In this document: piece after piece, positions 1 to 42,329 of the stretch
Layout of the letters: each line of letters starts with the position of its first letter
How positions within the stretch are numbered: position 1 is the first letter of the stretch
Origin: Nitrospira sp.
GTDB taxonomy: Bacteria; Nitrospirota; Nitrospiria; Nitrospirales; Nitrospiraceae
Direction of reading: 5' to 3'
Length of the DNA stretch: 42,329 nucleotides
Assembly: GCA_030692565.1 (NCBI GenBank)
Contig: JAUYAO010000024.1
Span: 1-42,329, forward strand
Notes under the pieces: generated by a model
The model's database searches: none
What the model saw: the letters and a program-made list of their open reading frames with translations, nothing else
Told to the model about the DNA's origin: nothing
Program-made: the position numbers and the translations under genes

Positions 1-82
1 CGCCCTCGCGCACGCGCTCAACGGCCATCTTTCTGATGGTCTCCAAGGTGCTGTGGTCCAGTGTTCGTCCGTCTCGCGTCAT
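1..82 (-). mobile_element. IS630-family transposase, N-terminal fragment at window edge
   Basis: Reading leftwards from an ATG at 82-80, the frame stays open to the edge and encodes about 27 residues beginning MTRDGRTLDHSTLETIRKMA. This Arg/Asp-rich opening followed by a helix is typical of the helix-turn-helix start of IS630-type transposases (recognition from memory, not searched). The rest of the gene lies outside the window, so neither completeness nor terminal repeats can be judged. Confidence 0.6.
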
Positions 83-495
83 AGCGGAACGGAGTATGCC
101 ACAATCAGCATGTGTTGTCTATATTACTGACCGCTGAGTAAGATGCTGGAACAAGTCTGGTTTGGGGAGGGCGACTGACACTCCAGAATGTAAGCAAGCT
201 TCCCGCCTACACCGAAGTCCAGCGCTGCTGTAAACATCATTGAGCGAGTACTGGGTCCCTCATCAGTTAGTCATTCATTGGGCATGTCCACCGAGATCCC
301 TTCCCAATCCCCCCATCTTTCACCTTGATCCCTTTCAGCCACCTGTATAGACTAGCCAAGTTTTTCGGCTAGTTAGCACCATAGCGGCACCTGCACCACC
401 CTGCGGACTTCTTCTCGAAGTGTCCTTCGGATGGGTTGAAGCCACGGGGAATTGAGCGACATTCAATGGTCGTTTAACCACTAGGAGGGTATCCC
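83..495. other. 413-bp intergenic region before hppA
   Basis: No credible coding frame lies between the transposase fragment and hppA. Visible structures are a 7-bp inverted repeat at 351-373 and a smaller bulged hairpin around 408-426 (GGACTTC paired with GAAGTGTCC). It probably holds the IS end, the hppA promoter and its leader. I do not recognise a riboswitch class here. Confidence 0.5.
351..373. promoter_or_regulatory. Perfect 7-bp inverted repeat upstream of hppA
   Basis: ACTAGCC (351-357) and GGCTAGT (367-373) flank a 9-nt loop containing five T residues. It lies 122 nt before the hppA start. It may be an operator or a leader hairpin; nothing in the sequence decides which. Confidence 0.35.
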
Positions 496-2550
496 GTGAG
501 CGACTCAGCCATCGTTACTTTTGCATTGATCGCAGCCGTCACTGGTATTGCCTACGGTCTCTATCTGGCGATGTGGGTGTTCAAACTCGACGCCGGTAAT
601 CCCAAAATGCAGGAAATTGCGAAGGCGATTCAAGAAGGCGCGAGTGCCTATCTGAATCGACAATATCGAACCGTCGGCGTCGTTGCCGCCGTGCTCTTCG
701 TTATGTTGTGGGGAGCGGGGGCGTTCTCCGATAAATTCGGCTTGCTGACTGCGGTCGGATTTTTGATCGGTGCCGGCGCGTCCTCGCTAGCCGGCTATGT
801 GGGGATGATTATCGCGGTGCGGGCCAACGTGCGGACGGCGCAGGCGGCCCATAAAGGAATGAATGCGGCGCTGACGGTCGCATTCCGTGGTGGCGCAGTG
901 ACCGGGCTGTTGCTGATCGGGTTAGGTCTACTGGCCATTACTCTTTTCTACACGGTGGCCTCGCAGATTTCAGGACAGGAGAAGGCGATTCATGCCTTGC
1001 TGAGTCTGGGATTCGGCGGCAGCCTGATTTCAGTCTTTGCGCGAGTCGGTGGCGGTATTTATACCAAAGCGGCGGACGTGGGCGCGGATCTCGTCGGGAA
1101 AGTCGAGGCCGGTATTCCGGAAGACGATCCCCGCAATCCGGCGGTCATCGCAGACAACGTGGGTGACAACGTCGGCGATTGCGCGGGTATGGCCGCGGAC
1201 CTGTTCGAGACCTATGCGGTGACGACGGTAGCGGCGATGGTCTTGGCCTTCACCTTATTCAATGGAAACAGCGCGCCGATTCTTTATCCGCTCGCCCTCG
1301 GCGGCGTCACGATCTTTGCGACGATCATCGGGATTCTCTTCGTCAAAGTAAGCCCCGGTGGCGAGATTATGCCGGCGCTCTACAAGGGTCTATTTGTGGC
1401 GGGCGGCATTGCCGCGGTCGCATTTTACCCCGTGACGAATACGATCATGGCCGGCGTGGGTGGCGTGAGTGGGATGAGTTACTACATGGCGGCGTTGATC
1501 GGCTTGGCGGTGACTCTCGCCCTCGTCTTTATCACCGATTACTACACCTCAAAGAGTTATGCGCCGGTGAAGGCCATTGCCAAGGCCAGTGAAACAGGCC
1601 ATGCGACGAACATCATCGCCGGACTGGCGGTGGGGATGGAGGCGACGGCCTGGCCGGTCGTGGTGATCGGAGCGGCGATTCTGACGAGCTATTCGATTTG
1701 CGGCGGCGCGGCCTCGGGAGGTTTGTACGGCGTGGCCGTGGCGGCAGTGTCGATGTTGTCGATGGCCGGGATCGTGGTGGCGATCGATGCCTTTGGTCCG
1801 ATCACAGATAACGCGGGCGGGATTGCGGAGATGGCTCACCTCGGCAAAGAGGTGCGGGACATCACCGATCCATTGGATGCGGTCGGGAATACGACTAAAG
1901 CGGTCACGAAGGGTTACGCGATCGGTTCGGCCGGTCTTGCGGCGGTGGTGTTGTTTGCCGAATACGCGCGTGAGGTCGCAAAAGGGGCGGGAGCGAGCAC
2001 GTTTGACCTTTCCAATCCCTCTGTCCTGGTGGGATTGTTCCTGGGTGGGATGCTGCCGTTTATTTTTGGCGCCCTCTGTATGAAAGCGGTGGGAGAGGCG
2101 GCCGGTCTCGTGGTGGAAGAAGTGCGCAGGCAGTTCCGGACCATCAAGGGCATCATGGAGGGAACCGGCAAGCCGGAATATGGCACCTGCGTGGATATCG
2201 TGACGCAGGCGGCGATCAAGAAGATGATGGTACCGGGGTTGATCCCGGTGATCTCTCCGATTCTGGTTGGTGTGATCCTAGGCCCGCAGGCCTTGGGCGG
2301 CATGCTGGTCGGTAGCATCGTGACCGGTTTGTTCGTGGCGATCTCGATGACGAGCGGCGGTGGTGCCTGGGACAATGCCAAGAAGTACATTGAAGAGCAG
2401 GGCCTGAAGGGCAGCGATACTCACAAAGCTGCTGTGACCGGCGATACGGTCGGAGATCCCTATAAGGACACGGCCGGTCCGGCGATCAATCCGATGATCA
2501 AAGTCATCAACATCGTGGCGTTGCTCATTGTGTCGCTGATTGTGAAATAG
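496..2550 (+). CDS. hppA: K+-independent membrane-bound proton-translocating pyrophosphatase
   Basis: This integral membrane pump couples PPi hydrolysis to ion export across the cytoplasmic membrane. The 684-residue product has the family's usual length and about 16 hydrophobic segments. The substrate-binding motif [11 protein letters not shown] starts at residue 194 (K202, E204), followed by the Asp-rich stretch with NVGDNVGD. The C-terminal signature with [12 protein letters not shown] and [13 protein letters not shown] is intact. Lys468 in GNTTKA replaces the Ala of K+-dependent enzymes, which points to the K+-independent, H+-pumping class. The start is GTG with a strong AGGAGGG site at 483-489. 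The gene stands alone, followed by a repeat region. In a slow-growing chemolithotroph it would recover energy from biosynthetic PPi. Confidence 0.97.
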
Positions 2551-2657
2551 CGAGACGGGCAGGACAGGCGAGACTCGATTTGATACCCCAGCCACCGAGT
2601 CTCGCGTTTCTCGCCTGTCACGCTTGTCGCGCACGTCTTGCTTGTCACGCTTGTGCG
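2551..2657. repeat. Degenerate ~9-bp tandem repeat with nested inverted repeats after hppA
   Basis: Read on the minus strand, the tract is a run of loosely repeated units resembling GACAAGCGT. Two perfect 10-bp inverted repeats overlap in it: GCGAGACTCG (2568-2577) with CGAGTCTCGC (2596-2605), and GACAGGCGAG (2563-2572) with CTCGCCTGTC (2610-2619). These pairings are mutually exclusive. It starts directly at the hppA stop, so it may terminate that transcript. It resembles low-complexity intergenic repeats that I associate with Nitrospira genomes (inference). Confidence 0.6.
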
Positions 2658-2758
2658 TTCGGCTTGACGGCTGAAATAACCCTAGGGTAAGGTGATCGCA
2701 AGGGATCACGCGATGCGCTGGTCCACGAGAGTTTCCCTGAACTACGGGAGGTGCTCGG

Positions 2759-2956
2759 ATGGAAAAACAGGAGCGCAAGCAGGAGCCGAAACGCGAGCCT
2801 CAGTCGAAAGACGAGGTCAAGGCGAATCCGAAGGTCGTTGAGGCCGGGAAGAAGCTCACGGAAGATATCGACAAGCTCGTCGATGAGATCGACGAGGTTC
2901 TCGAAAAGAACGCTGAAGAGTTTGTCAAGAACTACGTGCAAAAGGGGGGGGAATAG
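2759..2956 (+). CDS. pup: Prokaryotic ubiquitin-like protein Pup, C-terminal Glu form
   Basis: The 65-residue, highly charged, probably disordered protein has the Pup layout: an Lys/Glu-rich N-terminal half, a helical region with VDEIDEVLEKNAEEFVKNYV, and the terminal QKGGE. Pup is ligated by PafA through its C-terminal Glu to Lys residues of target proteins and recruits them to the proteasome. Many actinobacterial Pups end in Gln and need Dop for deamidation; this one already ends in Glu. The start has GGGAGG seven bases upstream. No proteasome, ARC/Mpa, dop or pafA gene lies nearby, so the partners must be elsewhere. The terminal codons are read from a run of eight G (2944-2951). Confidence 0.92.
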   Translation: MEKQERKQEPKREPQSKDEVKANPKVVEAGKKLTEDIDKLVDEIDEVLEKNAEEFVKNYVQKGGE

Positions 2957-2990
2957 CGAACGACCGGTTCGCGTTCCCCTTCTTCATTTT
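2956..2990 (+). terminator. Probable terminator after pup
   Basis: GCGAAC (2956-2961) pairs with GTTCGC (2967-2972) around a 5-nt loop, starting at the last base of the pup stop codon. A pyrimidine-rich tract with several T runs follows. The stem is short, so confidence is moderate. Confidence 0.5.
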
Positions 2991-3157
2991 CCTCACTCCG
3001 CTGGCCTTATTGTCCTCTCCGTCCGGTACATGATCTGCCTCCGGCCTTCTCTGTGTCGACCGTTTTCGCATGGTTTGACAAAGGGATGGTGAGCATTTAC
3101 CATCCGCGGTATCCGACCCGTTGACCCTATTCGCCTGTAGCCCGTACCGAGGCATGG

Positions 3158-4855
3158 ATGACGTCTAAGCTTTGGGTGTTTCGTGATATCGATCCCGGCC
3201 GGCGGGCGACATTGGCCCGGGCCTTGTCGATCTCGCCTGCGACGGCAGGCCTACTGTTAGCGCGCGGCGTCACCACGCCTGATGAAGCCACCGCCTGGAT
3301 GACCCCGCTCCGTGCGCACGATCCCTTTTTGATCCCCGACATCGAAGCGGCCATCGATCGATTGCACTATGCCGTGCAGCATAGTGAGCGGGTCTGTTTC
3401 TATGGCGACTACGATGTGGATGGTATGTCGGCTACGAGTATTTATTATTCGTTCTTCCGCGGGCTCGGCGCCAACGCACAAGCCTATGTGCCGCATCGGG
3501 TTCGGGAGGGATACGGGCTGAATGAAGGGGCGGTGCGGGCGCTGGCCGCGGAGGGGGTGAAGCTGCTGGTCACCTCGGATTGCGGGACCACCTCACACCA
3601 TGAAATAGCCGTCGCCAATCAGTTGGGGATGGATGTCATTGTGACCGACCACCATCAGACGGATGAGCAAATGCCGCCGGCGCTGGCGGTCATGAATCCC
3701 CATCGGCGGGAGGCGCGCTATCCGTTCCGCGGGCTCTGCTCCGGTGGATTAGCCTATAAGGTGGCCGATGCCTACCGGCAGCGCTACGGTCAGGGAACGG
3801 TGGCGCTCGACTCGCTGCTGGATCTGGTGGCCTTGTCGACGATCGCCGATGTCGTGCCGTTGCAGGATGAGAATCGGGGATTTGTTCAGGAAGGCTTGCG
3901 GCAATTGTCGCGTGGGACGCGCTGCGGGATTCGCGCGTTGAAGCAGGTCGCCGGAGTCACTCGCGAGTGCACTTCGGAGACGGTGGGATTCAAGCTCGGG
4001 CCCAGGCTGAATGCGGCAGGGCGCTTGGATCATGCGATCAAAGGTGTACAGTTGCTGACCACCGAGTCCGAATCGGAGGCGATGCAACTCGCACAGGAGC
4101 TTGAACAACTCAATCGGCGCCGGCAGGATCTTGAAGCTGAGATCATGCGGGAGGCCGTCGCGATGCTTGAGGGTGGCGAGGTGCCGGCGGCGATTGTCCT
4201 GGCGTCCCGCGGTTGGCATCTCGGTGTGGTGGGGATTGTGGCCGCGCGGTTGATGGAGCGCTATCATCGCCCGGCGATTGTGATGGCCATCAATGAGCAG
4301 GGGATCGGCAAAGGATCGGCCAGGACCATCCCAGGATTTGATCTCTATCAAGCCTTGGCCTCGTGCAAGGATCTGCTCGTGGCTTTCGGCGGGCACCCCA
4401 GCGCAGCGGGGATGACGATTCACGAATCTCGATTGCCGGAATTCCAAGCACGGTTCGCGGCGGTGGCTGGAGCCTGGTCCTCGACGGGAAATGTGGTCCC
4501 TACGCTGCACCTCGACTCTGAAGTGTCGCTAACGGAAGTCAATATGCGCCTCATCCAGGAAATCGGATCGCTGCATCCATTCGGGGCGGGGAATCCTGAA
4601 CCGATGTTTGCCGTGAAGGGATTGGCGATCATGGAGGCGCGCGTCGTCGGCGAGAAACATTTGAAAATGACGGTCCGGCAGGGGCGGTCGCTGCCGTTCG
4701 ACAGTATCGGGTTTGGCATGAAGTCATTGTCGGAACAGGGCCTGACGCTCAACCAGCCGGTGGATCTGGCTTTTACGCCAGAGATCAATCACTGGAACGG
4801 GCACGACCGCATTCAATTGCGCATCCGGGATATGCGCGCGACGGCGAGGGAGTAA
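3158..4855 (+). CDS. recJ: Single-stranded-DNA-specific exonuclease RecJ
   Basis: RecJ is a DHH-superfamily 5'-3' ssDNA exonuclease of recombination and mismatch repair. The 565-residue product has the family's usual length. The DHH domain shows the metal-binding DYDVDG motif (D84, D86, D88), the TSDCG motif and DHH at residues 164-166. Later come STIADVVPL, RLNAAGRLDHA, and the DHHA1 region with GWHLGVVGIVAARL and FGGHPSAAGMT. A C-terminal OB-like region ends the protein. The start ATG at 3158 has a weak GAGG upstream; an ATG at 3154 is out of frame. The rel gene follows after 7 bp, suggesting cotranscription. Confidence 0.95.
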   Translation: MTSKLWVFRDIDPGRRATLARALSISPATAGLLLARGVTTPDEATAWMTPLRAHDPFLIPDIEAAIDRLHYAVQHSERVCFYGDYDVDGMSATSIYYSFFRGLGANAQAYVPHRVREGYGLNEGAVRALAAEGVKLLVTSDCGTTSHHEIAVANQLGMDVIVTDHHQTDEQMPPALAVMNPHRREARYPFRGLCSGGLAYKVADAYRQRYGQGTVALDSLLDLVALSTIADVVPLQDENRGFVQEGLRQLSRGTRCGIRALKQVAGVTRECTSETVGFKLGPRLNAAGRLDHAIKGVQLLTTESESEAMQLAQELEQLNRRRQDLEAEIMREAVAMLEGGEVPAAIVLASRGWHLGVVGIVAARLMERYHRPAIVMAINEQGIGKGSARTIPGFDLYQALASCKDLLVAFGGHPSAAGMTIHESRLPEFQARFAAVAGAWSSTGNVVPTLHLDSEVSLTEVNMRLIQEIGSLHPFGAGNPEPMFAVKGLAIMEARVVGEKHLKMTVRQGRSLPFDSIGFGMKSLSEQGLTLNQPVDLAFTPEINHWNGHDRIQLRIRDMRATARE

Positions 4856-4862
4856 CGCGTCG

Positions 4863-7028
4863 ATGGTCTACGAAACCGTCACCGATATCGATCAGCTCCT
4901 CGACCGTGTGCGGAGCTATCAGCCGGAGGCCGACCTCAGTCTGGTGCGCAAGGCCTATGACTTTTCCGCCAAAGCGCATGAGGGTCAAACGCGCCGTTCC
5001 GGCGAGCCCTACGTGCAGCATCCGGTCGCCGTCGCCGGCGTGCTGACGCTGCTTAAGACCGATGTGGCGGCGGTGGTGGCGGGACTGCTGCACGACACCT
5101 TAGAAGACACGGTAGCGACGCCGGCCGAGCTGGAGCGCGAGTTCGGGAAAGAAGTGGTCCATCTGGTCGACGGAGTGACCAAGATCGGCAAGATCACGTT
5201 CCGGAGCTATGAAGAGAAGCAGGCGGAGAATTTTCGCAAGATGGTCCTGTCGATGGCGGACGATATCCGCGTCGTCATCATCAAGCTGGCGGATCGCCTC
5301 CACAATATGCGGACGCTCGAACATTTGAGCGAGGCCAAACGCCTGGAGATTGCCCAGGAGACCCTGGAGATTTATGCCCCGCTCGCGAACCGGATCGGGA
5401 TCGGGTGGGTGAAAAACGAACTGGAAGACTTGTGTCTCAAGCACCTCAAGCCTGATGTGTACGAAATGCTGCGGGTGCGCGTCGCGAAGCGCGATGAAGA
5501 CCGGGAACAGTACATTCAGGAAGTGCGCGATCTGGTCGAAAAGGCGCTGACCGACGTCGGGTTGCAGGGGACGGTGTACGGGCGCCCGAAGCATCTGTAC
5601 GGCATCTATCAGAAGATGAATAAGCAGGATATTTCCTTTGAGGAAGTCTACGACCTCACGGCCTTGCGGATCATCACCGATACGAAGATGAACTGTTACG
5701 CCTTGCTCGGGGTGATCCATTCGCTCTGGCGCCCGCTGCCAGGCCGGTTCAAGGACTATATCGCGATTCCCAAATCCAACCTCTATCAATCCCTGCACAC
5801 GACGGTGGTCGGGCCGAAAGGCGAGCACGTCGAGTTCCAGATTCGAACCGACGAAATGCATCGCGTGGCTGAATACGGGATCGCGGCGCATTGGAAATAC
5901 AAAGAACAGGACAAAGTTGCCGAGAAGGATAGCAAGGCGTTCGGCTGGCTGCGCCAGTTTGTCGAGTGGCACACCGATTTGCCGGACAACCGTCAGTTCA
6001 TGGATTCCGTCAAGCTCGAGTTGTTTCACGACGTGGTCTACGTGTTTACGCCCAAGGGGATCGTGAAGGAACTGCCCAAGGGATCCACGCCGGTCGACTT
6101 CGCTTATGCCATTCATACGGAAGTCGGCGATCATTGTGTCGGGGCCAAGGTCAACGGCAAGATTGTGCCTTTAAAGCATCAAGTGACGAGCGGGGATACG
6201 GTTGAAATCCTCACGTCGCCGAACCAGACGCCGCATAAAGACTGGCTCAAGTTCGTCCGGACCTCGCGCGCCAAGACAAAAATCAAACATTGGGTCAAAG
6301 CCGAAGAACAAACGCGCAGCATCGACATCGGGCGGCGTCTCTTGGAGTCGGAGTTGCGGCGCCACTCGTTTGCGCCGGCGCAGATGCTGCGGTCGGAGCA
6401 ACTATTGGAGGTGGCGCGGCAGCTCGGGCATGACACGCTCGACGAACTGATGGCGGCGGTGGGATTCGGCCATCTTGCGACGGCAGAGGTGATTGCGAAG
6501 CTGGTGACGCCGTCGCCGGGAGCTGCAGTGCCGGTTTCGACACCGAAGACCCCGGTCGGCAAATCCGACGACAAAGGCGTACGCGTCAAAGGCGCGCGCG
6601 ATCTTTTGATGCAGCTCTCCCGTTGCTGTAATCCGGTGCCGGGGGATCGGATTCTCGGGTACATCACGCGCGGCCGAGGGCTGACGATCCATTCCGTCGA
6701 TTGCCCCAATCTGGAAGCGCTGGATTACGATCGGGAACGGCTGGTCGAGGTGGAATGGGATACGGCGACGCCGGGGTCGCACCCGGTGAAAGTGTCGGTG
6801 ATGGCGGTCGACAAGACCGGGGTGTTGGCGAATGTATCATCCGCAATTGCGGAATGTCAGGCGAACATCAGCCGGGCGGAAATCGCGACGCGTGAAGACC
6901 GGAAGGCGGTGTTGGATTTTGTCGTCGAAGTCAATGACACGAAGCACATCAATCAGGTGCTGAAGGCGATTGAACGGGTCGACGGGGTGATCTCGGCGCG
7001 GCGTATTCGGGCGTGGCAGGGAAAATAG
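4863..7028 (+). CDS. rel: Bifunctional (p)ppGpp synthetase/hydrolase
   Basis: This enzyme makes and degrades the stringent-response alarmone. Domains in order: HD hydrolase with HDTLED at 77-82 and a later KLADRLHNMRT; synthetase with YGRPKHLYGIY and the RFKD motif at 295-298; TGS near 385-450 (VYVFTPKG); a region with conserved CCNPVPGD; and a C-terminal ACT domain. The RXKD form of the synthetase motif, together with the intact HD motif, marks a bifunctional Rel/SpoT rather than a synthesis-only RelA, which carries EXDD. The length of 721 is normal. It lies 7 bp after recJ and is probably in one transcript with it. No second long RSH gene is seen in the window. Confidence 0.95.
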   Translation: MVYETVTDIDQLLDRVRSYQPEADLSLVRKAYDFSAKAHEGQTRRSGEPYVQHPVAVAGVLTLLKTDVAAVVAGLLHDTLEDTVATPAELEREFGKEVVHLVDGVTKIGKITFRSYEEKQAENFRKMVLSMADDIRVVIIKLADRLHNMRTLEHLSEAKRLEIAQETLEIYAPLANRIGIGWVKNELEDLCLKHLKPDVYEMLRVRVAKRDEDREQYIQEVRDLVEKALTDVGLQGTVYGRPKHLYGIYQKMNKQDISFEEVYDLTALRIITDTKMNCYALLGVIHSLWRPLPGRFKDYIAIPKSNLYQSLHTTVVGPKGEHVEFQIRTDEMHRVAEYGIAAHWKYKEQDKVAEKDSKAFGWLRQFVEWHTDLPDNRQFMDSVKLELFHDVVYVFTPKGIVKELPKGSTPVDFAYAIHTEVGDHCVGAKVNGKIVPLKHQVTSGDTVEILTSPNQTPHKDWLKFVRTSRAKTKIKHWVKAEEQTRSIDIGRRLLESELRRHSFAPAQMLRSEQLLEVARQLGHDTLDELMAAVGFGHLATAEVIAKLVTPSPGAAVPVSTPKTPVGKSDDKGVRVKGARDLLMQLSRCCNPVPGDRILGYITRGRGLTIHSVDCPNLEALDYDRERLVEVEWDTATPGSHPVKVSVMAVDKTGVLANVSSAIAECQANISRAEIATREDRKAVLDFVVEVNDTKHINQVLKAIERVDGVISARRIRAWQGK

Positions 7029-7049
7029 CGGCCGGCTGGTCCGCAGGTC

Positions 7050-7523
7050 TTACGGATTCGCAAACTGCAGTTTTGTGCCCTTCTCGATCTTCAATGCATC
7101 CACGGTTCCGGCGGCAATCTCCAGTACATACATCGCCCCGTCGTTCGGGCGGTACTGGGGGCAGGAATCATCCGTTCTCGTGCAAATCGGCACGTTCCGC
7201 TCGATGTGGATGACGCGTTTTTTATCATCCATCCAAATCAGATCAAGCGCGATCAGGGTGTTCTTCATCCAGAAGGTCCATTCCTGGGCCTGGTCGAAGA
7301 AGAACATCATGCCATGGTCCTTCTTGAGATGATCGCGGTACATCAATCCGGCGGCGCGCTTCAGGGGGGTGTCGGCGATTTCGGCTTGCACGACGGTCCC
7401 TGAAGGGGTTTTCACAGGGATCAGCCGCGCAGCGGGACTGCCGGCCGGCGGCGTGGCGTCTCCGTTGAATGGACCGGCCAGGCTGAGCACCACGAACGCA
7501 ATCAGGATCACGCGAATGAACAT
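7050..7523 (-). CDS. Exported DUF192 protein
   Basis: The product (157 residues from the chosen ATG) begins MFIRVILIAFVVLSLAG, a signal peptide, followed by a DUF192 domain. Family hallmarks are GLMYRDHL, GMMFFF, WTFWMKNTLIALDLIW and a closing region with PNDGAMYVLEI. DUF192 proteins are small periplasmic or extracytoplasmic beta-rich proteins without a settled biochemical role. The frame is open further upstream to 7784, but those residues overlap the neighbouring plus-strand gene and lack a signal peptide, so I place the start at 7523. No clear ribosome-binding site supports it. The gene converges with rel, 21 bp apart. Confidence 0.85.
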   Translation of the reverse strand: MFIRVILIAFVVLSLAGPFNGDATPPAGSPAARLIPVKTPSGTVVQAEIADTPLKRAAGLMYRDHLKKDHGMMFFFDQAQEWTFWMKNTLIALDLIWMDDKKRVIHIERNVPICTRTDDSCPQYRPNDGAMYVLEIAAGTVDALKIEKGTKLQFANP

Positions 7524-7673
7524 GGGGGCATGGTACTGGCCGGCATGGTGGCAGTCAAGGTATGGCTGTCGCATGATGGCGTGGAACAATATAGGAAACG
7601 CGGGCGGGGTTGGCCGTCTTGCAATCCCGAGGAGACCTGTGCCATCCTCGGCCATCTCAGCCTGGAGGCCCGC

Positions 7674-7859
7674 ATGAAGGAAGTTCGCAAGGTTCATTAC
7701 GTCAAAGGGGTGTTTGTGTGTCCGAGCTGCCGCCAGTCGTACGTCCAGGAAAAATGGATTGAAGCCTGGCGCGTGCGCTGTCATCGTTGCGAGTATCGCG
7801 GAGCCCTCACGGATGTCTCCGTCGAAGAGCGGATGGAAGAGGAAACGTTTCGTCGGTGA
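7674..7859 (+). CDS. Small zinc-ribbon protein
   Basis: A 61-residue protein with two CxxC pairs, CPSCRQSY and CHRCEYRG, spaced about 20 residues apart, consistent with one structural zinc site. The family is unrecognised; the fold suggests nucleic-acid or protein binding. The start ATG at 7674 has GGAGG at 7664-7668. Its stop overlaps the GTG start proposed for the downstream flavodoxin by 3-4 bp, suggesting translational coupling. Confidence 0.75.
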   Translation: MKEVRKVHYVKGVFVCPSCRQSYVQEKWIEAWRVRCHRCEYRGALTDVSVEERMEEETFRR

Positions 7860-8542
7860 TCCGGTTTCTGTTCCTTGCTGGTCATAGGGATTGCTGCGAA
7901 TCGATAGGTCCGGTGCCTACCGCTCTTTCAATACGTTGCTTGCCAGGTCCTCTGGCCGTCTGTCTTCTTATTTTCATCGCCATTATCGGGGTAAGTCCGG
8001 CCTCTGCGGATGAGCCCTCCCTCGTTCCTGTCAAAGTTCTGGTCGCGTACCATTCGCTTTCAGGGAACACTGAACGGATGGCTGAAGCTGTGGTCGAAGG
8101 CGCGAAAAACCTTCCCGGGACCGTGGTTGTGATGAAGCGAGTCGGGCAGGTCACGGCGGATGATTTGTTTTCATCGGATGCGGTTATCGTCGGCTCGCCG
8201 GTCTACTGGTCCAATATGTCGGGCGAGGTGAAGACCTTCTTCGATAATTGGCAGTTTAAGTTCGGGGTCTTTCCGGACTTCAAGATGAAAAATAAGGTCG
8301 GGGCGGCCTTCGCCACGGGTGGGCAGATCTCGAGCGGCAAAGAAGTGACGATGCTGACTATTCTGGCGGCGATGCTCGGGAATCAAATGATCGTGGTCAG
8401 TGGCGGCGGGGCCTTCGGCGCCTCTGCCACCACGGAAGGCGATAGTCCGGGTATCGACAACAAGGAGTTGGCCGACGCCAAAGCGTTGGGCCGGCGTGTC
8501 GCCGAAGTCGCCACGAGATTTAAGGCCGGTTCTGCCAAGTAA
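7856..8542 (+). CDS. Exported flavodoxin-like (WrbA/NAD(P)H:quinone oxidoreductase-type) protein
   Basis: The C-terminal about 175 residues are a flavodoxin fold of the WrbA type. They show the FMN phosphate loop SLSGNTERMAEAV, the SPVYWSNMSGEVKTFFDNW loop and the later FATGGQ and GGGAFGASA segments. Before it lies a hydrophobic stretch ending in SPASA, followed by DEPS, which looks like a signal peptide and cleavage site. I chose GTG at 7856 because it overlaps the upstream stop; GTG at 7913 (with AGG a few bases before) gives a tidier signal peptide and is a real alternative. WrbA proteins normally act in the cytoplasm, so the leader is unusual. It could reduce quinones at the outer face of the membrane (inference). 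Confidence 0.82.
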   Translation: MIRFLFLAGHRDCCESIGPVPTALSIRCLPGPLAVCLLIFIAIIGVSPASADEPSLVPVKVLVAYHSLSGNTERMAEAVVEGAKNLPGTVVVMKRVGQVTADDLFSSDAVIVGSPVYWSNMSGEVKTFFDNWQFKFGVFPDFKMKNKVGAAFATGGQISSGKEVTMLTILAAMLGNQMIVVSGGGAFGASATTEGDSPGIDNKELADAKALGRRVAEVATRFKAGSAK

Positions 8543-8648
8543 GCTCTTCCGTGTGGTCTCCACGACGAGTTGCGAACAGCCGGTTCGCACGATGGAACTA
8601 TCTCCCTACCTTGCCGCTGTTCCTCTCTCACGCTTATAGTGATGCGAT

Positions 8649-11600
8649 ATGCGGAAGAAGACCTCATCCCGTCGCGGGCAGGGGGATAGTCCCATGTCCG
8701 GACATGGGATTGTCGCTCCGAGTCCTGCCCCCGAATCATTCGCGCTCCTTGCCGCATTTCGCGCCATTTCTGCCAACACGGTTTACACGTTGGCGCCGAA
8801 GGCCTCTGTCGTCAAGGGGTACAACTATTACCAAGAGCAGCGGCTTCAGCATTATGCGTGGAGTCAGGACCGTGCGACGCTGACGGCGGAGGTGGAAGGG
8901 ACCAGACTTTACGAGGTCGTCTTTTCCATCATCGACGGATTTCTCTCGGCCTCCTGCGATTGTCCGGCCTGGGGCCCCGACGGGTTGTGCAAACATGTGC
9001 TGTGCGCCTACTTTACGACCAAGCACCTACTCTCACCGGAATTGTTCAGATTGCCGGGCGGGCACCACAGTGAGCTGCCTGGGCTCCGAGCGGAGTTGCT
9101 TGGCAGCATCCCGGAGCAGGCCAGGGCGCCAGGGCCGGCTCCCACCGGAGCGGCACGCAAGGGATCGGCCTATGAGATCGTCATTGATGCCCGTCACCTG
9201 CCTCCGCAGCTCCTGATCCATAAGAATGGCGTGCCGCTCTCCGGGGGATGGGGCTCTGAGATTCCCTCCGAACTGGTTCCTCTGCTCGATGCGTCCTGGT
9301 TCATGTCCGGGTTCGGGGAAGACCCCTTGTTCCGTTATCTCAGGGGGCACGACAGTCCCTATCCGATCGTGCTGGTCACGGGAGACGAATCGATTCCGCT
9401 TCAGTGGAACCAGTCGGTCAAGTGCCGGAGTAAGACGGAGATCGATTTCGCCGGCGGCCAGATCAGAGTTCGCGCTGTCTGCCTTGCCGATGAGGTCCCG
9501 CTCGAACGGATCGTCCGCTTCAGGACGTTTGTGGCCGATCTGAGCGGCGGGCGGCTGCTCTATTTGAAGGACGAACAGGGATGGGATTCGTTCTGTTCCC
9601 TGCGGCAACGCTTCAAGGGGGGCGAGCCGTTCCTCGGTCCCTATGCCGATTTCGATGCAGGATTCCGCGCGGTGCCGTTATCGGGCCAGTCCGGGTTTGG
9701 GCGATGGCAAGGCGCCGACGAGGAGATGGAGTTCACGCTGTCGCTGGAGGAGTTTCAGTCCGCGCAAATCGAGGTAGTTCACAAACAGATCAACCGGATT
9801 GTGCGCGACCTCATCTTAAAAGTAGCGGGCCAGGACGTGTCGGTGCATCGCCCGGCCTTGCCTTCTGCTGATGACGCGCTGTCCTGCACCCTGATTTTGA
9901 AGCCTCCGTCCGGCGACGAAGACCTTCCGCCCGCATCATGGACGCTGCAGGCGCAATGCCGTCGCGGGGATGTCCGGTTTGCGCCAAGCGTCTCAACCTT
10001 TGGGTTCATCGCGGCGTTGGAGCAAGGGCGCGCCGTGTCCGGCGCGTTGCGCTCGCAGAAACGAAAGGCCGTGCTGTACGACACGTTCTTCAGCCTTCTT
10101 TCTGTGCACGAGGCCAAGGAGCGAGACCAGCGGATCAAAATGATTCTCGGCCTGGAGGACTGGCCACGCGCCGTCAGTGACGAGGCCGCGCAGTGGCTCA
10201 AGCAGCATCTGTCTGGCTATGCCCGGGCGGATGTGCGGCTACAGATTCGCGCAGGGCGATGGGAACTGCAGTCCGTGGACAAGGTTCGCGAGGTGTGGCT
10301 CTACAGGATTCCCTTTGACGTATTCGGCCCGGAAATCTTTCGCGGTATGCGGCGATGTGACGAAATGGTGATCGACGGGCCGCGGTTGTTCCAAGGTTTG
10401 CCGGACCTCTTGGACAGGCTCACGACCGCCGGGATCGAAGTGCTGTACGAGGATAAGCCCCTCAAGTCCTCTCGATGGGAATGTTCTGCTCATGTAGAGC
10501 ATGTCGAGCCGGAAGGGGCCGGGATCGATTGGTTTGAAATCCGTCCGGAAATCCGGTGCGACGGCGTGGTGTTGGACGAAGCGGAGTGGCGGGCCGCCCT
10601 CCATCAGGGAGGGCTGATCGACGCCGAAGGCCGGTTGCGGGTGTTGGATCGACAGACGCTGGAACAGTTGCGCGCGATCTTCGCCCTGACCGGAGAGGCG
10701 CAAGCGGGTCGGGGTGCCAGCAAGATCGTGCGAGTGCCGCGTCTGCAGATCCTCGATTGGCTGGCGTTGCGCGAGCAGGGCATTACGGTTTCGTTGCCTG
10801 CTGAAGACGAGGCCATACTCGCGCGCCTTCTGGGATTCACGAGGATTACCGCACGGCCTCTGCCGACAGGAGTACAGGCCACGCTTCGCCCCTATCAGCA
10901 GGACGGCTATGCCTGGCTCGCCTTTCTCTATGAGCACCGTTTCGGCGCCTGTTTGGCGGACGACATGGGACTGGGCAAGACCCTTCAGGCCATCTGTCTC
11001 CTGGCCGCCATTCAGGACGGGCGCATCAAGACGTCGGCGGGCGTGAAGGGGCCTCATCTGGTCGTCGTACCGACGAGTCTCCTCTTCAACTGGGAGCAGG
11101 AACTGGCGCGCTTTGCGCCAGGCTTGAAGGTCCATGTCTACAGCGGCAGCGAGCGGACGCTCGATGCCAAGGATGGCGAGGTCGTCATCACGACCTATGG
11201 GCTGGTTCGGCGGGACATCGATCGATTGGAACGCATGCCGTTTCATGTCATCGTGTTCGACGAGGCGCAGGCGGTGAAGAATATTCAGGCCAACACGACG
11301 GGCGCCGCCCGCCGTCTCACCGGACGCTTTAAGATTTCGCTGACCGGCACTCCGCTCGAAAACCATCTCGGCGAGTACTTTTCCGTGATCGATCTCTGCA
11401 TGCCGGGACTGCTCGGCGAGTACGATCGGTTCAAGGCCGGTCTCAAACGTGTCCAGGGCGTCGCGCTGGAGCGGCTGCTTCGCCGGACCAGGCCCTTTAT
11501 CTTGCGGCGGACCAAGGCGGAGATCCTCCATGACTTGCCGCCGAAGATCGAGAGCGAGGTGTTCCTCGACTTGACCGATCGGCAAAAGGCGCTGTACCAG

Positions 11601-12281
11601 CAGACGGTCGCGCAGGTCCGCACCACGATCGACGACGCCTACCGCACCAAGACGTCCGGCCAGGCCCAGTTCATCGCGCTGACGGCGATCCTCAAACTCC
11701 GCCAGGTCTGCCTGTCTCCCCGCCTCCTAACGAACCGGGCCGACGAGCCTTCACCCAAACTTAGTTTCTTGGTGGAGCGGCTACAAGTATTGCTGGACGA
11801 GGGGCATAGTGCTCTGGTGTTTTCCCAGTTCACCAGCTTTCTCGATCTGGTGGAGGAGGTCTGCGTCAGACACTCGTTGCCGTATCACCGGCTGGACGGC
11901 TCCACGGCGGCGCCCGCGCGGAAGACCCGCGTCGCGGCGTTTCAGGGCGGCGAACAGCCGAGCGTGTTCCTCTTGAGTCTCAAGGCGGGGGGCCAGGGGC
12001 TGAATCTCACCAAAGCGACCTATGTGTTTCATCTGGACCCCTGGTGGAATCCAGCGGTGGAAAACCAGGCGTCGGATCGCGCACACCGCATCGGGCAACA
12101 GCGAACCGTCACCATCGTGCGAATTCTCATGCGCCATAGCATCGAGGAAAAGATGATGGCGCTCAAGCAGCGGAAACTCGAGCTGTACGACGCCGTCATG
12201 CGCGGCGTCGTGCGCGGCTCCGGGCAAGGGGTGCTGACCAAAGCCGACTTCAACTTTTTGCTCGCGCCGGGCGCGTCATGA
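8649..12281 (+). CDS. SWIM zinc-finger SNF2-family DNA translocase
   Basis: A 1210-residue protein with an N-terminal SWIM finger (C103, C105, C114, H116) and a long middle region. The C-terminal SNF2 ATPase has Walker A DDMGLGKT at 771-778, VVPTSLLFNW, the DEAQ box at 871-874, LTGTPLENHLGE, and the helicase C lobe with GGQGLNLTKA and DRAHRIGQ. Such bacterial proteins (HepA/SNF2 type) remodel DNA-protein complexes; the substrate is unknown. ATG 8649 opens the longest frame, but ATG 8694 has a better purine-rich upstream tract (GGGGGA) and lies inside a 20-bp palindrome, so the true start may be there. The downstream neighbour is convergent. Confidence 0.93.
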   Translation: MRKKTSSRRGQGDSPMSGHGIVAPSPAPESFALLAAFRAISANTVYTLAPKASVVKGYNYYQEQRLQHYAWSQDRATLTAEVEGTRLYEVVFSIIDGFLSASCDCPAWGPDGLCKHVLCAYFTTKHLLSPELFRLPGGHHSELPGLRAELLGSIPEQARAPGPAPTGAARKGSAYEIVIDARHLPPQLLIHKNGVPLSGGWGSEIPSELVPLLDASWFMSGFGEDPLFRYLRGHDSPYPIVLVTGDESIPLQWNQSVKCRSKTEIDFAGGQIRVRAVCLADEVPLERIVRFRTFVADLSGGRLLYLKDEQGWDSFCSLRQRFKGGEPFLGPYADFDAGFRAVPLSGQSGFGRWQGADEEMEFTLSLEEFQSAQIEVVHKQINRIVRDLILKVAGQDVSVHRPALPSADDALSCTLILKPPSGDEDLPPASWTLQAQCRRGDVRFAPSVSTFGFIAALEQGRAVSGALRSQKRKAVLYDTFFSLLSVHEAKERDQRIKMILGLEDWPRAVSDEAAQWLKQHLSGYARADVRLQIRAGRWELQSVDKVREVWLYRIPFDVFGPEIFRGMRRCDEMVIDGPRLFQGLPDLLDRLTTAGIEVLYEDKPLKSSRWECSAHVEHVEPEGAGIDWFEIRPEIRCDGVVLDEAEWRAALHQGGLIDAEGRLRVLDRQTLEQLRAIFALTGEAQAGRGASKIVRVPRLQILDWLALREQGITVSLPAEDEAILARLLGFTRITARPLPTGVQATLRPYQQDGYAWLAFLYEHRFGACLADDMGLGKTLQAICLLAAIQDGRIKTSAGVKGPHLVVVPTSLLFNWEQELARFAPGLKVHVYSGSERTLDAKDGEVVITTYGLVRRDIDRLERMPFHVIVFDEAQAVKNIQANTTGAARRLTGRFKISLTGTPLENHLGEYFSVIDLCMPGLLGEYDRFKAGLKRVQGVALERLLRRTRPFILRRTKAEILHDLPPKIESEVFLDLTDRQKALYQQTVAQVRTTIDDAYRTKTSGQAQFIALTAILKLRQVCLSPRLLTNRADEPSPKLSFLVERLQVLLDEGHSALVFSQFTSFLDLVEEVCVRHSLPYHRLDGSTAAPARKTRVAAFQGGEQPSVFLLSLKAGGQGLNLTKATYVFHLDPWWNPAVENQASDRAHRIGQQRTVTIVRILMRHSIEEKMMALKQRKLELYDAVMRGVVRGSGQGVLTKADFNFLLAPGAS
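8685..8714. promoter_or_regulatory. Long palindromic hairpin over the possible SNF2 start codon
   Basis: Bases 8690-8709 form a perfect 20-bp palindrome with half-site TCCCATGTCC. Pairing extends outward to 8685-8714 with G-U and A-U pairs. The ATG at 8694 sits in the 5' arm and the GGGGG part of its possible ribosome-binding site adjoins the stem base. In RNA it would be a very stable hairpin that could hide that start. It may instead be a palindromic repeat inserted into the 5' end of the coding sequence. Confidence 0.55.
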
Positions 12282-12290
12282 GAATGGAGC

Positions 12291-12408
12291 GGGGTCATTG
12301 CTTGATTTTGCACTTCGATAAACAATCTTCCGTGCGCGCTTGAATCGATTTTGCTCCGACTTCAACAAGCACAGAAGCGGGAGTAGTGCAAAGTCAAGCA
12401 ATGACCCC
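12291..12408. repeat. 118-bp inverted-repeat element (MITE/REP-like)
   Basis: The 23-bp ends, 12291-12313 and 12386-12408, are inverted copies with a single mismatch; both begin with GGGGTCATTGCTTGA read inward. The interior carries a second pairing, CTTCCGTGC with GCACAGAAG (8 of 9). No coding capacity is present. It begins 10 bp after the SNF2 stop, in the space between two convergent genes. The GGGGTCATTGC end resembles repeats mobilised by REP-associated tyrosine transposases (recognition from memory). Confidence 0.75.
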
Positions 12409-12440
12409 ATCTCTTTTCCTATGACCCCATCTCTTTTCCT
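12401..12440. repeat. Perfect 20-bp tandem duplication
   Basis: Bases 12401-12420 and 12421-12440 are identical, each reading ATGACCCC then ATCTCTTTTCCT. The first copy overlaps the right arm of the inverted-repeat element. This looks like a replication-slippage or insertion scar at the element's edge. Confidence 0.9.
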
Positions 12441-12470
12441 TATTGGGCTCTTTCTCAGTCTCCCCCAGTG

Positions 12471-14777
12471 TTAAGCTGCGTCGCTATGTCGTGCGAGAAA
12501 CTCAGCTAGGATGACTCGCACTTGATCCATTTTATCCTTGTTGTTGGCTTTCCATCGTTTGAAGTTTTCCTGATCGCTACAGTATGACCTCAACGTACTC
12601 GATGCCACGTCTGTCAGGGAGGCAATCTTTTCGAATTGTTGATAATCGTGAGCCCGGAGGTCCAGGAGTTTGTTCGTTGTGACATTTCCCCTGGACCCAG
12701 TTGGCTCGTTTGCTGGCGTGTTGTGAGTGACGGCTCGTAGCCCATTCATTTCCGAGCCACGGTCGGCTGCAGTGTTACTATCGTTCGACTGTTCTGCGGG
12801 ATCGGTCTCTGGGTCTTCCCACCCAAGCGGGTAGTTATCGGCTTTCGTGTGGTAGTAGTTGACGAGCGTGTGAGCGGTATAGTCCAGTTCCTGAGCAAGC
12901 TCCTCGCAAGCGTCGTGGATAGTTATCCCTTCTTTGTCCCGCAAATCATTCACTGTTTCCCGCAAGCTTTTCACTGTTTCGATCATTCCTGACGCATCGA
13001 GATCGTCTGGTTCTTCGTCTTCTTCGGACACGGCTCCATCTGTTTCCGCTAGCCCGTCGTTCTCGATGTTGGTCGCGATCTGGGTGAAGGTCAGGACTTT
13101 CCCCCTCCGATCCACATACTGGGAAGTGAAGTCGACGACCGCACAATCCTCAGTGCCCTCGGCCTTTAGCCCGCGTAAGCCGCGGCCAATCATCTGTTGG
13201 TACAACTCAGGGCTGAATGTGGGCCGGACCATGAAGAGACAATCCGTCTTCGGCAGATCGATTCCCTCAGCCAACATCAGGACCGATATGAGCATCCGCG
13301 ACTCAGACGAGTCAGAGTCCTTGAACCAGATCAGGTTCTTGCGACTTTCTGTCGTCAGCCCACTGTGGGCCACTCTCACGCTGTCATCTTTAGCGAAATA
13401 CGTGCTCTTTAGCGTCTCCGCATGGTCGATCGTAACTGCGAAGCAGAGGATACGTTGTCGTTGGCCTCTATATTCCTGCCATGCCCTTGCGACCTCCATG
13501 TTTACGTTGTCGTTGTTGAATTCCCTGATTCGTGTCAAAAGCTCTCTCTCATTGCGCTCAGGCTTGGCATCTGGCTGACTGATGACAAAAGTATGATTTG
13601 TTGGCCGGCGCTTCGTTAGCTCTCGGTTGAACCGACTGAGAAACCCATCTCGTATAAGAGCTTCCTTTGAGACGTTGTTGCCGAACATAGTCTCGGCCCA
13701 GTATTTGCCGAATCCACGCTTTTCTGGTGCCAGCGGTGTTGCCGTGAGACCAAGCCGTGGAATGCTCTGATCGCTGCAGTACTTAGACAGCTTACGATAC
13801 CATGTGGACCGGGGGTGGAACCGATGGCATTCATCAATGACCGTCAAATCGAAATGATTCTGCCGATTGTGTCTGAGAAGGTGCGGCAGCATTCCTTGCG
13901 TACAGAAGACAACCTGGCAAAACTTGCTTCGGCAGAACTCTTTCCGGTCTCTGATGCTTGACTCATCTTCTATATGCTGAGGTACAAACCACGCTGCTGG
14001 GGGTATAGCGCCATTGATCTGATCACGAATGCTCAACCAGCTTTGCCGAAGCAGCTCGACTCGATGACAAACCCAGAGGATGCGTGCTTGAGGTTTTTGC
14101 TCCAGTAACCTGCGGATAACCTCAGCCGCCACCAGCGTCTTGCCTGCCCCCGTTGGCAACTTGACGATTCTGCCTAAGTCGGCATCTTTTTCTGTTTTCA
14201 GCCAAGCCATCACTTGCTTGATGATATCTTCTTGGAAAGGCCAGGGTCTGCGCGGACCCTCTGTAGTCTCAGCTTCAGAGAGTGGTGTTTCCTCATCCAG
14301 TTCCTCTTCTTCTCCATCGTCGAGCGTGTCGGCTATTGCCTGGGCGATGGTGCTTCTTGTCTTAATGGCCTTCTTGTTTTGTTCGGTCTTTTCCCAAAGT
14401 CTGTCAAACTCATCTGCCATTCGATCGTAGTCGGCAGGGGCTACTTGGGAGAAACACTCGATGTTGTCGCCTAGTGAGGGTTTGGTGAGGTTGAAGGAGC
14501 CGAGCAATGCCACTTTCTGCTTTCGGTAGAGGATGACCTTGGCATGGTTTCCAGGCAGGTGATGCCAGGCGCTTCCTATTTGCTCTATTGGTTTAATTGC
14601 TGATTCATAAATCAGCTGGGTCAGTATTCGAACGCGATGCGACTGGGAGATTTTAAGCCGATGCTTCAACGCCTCCCATCCAGCTTTTGTGACCACGAAG
14701 CTGAGAATATCCACGCACTCGTCCGGCTCAGCCGGTAGCAGAGGGAGCTTGGCGCCGCGATCAAACATCGCTTTCAT
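12471..14777 (-). CDS. PLD-like domain/SF2 DECH helicase fusion
   Basis: The 768-residue protein begins with a phospholipase-D-like nuclease region containing H78-A-K80 and the following LLGSFNLT segment, one HxK half-site of the PLD fold. After an acidic linker (about 155-175) comes an SF2 helicase core: Walker A PTGAGKT (208-214), DECH at 315-318, LTATP (344-348), and the arginine motif QMIGRGLRG near 540. The C-terminal about 180 residues are charged and unrecognised. Similar PLD-helicase fusions occur in restriction and anti-phage loci, so defence is a reasonable guess, but no partner methylase or second nuclease is adjacent. Its base composition is more AT-rich than the neighbouring genes, and it is bordered by a mobile-looking repeat, suggesting transfer. 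The start has GGGGTGAC upstream. Confidence 0.85.
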   Translation of the reverse strand: MKAMFDRGAKLPLLPAEPDECVDILSFVVTKAGWEALKHRLKISQSHRVRILTQLIYESAIKPIEQIGSAWHHLPGNHAKVILYRKQKVALLGSFNLTKPSLGDNIECFSQVAPADYDRMADEFDRLWEKTEQNKKAIKTRSTIAQAIADTLDDGEEEELDEETPLSEAETTEGPRRPWPFQEDIIKQVMAWLKTEKDADLGRIVKLPTGAGKTLVAAEVIRRLLEQKPQARILWVCHRVELLRQSWLSIRDQINGAIPPAAWFVPQHIEDESSIRDRKEFCRSKFCQVVFCTQGMLPHLLRHNRQNHFDLTVIDECHRFHPRSTWYRKLSKYCSDQSIPRLGLTATPLAPEKRGFGKYWAETMFGNNVSKEALIRDGFLSRFNRELTKRRPTNHTFVISQPDAKPERNERELLTRIREFNNDNVNMEVARAWQEYRGQRQRILCFAVTIDHAETLKSTYFAKDDSVRVAHSGLTTESRKNLIWFKDSDSSESRMLISVLMLAEGIDLPKTDCLFMVRPTFSPELYQQMIGRGLRGLKAEGTEDCAVVDFTSQYVDRRGKVLTFTQIATNIENDGLAETDGAVSEEDEEPDDLDASGMIETVKSLRETVNDLRDKEGITIHDACEELAQELDYTAHTLVNYYHTKADNYPLGWEDPETDPAEQSNDSNTAADRGSEMNGLRAVTHNTPANEPTGSRGNVTTNKLLDLRAHDYQQFEKIASLTDVASSTLRSYCSDQENFKRWKANNKDKMDQVRVILAEFLARHSDAA

Positions 14778-15156
14778 CTTGTCACCCCGTGAAATGATTG
14801 ACTATCGCTTGGCGGACGACGGTGGCAAAATCGCCGGGTGTCAGCGTTTTGAATCAGACAACTGTTCATTAACCGACTTCGCATACCGTCTCGGGCGAGT
14901 GTACCCTTGGAAGCCTGCCAGGACACGGATAAATAGCTTTCCTGCCTGATCAAGACTGATGTAGTCGAACTGAATGGTGATGTCTAATTGCCGGGAAACG
15001 AAACGGGGACATTCTACATTTACAAGCCTCGTATCGCCCCGCGGGTGTCGGGCAACACGTGACGGGGAGCGAGGCGGTCCTCTTCTCCGGTGAGTGGACC
15101 GTGGGCACGTTGGTATGCGGAGTCGGGTGAGGGGTGAGAAGTGAAGCGCGCGTCCG
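14778..15156. other. 379-bp region without a convincing gene
   Basis: Short open frames on both strands have no recognisable motif. A minus-strand stretch around 14841-14985 reads as protein-like (LDITIQFDYISLDQAGKLF) but has no start or family I know; it may be a gene remnant. At 15001-15021 the sequence AAACGGGGACATTCTACATT resembles ends of REP/RAYT-type repeats (low confidence). The right part is GC-rich and ends in the bfd terminator hairpin. Confidence 0.4.
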
Positions 15157-15170
15157 CTATCGTCGCGCGC
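15146..15170 (-). terminator. GC-rich hairpin at the end of bfd
   Basis: GCGCGCG (15146-15152) pairs with CGCGCGC (15164-15170) around an 11-nt loop that contains the bfd stop codon. On the minus strand the following bases are moderately T-rich. Likely a transcription terminator, though the U tract is weak. Confidence 0.5.
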
Positions 15171-15363
15171 GGTCAGGGGAGGGGGCGTGGTGCGCGCTCG
15201 TGGCAATCTCGACCAACTCGCCAATGTTCTTCGCGCAACGTCCGCAGCAGCCGTTTCCTTTGAGTTTGAATTTTGCTTTGAGAGAGCAGGGAGTCACATG
15301 GCCGGCCCGGCCGGCTTCACGGACATCCGATTCAGTAATCCCGTTGCAGAGGCACACGTACAT
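15157..15363 (-). CDS. bfd: Bacterioferritin-associated ferredoxin-like [2Fe-2S] protein
   Basis: A 68-residue protein with the Bfd pattern: MYVCLCNGITESDVR at the start and NGCCGRCAKN later, giving ligands C4, C6, C40 and C43. Bfd reduces bacterioferritin to release stored iron; BFD-like domains also occur as electron carriers. The ATG at 15363 is preceded by GGAGG five bases upstream. An in-frame ATG four codons earlier is less likely because its codons form that ribosome-binding site. A near-consensus Fur box lies 17 bp upstream, fitting iron-starvation control. No bacterioferritin gene is adjacent. Confidence 0.88.
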   Translation of the reverse strand: MYVCLCNGITESDVREAGRAGHVTPCSLKAKFKLKGNGCCGRCAKNIGELVEIATSAHHAPSPDRARR

Positions 15364-15379
15364 GGGAACCTCCATGAAC

Positions 15380-15398
15380 GATTATGATAACCATTCTC
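15380..15398 (-). promoter_or_regulatory. Fur-box-like operator upstream of bfd
   Basis: The 19-mer GATTATGATAACCATTCTC matches 16 of 19 positions of the classical Fur consensus GATAATGATAATCATTATC. It lies just before the bfd start on the side where the promoter must be. The match was counted by eye. Confidence 0.75.
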
Positions 15399-15483
15399 AG
15401 TATATGGTCAACGGGGGATTCTGTCAAGCCTGTTCCTGTGAGCCAGGAGTAGGGCGTTTCGCTGTCCTGAGGTGGCCGCTTTA

Positions 15484-17298
15484 TCAGGAAAGGGTCGTTT
15501 CCAGTTGGACGACCATTTCACGGATCGTATCGAATCCTGATTGCCAGAAGGCTTCGGCGGTCATGTCGACGCCCACTTTGGCCAGGATATCCCGGGGAGC
15601 TTCAGATCCCCCGGTCTCCAGGAGTTCAAGGTATTTGGGAACGAAGGCCGCGCCCTGTTCCTTGTACATGCGGTACAAGGCCAGCACGAGCAGATTGCCG
15701 AAGCTGTAGGCATAGCAATAGAACGGGCTGGCGAAGATGTGGGGGATGCTCAGCCATTCCCACTGGAATTCATTCGGGACTTTGACGGCCTTGCCGAACT
15801 GCTGGCGGAGTTCGCCCAGGTAGGCCTTTGCCAGCTGGTCACCCGTGGCGCCTTCTCCCACCATTTGGTGCGCAAGTTTTTCAAAGCGGACGAAATAGGC
15901 CTGACGCAAGACCGTCGCATAGATATCATCGAGCTGGCCGATCAGCAGTCCCTGGCGAACGGCCTTGTTGCGCTCCTGAGACATCAGCGCATCGGAGAGA
16001 ATCCGTTCACCGAAGACCGAGGCGGTTTCCGCGAGCGGAAGCGTCGAGTGGAAGGTAAAGACGGAGTGATCCTTGGCCATCATGCCATGGACGGCATGTC
16101 CCAGCTCATGAGCCATGGTGGCGATGTCGCGGGCTTCGCCGGTGTAGTTCAGCATCACAAAGGGCGTCATGCCGGGGACGACGCTGTAGCAGTAGGCGCC
16201 GCCGAGTTTCCCTGAACGGGTCGGGCCGTCGATGTGCCGGTCTGTGAAGACCTGCTCTGCCAGATCGGCCAGGCGGGGTGAGAATCCGCGATAGGCCTCC
16301 AGCACCATCTTTGCCGCGTCCGCATACTTGTACTTCTTAGCCTCGGTGCGGTGGGGCGCATAGAGGTGATAGCGGTTCATCGGCGTGATCTTGCAGATCT
16401 TGGCTTTCAGTTTGAAGTAGGTTTGAAAGATGTCGGCGTTTTTGGCGCAGGCTGAGAGCAACACGTTGACGGCCTGGTCGGGCACATCGTTGCCGAGGTT
16501 GCGCGTGGCAATGGGAGAACCAAAGTGGCGAAGTCCGAGGTTTTCCGACTTCCAGTCGTTCACGAGTGTTTTGTAGATTTCGCCGAGCAGGTCGCGCTGG
16601 CTTGAAAACACCCGGTAGAGTTCTTGATAGGCCGCCTGCCGCACGGAGGCTTTCTGGCTGCGCATGTAGGCCATCAACCCCTCGCGGTTCATCGTCTTCT
16701 TCTTTCCGCCGACCGTCAGGGTAAAGGTGAATCCATTGGTGACGATGTCGTAGAGCGTGTGGATCGCGCTGCGTCCGGTCACATTTTTCAGATTGACGAT
16801 TTTCTCTTCAGGCTCGGACAGGGTGTGCGGCTTGAACCGACGGATAGTTTCCAGGTGATAACGCAGGTCGCCGGCATCGGCCATCAGGCGGGCGGCATTG
16901 GTGTCATCGACGCTCTGCCACCAGAGTTCAAAGAACAGGAGACGGTTGCTGAGAGCGGTCAGCCGTTCCTCGACCTGTGTCTTGAACGAGCGGGCCGCGT
17001 CGTCTTTGGTGTTTTCTGAAAACCAGAGATAGGCAAAGGCGCCCAATCTGGATGAGCCTTGCGCGATGGCCTCGCTGCACCGCAGTAAGGCGAGAAGATC
17101 CTGGTTGGGCATCGCCGGCGAAAGCCCAGGCCGGGCGGCTTCGATCTGTACCACTTTCGCTTCCAACTCGGCCAGGAGCGCCTCAAGCTGGCGCGTGGGA
17201 TTCTTGACGAGATAGGTCAGGTCCCATTTATCCGAAAACGTCTTGGGTTTGGGTTGGCGCGATGAGGAAGCGGTTCGCGTAGAGAGTCTGCCGGCCAT
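15484..17298 (-). CDS. pepF: M3-family oligoendopeptidase (PepF type)
   Basis: A 604-residue cytoplasmic zinc metallopeptidase that degrades oligopeptides. The HEXXH zinc motif is H397-E-L-G-H401 within MAHELGHAVHG, followed by the downstream Glu ligand region LPLAETASVFGE. The helical N-terminal region, the YSVVPGMTPFVMLNYTG segment before the active site and the SIPHIFASPFYCYAYSFGN segment after it are typical of PepF. No signal peptide is present. AAGGAG lies just upstream of the ATG. Confidence 0.93.
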   Translation of the reverse strand: MAGRLSTRTASSSRQPKPKTFSDKWDLTYLVKNPTRQLEALLAELEAKVVQIEAARPGLSPAMPNQDLLALLRCSEAIAQGSSRLGAFAYLWFSENTKDDAARSFKTQVEERLTALSNRLLFFELWWQSVDDTNAARLMADAGDLRYHLETIRRFKPHTLSEPEEKIVNLKNVTGRSAIHTLYDIVTNGFTFTLTVGGKKKTMNREGLMAYMRSQKASVRQAAYQELYRVFSSQRDLLGEIYKTLVNDWKSENLGLRHFGSPIATRNLGNDVPDQAVNVLLSACAKNADIFQTYFKLKAKICKITPMNRYHLYAPHRTEAKKYKYADAAKMVLEAYRGFSPRLADLAEQVFTDRHIDGPTRSGKLGGAYCYSVVPGMTPFVMLNYTGEARDIATMAHELGHAVHGMMAKDHSVFTFHSTLPLAETASVFGERILSDALMSQERNKAVRQGLLIGQLDDIYATVLRQAYFVRFEKLAHQMVGEGATGDQLAKAYLGELRQQFGKAVKVPNEFQWEWLSIPHIFASPFYCYAYSFGNLLVLALYRMYKEQGAAFVPKYLELLETGGSEAPRDILAKVGVDMTAEAFWQSGFDTIREMVVQLETTLS

Positions 17299-17450
17299 CG
17301 TCTTCTCCTTCGTGAAGCAGGGGTGAATGAGCCAGGATCATACCATTGGAGGCTGGTCACGCGCGGAGAAAAAGAGGGAGATGATCTGGCCAGCGTTGCG
17401 TTGACAGCGGTCCGACGGGATGTGAAAATCCCGATGGAAAGGATTCGAGC

Positions 17451-17780
17451 ATGACCGATCAAGAACTCAATCGGGCGATCCAATATGTGACGGCCAGCAC
17501 CTCCTATGCGCGGGAGATTGTGGCGGGCATTATCAATACAGGGCTGGGCGAATTGTCGGCCATCGCCTCGCAGTCGACCAGACAGTTTGAACGAGCGACG
17601 TTGTTGGAGTATGTGACTCAATGGGCCATCAAGCGCACAGGGCAACCTGAGCCGATGGTTCGGGAAGTGCTCGGCTGTGCCAGCCGGTGGTTGGATGAGG
17701 TGTATGAAGAGGTGGCGAAGCGTCAACCGGAGGCATTAGGGCTGGCGTCCAATGATGATGAGGGGACGGAAGCGGTGTGA
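17451..17780 (+). CDS. Hypothetical protein, 109 residues
   Basis: A mostly helical, soluble protein starting MTDQELNRAIQYV, acidic at its C-terminus, without Cys-based or catalytic motifs I recognise. The ATG is preceded by a GGAAAGGA tract. It ends 3 bp before the next gene, so the two probably form an operon and may act together. Confidence 0.7.
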   Translation: MTDQELNRAIQYVTASTSYAREIVAGIINTGLGELSAIASQSTRQFERATLLEYVTQWAIKRTGQPEPMVREVLGCASRWLDEVYEEVAKRQPEALGLASNDDEGTEAV

Positions 17781-17783
17781 GCC

Positions 17784-18629
17784 ATGGCACGGTTTCGACC
17801 TCGAAAAACGTTCAAGCTGGTCACCCATCTTCGGGAAGGCCATCAGGCCCCGCTGCCCGTCTGGAAGCGGGAAGAACAAGAGCTGTCCCGCGATCTTGAA
17901 GAACGCTGTTCGACGGTTCAGCAGCATTGCGGCGACGAAGCCAGTCATCTTCGCTTAGGCCGCCTCGTCCCTCGCCTTACCCACTACGATTACGGTGTCA
18001 GAGAGTCCGCGCTGGCTGAACTGGAGCTGGCCACGCAGCTGATTCGTGTCGGTGCGCGGGTGAATTTTCTGCCGGAGTCGCAGGCGCGAACGGCCGATTT
18101 GGAATGTTATCTGGGTCGGGAGCGTTTCTTTGTCGAAGCGACCGCCATGGTGGGATCCGCCGAGCGCCGGCAGATGCCGGTTCGGGGGCTGGCTGAGATC
18201 GATGTGCAAGGCGACGAGGAGGATCGGGGCGTCATCCTGATCCATCGCATTCTCGCGCGCATCAGGCAGAAGGCGAAGCAGTTGGCCGACTACTGCGATC
18301 CGGTGGTCCTCTGTATCTCCGTCCCCCGTGCGGACCTGTTGGGAGACAAGACGAGCCGCCATGAAGAAATCCGGCTGGACATCAAAGCGCTGGCCGGTTC
18401 AGTGACGGTACTCTTGACGACGCTGCGGCATCTCAGTGCCGTCATGATTGCCCTGTGGGATGTCGAGCCCTTGCCGTCAAAGGCTGGTACGAGACTGGCC
18501 AATGTCGATCTCGTTGAACGATCGAAGCGGCAGCGAGGCTATCCACGCATCCGCATGCTGGTGCAGAATCCGGGTGCCTCAATCTTGTTGATGGAACGAC
18601 AATACGAGGCGTTTCGAAGCATTTTGTAA
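17784..18629 (+). CDS. Hypothetical protein with a restriction-endonuclease-like motif
   Basis: A 281-residue soluble protein of no family I can name. The stretch from ALAELELATQL (E79/E81) through RTADLECYL (D105) to RFFVEATAM (E118) follows the helix-strand-strand pattern of PD-(D/E)xK nucleases: E...D...ExT, with Thr in place of the usual Lys. This is a fold guess only. The last 203 bp (18427-18629) recur about 1.1 kb downstream on the far side of a toxin-antitoxin pair. It follows the 109-residue gene by 3 bp. Confidence 0.7.
   Translation: MARFRPRKTFKLVTHLREGHQAPLPVWKREEQELSRDLEERCSTVQQHCGDEASHLRLGRLVPRLTHYDYGVRESALAELELATQLIRVGARVNFLPESQARTADLECYLGRERFFVEATAMVGSAERRQMPVRGLAEIDVQGDEEDRGVILIHRILARIRQKAKQLADYCDPVVLCISVPRADLLGDKTSRHEEIRLDIKALAGSVTVLLTTLRHLSAVMIALWDVEPLPSKAGTRLANVDLVERSKRQRGYPRIRMLVQNPGASILLMERQYEAFRSIL
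18427..18629 (+). repeat. Direct repeat, copy 1 (3' end of the nuclease-like gene)
   Basis: These 203 bases, ending exactly at the stop codon, align without gaps to 19521-19723 (constant offset 1094) at roughly 85-90% identity by eye. Similarity stops abruptly at both ends. Together the copies bracket the VapBC-type pair. Confidence 0.9.
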
Positions 18630-18691
18630 TGTTGTGGGCGCAGGCCCATTGGCGAAGGGCTGAGGGTGTCAGGATCAGGTCTGCAGCATCC

Positions 18692-18721
18692 TTGACTAGG
18701 CGCCAACTCCAGGCGTACAGT
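18692..18721 (+). promoter_or_regulatory. Candidate sigma-70 promoter of the VapBC-type pair
   Basis: TTGACT (18692-18697) and TACAGT (18716-18721) are separated by 18 bp and lie 42 bp before the antitoxin ATG. It lies within the unique sequence between the two direct repeats, so the module carries its own promoter. Confidence 0.5.
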
Positions 18722-18762
18722 TTTGGCGTAGAAGTAGGATGCCTGTTAGAAGGGAAGTGGTC

Positions 18763-18996
18763 ATGGTGAAACTGAATGTGTCCATCGACGAGCAAGTTCG
18801 GGAAGAGCTGTTTCGGCTAGTGCCTCCTCGCCGTCGAAGCCAAGTGGTCAATGAAGCCCTTCGCAAGGAGTTGCTGAGCCGGAAGCGGCAGAATGCGACC
18901 GACGCCATTCACCGGCTGAGAAAACGCAGCGCGACGCTGAGCGGAGAGGAAATTACTGCTGCGGTGCGGCGAGATCGGGCAAGGGCGGAGCGATGA
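18763..18996 (+). CDS. Ribbon-helix-helix antitoxin (VapB-like)
   Basis: A 77-residue protein with an N-terminal strand (MVKLNVSIDEQV) and two helices, matching a ribbon-helix-helix DNA-binding fold, followed by a basic C-terminal tail that would bind the toxin. I chose ATG 18763, with AAGGGA a few bases upstream; an in-frame ATG at 18739 would add eight residues but has its ribosome-binding site too close. The stop overlaps the toxin ATG as ATGA. It probably represses its own promoter (family knowledge). Confidence 0.8.
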   Translation: MVKLNVSIDEQVREELFRLVPPRRRSQVVNEALRKELLSRKRQNATDAIHRLRKRSATLSGEEITAAVRRDRARAER

Positions 18997-19430
18997 TAGT
19001 GGTGCCCGATGCGTCGGTCATCCTTAAGTGGGTGTTGGAAAAAGAAAATGAGCCGGATCAGGCGCAATCCAGGCGGCTTCAGGATGCGGTGTTGGCTGAT
19101 CGAGTTGAAATCAAACTCCCGGCCTTGTGGCGGTACGAAGTCGGGAATGTGCTGGGGCTAAAGCAGCCGACTTTGGCGATGGAGCTGATGAGTGCGCTAT
19201 TGGCCTATGACTTTGAGGAAGTTCCGCTGGAAGCGGAGTATGCCTTCGCCACACTGGAGCATATGCGGGAGGTGAAGGGGGTGACGTTCTACGATTCGGC
19301 CTACCATGTGCTGGCGATGCGTACGAAAGGGCTGTATCTCACGGCCGACGCGGCCTATGTGAAACGGGCCAAGCGCAAAGGCCACATCGCACTTCTCTCA
19401 GAGTGGGATGGCCCATCCTCACGACGATAA
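18993..19430 (+). CDS. vapC: PIN-domain toxin (VapC-like ribonuclease)
   Basis: A 145-residue PIN-domain protein. The acidic metal-binding set is D6 (VPDASVILKW), E49 (RYEVGNVL), D101 (FYDSAYHVLA) and D119 (YLTADAAYV), so the catalytic site looks complete. VapC toxins cleave tRNA or rRNA when the antitoxin is degraded. It overlaps the antitoxin by 4 bp, the usual coupling of such pairs. The pair is flanked by a direct repeat of the neighbouring gene's 3' end. Confidence 0.9.
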   Translation: MIVVPDASVILKWVLEKENEPDQAQSRRLQDAVLADRVEIKLPALWRYEVGNVLGLKQPTLAMELMSALLAYDFEEVPLEAEYAFATLEHMREVKGVTFYDSAYHVLAMRTKGLYLTADAAYVKRAKRKGHIALLSEWDGPSSRR

Positions 19431-19520
19431 GTTTCTGGTCGAAGGCCGTTCTCCATTCTGCTCAGGGACAAAACAACAGGTAAGATTCGTTGGCTCGGTG
19501 ATAGTGCTCCGATCTCGTGT

Positions 19521-19723
19521 GGCAGCTCAGTGCCGTCATGATTGCCTTGTGGGATGTGAAGCCACTGCCGTCGAAGGCAGGGACGAGACTGGCCAACGTC
19601 GATCTCGTTGAACGACCGAAGCGGCAACGAGGCTATCCCCGTGTCCGGATGCTGGTGCAGAATCCCGGTGTGCTGTCGCCGCTCACAGAGTTACAGGAAG
19701 AGACCTTTCGGCAGGTGCTCTAA
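19521..19723 (+). pseudogene. Duplicated 3' fragment of the nuclease-like gene
   Basis: This encodes the last 67 codons of a paralogue of the gene at 17784, in an open frame ending at the same stop position. There is no plausible start of its own apart from internal Met codons. It is collinear and gap-free with 18427-18629. It is the trailing copy after the VapBC-type module and probably not a functional gene. Confidence 0.85.
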
Positions 19724-19727
19724 GCGG

Positions 19728-20045
19728 TCAGGCGGGAAGCGAGCTCTTCAGCATTTCCAGATTCTTCGTCACCATCGCATCGCCGTTTTTGGTCGACACG
19801 TCGATGCCGGTGACCGACACCGCGCGACATTCGTCGATCCGGCCGAGTTTGTGCAGCGACTGTGCGAGGGCATAGTAGGCGGCAGAATAGGTCGGCTTCA
19901 CTGTGACGCATTGCTGCAAGGCCTCGGCCGCTTCCTCGAAGTTTCCGTCTTCCATATAGGCTTTCCCGAGACCGAACCAGGCCACCTCGTCAGTCGGTTC
20001 AATCGCGAGCACTCTCTTCAGCGGTTCAATGCGGGGATTGGGCAT
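19728..20045 (-). CDS. Small TPR-repeat protein
   Basis: A 105-residue protein with two to three tetratricopeptide-like units, for example EVAWFGLGKAYMEDGNFEEA and SAAYYALAQSLHKLGRIDE. It probably mediates protein contacts; the partner is unknown. The start has GGAGGA just upstream. Its stop lies 5 bp from the end of the duplicated gene fragment, in convergent orientation. Confidence 0.82.
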   Translation of the reverse strand: MPNPRIEPLKRVLAIEPTDEVAWFGLGKAYMEDGNFEEAAEALQQCVTVKPTYSAAYYALAQSLHKLGRIDECRAVSVTGIDVSTKNGDAMVTKNLEMLKSSLPA

Positions 20046-20124
20046 GGGGCTCCTCCAGTTCCTTTGACGATAGCAGCGGCGGGCGCTCGTTGTCTATGCC
20101 GATTCCTGCGTGCTACGATTCGGC

Positions 20125-20243
20125 AGGACGCTGAAAATGTCTGCCAGCTTCGTTCTCGCGTCGCTCAAGGCCTCAACGTGCTAGAAGTACGCCTCGGCTT
20201 CTCGCTTGCTGCGGCCTTGCTGGACAGTCATTTTGAGCGCCCT
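20125..20243. repeat. 119-bp imperfect inverted-repeat element
   Basis: The left end (20125-20148, AGGACGCTGAAAATGTCTGCC...) and right end (20219-20243, ...CAGTCATTTTGAGCGCCCT) are imperfect inverted copies. The centre CGTGCT-AGA-AGTACG can also pair. It has no coding capacity and lies between the divergent TPR and deacetylase genes, close to both starts. I recall this motif (AACGTNCTAGAAGTACGCC with flanking GCTGGACAG) as a repeat common in Nitrospira and related genomes; that was not checked. Confidence 0.7.
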
Positions 20244-20272
20244 GCGAAGCCTTTAAGTAAGATGGAGCATGT

Positions 20273-21217
20273 GTGGGCAAGACCGGACTCGTCTACGATC
20301 CGCGGTACCTCGAACACGACATGGGGATGGGCCATCCCGAGTCGCCGAACCGGCTGCGCGCGATTGTCCGGCAACTGGAACTGAGCGGCACGATGGCGCA
20401 GCTGACGCGGATCGAGCCGCGCATGGCCGAAGATGAATGGATCACGAAGGTGCACACGGCAGCCTACCTTGCGTCGCTGAAGCAGCACGCCCCTGCGAAC
20501 GGGCGCGTGCCGCTCGATCCCGATACGTCCATGTCTCCCGGTTCGCTGACCGCCGCCTATCTGGCGGCCGGAGGCGCGCTGGCCGCGGTCGATGCGATGA
20601 TGGCGAAGCAGGTCGAGCATGTCTTTTGCGCGGTGCGGCCTCCGGGACACCATGCCGAAGCCAATCGCGCGATGGGGTTTTGTCTGTTGAACAATGTGGC
20701 CATCGCGGCGCGCTATGTCCAGAAGAAGCATGGCCTCTCCCGAGTGCTGATCGTCGATTGGGACGTGCATCACGGCAATGGCACGCAACACAGTTTTGAA
20801 GACGATCCCTCGGTCCTGTTTTTCAGCACCCATCAATTTCCGCACTACCCCGGTACGGGTCGCGAATCGGAGCGAGGCCGGGGCGCAGGGGAAGGCTACA
20901 CGATCAACGTGCCGATGGAAGCGGGAGAGGGGGACGACGAGTATCGTGCCATCTTCCACAAGGTGCTGGTGCCGGCGGCGGAGGAGTTTAAGCCAGACTT
21001 CGTGATGATCTCAGCCGGATTCGATGCGCATAAAGACGATCCGCTTGCCAGTATGGGATTGACCGAGGCGGGTTATGCGGAGTTGACCGGTATCGTGGCC
21101 GGTATTGCCAGGACGTACGCGCAGGGGCGCATTCTTTCGTCTCTCGAAGGGGGATACAATCTCACGGCTCTGGCGGCCTCGGTGGACGCCCACGTGCGCG
21201 GGTTGTTGGCATCATGA
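20273..21217 (+). CDS. Histone-deacetylase-family (AcuC/acetylpolyamine-type) hydrolase
   Basis: A 314-residue arginase/deacetylase-fold zinc enzyme. It shows RPPGHHAE (H126, H127), the zinc ligands D164 and H166 in WDVHHGNGT, D251 in SAGFDAHKDDP and catalytic Tyr295 in EGGYNL. Bacterial members remove acyl groups from polyamines, acetoin-pathway enzymes or other small amides; the substrate here is unknown. The start is GTG with ATGGAG eight bases upstream. The stop overlaps the cytochrome gene as ATGA, implying coupled translation, an unusual pairing for this family. Confidence 0.9.
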   Translation: MGKTGLVYDPRYLEHDMGMGHPESPNRLRAIVRQLELSGTMAQLTRIEPRMAEDEWITKVHTAAYLASLKQHAPANGRVPLDPDTSMSPGSLTAAYLAAGGALAAVDAMMAKQVEHVFCAVRPPGHHAEANRAMGFCLLNNVAIAARYVQKKHGLSRVLIVDWDVHHGNGTQHSFEDDPSVLFFSTHQFPHYPGTGRESERGRGAGEGYTINVPMEAGEGDDEYRAIFHKVLVPAAEEFKPDFVMISAGFDAHKDDPLASMGLTEAGYAELTGIVAGIARTYAQGRILSSLEGGYNLTALAASVDAHVRGLLAS

Positions 21218-22503
21218 CGCGGCTGGTGAAAATCGGGTTGGGCGTCGTCGGTCTGGCCGCTGCGATCTACGTCTACTACACCGAGATCAAGCCCGTCGTG
21301 ATATTCGGTTTGCGCGATGAGTATGCGCATGCGATTCCGTTTCAGAAAGTGCCCGAGGGTTTGACGAGTCTAAGCGCCGAATCGTGCGGACAGTGCCATC
21401 GCGAGATTTATGACGAGTGGAAGACCAGCATCCATGCCAAGGCGTATGAAGATCCGTTTTTTCAGGCTTACTGGAAGAAAGACAAGAACATCTGGGTTTG
21501 CCTGAACTGCCACACGCCGCTGGAAAATCAGCAGCCGACCTTGGTGAAGGAAATCCCGCGCGGCCGCGTGGAAAAGGCGGTGCAGGAGCCTAACCCGCAC
21601 TATGATCCCGCCTATCAAAAGGAGTCGGTCACCTGCGCCGCCTGCCATGTGCGCGACGGGGTGATCTATGGTCCCTTCGAAGATTCTGCCGCGCCGCATC
21701 CCACGAAGTTCGATCCGAACTTCCGGACGACCCAGGTCTGTCAGCGCTGTCACAATGTCGTCTCAGGTCCCGCCCAGTTTTACAATGTAGGCCCTTGCGG
21801 GACCTATGCCGAGTACGAAGGCAAGTTCTTCATGCAGGAGCGGGGCTTCATTTGCCAGAGCTGCCACATGCCCGAGGTGACTCGCCCGGTGGCGCCGGAT
21901 AGCCCCATTCGCCATGGCCGCCGGCATCTGTGGCGGGGCGGGCATGATCCGGACATGATTCAACGGGCGGTGGCGATCGAGGTCAAGACGGACACCCCGC
22001 AACCCAAACCAGGGGACGAAATCGCCGTTACGCTGAACCTGATCAATGCCGGCGCGGGCCACAAGATCCCGACCGGCGATCCCGACCGGCACTTTACTAT
22101 CGAGTTTTCCGTCGAGGACGCGCAGAAGAACGTGTTGGACCAACAGAAATCGACCATGGGGCGCTGGATTCTCTGGCAGCCGGCCATTCTCGAACTGTAC
22201 GACAACCGGCTCCTGCCTCTGGCGAGCCGGGAGTACAGTTTTGCCTATCGTATCCCCCCTAAATCAGAGGGCTTGATTCTCAAGGCGCGGGTGCAGTACC
22301 ACATTCTGACGGACGGGCAGCACGAGATGCTCCGGACCAAGTATGGGCTGACGGGGAACGATCCCTATCGGTTCGTGATCTACGAACGGGAGTTTCCTCT
22401 TTCTGAAAAACTGGCAGCAGCCTTGGATCGGGAGAATCGTCAGCAGACCGCATTGAGTCGTCCAGTAGAAGAAACGAGTTGCAAGGTGAAGGCTGCGAGC
22501 TGA
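21214..22503 (+). CDS. Membrane-anchored five-haem cytochrome c
   Basis: The 429-residue protein has an N-terminal hydrophobic anchor (IGLGVVGLAAAIYVYY) followed by an extracytoplasmic domain with five CXXCH haem sites: CGQCH, CLNCH, CAACH, CQRCH and CQSCH. These lie in the first about 220 residues and resemble the cytochrome c-554-like fold. The C-terminal half has no haem motifs and looks beta-rich. It is likely an electron-transfer protein at the outer face of the membrane. It overlaps the deacetylase gene by 4 bp and is followed within 25 bp by a rhodanese gene, so the three probably form one operon. Confidence 0.92.
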   Translation: MTRLVKIGLGVVGLAAAIYVYYTEIKPVVIFGLRDEYAHAIPFQKVPEGLTSLSAESCGQCHREIYDEWKTSIHAKAYEDPFFQAYWKKDKNIWVCLNCHTPLENQQPTLVKEIPRGRVEKAVQEPNPHYDPAYQKESVTCAACHVRDGVIYGPFEDSAAPHPTKFDPNFRTTQVCQRCHNVVSGPAQFYNVGPCGTYAEYEGKFFMQERGFICQSCHMPEVTRPVAPDSPIRHGRRHLWRGGHDPDMIQRAVAIEVKTDTPQPKPGDEIAVTLNLINAGAGHKIPTGDPDRHFTIEFSVEDAQKNVLDQQKSTMGRWILWQPAILELYDNRLLPLASREYSFAYRIPPKSEGLILKARVQYHILTDGQHEMLRTKYGLTGNDPYRFVIYEREFPLSEKLAAALDRENRQQTALSRPVEETSCKVKAAS

Positions 22504-22526
22504 TCCTGTACGAACAAAGGAACCAC

Positions 22527-23405
22527 ATGACACACCCTTTATTGATGGATACGGAAACCTTGCAACAGCGGCTCGGGCAGCCGGGATTGGTGATTGTCGA
22601 TGTCCGGGGAAAGTCGGCCTATGAATTCGGCGGCCACATTCCCGGTGCCGTGCATTCGACCTGGCACGAATACAGCGATCCGAATGCGATTCCGAAAGGG
22701 CTTCTGAATCCCGATCTCGCGCAGATCGAGCGGCAGCTCTCGGCGTTGGGGATCAGCAACGACAGCGAAGTGGTCATCTACTCCAATCCCTTCGACAATT
22801 GGGGCGATGAAGGGCGCATGTTCTGGATGCTGGAATATCTCGGGCATCAGAACTTGAAGGTGCTCGACGGCGGCTGGGTCAAGTGGACGGCGGAGAAGCG
22901 CCCCTTCGGTCATGGCCGTGAAACGCCGAAGCCGGGCACGTTCAAAGCCAAGCCGGTGAAGAGCGTTGCGATGACCAAGGATGAGTTAAAGCTCATCGTC
23001 CGTCAGGCGCATCCGCAGACGGCCGTCCTGGATGCGCGCAGCCTGGAGGAGTATCTCGGCAAGGAAGTGTCGGGGATTCCGCGTCCCGGGCATATCCCTT
23101 CGGCCATCCATGTCGCGTGGAACACGTTTCTCAACAAGGACGCGACGATCAAGGATTTCGTCGCCATCAAGGATTCCCTGCAGGACAAGGGGATACAGGA
23201 TTCCCAGGAGATCGTCTGCTATTGCACCGGCGGTGTCCGATCGGCCTGGCTCTATTTCATTCTGAAGCTCGTGGGCTATCAGAATGTCCGCAACTATCCG
23301 GGGTCCTGGTGGGAGTGGAGCCGGGATTTCGCCTGTCCGGTAGAGAAAGACATACAAGGCTTACAGAAAATTCTGGGGTTCAACGAGTCGGCGCGACCTT
23401 CTTGA
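22527..23405 (+). CDS. Two-domain rhodanese-like sulfurtransferase
   Basis: A 292-residue protein with tandem rhodanese domains: the first, inactive, from VIVDVRGKSAYEFGGHIPGA, and the second with VLDARSLEEYLG and the active-site loop C233-TGGVR. It transfers sulfane sulfur, for instance from thiosulfate, to an acceptor. The CTGGVR loop differs from both classical thiosulfate (CRKGVT) and mercaptopyruvate (CGSGVT) types, so the donor is unclear. No signal peptide is seen. ATG 22527 is preceded by AAAGGA. It follows the cytochrome gene closely. Confidence 0.88.
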   Translation: MTHPLLMDTETLQQRLGQPGLVIVDVRGKSAYEFGGHIPGAVHSTWHEYSDPNAIPKGLLNPDLAQIERQLSALGISNDSEVVIYSNPFDNWGDEGRMFWMLEYLGHQNLKVLDGGWVKWTAEKRPFGHGRETPKPGTFKAKPVKSVAMTKDELKLIVRQAHPQTAVLDARSLEEYLGKEVSGIPRPGHIPSAIHVAWNTFLNKDATIKDFVAIKDSLQDKGIQDSQEIVCYCTGGVRSAWLYFILKLVGYQNVRNYPGSWWEWSRDFACPVEKDIQGLQKILGFNESARPS

Positions 23406-23430
23406 CAGTCAAAAAAGCGCTGTGTAAGGT
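23402..23430 (+). promoter_or_regulatory. Candidate sigma-70 promoter of smbP
   Basis: TTGACA (23402-23407) lies 17 bp from TAAGGT (23425-23430). It overlaps the stop of the rhodanese gene and leaves a leader of about 60 nt before smbP. The -35 is perfect, the -10 weak. Confidence 0.45.
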
Positions 23431-23498
23431 GAATTCATGAGCGCACGATTTTTATGCACTGATCTGTGCAATCCTATCTAACCCTGAGGGAGGCCACT

Positions 23499-23846
23499 AT
23501 GACAATCTCTATTCGTCGCAGCCTGGTGATGTTGGCGGCAGTGAGTGCGTTCGTTGTCGGTCCGGTGATGACCGGTCTGGCGTTGGCCGATAACAAGCAT
23601 GTGGCAGAGGCCGTCGAGCATGCGAAAGAAGCTGCGGCCCATGGCAAGCAAGGCCATGCCGATGCCCTGGTGCAGCATGCCGAGGGCGCTCTCAAACATG
23701 CCGAGGCGGCCGGTGTGAAGAATCCGCACTTGGACGAAGGCATCAAGCATCTTAAGGAAGCCGTCGAGCACGGGAAGGCTGGTCACGCCGATGTGGCCAC
23801 GCAGCACGCCGAAGGTGCCGTCACGCATTTGTCGGAAGTGAAGTAA
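23499..23846 (+). CDS. smbP: SmbP-like small His-rich metal-binding protein
   Basis: A 115-residue exported protein: a signal peptide ending ALADN, then two helix pairs with regularly spaced His in motifs such as EAVEHAKEAAAHGKQGHAD and TQHAEGAVTHLSE. The repeated GHAD...QHAEGA units show an internal duplication. It matches the layout of SmbP of ammonia oxidisers, a periplasmic four-helix protein that binds copper and other divalent metals. Function is inferred from that family. It may buffer copper for periplasmic redox enzymes. GAGGGAGG lies six bases before the ATG, so expression is probably strong; two hairpins follow. Confidence 0.9.
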   Translation: MTISIRRSLVMLAAVSAFVVGPVMTGLALADNKHVAEAVEHAKEAAAHGKQGHADALVQHAEGALKHAEAAGVKNPHLDEGIKHLKEAVEHGKAGHADVATQHAEGAVTHLSEVK

Positions 23847-23867
23847 CGCATCGACAGCACAGATTTG

Positions 23868-23889
23868 CCGGCTGTCAGTTGACAGCCGG
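23868..23889 (+). terminator. Hairpin after smbP
   Basis: A perfect 9-bp stem, CCGGCTGTC with GACAGCCGG, closes an AGTT tetraloop 22 nt after the smbP stop. There is no T tract, so it may stabilise the mRNA 3' end rather than terminate by itself. Confidence 0.6.
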
Positions 23890-23900
23890 GGTATTCGGAG

Positions 23901-23936
23901 CGGGCAGGGGGCAACAACCCTGCCCGTTCTTGCTTG
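23901..23936 (+). terminator. Rho-independent-like terminator after smbP
   Basis: A 9-bp GC-rich stem, CGGGCAGGG with CCCTGCCCG, has an 8-nt loop and is followed by TTCTTGCTTG. It is the better terminator candidate of the two hairpins behind smbP. Confidence 0.7.
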
Positions 23937-23952
23937 AGCGGGAGAGAGCGCA

Positions 23953-24744
23953 GTGCGCGTCGGGTATTACCAATATGAGCCGGAATTCGGCAAGGTCGCG
24001 AAGAACCTGGAGGTGATTCGTGCCAAGCTGGAACAGACCGAGGCCGACCTCATGGTCCTGCCGGAGCTCTGTGCATCGGGGTATCAGTTTGTGTCGGCCG
24101 AGGAGGCACTGACGCTATCCGAGCCGGTGCCGGATGGACCGACGACGAAGATGCTCGTGGAAGTGGCCAAGCGCCGACGCATGCATATTGTAGCCGGCTT
24201 GCCGGAGCGGGCAGGGGCGCACTGTTATAATTCGGCGGTGGTCGTCGGGCCGTCAGGATTGCTCGGCTGCTATCGAAAGAGCCATCTGTTTTTTGAAGAG
24301 ACGCTCTGCTTTGCCCCCGGAGATACCGGCTTTCACGTCTGGGATATCGGGTCCGCCAAGATCGGCGTCATGATCTGCTTCGATTGGTACTTCCCAGAAT
24401 CTGCGCGGACTCTGGCCCTCATGGGAGCCGACATCATCTGCCATCCCTCCAATTTGGTCTTGCCGAATTGTCCGGACTCCATGCCGGTGCGTTGCTTGGA
24501 GAATCGCATCTTCGCCGTCACGTGCAATCGCATCGGAACCGAAGCGCGCGGCGGGAAAGATGCCCTCACCTTTATCGGCAATAGCGAGGTTGTCAGTTCC
24601 CGTGGCGTCATCCTGCAGCGCGCGTCGCGCGACCGTGAAGAACTGGCCGTGGTGGACATCGATCCGACCGAGGCGCGGAGCAAGGCGCTCACCCGCTACA
24701 ACGATCTGCTCGGCGATCGCCGTCCCGCTCTCTATCACAAGTAG
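23953..24744 (+). CDS. Carbon-nitrogen hydrolase (nitrilase superfamily)
   Basis: A 263-residue cytoplasmic amidase with the Glu-Lys-Cys triad E38 (LPELCASGY), K109 (YRKSHLF) and C142 (MICFDWYFPE). It hydrolyses a C-N bond in an amide or N-carbamoyl substrate; the branch cannot be assigned from motifs alone. The start is GTG at 23953 with GGGAGAGAG upstream. It stands as a single gene or shares a transcript with the AlgH gene 87 bp downstream. Confidence 0.9.
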   Translation: MRVGYYQYEPEFGKVAKNLEVIRAKLEQTEADLMVLPELCASGYQFVSAEEALTLSEPVPDGPTTKMLVEVAKRRRMHIVAGLPERAGAHCYNSAVVVGPSGLLGCYRKSHLFFEETLCFAPGDTGFHVWDIGSAKIGVMICFDWYFPESARTLALMGADIICHPSNLVLPNCPDSMPVRCLENRIFAVTCNRIGTEARGGKDALTFIGNSEVVSSRGVILQRASRDREELAVVDIDPTEARSKALTRYNDLLGDRRPALYHK

Positions 24745-24831
24745 GAATCCCTCGTCGAACGCGGGCCGTCGCTGAACGGCCGTTCTCAACGTAGGCTTGC
24801 GCCATGCACGCGAGCACGGTAGGATCTTCTT

Positions 24832-25392
24832 ATGGATATGGAACTCGGTAAGGGCATTTTCCTCGTGGCGACGCCCCAACTGCGCGATCCGAATTTCCGC
24901 CAGACCGTGGTCTTACTCTGTGAACATGGGGATGAAGGCGCGCTCGGTGTCGTGGTCAATCGGCCGACCGCCATGTCTATCTCGGAAGCGCTCCCGCAGG
25001 TGCCCATCATCGAAGGGGCGAGTCATGTGCTCTATGCCGGGGGGCCCGTGCAGACGAATCACGTCATGCTGCTATACCGGGTCGACCAGCTGCCGGAAAA
25101 TTCCCACCATGTGTTTGACGGGGTGTGCCTCGGCGGAGATATGGGCGTGGTCGAACGGATCCTCACCGGCCCGACGACCAAAGATTCCTTTCGCGCCTAT
25201 CTCGGGTACTCGGGCTGGGGCCCTGGCCAGTTGGAGTCGGAGATGAAGACCGGTTCCTGGATTACTTTGCCCGCCGATTCCAAGATCGTGTTTGAGAAAG
25301 ATCCCGCGCAGGTGTGGCAGGAAATTCTGCTGAACCTGGGCGATGCATACAAGCACTACGCAGATATGCCGTTCGACCCCTCCTGGAACTAG
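24832..25392 (+). CDS. AlgH/YqgE (DUF179) family protein
   Basis: The 186-residue product has the family layout: GIFLVATPQLRDPNFRQTVVLL at the start, GALGVVVNRPT, the AGGPVQ motif, and GYSGWGPGQLESE followed by GSW. The protein is a cytoplasmic alpha/beta protein of unsettled function, linked to alginate gene regulation in Pseudomonas. Length and motifs are complete. Confidence 0.92.
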   Translation: MDMELGKGIFLVATPQLRDPNFRQTVVLLCEHGDEGALGVVVNRPTAMSISEALPQVPIIEGASHVLYAGGPVQTNHVMLLYRVDQLPENSHHVFDGVCLGGDMGVVERILTGPTTKDSFRAYLGYSGWGPGQLESEMKTGSWITLPADSKIVFEKDPAQVWQEILLNLGDAYKHYADMPFDPSWN

Positions 25393-25394
25393 CC

Positions 25395-25475
25395 AGGCTA
25401 GGGGCGAGAGGCACGAGGCGATAGGTTGCGAGAATGTCTTTTTCCTCCTCTTGCCTCTAGCCTCACACCCCGCGC
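25395..25475. repeat. Low-complexity inverted repeat between the AlgH and CsgG-like genes
   Basis: GGCTA with AGAGGCA (left, separated by six extra G-rich bases) pairs with TGCCTCTAGCC (right), around a C/T-rich centre containing CTTTTTCCTCCTC. The left arm contains repeats of the form GGCGAGAGGC. It may act as a terminator for the AlgH gene. It resembles low-complexity intergenic repeats elsewhere in such genomes. Confidence 0.5.
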
Positions 25476-25531
25476 CATGATTCTTAGATAACTCCATTGA
25501 AGCCTGTCGGCGGCAGTGTTAGGCTGCCTGC

Positions 25532-26785
25532 ATGGGATGCCTTCCCCGTTCTCCTGTTGCAGTTGGTCGGGTCATAAGACTGATCAGTCTCTTCGTGGCA
25601 GCACTCCTCTCTCCCCACTGCGGAGTCGGGTACACCGTCTATAAATCAGAATCGAAGTTGGATCGGCTGGCCGTGCCGATGACCAAGGCGCAAGTGCTCG
25701 ACGAGATCGGTCGGCCTGATCGCGTCTTGCGGGACGATGGCCGGATGCTCGTCTGGGAATATTCCCTAACAACCCGCAATCAATGGCTTTATGAGCTCGG
25801 TCTCTGTCCGATCTCCGTCTGGATCGGCGGTTGTGTGATCTACCCCTTTACCAATATCGCCATGGAACGTCAGCGCGAGTATCCCCAGCATGTCGTGCTG
25901 GTGAATGAAGAGCTGTGTACGTGGGGTCCCCCGGTTGCCATCTTGCAGCGACGAAAGTCGTGTGAGGTGGCCGGCGTACCGCACGGCCGCACAGATGGCC
26001 GTACAGGCCGGCCTGAACCGGTCGTGACCGGGCTGGGGCCGATCAATCGGGAGACCATCGACCGCTACCGTACCATGGCGGTCATGTTGTTCGAAGACGG
26101 GCCGAATGCGCCGGGCTCCGGCTCGCGCGTGGCGGGGATTGTGACCACGTTGTTATTGGATCTTGATATGAACATGGTCGAGCGGTCCAAGCTCGACGAA
26201 GTGTTGAAGGAACAGGTGATTCAGCTGACTCATGCCGACGATGCCAATGTCTTGAAGGTCGGGAAGCTCGTCGGAGCCCACGCGATCATCGTCGGCGGCG
26301 TGCAGCAATGGGAGCAGCACGAGCAGGCGCGCACGAGCAGCGTGTCGCTGTCGTTGCGGATGATCGACGTCGAGACCGGACAGCTCCTGTTCAACGGCGA
26401 AGGCCATTTGACCGACCCCACACGGGACGATGCGGAGAGTGCGGCGCGGCTGATCGTGCATCGCATCCTGGCGCGATTCGGTTCCCAGACCGGGCTTTTG
26501 GGGTCGGGGCGCATCGGTGTGAATTGGGAGCTGCTCGAATCGGGCGGCTCCCGCTACTATGCGGTGCGAGAATTGCGCAGCGGTCTTCCGGCGGAGAAAG
26601 CCGGACTGCATGTCGGAGATGAAGTTGTCGGCTGTAACGGTTCTTCACTTGCGGGGGTGAAATCAGAACGCGAAGCCAAGCGGCTCTGCCAGATCGAGGC
26701 GGGGCAGTCCTTGAAGCTTGATATCCGCCGTGCCGGCTCACCACTCGAACTTGGCATCGTGGCGGAACCGAGACCGGGGCTATAG
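25532..26785 (+). CDS. BamE-like/CsgG-like/PDZ envelope protein
   Basis: A 417-residue protein with an apparent signal sequence (LISLFVAALLSPHC); the Cys could be lipidated but SPHC is not a canonical lipobox. Three regions follow: a SmpA/BamE-like segment (MTKAQVLDEIGRPDRVLRDD), a CsgG/curli-type domain (about 190-300, with VVERSKLDEVL-like MNMVERSKLDEVLKEQ and VGAHAIIVGGVQQW), and a C-terminal PDZ domain (LPAEKAGLHVGDEVVGCNG). It is probably an envelope assembly or stress-sensing protein. The combination is unusual. The WYL regulator begins 5 bp downstream, but composition changes there. Confidence 0.75.
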   Translation: MGCLPRSPVAVGRVIRLISLFVAALLSPHCGVGYTVYKSESKLDRLAVPMTKAQVLDEIGRPDRVLRDDGRMLVWEYSLTTRNQWLYELGLCPISVWIGGCVIYPFTNIAMERQREYPQHVVLVNEELCTWGPPVAILQRRKSCEVAGVPHGRTDGRTGRPEPVVTGLGPINRETIDRYRTMAVMLFEDGPNAPGSGSRVAGIVTTLLLDLDMNMVERSKLDEVLKEQVIQLTHADDANVLKVGKLVGAHAIIVGGVQQWEQHEQARTSSVSLSLRMIDVETGQLLFNGEGHLTDPTRDDAESAARLIVHRILARFGSQTGLLGSGRIGVNWELLESGGSRYYAVRELRSGLPAEKAGLHVGDEVVGCNGSSLAGVKSEREAKRLCQIEAGQSLKLDIRRAGSPLELGIVAEPRPGL

Positions 26786-26789
26786 ACCA

Positions 26790-27800
26790 GTGAGCAAGAA
26801 GACTGAGGCAAACCGAGGGCGGAGACCTAAAGCATATAGTCAAGCCGATCGCCTTGCCCGGATGATGCGGACTCTGGCGAGCCGAGCCGTGACCATTAAT
26901 GGTCTGGCTGACGAATTCGGGATTACCCGACGGCAGGTGTATCGTGACCTGACTGAAATTGAGAAAGAAGGACACCCCCTCGAACAGTCCGTTGGATCAG
27001 GCGAGAAGACGTGGCAATTGCCTCTTGGTTACAGAGGGCTCCCGCAAATTGCCATCACCCAGCATGAACTCATGTCGCTGCATTTAGCCAAGGAACATCT
27101 GGCCTATTTGAACGGCACGCCGTTTGCGGATGACCTCGACCGGGTAATTGAAAAAGTCGAGGCGGGGCTTCCCGCCAAAGTCGTCAATCATCTGGAGCGA
27201 ATCAGCCGTGTGTTCGCCCCAGTGCAGGGCCCGAAGCGCTCATACGCAAAGCAGAGTACGGTGCTGAATAATCTCAGGAAAGCACTGCTCTTGCAGCGTA
27301 CCGTAATTCTGCGCCATCAAACGCCGGATCACGACGAGCCGGTTTCGCATCGCATCGACCCCTATGTGCTTGTGTTGTATCAGTATGGCCTCTATGTGAT
27401 GGGATATTCGCATCGGGCTGGGGCGCAGCGCCTGTTTGCCGTCGAGCGAATTCGCCGTGTTCAAGTCACAGAAGAAGGTTTCGATATGCCGTCAGTTCCC
27501 TCGTGGGAGAAGATGTTTCGTAACAACTTTGGTTTGATTGACGAGCCACCCAAGACCGTCCGTATCTGGTTTAGCCAAGATGTGGCCTACCTGCTCAATG
27601 AACGCCAATGGCATCCGACCCAATCGCTCACGCAGCAAAACGATAAGTCCGTCATCGTCACTTTCCAGGCCGGTGGATTGGACGAGATTGCAACCTGGGT
27701 ACTATCCTGGGGTGCTGACGCCAAGGTCCTCGACCCGCCTGAACTGGTTAAAGACGTCACATCCAAACTTGCTCGCGCCAGAATTCGTTACGCTGACTAG
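26790..27800 (+). CDS. WYL-domain transcriptional regulator (YafY type)
   Basis: A 336-residue protein with an N-terminal winged helix (about 20-62; TINGLADEFGITRRQVYRDL) and a WYL domain (about 190-265) in which the core reads QYGLYVMGYSHR, followed by a WCX-like C-terminal domain. Such proteins sense a ligand, often nucleic acid, and are common regulators of defence and DNA-damage genes. GTG 26790 is chosen as the first start after the upstream stop; the ribosome-binding site is weak. It is the first gene of the accessory island and the obvious candidate to bind the GTGAC-N7-GTCAC elements found before three downstream genes. Confidence 0.88.
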   Translation: MSKKTEANRGRRPKAYSQADRLARMMRTLASRAVTINGLADEFGITRRQVYRDLTEIEKEGHPLEQSVGSGEKTWQLPLGYRGLPQIAITQHELMSLHLAKEHLAYLNGTPFADDLDRVIEKVEAGLPAKVVNHLERISRVFAPVQGPKRSYAKQSTVLNNLRKALLLQRTVILRHQTPDHDEPVSHRIDPYVLVLYQYGLYVMGYSHRAGAQRLFAVERIRRVQVTEEGFDMPSVPSWEKMFRNNFGLIDEPPKTVRIWFSQDVAYLLNERQWHPTQSLTQQNDKSVIVTFQAGGLDEIATWVLSWGADAKVLDPPELVKDVTSKLARARIRYAD

Positions 27801-27833
27801 CCGGTTCTCATCAATCCCAGCGCAAACCCAACC

Positions 27834-27870
27834 GTGTGACTTTTCCTGTCACGCCCTCATGCGAGACTCC
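27834..27870 (+). promoter_or_regulatory. Shared island element, copy 1
   Basis: GTGAC (27836-27840), 7 bp, GTCAC (27848-27852), then ATGCGAGACTCC at 27859-27870. It precedes the small-protein/AAA+ operon, with the ATG 42 nt after the inverted repeat. Copy 3 has the same blocks at the same spacing. Likely an operator or activator site combined with a promoter. Confidence 0.7.
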
Positions 27871-27893
27871 CGACACACACAGAGGAGGGGGTT

Positions 27894-28085
27894 ATGAGCG
27901 AAGGATTGTATTGGAATCAGCAGACGCAGGCGTTCCTGTCCGCGCATCCCTACGAGGAAGGGTGGAAAGTGTATACCTATACTGAGGAAGTCGCCGAGAG
28001 GCTCTTCTTGCGATTTCTCCCGGATTACTTGCGGGATAATGGATCTGCATCGATCAAACGGCGTGAAATCTCAAGGGTGATATGA
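27894..28085 (+). CDS. Small hypothetical protein coupled to AAA+ ATPase
   Basis: A 63-residue soluble protein (MSEGLYWNQQTQAFLSAHP...) with no recognised domain. A very strong GAGGAGGGGG site precedes the ATG. Its stop overlaps the next ATG as ATGA, so it is translated with the ATPase, possibly as an adaptor or subunit. It is the first gene behind shared-element copy 1. Confidence 0.75.
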   Translation: MSEGLYWNQQTQAFLSAHPYEEGWKVYTYTEEVAERLFLRFLPDYLRDNGSASIKRREISRVI

Positions 28086-29149
28086 TCGAGACTCCAGGGA
28101 AGTGTCACACCGTGGAGTGCGGTGTGCAGTGGGATATGAAGAACGAACTGAATGCCGCAAGCTGGAAAGGTCAGATCCACATCGAATGGGAACAGCAGCC
28201 GATTCATGTCTTCGCATTCACGGTCTCATGTGGGCACGGATGGAGGGACATCTTTATGCTAGCCACAAAGTCCAACTCAGCTATGAGAACGCTCCATCAA
28301 ACGCTTGCCCGCTACGCCAGCACGGTGCGAATGAAGTCGGCAGCTCGCGAAATTTACGTTGTGAATGGAGAGGACATTCAGATTAGGCCTGTGTTGTGGG
28401 ACGAGGTGCTGTTGCCTCCTGGATTTCTTGAGGATATTCGTTCAAACGTAGTGGGATTCTTTCGTAGCGGGGAGCTGTACCACAAACTGGGACTCCCATA
28501 TCGCAGAGGATTTTTATTTACGGGTCCTCCAGGATGTGGCAAAACGGCCACGCTCATAGCATTGGCTACGAACATACCGGCCAAGTTTATTACCGTGCAT
28601 GGGCGGTTTGATGTAAGAGACGACCACATTGAACAAGCTCTGTACGTAGCAAATAAGCACGCACCGGCGGTAATTCTGCTTGAAGATCTGGATAAACTGA
28701 TTGCTTCCGAAAAGATCTCCCTCGCGCATTTGCTGAACATGCTTGATGGACTGAAGGATGCGAACGGCGTGCTGATCATCGCGACGTCGAATGAGCCGCA
28801 AAAGCTTGATCCCGCGTTGCTGCATCGGCCCAGCAGATTCGATCGTATCTGGAGATTCCCTCTGCCTCGGTACGAGCAGCGGCTTGCGTTGCTAGGCCAG
28901 CTGTCTGGAGACCGGTTCTCGGAGCAGGCCTTGCGAGAAGTCGCTCGACAGTCGGAAGGGCTCTCAATGGCCTATGTGCAGGAAATTGTGGTGAATGCTG
29001 TGCTGCGATGTGTCGAGGATGGCGTAGTGCCGGACGATGAAACGCTCCAAAGGAGTATGGAGGCGATGCGCGCTCAACGGAAGTCCGCCTCAAAAGACGA
29101 CGAATCGCTGATTGAGCGGGAAAGCGTCGGGTTTTTCCAGCCGGTGTAA
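28082..29149 (+). CDS. BCS1-like AAA+ ATPase
   Basis: A 355-residue protein. Residues 1-130 are an unrecognised N-terminal domain; then a single AAA+ module has Walker A GPPGCGKT (148-155), Walker B VILLEDLD (197-204), sensor IIATSNEP (232-239) and arginine finger RPSRFDR (249-255). The AAA+ sequence is close to BCS1/FtsH-type modules but there is no membrane segment and no protease domain. It probably remodels a protein partner. It overlaps the 63-residue gene by 4 bp. It is not a proteasomal ARC/Mpa, since it lacks the coiled coil and C-terminal GQYL-type tail. Confidence 0.88.
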   Translation: MIETPGKCHTVECGVQWDMKNELNAASWKGQIHIEWEQQPIHVFAFTVSCGHGWRDIFMLATKSNSAMRTLHQTLARYASTVRMKSAAREIYVVNGEDIQIRPVLWDEVLLPPGFLEDIRSNVVGFFRSGELYHKLGLPYRRGFLFTGPPGCGKTATLIALATNIPAKFITVHGRFDVRDDHIEQALYVANKHAPAVILLEDLDKLIASEKISLAHLLNMLDGLKDANGVLIIATSNEPQKLDPALLHRPSRFDRIWRFPLPRYEQRLALLGQLSGDRFSEQALREVARQSEGLSMAYVQEIVVNAVLRCVEDGVVPDDETLQRSMEAMRAQRKSASKDDESLIERESVGFFQPV

Positions 29150-29174
29150 CTCTGGGTGTTGTCTGAGGGTCAAC

Positions 29175-29411
29175 ATGGCGTGGTGGATCCTCATTCTTCA
29201 AGTGGTATCCGGGGGAGATGCGTTGACCCAAGCAACATTGAACATGTCGCTGAAAGAGGCGCTGCAGGAATATGTTGTCTGTAGGAAGGAGTACGCTGAG
29301 TATAAGCCGGAGTTCGATAAAGCTTTGGAGAGAGAGAATCTTTTTCAGCAGGACGATGAACTAGAAGCAATACGTCTTCGTGTCTTGGCCAAGTGCCGAG
29401 TGAAGCCATAA
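29175..29411 (+). CDS. Hypothetical protein with hydrophobic N-terminus
   Basis: A 78-residue protein beginning MAWWILILQVVSGGDALTQA, a short hydrophobic stretch that may be a signal or anchor, followed by a charged helical part. The ATG has GAGGG upstream and follows the ATPase stop by 25 bp, so it probably belongs to that operon. No family recognised. Confidence 0.6.
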   Translation: MAWWILILQVVSGGDALTQATLNMSLKEALQEYVVCRKEYAEYKPEFDKALERENLFQQDDELEAIRLRVLAKCRVKP

Positions 29412-29464
29412 TCCTCCATGCATGTACAGTTGATGTATAAAAAGTAAGCCGCTATCCTAGCGAG

Positions 29465-30325
29465 GTGGTTATTGACTTGTATCCTGGAGTATCTGTGAAG
29501 ATGGAAGAAGTCGACAACTTATTCCGAGATATCCGGATCATCCTAGGCGAAGAGTATTGCAATAATAATGTCGGCAGCATTTTCTATTCTGGGGTACAGG
29601 CGCTTCAGGAGGGACCGTTTTATTTGATGGGGTGGAACCCCGGTGGCGATCCGAAAAAGACCGACACAACGATTGCCAAATCATTAAATCGCTGGCTTGA
29701 CTATCCACCAAACTGGTCTGAGTACACACATGAGCGATGGAAGACTCCTGCAGAGCCTATTCAGGTCGAAGGGCCTCTCGACCTGAAGGAAATGACCCAG
29801 CATCAGAGAAATGTGGTTTACTTTTGCCACACAGTGTTAAAGCAAGATGTAAGACGGGTCTTTTCGGCAAACGCCGTATCCCTACGAACGCCGAAGGGGG
29901 AGCAGCTTCCTAAAGATGTGGCGATGGGGAAGTGGTGGGAGTTACACAGGCTTCTAATGTCACATGTCCGTCCAAAAGTACTGATATGTTTGGGGCATGA
30001 TCCTAAGCCTTCGGCTTCTTCATTCGCTCTAGTTCAGAAGTGGCTTGATATTAAAGTACAGCCCGAGAAGCAACCCTGTGGTCAGAAAGGGAAAAGCCAA
30101 GTGGTTGTGAGATATTTTCCTGAGCCCATTCTCATCAGGCTCAAGGATGGCCTGGAGCCAATAGAGTGTGCTGTTATAGGAATTCCTCATCCAAGTTTCC
30201 ATTGGTACCCCAGGCTAGAGCGATTTGCAGATAGCATTCATCGTGTGCTGAAAGCATTGCATCGTGACCACTTGATGGGTTCGCACGAAATACCTCAATT
30301 TATCGAGGGAACTCCTGATCATTAA
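29465..30325 (+). CDS. UDG-fold-like hypothetical protein
   Basis: A 286-residue protein showing the spacing of uracil-DNA-glycosylase-superfamily motifs: GWNPGGDP (56-63) resembling motif A (GxNPG), a central strand VLICLGHDP (172-180), and IPHPSFHWYPR with HPS at 242-244 resembling motif B. It matches no named UDG family that I know and could be a nucleotide-hydrolase relative. GTG 29465 opens the frame with GCGAGG nearby; ATG 29501 is an alternative. The coding sequence is clearly AT-richer than the flanking core genes, a sign of transfer. No copy of the shared element lies directly before it. Confidence 0.7.
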   Translation: MVIDLYPGVSVKMEEVDNLFRDIRIILGEEYCNNNVGSIFYSGVQALQEGPFYLMGWNPGGDPKKTDTTIAKSLNRWLDYPPNWSEYTHERWKTPAEPIQVEGPLDLKEMTQHQRNVVYFCHTVLKQDVRRVFSANAVSLRTPKGEQLPKDVAMGKWWELHRLLMSHVRPKVLICLGHDPKPSASSFALVQKWLDIKVQPEKQPCGQKGKSQVVVRYFPEPILIRLKDGLEPIECAVIGIPHPSFHWYPRLERFADSIHRVLKALHRDHLMGSHEIPQFIEGTPDH

Positions 30326-30444
30326 ATATCCGTCTGAAACATTTTTTCAGGCAACCCGCTCCCTCCGCTTCTCAAATAAACAAACCCCCTTTATGCCGCG
30401 CATATCTTTCATCGCCCGCTTCGGTATTGCGATCTTTTCATTCC

Positions 30445-30461
30445 GTGACTTTCTCTGTCAC
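30445..30461 (+). promoter_or_regulatory. Shared island element, copy 2
   Basis: GTGAC (30445-30449), TTTCTCT, GTCAC (30457-30461): the same 5-7-5 inverted repeat as copy 1, 46 nt before the ATG of the next gene. The ATGCGAGACTCC block is not conserved here; GTGTTAACC stands at that distance instead. Confidence 0.65.
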
Positions 30462-30507
30462 ACCTCAGTGTTAACCTTTCTTGCGACGGTATTAAAGAGG
30501 AAGCGCA

Positions 30508-30846
30508 ATGGGTTGCATAAATCTCAGCGACATGAGCCAGTTCCTTGAGGAATTACGGCGAGATCGCCTAATTGTCGAGAGACGCCTGGTTCGGATGGTC
30601 GAAGTCGAGAATGAAGGATTTTGGTGTTCTGAAGTCCGGCGTAAGCACCTGATCGTAACGGCTCGGGTAGGGCAGGACATCTTGCGGCTCGATCAGTTTT
30701 ATAGCCCGCCATCTGGTAACGAAGAGCATGACAGTCTATTGGCTCAGGCAATGTCGAGCCATCTCGCTCAGCTTCAGGAGGCATGTCAGGAATTAGGGAT
30801 CGAGATCCGACACGGCGTCTTAGAGGAAGGTGTAGCTGTCGGATGA
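30508..30846 (+). CDS. Hypothetical protein, 112 residues
   Basis: A soluble charged protein beginning MGCINLSDMSQFLEEL, with a helix-strand pattern and no recognisable motif. AGAGGAAG precedes the ATG. It stands alone behind shared-element copy 2. Its membership in the WYL-linked set is inferred only from that element. Confidence 0.65.
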   Translation: MGCINLSDMSQFLEELRRDRLIVERRLVRMVEVENEGFWCSEVRRKHLIVTARVGQDILRLDQFYSPPSGNEEHDSLLAQAMSSHLAQLQEACQELGIEIRHGVLEEGVAVG

Positions 30847-30959
30847 CCAAGGTATGCTGTCCTGATCTGCTGCGAAAGCATAGAACTCGCCAGGGTGCCC
30901 CAGCTGGTTCTGCTCACCTAGCCGTCGCTCGCAATCAGTATTCCCCGAACAAATTGAAC

Positions 30960-30996
30960 GTGTGACTTAGTCTGTCCCAGGTGTATGCGAGACTCC
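30960..30996 (+). promoter_or_regulatory. Shared island element, copy 3
   Basis: GTGAC (30962-30966), TTAGTCT, GTCCC (30974-30978), then ATGCGAGACTCC at 30985-30996, exactly 23 bp from the start of the repeat as in copy 1. One base of the right half differs. The ATG of the zinc-finger gene lies 44 nt downstream. Confidence 0.7.
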
Positions 30997-31022
30997 TTTC
31001 TCAGAAGAAAAGGAGACAGAAC

Positions 31023-31520
31023 ATGCTTAGCAGACGTGCTCTATTCAGGATGATTGCTGCGGTCGGATTCGGCTCTATCTTCAGGACAAAGGCAGTCAAC
31101 GCGCCTCCATTGTTGTCGGGCCGCAACACGAACAGAATGTCTGACGCTTCTTGCCCCGAAAACTCGCTCGTCGAGGTACCTCAAGGGCTTGATGCCCATC
31201 TGCGGGCGCTCATGCAATGGGAAGAACTGCGGTGTGGCCTCGACGGCGCGGAACTTGTGAGGCGCTATACCTTGCTGGATGAGGTCACGGAACGGATGCT
31301 TCCGCCTGAGCGCTTAAGAGGCCGGTGTCCTTTTTGCCCTACACGCTTTGACTCGTTTCTTGTCTATTACGACACCAATTCATTTTACTGTGAGGAATGT
31401 GAAGCTGAGGGGACGATTGTAGATTTTTACGCCAGGATGGAAGGTATTCCTTATAGAGAAGCGCTGTCTCACTTGCTAAACCTTCTTGACTCGAACCAGT
31501 TAAAAGGGCGGTTTAGGTAG
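31023..31520 (+). CDS. Stand-alone primase-type (CHC2-like) zinc-finger protein with Tat-like N-terminus
   Basis: A 165-residue protein. The C-terminal part resembles the DnaG zinc finger: C102-P-F-C105, then about 17 residues, C123-E-E-C126, and the following [22 protein letters not shown], which matches the post-finger helix of primases. No TOPRIM catalytic domain follows. The N-terminus [17 protein letters not shown] looks like a twin-arginine signal, which is hard to reconcile with a DNA-binding finger. A later ATG at 31137 lacks a ribosome-binding site, whereas 31023 has AGGAG. Its last 8 bp overlap the end of a duplicated uvrA fragment on the other strand. Confidence 0.75.
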
Positions 31521-31727
31521 TCAGTGTCTGTGTCAGAAATCGCCCAGTGTGTGACGCCGCTATCTTCGCCACCTGCTCCGGTCTGCCTTCTGCCACGATC
31601 TGCCTGCCTGCCGCTCCGTCTTCCGGTCCTAAGTCGATCACCCAGTCGGCTGATTTGATGACATCCAGGTTATGTTCCACGACGACCAGGGTGTTGCCCG
31701 CGTTGACGAGCTTGTGCAAGATAGCGA
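31513..31727 (-). pseudogene. uvrA 3'-end fragment, copy A
   Basis: An open stretch encoding about 69 codons closely similar to the C-terminus of the UvrA gene at 33185 (shared [20 protein letters not shown], then DWVIDLGPE and EGRPEQVAK), ending RFLTQTLTT. Nucleotide similarity to the region near 33200-33408 is high with a roughly constant offset of 1681 and breaks off abruptly near 31727. There is no upstream UvrA sequence, so it is a detached 3' end. Confidence 0.88.
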
Positions 31728-31825
31728 ACCAGGATATTTCGTTTCGAGCCGCTTCAGACTTAGGTAATCTACCCGTGCTATAGTCCCGTATCGTCTACGT
31801 CGGTTTTCAACAGAAAGGACACACT

Positions 31826-32215
31826 ATGGGATTCTTCAGCTCGATTATGGAAAAGCTTGGACTTGGTGCTTCTGCTGCGCAAGCCGCCCCTGCTCCGCAG
31901 GCTGCGCCCACAGCGGTTCCTACTCCCGCAGCGCCTGCGCCGCCTAAGACAATGAAGACCGTCGATGTCGTCGCCAAGCTTGAGGGGTTGGCGGCTTCGC
32001 ACAAAGAAAAGCTCAATTGGAAAGTCTCGATTGTCGATCTCATGAAACTCTTGGGCCTCGACAGCAGTCTGACCGCACGGAAGGGGCTGGCAACCGAACT
32101 GGGATGTCCCGCTGAAAAGATGGGGGACTCAGCGCAAATGAATATGTGGTTGCACAAGACTGTCCTGCAGAAGTTGGCCGATAACGGAGGAAATATTCCG
32201 AATGAATTACTGTAA
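31826..32215 (+). CDS. DUF3597 family protein
   Basis: A 129-residue protein: a short N-terminal helix (MGFFSSIMEKLGLG), an Ala/Pro-rich linker (about 17-40), and a helical DUF3597 domain with KLNWKVSIVDLMKLLGLDSS. Function is unknown for the family; these small proteins often sit in accessory regions. AAAGGA precedes the ATG, and a TATAGT -10-like hexamer is at 31779-31784. It is bracketed by two detached copies of the uvrA 3' end. Confidence 0.85.
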   Translation: MGFFSSIMEKLGLGASAAQAAPAPQAAPTAVPTPAAPAPPKTMKTVDVVAKLEGLAASHKEKLNWKVSIVDLMKLLGLDSSLTARKGLATELGCPAEKMGDSAQMNMWLHKTVLQKLADNGGNIPNELL

Positions 32216-32300
32216 CCTCAGCCAATGACTTCCTGTCCGTGGTTGCATGATGCGCATAGGAAGCCATCTGGCTCAGTGAGGAGTGACGGACTGAATTCGG

Positions 32301-32420
32301 GTAGTTAGGAGGTTTGCCAGGAATCGCCCCGTGTGAGAATTCGGCACGTTCGCTACCTGTTCCGGCCTGCCTCCCGCTCCTCTTCCTTCCGGTCCTAGGT
32401 CGATCACCCTGCCGGCTGCG
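32301..32420 (-). pseudogene. uvrA 3'-end fragment, copy B (decayed)
   Basis: Read on the minus strand it encodes SHTGRFLANLLTT, matching the UvrA C-terminus and copy A. The block CGCTACCTGTTCCGGCCT is shared with 33248-33265. An internal deletion of roughly 27 bp and no stop at the expected place show decay. It lies between the DUF3597 gene and the RelE-type pair. Confidence 0.8.
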
Positions 32421-32485
32421 TTGGTCACAATCAGGTGATGTTTATAAGGCTATGAAGGTGTTCCTGGATAAGCGCGTGCTGGCCG

Positions 32486-32860
32486 CTATTCTCTGCTCCA
32501 GAACTGTTTAAGGTCGAATGACAGTTGCCGGTGATGTTTCACGGCGAGAAAGATCACTTGGCTCCGGCGCACCAGATAGAGTACGAGATATTCGTCCGTC
32601 ACAAATTCACGCAGGTCGTCTTCTTTGCCGAGGAGTTTGCGCAGTTCCTTGGTAAGAGTCCTCGCTTTTGCAGATTTGATGGTATGAGCCAAGAACGAGC
32701 GCCCGGATTGCGGGAATTGGCACAGGGAGGGAATGGCGTCATCGAAGAGACGATCGAGAATCCGGCGGTATGCCGAACGGCCCTGAGGGCCGAGAAAAGA
32801 CTCGATGGCTGTCAGGTTGGTTGAGAAGTTCTCGGTAAAACGTGGCCGCTTAGCGGCCAT
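32486..32860 (-). CDS. RelE/ParE-superfamily toxin
   Basis: A 124-residue basic protein starting MAAKRPRFTENF, with the RelE/ParE-like closing strands LREFVTDEYLVLYLVRRSQVIFLAVKHHRQL. Such toxins cleave ribosome-bound mRNA or block gyrase; which applies cannot be read from the sequence. The start at 32860 overlaps the antitoxin by 11 bp; an earlier in-frame ATG at 32881 is possible. It forms a pair with the Phd-like gene. Confidence 0.85.
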   Translation of the reverse strand: MAAKRPRFTENFSTNLTAIESFLGPQGRSAYRRILDRLFDDAIPSLCQFPQSGRSFLAHTIKSAKARTLTKELRKLLGKEDDLREFVTDEYLVLYLVRRSQVIFLAVKHHRQLSFDLKQFWSRE

Positions 32861-33131
32861 GACGCGATTTGAGTTGCGCAAGACTGAGCGTCTTGCCGCC
32901 TTTCAGATCGGTAAGGCCCTTGATCGCTTCTTCAAACAGTCCGAGGTGGATGTGCTCCCGCTCCAGCCGGTGATAGTAGTCCAGGCGGTCCGCATCAATC
33001 AGGGCTGCGCAACTGCCCCCGTTCTTGGTAATGAGTTTCTCGTTCCCCTTTTCCCGTACCTCATCGCACAATTCGGTGAGCTTCGCACGCGCGTGACTGA
33101 GTGAGATGACGTCTTTGGTTGTAATGGCCAT
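32850..33131 (-). CDS. Phd/YefM-family antitoxin
   Basis: A 93-residue protein with the Phd/YefM opening MAITTKDVISLSHARAKLTELCDEV and the SCAALIDADRLDYY strand-helix. It neutralises the RelE-type toxin and should autorepress the promoter immediately upstream. GGAGGA lies before the ATG. The gene order (antitoxin first, overlapping toxin) is standard. Confidence 0.88.
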   Translation of the reverse strand: MAITTKDVISLSHARAKLTELCDEVREKGNEKLITKNGGSCAALIDADRLDYYHRLEREHIHLGLFEEAIKGLTDLKGGKTLSLAQLKSRHGR

Positions 33132-33152
33132 CTGGTCCTCCAGGCGAGTGAA

Positions 33153-33188
33153 TGCGTACAGTATAAATTGCGTACAGAATTATGTCAA
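33153..33188 (-). promoter_or_regulatory. Promoter and direct-repeat operator of the Phd/RelE-type pair
   Basis: On the minus strand TTGACA (33188-33183), 17 bp, TATACT (33165-33160) is a near-perfect sigma-70 promoter. Two direct copies of CTGTACGCA (33177-33169 and 33161-33153), 16 bp apart, overlap the spacer and the -10, a fitting operator for the antitoxin. The -35 overlaps the UvrA stop codon. Confidence 0.8.
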
Positions 33189-36100
33189 TTAGGCTGTGGC
33201 CTTAGGGCTTGCGCCAAGAATTGTCCCGTGTGAGAAGTCGCCACTTTCGCTACCTGTTCCGGCCTCCCTTCCGCGATAATCTGTCCGCCTGCTGCTCCGC
33301 CTTCGGGTCCTAAATCGATGACCCAGTCGGCTGATTTGATGACATCCAGATTATGTTCCACGACGACCAGGGTGTTGCCGGCGTTGACCAGCTTGTGTAG
33401 GACGGCGAGGAGCTTCTTCACGTCTTCAAAGTGCAAGCCGGTCGTCGGCTCGTCCATGATGTAGAGGAGATCCCTAGGGGACTGGCTCCGGCTTGGCCGG
33501 TGCCTGTCCCCGGCGGTTTGTCGAGGAACGGGGACAGTCCCTTGAGGGGACAGTCCCCCGCAGCCGATCAATTCAGCGGCGATTTTGAGCCGCTGGGCTT
33601 CGCCGCCGGAGAGCGTCGTGGCGGACTGCCCGAGGCGCAGATAGCCGAGGCCGATGGAGGAGAGCAGATGGAGCCGCTCTTGCAGTTTCGGCGAGCCGGT
33701 GAAGAATTGCACCGCGTCATCCACCGTCATCGCCAGGACTTCTGAAATGGTCTTCCCGCGAAAGCGGATGGCGAGGACCTCCGGCTTAAACCGCTTTCCG
33801 TCGCACCCCTCGCAGGGCACGTATAGGTCCTCGAAAAAGTACATCTCCAGCTTTTCCACACCCGCGCCTTCACAGCGCTCGCATCGGCCTCCGGTAGTGT
33901 TGAAGGAAAAGTGTCCAGGTGTCAGACCCTGTCGGAGGGCTTCCCGTTCAGAGGCAAAGAGCTGGCGGATTTCGTCGAAGGCTTTCAGATAGGTGATGGG
34001 ATTGGAGCGGGGCGTGCGGCCGATGGGTTGTTGATCGATGAGGCGCACGCCCTTGAGGTGCTCGATGCCTTTGATGGCTTTGAAGCGTCCCATGGAGAGC
34101 GCATCCACGCGAAAGGCGCGGGCCAGGGCGCGGTACAACGTGTCTTCGACCAAGGTACTTTTCCCGGATCCGGATACGCCGGTGACGCAGATGAACATGC
34201 CGAGCGGCAGGCGAACGACGAGGTCTTTCAGATTGTGTTCGTTGGCTCCCGCGATCACGAGCGCCTTGCCGTTACCGGACCGGCGGGATTTCGGGAGCGG
34301 GATCTGTTTATCGCCTCGCAGGTAGCGGGCGGTGAGGGCGCGCTTGTCCTGGATAAAGTCCTTGGCCGGGGCCGCGCAGATGATCTCACCGCCTCGTTCG
34401 CCGGACTGCGGGCCGAGTTCGACGAGGTAGTCGGCCGACTCGATCATGTGGCGATCGTGTTCGACGACGACGACGGTGTTGCCGACTGCGGCGAGGTCTT
34501 TGAGGATGCCGGCGAGCAGGTCGGTGTCGCGGGCATGGAGACCGATGGTCGGTTCGTCGAGGACATAAAGCGTGCCGACCAGCCGGGCGCCGAGTTGATT
34601 GGCGAGGGAAACGCGCTGGGCTTCCCCGCCGGAGAGCGTTTTCGTTTGCCGCGCCAGCGTGAGATAGCCGAGACCGACCCGCAGCAGGAACCCCAGTTTG
34701 GCTTTCAACTGACGCAGGATGTCGGCGGCAATCTCCTGCTCGAACGGCCGCAACGTCAGTGCCTCCATCCAGTCGAGCAGGCCTGCAATCGTCTGGTCAG
34801 TGATCTCGTGAATGTCGGTGTCGGCGATCTTCACGAAGCGGGCATCCGGCTTCAATCGGCTGCCGTGACAGGCGGGACATTCCACCGGCGTGCGGTAGCG
34901 ACTCAAGAGCACGCGCACATGCAGCTTGTAGCGCTTCCCTTCCATGTACTCAAAGAAGTTGTTGATGCCGTCAAAGGAATCGTCACCTTCCCACAGCAGC
35001 GTCTGGGTCGCTTTCGGGAGGCTGCGGAACGGGGCCGTCACGTCGATGCCCTTCCGTTTCATCGCCAGGAGCATCTGTTTTTCCCACCAGTCCGTTCCCG
35101 GTTTGCTCCAGGGCTCGATGACGCCCTCGGCGAGCGATTTGCCGTGGTCGGGAATGACGAGCTCCGGATCGTAGCGGAGGACGTTGCCGAAGCCTTTGCA
35201 TTCGGGACAGGCACCGAGAGGATGGTTGAAGGAAAAGAGAATCGGTCTGAGCGGTTCAAAGGTTCGTCCGCACTGCTGGCAGAGGAAGTTGGTGCTGAAG
35301 GAGTGCACGCCTTGGCCGATCACCTCGACCGTGCAGCGGCCTTCCCCCTCGCGGAACGCGGTCTCGATCGCTTCGACGAGGCGGGTTCGATTGTCCGCCC
35401 TGATCACCAGGCGATCGAGGACGACATAAAGATGGGATTTCCCCTCACCCTTGCCCTCTCCCCCGTGGGGGAGAGGAGAAGGTGAGGGGGCCTGCAAGTC
35501 GAAAATCTCATCGCCGGCTTTGAGGCGGGTAAACCCGCGAGTCAGGAGGGATTGAAGGAATGCGGATTCCAACTTGGCGGTGGGGGTGGCCACGGCGAAG
35601 AGGATCATCGCGCGTGAGTCTGGAAAGCGTTCGAGCAGCTCGGTGGCCACCGTATCGGGATGGAATGAGCGGGCTTCCTGGTGACAGTCAGGACAGACGG
35701 GCTTGCCAATCTTGGCGAAGAGCAGCCGGAGCAGGTCCGCTATTTCCGTGGTGGTGCCGACGGTCGAACGGGCTGTGCGCACCTGGTTTTTCTGTTCGAT
35801 GGCGATCGCCGGTCGTACGTTGAGGATGCGGTCCACGTCGGGACGCGCCACCTTGTCGATGAACATGCGGGCGTAAGTCGAGAGGGATTCCACATAGCGC
35901 CATTGGCCTTCGGCGAAGAGGGTGTCGAAGGCCAGTGACGATTTGCCTGAACCGGACAAGCCGGTGATAGCCGTGACCTGGTTGTGGGGGATACGGAGCG
36001 AGATGTTCTTGAGATTATTCTGCCGGGCGCCCTCGACGATGAGGTCGGATGACGGAGGCTTGGGCAGAGGGGTGATGTCCACGACGCGCGCTCCAGTCAT
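33185..36100 (-). CDS. uvrA: UvrA-family excinuclease ATPase with two in-frame palindromic inserts
   Basis: UvrA dimers recognise bulky DNA lesions. The 971-residue product has both ABC modules: Walker A GLSGSGKS (47-54) and GVSGSGKST, signatures [11 protein letters not shown] and [11 protein letters not shown], Walker [13 protein letters not shown] and [12 protein letters not shown], and Cys-pair zinc modules (CQQC...CPEC; CERC...CEGC). The [16 protein letters not shown] variant suggests a UvrA paralogue of the UvrA2-like branch rather than the canonical copy (inference). Two segments foreign to the family are translated in frame: [17 protein letters not shown] and, between the second signature and Walker B, roughly 23 extra residues including [13 protein letters not shown]. 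All catalytic motifs remain, so it may still work. Detached 3'-end copies lie downstream. Confidence 0.93.
33477..33558. repeat. Palindromic repeat inserted in frame within uvrA (second ABC module)
   Basis: The 82-bp tract has inverted ends GGGGACTG (33477-33484) and CAGTCCCC (33551-33558) and two direct copies of GGGGACAGTCCC (33530-33541, 33546-33557). It encodes residues absent from ordinary UvrA between IAAEL and LLYIMDEP. The reading frame is kept. Confidence 0.75.
35441..35489. repeat. CTCTCCCCC-GGGGGAGAG palindrome inserted in frame within uvrA
   Basis: Outer arms CCCCTCACC (35441-35449) and GGTGAGGGG (35481-35489), inner arms CCTCTCCCCC (35455-35464) and GGGGGAGAGG (35467-35476). This is the form of a palindrome widespread between genes of many bacteria, but here it is translated as [14 protein letters not shown] in a linker region of UvrA. 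Confidence 0.85.
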
Positions 36101-36212
36101 GGTAAAGGGAAGATCCTAGCAGTCGGTCCTCTCTGCTTCAACAGGGAACGGGGAAAGGCTTGGCGATCACGTTCAATAGTGAGAGGATGGGGGCATCCAC
36201 CGGGAGGGACGC

Positions 36213-36533
36213 ATGACTCTGACGACGACACCGAGCATTGAAGGCAAGAGAGCGGTCAAATATCTGGGGCTTGTCAGCGGGGACGCCATTCTTGGCGCGA
36301 ACATCTTCCGCGACTTCTTTGCGTCGATTCGGGATATTGTCGGCGGCCGGTCGGCCTCGTACGAGGCTGAGTTGCGGAAGGCCAAGGATATTGCTATCGG
36401 CGAGATGCGTGAACAGGCCAGGAATCTCGGGGCCAATGCCATTGTCGGGATCGATATCGACTACGAAACGATCGGCGCCAGCAGCAGTATGCTCATGGTG
36501 AGCGCGAGTGGGACGGCGGTAGTCGTCGAATAG
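36213..36533 (+). CDS. YbjQ/UPF0145 family protein
   Basis: A 106-residue protein of the YbjQ family: [24 protein letters not shown], a Ser/Tyr-rich middle and AREMREQA-like [23 protein letters not shown]. Family members form pentameric beta-rich assemblies; a role in heavy-metal binding has been suggested but is unproven. The gene is divergent from uvrA and 10 bp before the next gene, likely one operon. Confidence 0.88.
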
Positions 36534-36543
36534 CAGGCAGCCC

Positions 36544-37119
36544 ATGGCACTACTGTCGAATACAGAATATCTTGGTTTGGGTCGTCAGATCGCGCGGTTG
36601 CTGGGCTCCAGTCTCGAAGGGGCTTCTGCGGACGCTCTTCGCGAACTTGCGCTGGCCTACGATCCCTCCGCCAATGATGCCCGGATCAGCGCCGAGGTCT
36701 TTCTCTTTCACAAGTTCCTGCTCATGCAAGCCTGTGTCGGCGTCTTTCCCGAGTCGCATGTGGCGCATGTGGTCGGCGGGTTCTTCGCTGCGTTGAACGA
36801 AAAGATGAGCGGCTTGGAACTCGGCTCGGATCGGCAGCAGGCCATGGAGCAGATGTGGCAACTCCGTGCCGGGCAATTCGAGCAGCCGTTTTCAAACGAT
36901 CGCGCCGAGTTTCTCGATGCCAGCCCGGATGCCTCCCACTGGAAACAGACCATCTCGCGTTTTTGTCAGAACGTGAAAGAGATCGCCAACCCGCCCGATA
37001 TCTGGACCGGCAGCAATAGCCCCTCCCAGGAAGCCAGCCGCACCGTTACCCACGCCCTCAATCAGATGATCTCGACCCTCAACGAAATGAACCGGCTGCA
37101 TTTCCCTGCTTCTGTCTAA
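36544..37119 (+). CDS. Hypothetical protein, 191 residues
   Basis: A soluble, largely helical protein beginning MALLSNTEYLGLGRQIARLL, with one central hydrophobic helix pair (FHKFLLMQACVGVFPESHV). No family recognised. It follows the YbjQ gene by 10 bp and is probably cotranscribed. Confidence 0.75.
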   Translation: MALLSNTEYLGLGRQIARLLGSSLEGASADALRELALAYDPSANDARISAEVFLFHKFLLMQACVGVFPESHVAHVVGGFFAALNEKMSGLELGSDRQQAMEQMWQLRAGQFEQPFSNDRAEFLDASPDASHWKQTISRFCQNVKEIANPPDIWTGSNSPSQEASRTVTHALNQMISTLNEMNRLHFPASV

Positions 37120-37225
37120 CGCCGGTACTTCACCCTTTCCACATGTTGTCTGCCGAGCTGTGATAGATCTGTCGTCAGTTCCTGCCTATAATCGTTTCAG
37201 CTCGGTTCATGTGGCATAGGTGACT

Positions 37226-37981
37226 ATGGATCTCTCTACCTATCTCTCCCGAATCAACTATTCAGGCGATCGCTCTACTTCGCATGACGCGTTGCGTGCG
37301 CTTCATCTTGCGCATGTATTTGCGGTGCCGTTTGAGAATCTGGACGGCTATCGGGGCGTGCCGGTGTCCCTGGAGCCTGCCGATCTGTTCGCCAAGATCG
37401 TGACCGCGCGTCGCGGCGGGTACTGTTTCGAGTTGAATGGTCTCTTCAGTCTGCTCCTGGAGGCCATGGGGTTTGAGGTTACGAGGCTGATCGCGCGGGT
37501 GCGGTATGGGGCGAAGCCGCCTTATCCGCGAAGCCATCAGGTCCTGCTGGTCAGAGTCGGCGGGGAGCCCTGGCTGGTCGATGTCGGTTTTGGTGGAAAC
37601 GGATTGCTTGAGCCCATGACGCTGGCCGTGGGGCATGAAGCCCGGCAGTTGGAGGAACGGTTTCGTCTCCTCTCAGGAGAATCGGGAGAGTATCTGTTGC
37701 AGGCGTGGATTCATGGTGAGTGGGATAGTCTTTATTCCTTCTCGACTCAGCCTTGTCAGCCGGTCGATTATCACTACGCGAACTATTTCCACTCCCATTC
37801 CAGGGACTCGCTGTTCATGCAGCGGCGGGTCTGTACGATTCCGACGAGAGAGGGACGTACAACCTTGGTCGATCAGAGTTTAAGCATCCGGCGAAACGGA
37901 AAGAACGAGAAATCAGTAGTCGAGAGTGATGCCGCATACGCCCGTGCGCTTCTCGAGCACTTTGGCATCGTCCTGCCGTAA
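37226..37981 (+). CDS. Arylamine N-acetyltransferase
   Basis: A 251-residue NAT-fold enzyme that moves acetyl from acetyl-CoA to arylamines or related acceptors via a thioester. The Cys-His-Asp triad is complete: C67 (RRGGYCFELNGLF), H104 (RSHQVLL) and D119 (WLVDVGFGG). The start MDLSTYLSRINYSG matches the family N-terminus; a GTG two codons earlier (37220) is possible. Single gene. Confidence 0.92.
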   Translation: MDLSTYLSRINYSGDRSTSHDALRALHLAHVFAVPFENLDGYRGVPVSLEPADLFAKIVTARRGGYCFELNGLFSLLLEAMGFEVTRLIARVRYGAKPPYPRSHQVLLVRVGGEPWLVDVGFGGNGLLEPMTLAVGHEARQLEERFRLLSGESGEYLLQAWIHGEWDSLYSFSTQPCQPVDYHYANYFHSHSRDSLFMQRRVCTIPTREGRTTLVDQSLSIRRNGKNEKSVVESDAAYARALLEHFGIVLP

Positions 37982-37993
37982 GCCCGCCGGATC

Positions 37994-38332
37994 CTACCGG
38001 ATGATCAACCGCACCAAGCCTACGCAACTCATATAGAGCGCGAGGGAGCCGACCATCGCCGGCCAGAAGCCGAAGCGCGGGACGCCGACGATCATGGACA
38101 CGACATACACCGTCCAGGGCGGCACGAACCACAGCAGATTCTTTGCGTAGCTGACGATGGCGTCGTTGCCGCCATTCAGATAGATCAGGATGAACGTGGC
38201 CCCGGTGATGGCGGGGAAGGTGCTGGCGAAGGCTGCGAGAAATGATCGGCCTTGCGCGCCGAGGTACGTCGACACGCTGACGATGGTGCCGCCTAAGAGA
38301 AAATAGAGTACATACTTGCCCAGGTCGTTCAC
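37994..38332 (-). CDS. Small membrane protein (DUF3147-like)
   Basis: A 112-residue protein with four predicted membrane segments: YVLYFLLGGTIVSVSTYL, FLAAFASTFPAITGATFILIY, LLWFVPPWTVYVVSMIVG and PAMVGSLALYMSCVGLV. The pattern resembles DUF3147, of unknown function. It follows the metallohydrolase gene on the same strand by 3 bp, so they are probably cotranscribed. Confidence 0.75.
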   Translation of the reverse strand: MNDLGKYVLYFLLGGTIVSVSTYLGAQGRSFLAAFASTFPAITGATFILIYLNGGNDAIVSYAKNLLWFVPPWTVYVVSMIVGVPRFGFWPAMVGSLALYMSCVGLVRLIIR

Positions 38333-38335
38333 GGA

Positions 38336-39364
38336 CTATCCTCCTCCGGTTCCTTGAAATGCTTCCATCGCCTCCCGCTCCAGCGCGTCGCCCTGACCGG
38401 TATACCGTGGCGAGAAATGAAACACAACGAGGTTGCGCACCCGGGCCTTGCGCGCCATGAGACCGGCCTGTCTTGCGGTGAGGTGATACCGGTCGCGGGC
38501 CTTCCCGGCGTCGCTGTCCAGGTAGGGGGCTTCGCAGTAGAACACATCGGCTCCGTGCGCAAGGGCGAGGATCTTCGATTCGTTCTCTTTGTCGTAGCGG
38601 GCATCGACGACGTAGGCGATCTTTTGTCCCCGCGAGATGGTCAGAAACTGTTCCCGCACGTTCCCTAACACAAACTCCCGCTCTTCGCGGCGATGTTCGT
38701 CGAACAGCGTGGCCGTAAATCTATAGTCGTCCGGCTTGCCCTGCCAGATATGCTGTTTGACTTCTTTGAGCCAGGCTCCCACCGGCAAACCCGCCTCATG
38801 CAGTTTCTGCTTGTTGACGTTGATGTGGAATTGCTCTTCCAGGCAATACGCGAAGGACGGGATACGATGATTCAGAGCCACGGCCTTCACCGTGAACATC
38901 GGATCGTCGAGCACCGTGAAGAGGGGTGCGTCCGCATGAGGCAGAGCCGGACGATCCGGCTGTGCCGAGAGGAGAAAGCCGTTGTTGGCGTGAAAGACGG
39001 CGTGCCTCACGGTTTGGGGATGGACTTCATGGACCTCGATAATGAGCGGGTAGCCATCGACGAGATTCCAGGTGTAGCCCCGCAGTTTGCCCTGAACGTT
39101 GTCGATGAGGCCGGGAGGGCCGAAGAGGCGAAGGGTTTTGCCGCGCCCCAGCGCGACGCGCAACACGGCGTCGAATCCGATGAAGTGGTCCATGTGCGTG
39201 TGGGAGATGAAGATGTCGGTGGCTCGCAGCAGTCGAGTGGGGCCGAGTGAGTCGTTGTGTCCGAGGTCAAAGAGCAGGGCTCGCCTGGACCAGCGGATTT
39301 CCACATAGACGCCGGGGTCGCCAAAGACGTCATTGATGAGATAGCTGGAAAACGAGGGATTCAT
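38336..39364 (-). CDS. RNase Z-like metallo-beta-lactamase-fold hydrolase
   Basis: A 342-residue protein with the metal site H55-T-H57-M-D59-H60 (ISHTHMDH), later NHRIPSFAYCLEE, VVDARYD and VVFHFSPRY, the arrangement of the RNase Z/ElaC branch. RNase Z trims tRNA 3' ends, but the N-terminus NPSFSSYLINDVFGDPGVYVE is not that of canonical ElaC, so a different phosphodiester or related substrate is possible. No signal peptide. Confidence 0.82.
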   Translation of the reverse strand: MNPSFSSYLINDVFGDPGVYVEIRWSRRALLFDLGHNDSLGPTRLLRATDIFISHTHMDHFIGFDAVLRVALGRGKTLRLFGPPGLIDNVQGKLRGYTWNLVDGYPLIIEVHEVHPQTVRHAVFHANNGFLLSAQPDRPALPHADAPLFTVLDDPMFTVKAVALNHRIPSFAYCLEEQFHINVNKQKLHEAGLPVGAWLKEVKQHIWQGKPDDYRFTATLFDEHRREEREFVLGNVREQFLTISRGQKIAYVVDARYDKENESKILALAHGADVFYCEAPYLDSDAGKARDRYHLTARQAGLMARKARVRNLVVFHFSPRYTGQGDALEREAMEAFQGTGGG

Positions 39365-39396
39365 CGATCACCGGGTCTGATGGGTCGGCTCCATTC

Positions 39397-40110
39397 TTAC
39401 AGCAGTGCCGCCCGCACTGCACTATACATCACGATGACTTCGACGGCATGCGCAACGATGGGGATGTAGAGATTGTTCGTCTTAAGTCTGACCGTGCCCC
39501 ACACGAGACCATCCCAGATCGCGATCCAATGCAGGTGTTGGAAGGTCGTGACCATGAAGGGGTCGAAGGAAAACGCGACGGCGCTGGTGATGAGGGCCAG
39601 AGGCGGGAGGCGCTGGAGAAGAGGGAGGTGCCACAGATGCGATTCGAGTACGGCGAGGCGTCCGAGCAGAAAGCCTCGAAAGTTCACTTCGACGAAGAGC
39701 GCGATGCAGCCGATCAGCCAGGGCAACATGATGGCGAGCGGAATGCGGGCATGAGGGGTGTCTTTGAGAAAGGTGATGTCGAATCCCATGGCGGGAACGG
39801 CCTTGAGAATCATGACGCTGTTGAGGCAACCGAGCCCGAGGCCGATCACGAGACCCCGCCAGAAGCCGGACCTCAATCCGCGTGGGTGCAGACCGAGAAG
39901 CGGAAGCGGAGGGCGGGTGTGTATTGCCCATAAGGCGAGCGCGAGATAGGCGATCAGTTGCGGAGCGAATTGGATGAAGGGGTGTTTCTGCCAGGACGCG
40001 GGGAGTAGGTAGAACGCGACGGTCGCGGCGATCGGGAGCAGCGCCAGCGCCGCTCCCCATTCGTTGGCCTGAACCGTGGCCGCGCAACTGCTCGGTTCAG
40101 GCGTCGGCAT
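39397..40110 (-). CDS. CPBP-like (CAAX protease/bacteriocin-processing) membrane protein, degenerate motifs
   Basis: A 237-residue protein with about six to seven membrane segments. The first CPBP motif is present as E141-V-N-F-R145 in VEVNFRGFLLGRL rather than the usual EExxFR; the second motif lacks its His (SAVAFSFDPF), and the last keeps a His (YIPIVAHAVEVIV). Proteolytic activity is therefore doubtful. It begins 6 bp after the TolC-like gene's stop on the same strand. Confidence 0.75.
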   Translation of the reverse strand: MPTPEPSSCAATVQANEWGAALALLPIAATVAFYLLPASWQKHPFIQFAPQLIAYLALALWAIHTRPPLPLLGLHPRGLRSGFWRGLVIGLGLGCLNSVMILKAVPAMGFDITFLKDTPHARIPLAIMLPWLIGCIALFVEVNFRGFLLGRLAVLESHLWHLPLLQRLPPLALITSAVAFSFDPFMVTTFQHLHWIAIWDGLVWGTVRLKTNNLYIPIVAHAVEVIVMYSAVRAALL

Positions 40111-40116
40111 ACGGAA

Positions 40117-41688
40117 CTATTGGAGTTGCAGATTGTACCGATCCAGCGTGGTGGCCTTGTGCCGCGCCAGATTGGAAAGCGACTTGTTGTAATCGACGAC
40201 CGACCGGAGTTCATTGCCTTGGGCTGTGGCGAGGTCGCGCTGGAAGTCGAGGACGAAGCGGGTGGTGCTCAGGCCGACTTTCAGCCGCTCCTGCTCGGCC
40301 TGCAATTGCTTCTCAGCCATGATGCGGGCGGAGCGGGTGGTCTCGATGCGTTTGAAATCGGTTTGCACGCGACGGACGGCTTCCCGCACGCCCACGATGA
40401 TTTGTTGGCGCACGCTGACCAAGGAGGCTTCGGCGTTTTTGAATTCGAGCTGGCGCTTGTTGTAGGTGCTGACCGCTGAGCGATTACCGAGCGGATAGCT
40501 CAAGACGAGCCCTGCGCCAAAATTGTAAAAGTCTCCGCTGAGGTTCTTGCTGACGGAATCGCCGTAGTCTTTGCCCAGTCCGGCCATGCCCATCGTGCCT
40601 TGGAGCGAGAGGGTGGGGAGCAACTGGTTGCGGGCAAATTGCTTGTTGAGTTCGCCCGACTCGAGGTTCTTCTTGGCCTGGACGATTTCCGGGCGCTGTT
40701 CGATGGCGGTATCGATGGCTTCCTGCAAACTGAGGGGTTCGAGTACTACAACCGGCGCATCGGTCGGTGTCAGGCGCACGTCCTGCCGCAGTTCCTCTTC
40801 GCCGGGATTGAGCAGCCGGCGCAACTGATCTTCCTGGTCCCGAATGGATTTTTCTGCCACCAGCACCTGCTCCACCCGCGAGGCGACGGCGGCTTCGGCC
40901 TGCAAGACATCGACGATCGACATGACGCCGGCTTTGGTCTTGGCCCGGTTGGTCGCCAGCAGTTCTTCCGCGGCCTTGAGAGCCGCCTGGGCGACCTTCA
41001 TGTTTTCGTTCGCAAAGACCAGTTCCCAGTAGGTTTGTTCGACAGTGGCGAGGACGGTCAGGACGCGATCCCGGAAGACATGCTGTTCGACGTCGGCGTT
41101 ATTCTGCGCGACCTTGATGAAGGTCTTGGTGACGTCGACACCGGCGTTGCGCAACAAGGGCTGGGTCAACGTGAGAGCAAGTCCGCCGGTGTAGGCCGGA
41201 TTGAACAGGAATCCGGTCGCCAGGTTTTGGTTCACGTTGGTACGGCCTGGGCTGTAATTTAAATTGACGTTGCCGCCCGTAATGAGATTTTGCGTGGCAT
41301 CGACGGTCACGGAACTGTTGCGTTGATCGAAAGTCTGAATATCTGTCAGGGCGCCGCCGGTGCCGCCGAAGACCGGCCGGTTGAGCGGGGAGACCTGGCG
41401 GTTGTATTGACCGTTCACGCTGAGGGTCGGATCGAACTTAGCCTGCTCGACGGTGATATCGAATATCCGGCTCTCTTTCGTTTGGCGGCTGATGGAGATA
41501 TCTAGATTGCTTTGTAGCGCCCGAACGGCGGCGTCAGGCAGAGAAATGGCGTCGCGCCGTTCCGCCGGGGCTGTTGTCTTGGCGGGACCTTGGCTCCAGC
41601 AGGGGCTGGTTGTCAGAAATATGAGCATGATGGCGATACCGCTGCTCCATCTGGACATGCCGGAAACGAGACGAGTGTCGGGCCTCAT
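40117..41688 (-). CDS. TolC-family outer-membrane efflux protein
   Basis: A 523-residue exported protein with a signal peptide (AIMLIFLTTSPCWS), then the two OEP repeats of TolC: long amphipathic coiled-coil helices (VFRDRVLTVLATVEQTYWEL; KSIRDQEDQLRRLLNPGEEE) and beta-strand segments (LALTLTQPLLRNAG; GAGLVLSYPLGNRSA). It forms a trimeric outer-membrane exit duct for efflux or type I secretion. No inner-membrane pump or adaptor gene is adjacent. GAGGAGG precedes the ATG. Confidence 0.92.
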   Translation of the reverse strand: MRPDTRLVSGMSRWSSGIAIMLIFLTTSPCWSQGPAKTTAPAERRDAISLPDAAVRALQSNLDISISRQTKESRIFDITVEQAKFDPTLSVNGQYNRQVSPLNRPVFGGTGGALTDIQTFDQRNSSVTVDATQNLITGGNVNLNYSPGRTNVNQNLATGFLFNPAYTGGLALTLTQPLLRNAGVDVTKTFIKVAQNNADVEQHVFRDRVLTVLATVEQTYWELVFANENMKVAQAALKAAEELLATNRAKTKAGVMSIVDVLQAEAAVASRVEQVLVAEKSIRDQEDQLRRLLNPGEEELRQDVRLTPTDAPVVVLEPLSLQEAIDTAIEQRPEIVQAKKNLESGELNKQFARNQLLPTLSLQGTMGMAGLGKDYGDSVSKNLSGDFYNFGAGLVLSYPLGNRSAVSTYNKRQLEFKNAEASLVSVRQQIIVGVREAVRRVQTDFKRIETTRSARIMAEKQLQAEQERLKVGLSTTRFVLDFQRDLATAQGNELRSVVDYNKSLSNLARHKATTLDRYNLQLQ

Positions 41689-41701
41689 GAATCCTCCTCG
41701 A

Positions 41702-41731
41702 TCGACAGACTGAACGGGCTCATATTATACT
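41702..41731 (+). promoter_or_regulatory. Candidate promoter of the secreted-protein gene
   Basis: TCGACA (41702-41707), 18 bp, TATACT (41726-41731) lies 18 bp before the ATG in the 61-bp divergent gap with the TolC-like gene. Weak -35, good -10. Confidence 0.4.
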
Positions 41732-41749
41732 GATGGCCTGGAGATTGTC

Positions 41750-42190
41750 ATGGCTCAACTCATCCGACCGGTCAGGATTATGATGCAACGCCTGCTCACA
41801 GGTGCACTCGTCGCAGCGGCTCTGACCGTAGGGGGCATGTTCGTCGATTGCGCACCGACTTCGGCGCAGACGGTGTCTGGCGTGCGGTCGTTCGATGGCG
41901 GGGTCGGCCCTCTCTTCAGTCTCCCCGGGCCTGCTAGTCTGTATCTCGACGGGCAGGGAACCCAGGGCTATTTGTACCGGCCCGGAGGCAATATGCAGAC
42001 GTATAGTTTTCGGAACCCGACAACGGGTCAGGCCTGGAGCGGCGCCGTCATGACCTTCGGCCCACAACTTTCGATCGGACTGATCCAAGGCGCCAACCAG
42101 AGCGGGTCTCCGCTGGTTTTACCTGGCCCGCCCAGACAAACTGGCCCTCTGCCTCCGATCTCTTCGACGCTGCTCGACGAAATTCCCTGA
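41750..42190 (+). CDS. Secreted hypothetical protein
   Basis: A 146-residue protein with a signal peptide (LLTGALVAAALTVGGMFV, likely cut after SAQ) and a Gly/Pro/Ser-rich mature part. The mature region contains GTQGYLYRPGGNMQTYSF and a proline-rich tail. No family recognised. It is transcribed away from the TolC-like gene. GGAG lies before the ATG; internal Met codons at 41780 and 41783 are weaker choices. Confidence 0.75.
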   Translation: MAQLIRPVRIMMQRLLTGALVAAALTVGGMFVDCAPTSAQTVSGVRSFDGGVGPLFSLPGPASLYLDGQGTQGYLYRPGGNMQTYSFRNPTTGQAWSGAVMTFGPQLSIGLIQGANQSGSPLVLPGPPRQTGPLPPISSTLLDEIP

Positions 42191-42195
42191 TCTAG

Positions 42196-42260
42196 GAGCC
42201 TGTCCGAGTAATGTGCATTTTGGACTGGACAGGCAGCGGGCATTGTGGTTTCTAGGCGGC
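42196..42260 (+). mobile_element. Left end/leader of an IS1182-type element
   Basis: Immediately before the transposase start an 8-bp inverted repeat, GCCTGTCC (42198-42205) and GGACAGGC (42227-42234), forms a hairpin, with GAGCCTGTCCGAGTAATGTGC as a plausible IS terminus. The exact end cannot be fixed without the other side. Confidence 0.45.
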
Positions 42261-42329
42261 ATGGCTAAAACATTCAAATCCTGGGACGTCGATCAGCCGG
42301 TACTGCTCCCTCCGTCCGTGCAGGAGCTG
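42261..42329 (+). mobile_element. IS1182-family transposase, N-terminal fragment at window edge
   Basis: ATG at 42261 opens 23 codons to the edge, MAKTFKSWDVDQPVLLPPSV and on. The opening (K-x-W-D-V-D-Q-P-x-L-L-P-P-S) is characteristic of IS1182/IS5-like DDE transposases (recognition from memory). The remainder lies outside the window. Confidence 0.75.

Follow-up and report, generated by a model that had tools for sequence, protein, structure and literature searches.

A predicted new branch of the UDG superfamily in the variable slot of WYL-headed loci in Nitrospira and related genera

The locus and its UDG-like gene

The window analysed here is a stretch of 42,329 nucleotides from Nitrospira sp. 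(contig JAUYAO010000024.1). The locus under study carries, in order, genes for a WYL regulator, an AAA ATPase, a small protein, a UDG-like protein, a 112-aa protein, a truncated CHC2/DnaG-like protein and a DUF3597 protein, followed by a toxin-antitoxin-like pair and uvrA, both of which were named by eye (Table 1). It lies beside a lipoprotein gene and uvrA, a site common to loci with a Tat-leader DnaG-like protein such as those of G086 and G116 (G numbers denote genomes, and L numbers loci and their proteins). The AAA gene, which is a single ORF in relatives, is split in the window into two overlapping ORFs, and this may reflect a frameshift, decay or an assembly error. Given that the AAA gene is split and the CHC2 gene truncated, the window copy may be decaying. 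Of 196 genomes of the group, 8 encode the small protein, the window's own included. It accompanies an intact UDG-like gene in G000 (the window's own genome), G069 and G113 and a remnant in G095, and is found in G052, G078, G086 and G089 with no UDG-like gene of this family.

Table 1. Features of the window locus, with positions in the window.
Feature	Position	Strand	Remarks
HTH-WYL-WCX transcriptional regulator	26718..27800	+	relatives upstream in G113, G069, G028
63-aa ORF	27894..28085	+	by eye like the N-terminus of the G028 AAA protein
AAA ATPase	28082..29149	+	Pfam AAA 3.5e-23; PADLOC IetA 1.1e-16
Small protein, 78 aa	29175..29411	+	upstream of slot
Predicted UDG-superfamily protein, new branch	29465..30325	+	286 aa; likely 274 aa from ATG 29501
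Motifs of the UDG-like protein (residues)			motif A G56-W-N58-P-G-G61; strand 2 end Asn136; W158/H161; strand 3 end CLG175-177; motif B HPS 242-244
112-aa protein, unassigned family	30508..30846	+	weak relatives beside AAA gene at G000:C58, G109
Truncated CHC2 zinc-finger / DnaG-like protein, Tat-like leader	30981..31520	+	matches positions 1-154 of a 424-position profile

Two side observations concern these neighbours. A Tat-type RR leader, which is odd for a primase-like protein, is carried by DnaG-like proteins (CHC2 and/or DNAG_N) in the window (30981-31520) and at L010:8089-9345, L076:6723-7967 and L078:4952-6238. The same genome also holds a second WYL-AAA locus (G000:C58:232000-243000; L136), with a relative of the 112-aa protein and a PD-(D/E)XK_4 gene in its slot, the slot being the position that the UDG-like gene takes in the window.

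The UDG-like ORF singled out by the sequence-only reading is present at its noted position and opens with a GTG. The true start is probably the ATG at 29501 (residue 13), because a GGAG stands 11 bases upstream of it and a methionine is found there in all eleven aligned members of the family; in the other ten, this methionine is simply the start assigned in the analysis. As that reading had noted, GWNPGG (residues 56-61) precedes HPS (242-244), with a spacing of 186 residues (about 180 in the original estimate), and SAN (134-136) and CLG (175-177) lie between them. Shuffling the residues of the protein 200,000 times produced the order G.NPG...HPS in 5 cases, and among the 47 window ORFs of at least 150 aa it is unique to this one.

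Fold and sequence relationships

The AF2 model of the window protein, built with 8 sequences, has a pLDDT of 80 and a pTM of 0.84. The hydrophobic strand proposed from the sequence at the centre of the protein is found in the model, but not as a single strand: there are four (52-56, 133-136, 172-176 and 233-240), each with a conserved motif at its end. When the model was compared with the PDB by Foldseek, ranks 1-41 were all members of the UDG superfamily (family 4, SMUG1, UdgX and TDG), and unrelated chains appeared from row 42. The best match was 4zby (E 1.1e-4), followed by SMUG1, UdgX and TDG; TM-scores of the five best rows were modest (0.38-0.42 by query length, 0.46-0.58 by target length). 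VIA aligned 179 residues of the model with 4zby at Z 12.3 and an rmsd of 3.8 A. A second model, of the sister-clade protein L020 from Micavibrio (pLDDT 83.9, pTM 0.85), gave family 4 or UdgX in rows 1-36 (top Z 11.8), and beyond row 36 MoeA and one SAHH-like chain among rows of TDG, Mug and SMUG2. A viral structure library held no match to the window-protein model at E<=0.001, its first row being a phage uracil-DNA glycosylase at 2.8e-3. The fold lists contained no Brig chain, an absence that carries no weight as evidence. The placement in the UDG superfamily proposed from the sequence has therefore come through structure prediction and fold search, in which UDG entries led for both models and neither was predicted to have another fold. 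Judged from these models, the window protein almost certainly has the UDG-superfamily fold.

The family was defined as a set of eleven proteins (A4), including the window protein, from the Nitrospira group, Alphaproteobacteria and Gammaproteobacteria. Left out of it were L006/L022 (a broken remnant), L009 (shortened by a stop and used in the first alignment, A1, only), L008 and H3 (repeats of L007) and the more distant L029. Conserved positions are L27, G37, Y53, G56, N58, P59, G60, G61, Q114, N136, W158, H161, V168, P170, G177, G239, H242 and S244, with N58, P59, G60, G61, N136, W158, H161, H242 and S244 identical in every member; the (C/T)(L/F)G motif is also kept in all eleven.

The gene is present in 6 of the 196 genomes of the group, its own included, with G095 carrying a remnant and G040 a weak match (E 6.5e-5). 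A scan of the genome collection yielded 8 loci from 63 candidate stretches, in Nitrospira (three, one a remnant), Belnapia, Vibrio, Shewanella, Micavibrio and Oceanimonas. Among 369 genomes of the class of Shewanella there were three matches: the Shewanella genome itself, the distant relative L029 and a false match, L030. Plasmid records with the gene numbered four (three of Roseomonas with equal score and one of Sphingobium), and phage records held no relatives of the window protein. A pattern scan of IMG/VR viral contigs found 8 stretches that fit, none of which was confirmed as a relative.

Sequence searches agree with the earlier statement that the protein fits no known UDG family. Pfam UDG (PF03167) scores the window protein at 12.1 bits (E 0.21), under the 24.3-bit cut-off, and NCBIfam, PADLOC and PHROGs gave no match for it. 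Across the family, Pfam UDG reaches E<=1 in 5/11 members (best 2.4e-4), and the highest score, 21.7 bits for L017, is still under the cut-off. The NCBIfam model UDG_fam4 matches 3/11 members (best 2.4e-4) and the archaeal type-4 model Arch_udg 2/11 (best 1.4e-5), these being E-values alone, given without model cut-offs. A direct search of PDB sequences with the window protein had KAT2B as its best match (E 0.0058). This was judged to be chance, so the family profile was used instead; its best PDB match was 4zbx (E 0.016), with Asn136 aligned on Asn82 of 4zbx (position counted by hand). In profile-profile comparison the family scored 4.4e-6 against family 4 (20 family-4-type sequences from related genomes) and, weakly, 0.0073 against family 2 (two Mug sequences). 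Scores against family 5 (ten sequences; 0.043) and family 1 (a single E. coli Ung; 0.25) were little or no better than those of four unrelated control profiles (E 0.13 to 0.46).

The conserved motifs were compared with the UDG families as defined in PMC10359453. By these definitions GxNPG is the motif A of families 2 and 3. For motif B, the nearest counterparts of HPS are those of families 1, 3 and 5. All eleven members carry GxNPGG in place of the family 1 (UNG) motif A, GQDPY. The G, N, P and G of the family 2 (Mug/TDG) motif GINPG are likewise found in 11/11, with W, L, F or M at the Ile position, while the family 2 motif B (MPSSSAR, or NPS with no His) differs from that of the family, which has His in 11/11. 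GxNPG as in the family 3 (SMUG1) motif GMNPG is universal, the exact GMNPG occurs once (L005), and the family 3 motif B HPSPRN is absent from all eleven, the closest form being HPSPRV in L007. Residue 243 is P or L, giving HPS in 6/11 members and HLS in 5/11. The motifs GE(A/G)PG of family 4 (UDGa), GLAPA of family 5 (UDGb) and GEQPG of UdgX are each found in 0/11, and KRRIH appears in none of the printed alignments. As aligned, the eleven-member family thus has the full motif set of no UDG family compared.

Families 4 and 5 bind a 4Fe-4S cluster through four cysteines. Cysteine is present in at least four of the eleven members only at columns 157 (10 members; Trp in the window protein), 175 (6), 133 and 215 (4 each). 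Since no set of four is common to the members, the cluster is very probably absent from the family.

Motif A resembles that of Mug/TDG and SMUG1, and the profile and models are nearest to family 4. With family 4 UDGa (Sulfolobus tokodaii, 4zby/4zbx) the window family shares the fold, the order of the four motif-bearing strands, the Asn82/Asn136 position and the motif-B His, but it differs in motif A, in lacking a conserved Fe-S cysteine set and in a longer stretch after motif A. With SMUG1 and Mug/TDG it shares the GxNPG core of motif A with its water-positioning Asn, as well as a SMUG1-type HPS in six members, but the full HPSPRN or MPSSSAR/NPS motif B is missing. A sequence link between the family and the UDG superfamily is provided by the distant relative L029 (L029:1372-2232, equal to L079:6624-7484 of G411), which has GLNPGG and HLS and scores 25.1 bits against the Pfam UDG cut-off of 24.3. 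The candidate L030 (G439) was dropped from the family as an ordinary family-4 UDG with GEAPG. Separately, L036 (G064, same genus) is family-4-like with KRRKH where UdgX has KRRIH, and is a possible UdgX.

A variable slot shared with restriction-type nucleases

The surroundings of the gene were surveyed across the 196 genomes. A search with the AAA protein found 15 loci in 14 genomes at E<=1e-60. The CHC2/DnaG-like search also picks up apparent ordinary DnaG (at least 180/196 genomes at 1e-15), and the Tat-leader type was defined by rows at 1e-45 or better, which covers 9 genomes among the matches listed. A WYL regulator lies upstream at most other AAA or CHC2 loci, again among the matches listed. 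Where the UDG-like gene is intact, the order is WYL, CHC2/DnaG-like protein with a Tat-like leader, small protein and UDG-like protein in G113 and G069, and WYL, AAA, UDG-like protein and PD-(D/E)XK_4 in G028, whose PD-(D/E)XK nuclease gene (PDC-S26) starts 15 bases after the UDG-like gene. A fifth intact copy in the phylum, in G040 (L013), has by eye no WYL, AAA or CHC2 gene beside it. A HEPN/MNT-like toxin-antitoxin pair, recognised by eye, adjoins the UDG-like locus of G069 (L011:6265-7066).

At AAA loci, the slot holds the window's family in G000:C24 and G028. PD-(D/E)XK_4 proteins are found in G028, where the gene follows the UDG-like one, in G061, where the assignment comes from homology to the protein of G028, and in G000:C58 (2.2e-28) and G042 (0.0021, below the cut-off); GmrSD is found in G010 (4e-40) and G056:C56 (1.5e-24; AAA gene broken). 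The slot protein of G016 matches DUF6942 and, weakly, UDG, and G029 has, by eye, a broken homologue of it; G018 has a GESH...HPS protein with no Pfam match, past transposase-like genes, and the slot proteins of G051 and G064 are unclassified. The HsdR-like gene of G063 is on the opposite strand and was not counted as a slot gene. In G036 and G109 the AAA gene is at other sites, followed in G109 by a 98-aa PIN-like ORF (by eye) and in G036 by no evident effector.

Tat-leader loci vary in the same manner. The window's UDG-like family occupies the slot in G113 and G069, and its broken remnant that in G095. Elsewhere the slot holds a different UDG-like protein (G086; Pfam UDG 0.0032), Mrr (G089; 7.6e-14) or an unclassified 193-aa protein (G052). 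G124 has DUF2779 and PD-(D/E)XK_4 genes, G116 has DUF2779 on the opposite strand and G056:C121 a lipase-like gene (by eye), also on the opposite strand. The occupants at L115, L132 and L076 have no meaningful Pfam match and are PD-(D/E)XK-like by eye only.

Seven AAA loci (G016, G042, G061, G018, G056:C56, G000:C58 and G028) have equal flanks: WYL is preceded by an isoaspartyl-peptidase-like gene, and the slot is followed by a VOC-type gene (both by eye); the site is therefore fixed while its contents change. The AAA and Tat-leader loci have a variable slot in which the UDG-like protein is exchanged with restriction-type nucleases (PD-(D/E)XK_4, Mrr and GmrSD). Because relatives are few (6/196 genomes, with one remnant), the case for the slot is built on some two dozen loci.

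Three further types of slot occupant are probable UDG-fold proteins, judging by sub-threshold Pfam UDG matches and weak profile scores. L078:6812-7543 has the order GQET..WTN..HPN (Pfam UDG sub-threshold, 0.0032), L125:5215-6006 has GIEE..SNL..CFG (sub-threshold 0.021, and passing DUF6942 with 28.3 bits at a cut-off of 27), and L130:9592-10332 has GESH..FYN..HPS with no Pfam match. Their plasmid relatives are hypothetical proteins, in 100 records for L130 (71 Escherichia; one covering at least 80% of the length), 5 for L078 and 1 for L125; Pfam UDG reached sub-threshold values for L141 (0.0056) and L145 (0.0088) and had no match for L142, L143, L144, L146 and L147. PDB sequence and profile searches with L078, L125 and L130 returned no UDG-superfamily entry, and IMG/VR scans no relatives. 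In profile-profile comparison the best value was 3e-4 against family 4 for the L125 type, 0.0071 against the window family with L029 for the L130 type and 0.0058 against family 5 for the L078 type, which scored 0.22 against the window family, no better than controls. These weak scores are mostly better than those of unrelated controls.

PADLOC was run on ten chosen neighbours (from L021, L019 and L012) and on six window proteins. Outside the phylum, the Septu genes PtuA (a part, 1e-55; the ATPase is divided between two ORFs) and PtuB (1e-44) lie upstream in Oceanimonas, together with an NsnA-like gene (8.2e-36). In Shewanella the neighbours are E1-E2/JAB (7.7e-27) and a helicase resembling GajB (7.7e-48; the model covers helicases broadly). 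In Vibrio intestinalis (L018:1-10000), a 47-nt repeat is present in 14 copies, about one per gene, and the UDG-like gene (4568-5233) lies between copies at 4431 and 5231; from this layout the Vibrio copy reads as an integron-type cassette in a chromosomal integron-like array. The Roseomonas copy is beside an integrase and an AbrB/PIN pair. The Micavibrio (L020) and Belnapia loci have no evident defence gene by eye, and inspection by eye found no constant nuclease partner beside the UDG-like gene at loci outside the phylum.

Proposed function and relation to known systems

The reading favoured here, at a probability of roughly 60%, is a Brig-like antiviral glycosylase that is swapped for restriction nucleases in one regulated slot. 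It is drawn from the fold, the conservation of catalytic positions, the patchy and mobile distribution, the redundancy with other UDG genes and the exchange with nucleases. The redundancy consists of three further genes over the Pfam cut-off in the window's genome, by motif of family 4 (GEAPG), family 5 (GLAPA) and Mug type (GINPG, NPS); the window gene is therefore taken not to be a housekeeping one. The suggestion from the sequence of a base-excising effector is favoured by the slot exchange with restriction-type nucleases, the activity itself being predicted. Glycosylase activity of the window protein is likely, and an antiviral role is rather probable. A uracil-type substrate (U or 5-substituted U) is put forward tentatively. 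Control by the WYL protein and partnership with the neighbouring genes are presumed.

In Nitrospira and related genera, the proposed system would be a WYL-headed locus with an AAA or DnaG-like partner ahead of the effector slot. The UDG-like protein would act on invading DNA by flipping out a non-canonical base and hydrolysing its glycosidic bond, and the resulting abasic sites would then stop phage replication. In UDGs studied elsewhere, the motif-1 Asp/Asn is proposed to activate or position water and the motif-2 His stabilises the leaving base (PMC5387724). Asn58 of motif A would accordingly place the water in the window protein, and His242 of motif B would stabilise the leaving base. Asn136 is expected to read the Watson-Crick edge of the flipped base; in Tth UDGa, N80 is hydrogen-bonded to uracil twice, at N3 and at O4 (PMC5387724). 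Gly60 stands where UNG has the Tyr of GQDPY, and it would thus leave space for a group at C5.

Close known parallels are the anti-phage DNA glycosylases Brig1 (GenBank OR880862) and Brig3, which like the window family are UDG-superfamily proteins in defence neighbourhoods (PMC11078745, PMC13160076). The best match of Brig1 is also S. tokodaii UDG, in which Asn82 is the position of Brig1 Glu147, and E147A or E147Q affects immunity (PMC11078745); Brig3 has N50-P51 in its motif A and needs Asp127 (PMC13160076). The base-reading residue is Asn in all eleven members of the window family, as against E147 in Brig1 and D127 in Brig3, a comparison made through published residue numbers with the Brig3 equivalence taken from spacing. 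Because Asn136 replaces the Glu/Asp of Brig1/Brig3, a uracil- or thymine-type base is preferred to a modified cytosine as the predicted target. The passages on Brig cited here do not mention an exchange with nucleases in a slot behind a WYL-AAA/DnaG-like module, as seen for the window family. Brig2 is described as a Brig1 homologue acting on modified thymine, and Dag1/Dag2 as antiviral glycosylases of modified guanine (PMC13216743), the latter resembling the window protein in the antiviral glycosylase role that is predicted for it. The WYL regulator at the head of a variable, defence-like locus recalls the BrxR-family WYL-regulated defence islands (PMC9122601); the AAA/DnaG-like partner and small protein of window-type loci have no mention in the abstract of that work. 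DefensePredictor lists the UDG domain in predicted systems with not-yet-validated domains (PMC13092281).

A DNA-repair glycosylase specialised for uracil, for deaminated purines or for some other lesion, and without a defence role, is an improbable account of the family. The literature presents UDG families 1-6 as repair enzymes (PMC10359453, PMC5387724), Asn136 and His242 are uracil-type residues, and the G040 copy stands, by eye, apart from any WYL/AAA/CHC2 module. However, the genome is already served by family-4, family-5 and Mug-type genes, only 6/196 genomes of the group have the gene, and it is met on plasmids, in an integron-type array and in a slot common to restriction-type nucleases. 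The nuclease gene that starts just after the UDG-like gene in G028, together with the AAA or DnaG-like gene near four of the five intact loci of the phylum (window, G113, G069 and G028, not G040), would also suit a UDG-fold DNA-binding sensor, no longer catalytic, that directs a nuclease or ATPase partner. The invariance of the catalytic positions N58 and H242 in 11/11 members and the want of a constant nuclease partner outside the phylum (by eye) make such a sensor less probable still.

Least probable is a hydrolase of free nucleotides or of RNA bases, with nucleotide pools or RNA as its target in place of DNA. The distance from the motif-A Asn to the strand-2 Asn is long (78 residues in the window protein and 64 in L020, against 38 in Tth UDGa, from 42 to 80; PMC5387724), but nothing else points specifically to such a target, the best-ranked structural neighbours are DNA glycosylases and the alternative slot genes are DNA nucleases.

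The antiviral glycosylase reading may be extended to the locus as a whole, although this wider picture is a tentative one. The loci could form a modular defence chassis, composed of WYL and either AAA or a Tat-leader DnaG-like protein, with a slot that interchanges restriction-type nucleases and at least three UDG-fold types. The window protein would then represent a new family of antiviral glycosylases with uracil-type recognition, possibly loaded or gated by its partner. Searches of the open-licence literature found no paper on WYL defence or phage loci of Nitrospira, nor one on an anti-phage glycosylase in the Vibrio parahaemolyticus integron. A 2025 preprint by Getz et al. reportedly announces, in its title, diverse antiviral glycosylases, and part of the window family may already be included there.

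Antiviral DNA glycosylases are a recent finding (Brig1 in 2024, Brig3 in a 2026 preprint). The exchange of glycosylases and nucleases in one locus would point to base excision as an option regularly used in place of strand cutting. The contents of the slot offer a route to further antiviral glycosylases, and the predicted uracil-type pocket leads to a direct prediction of which modified phage DNA would be attacked.
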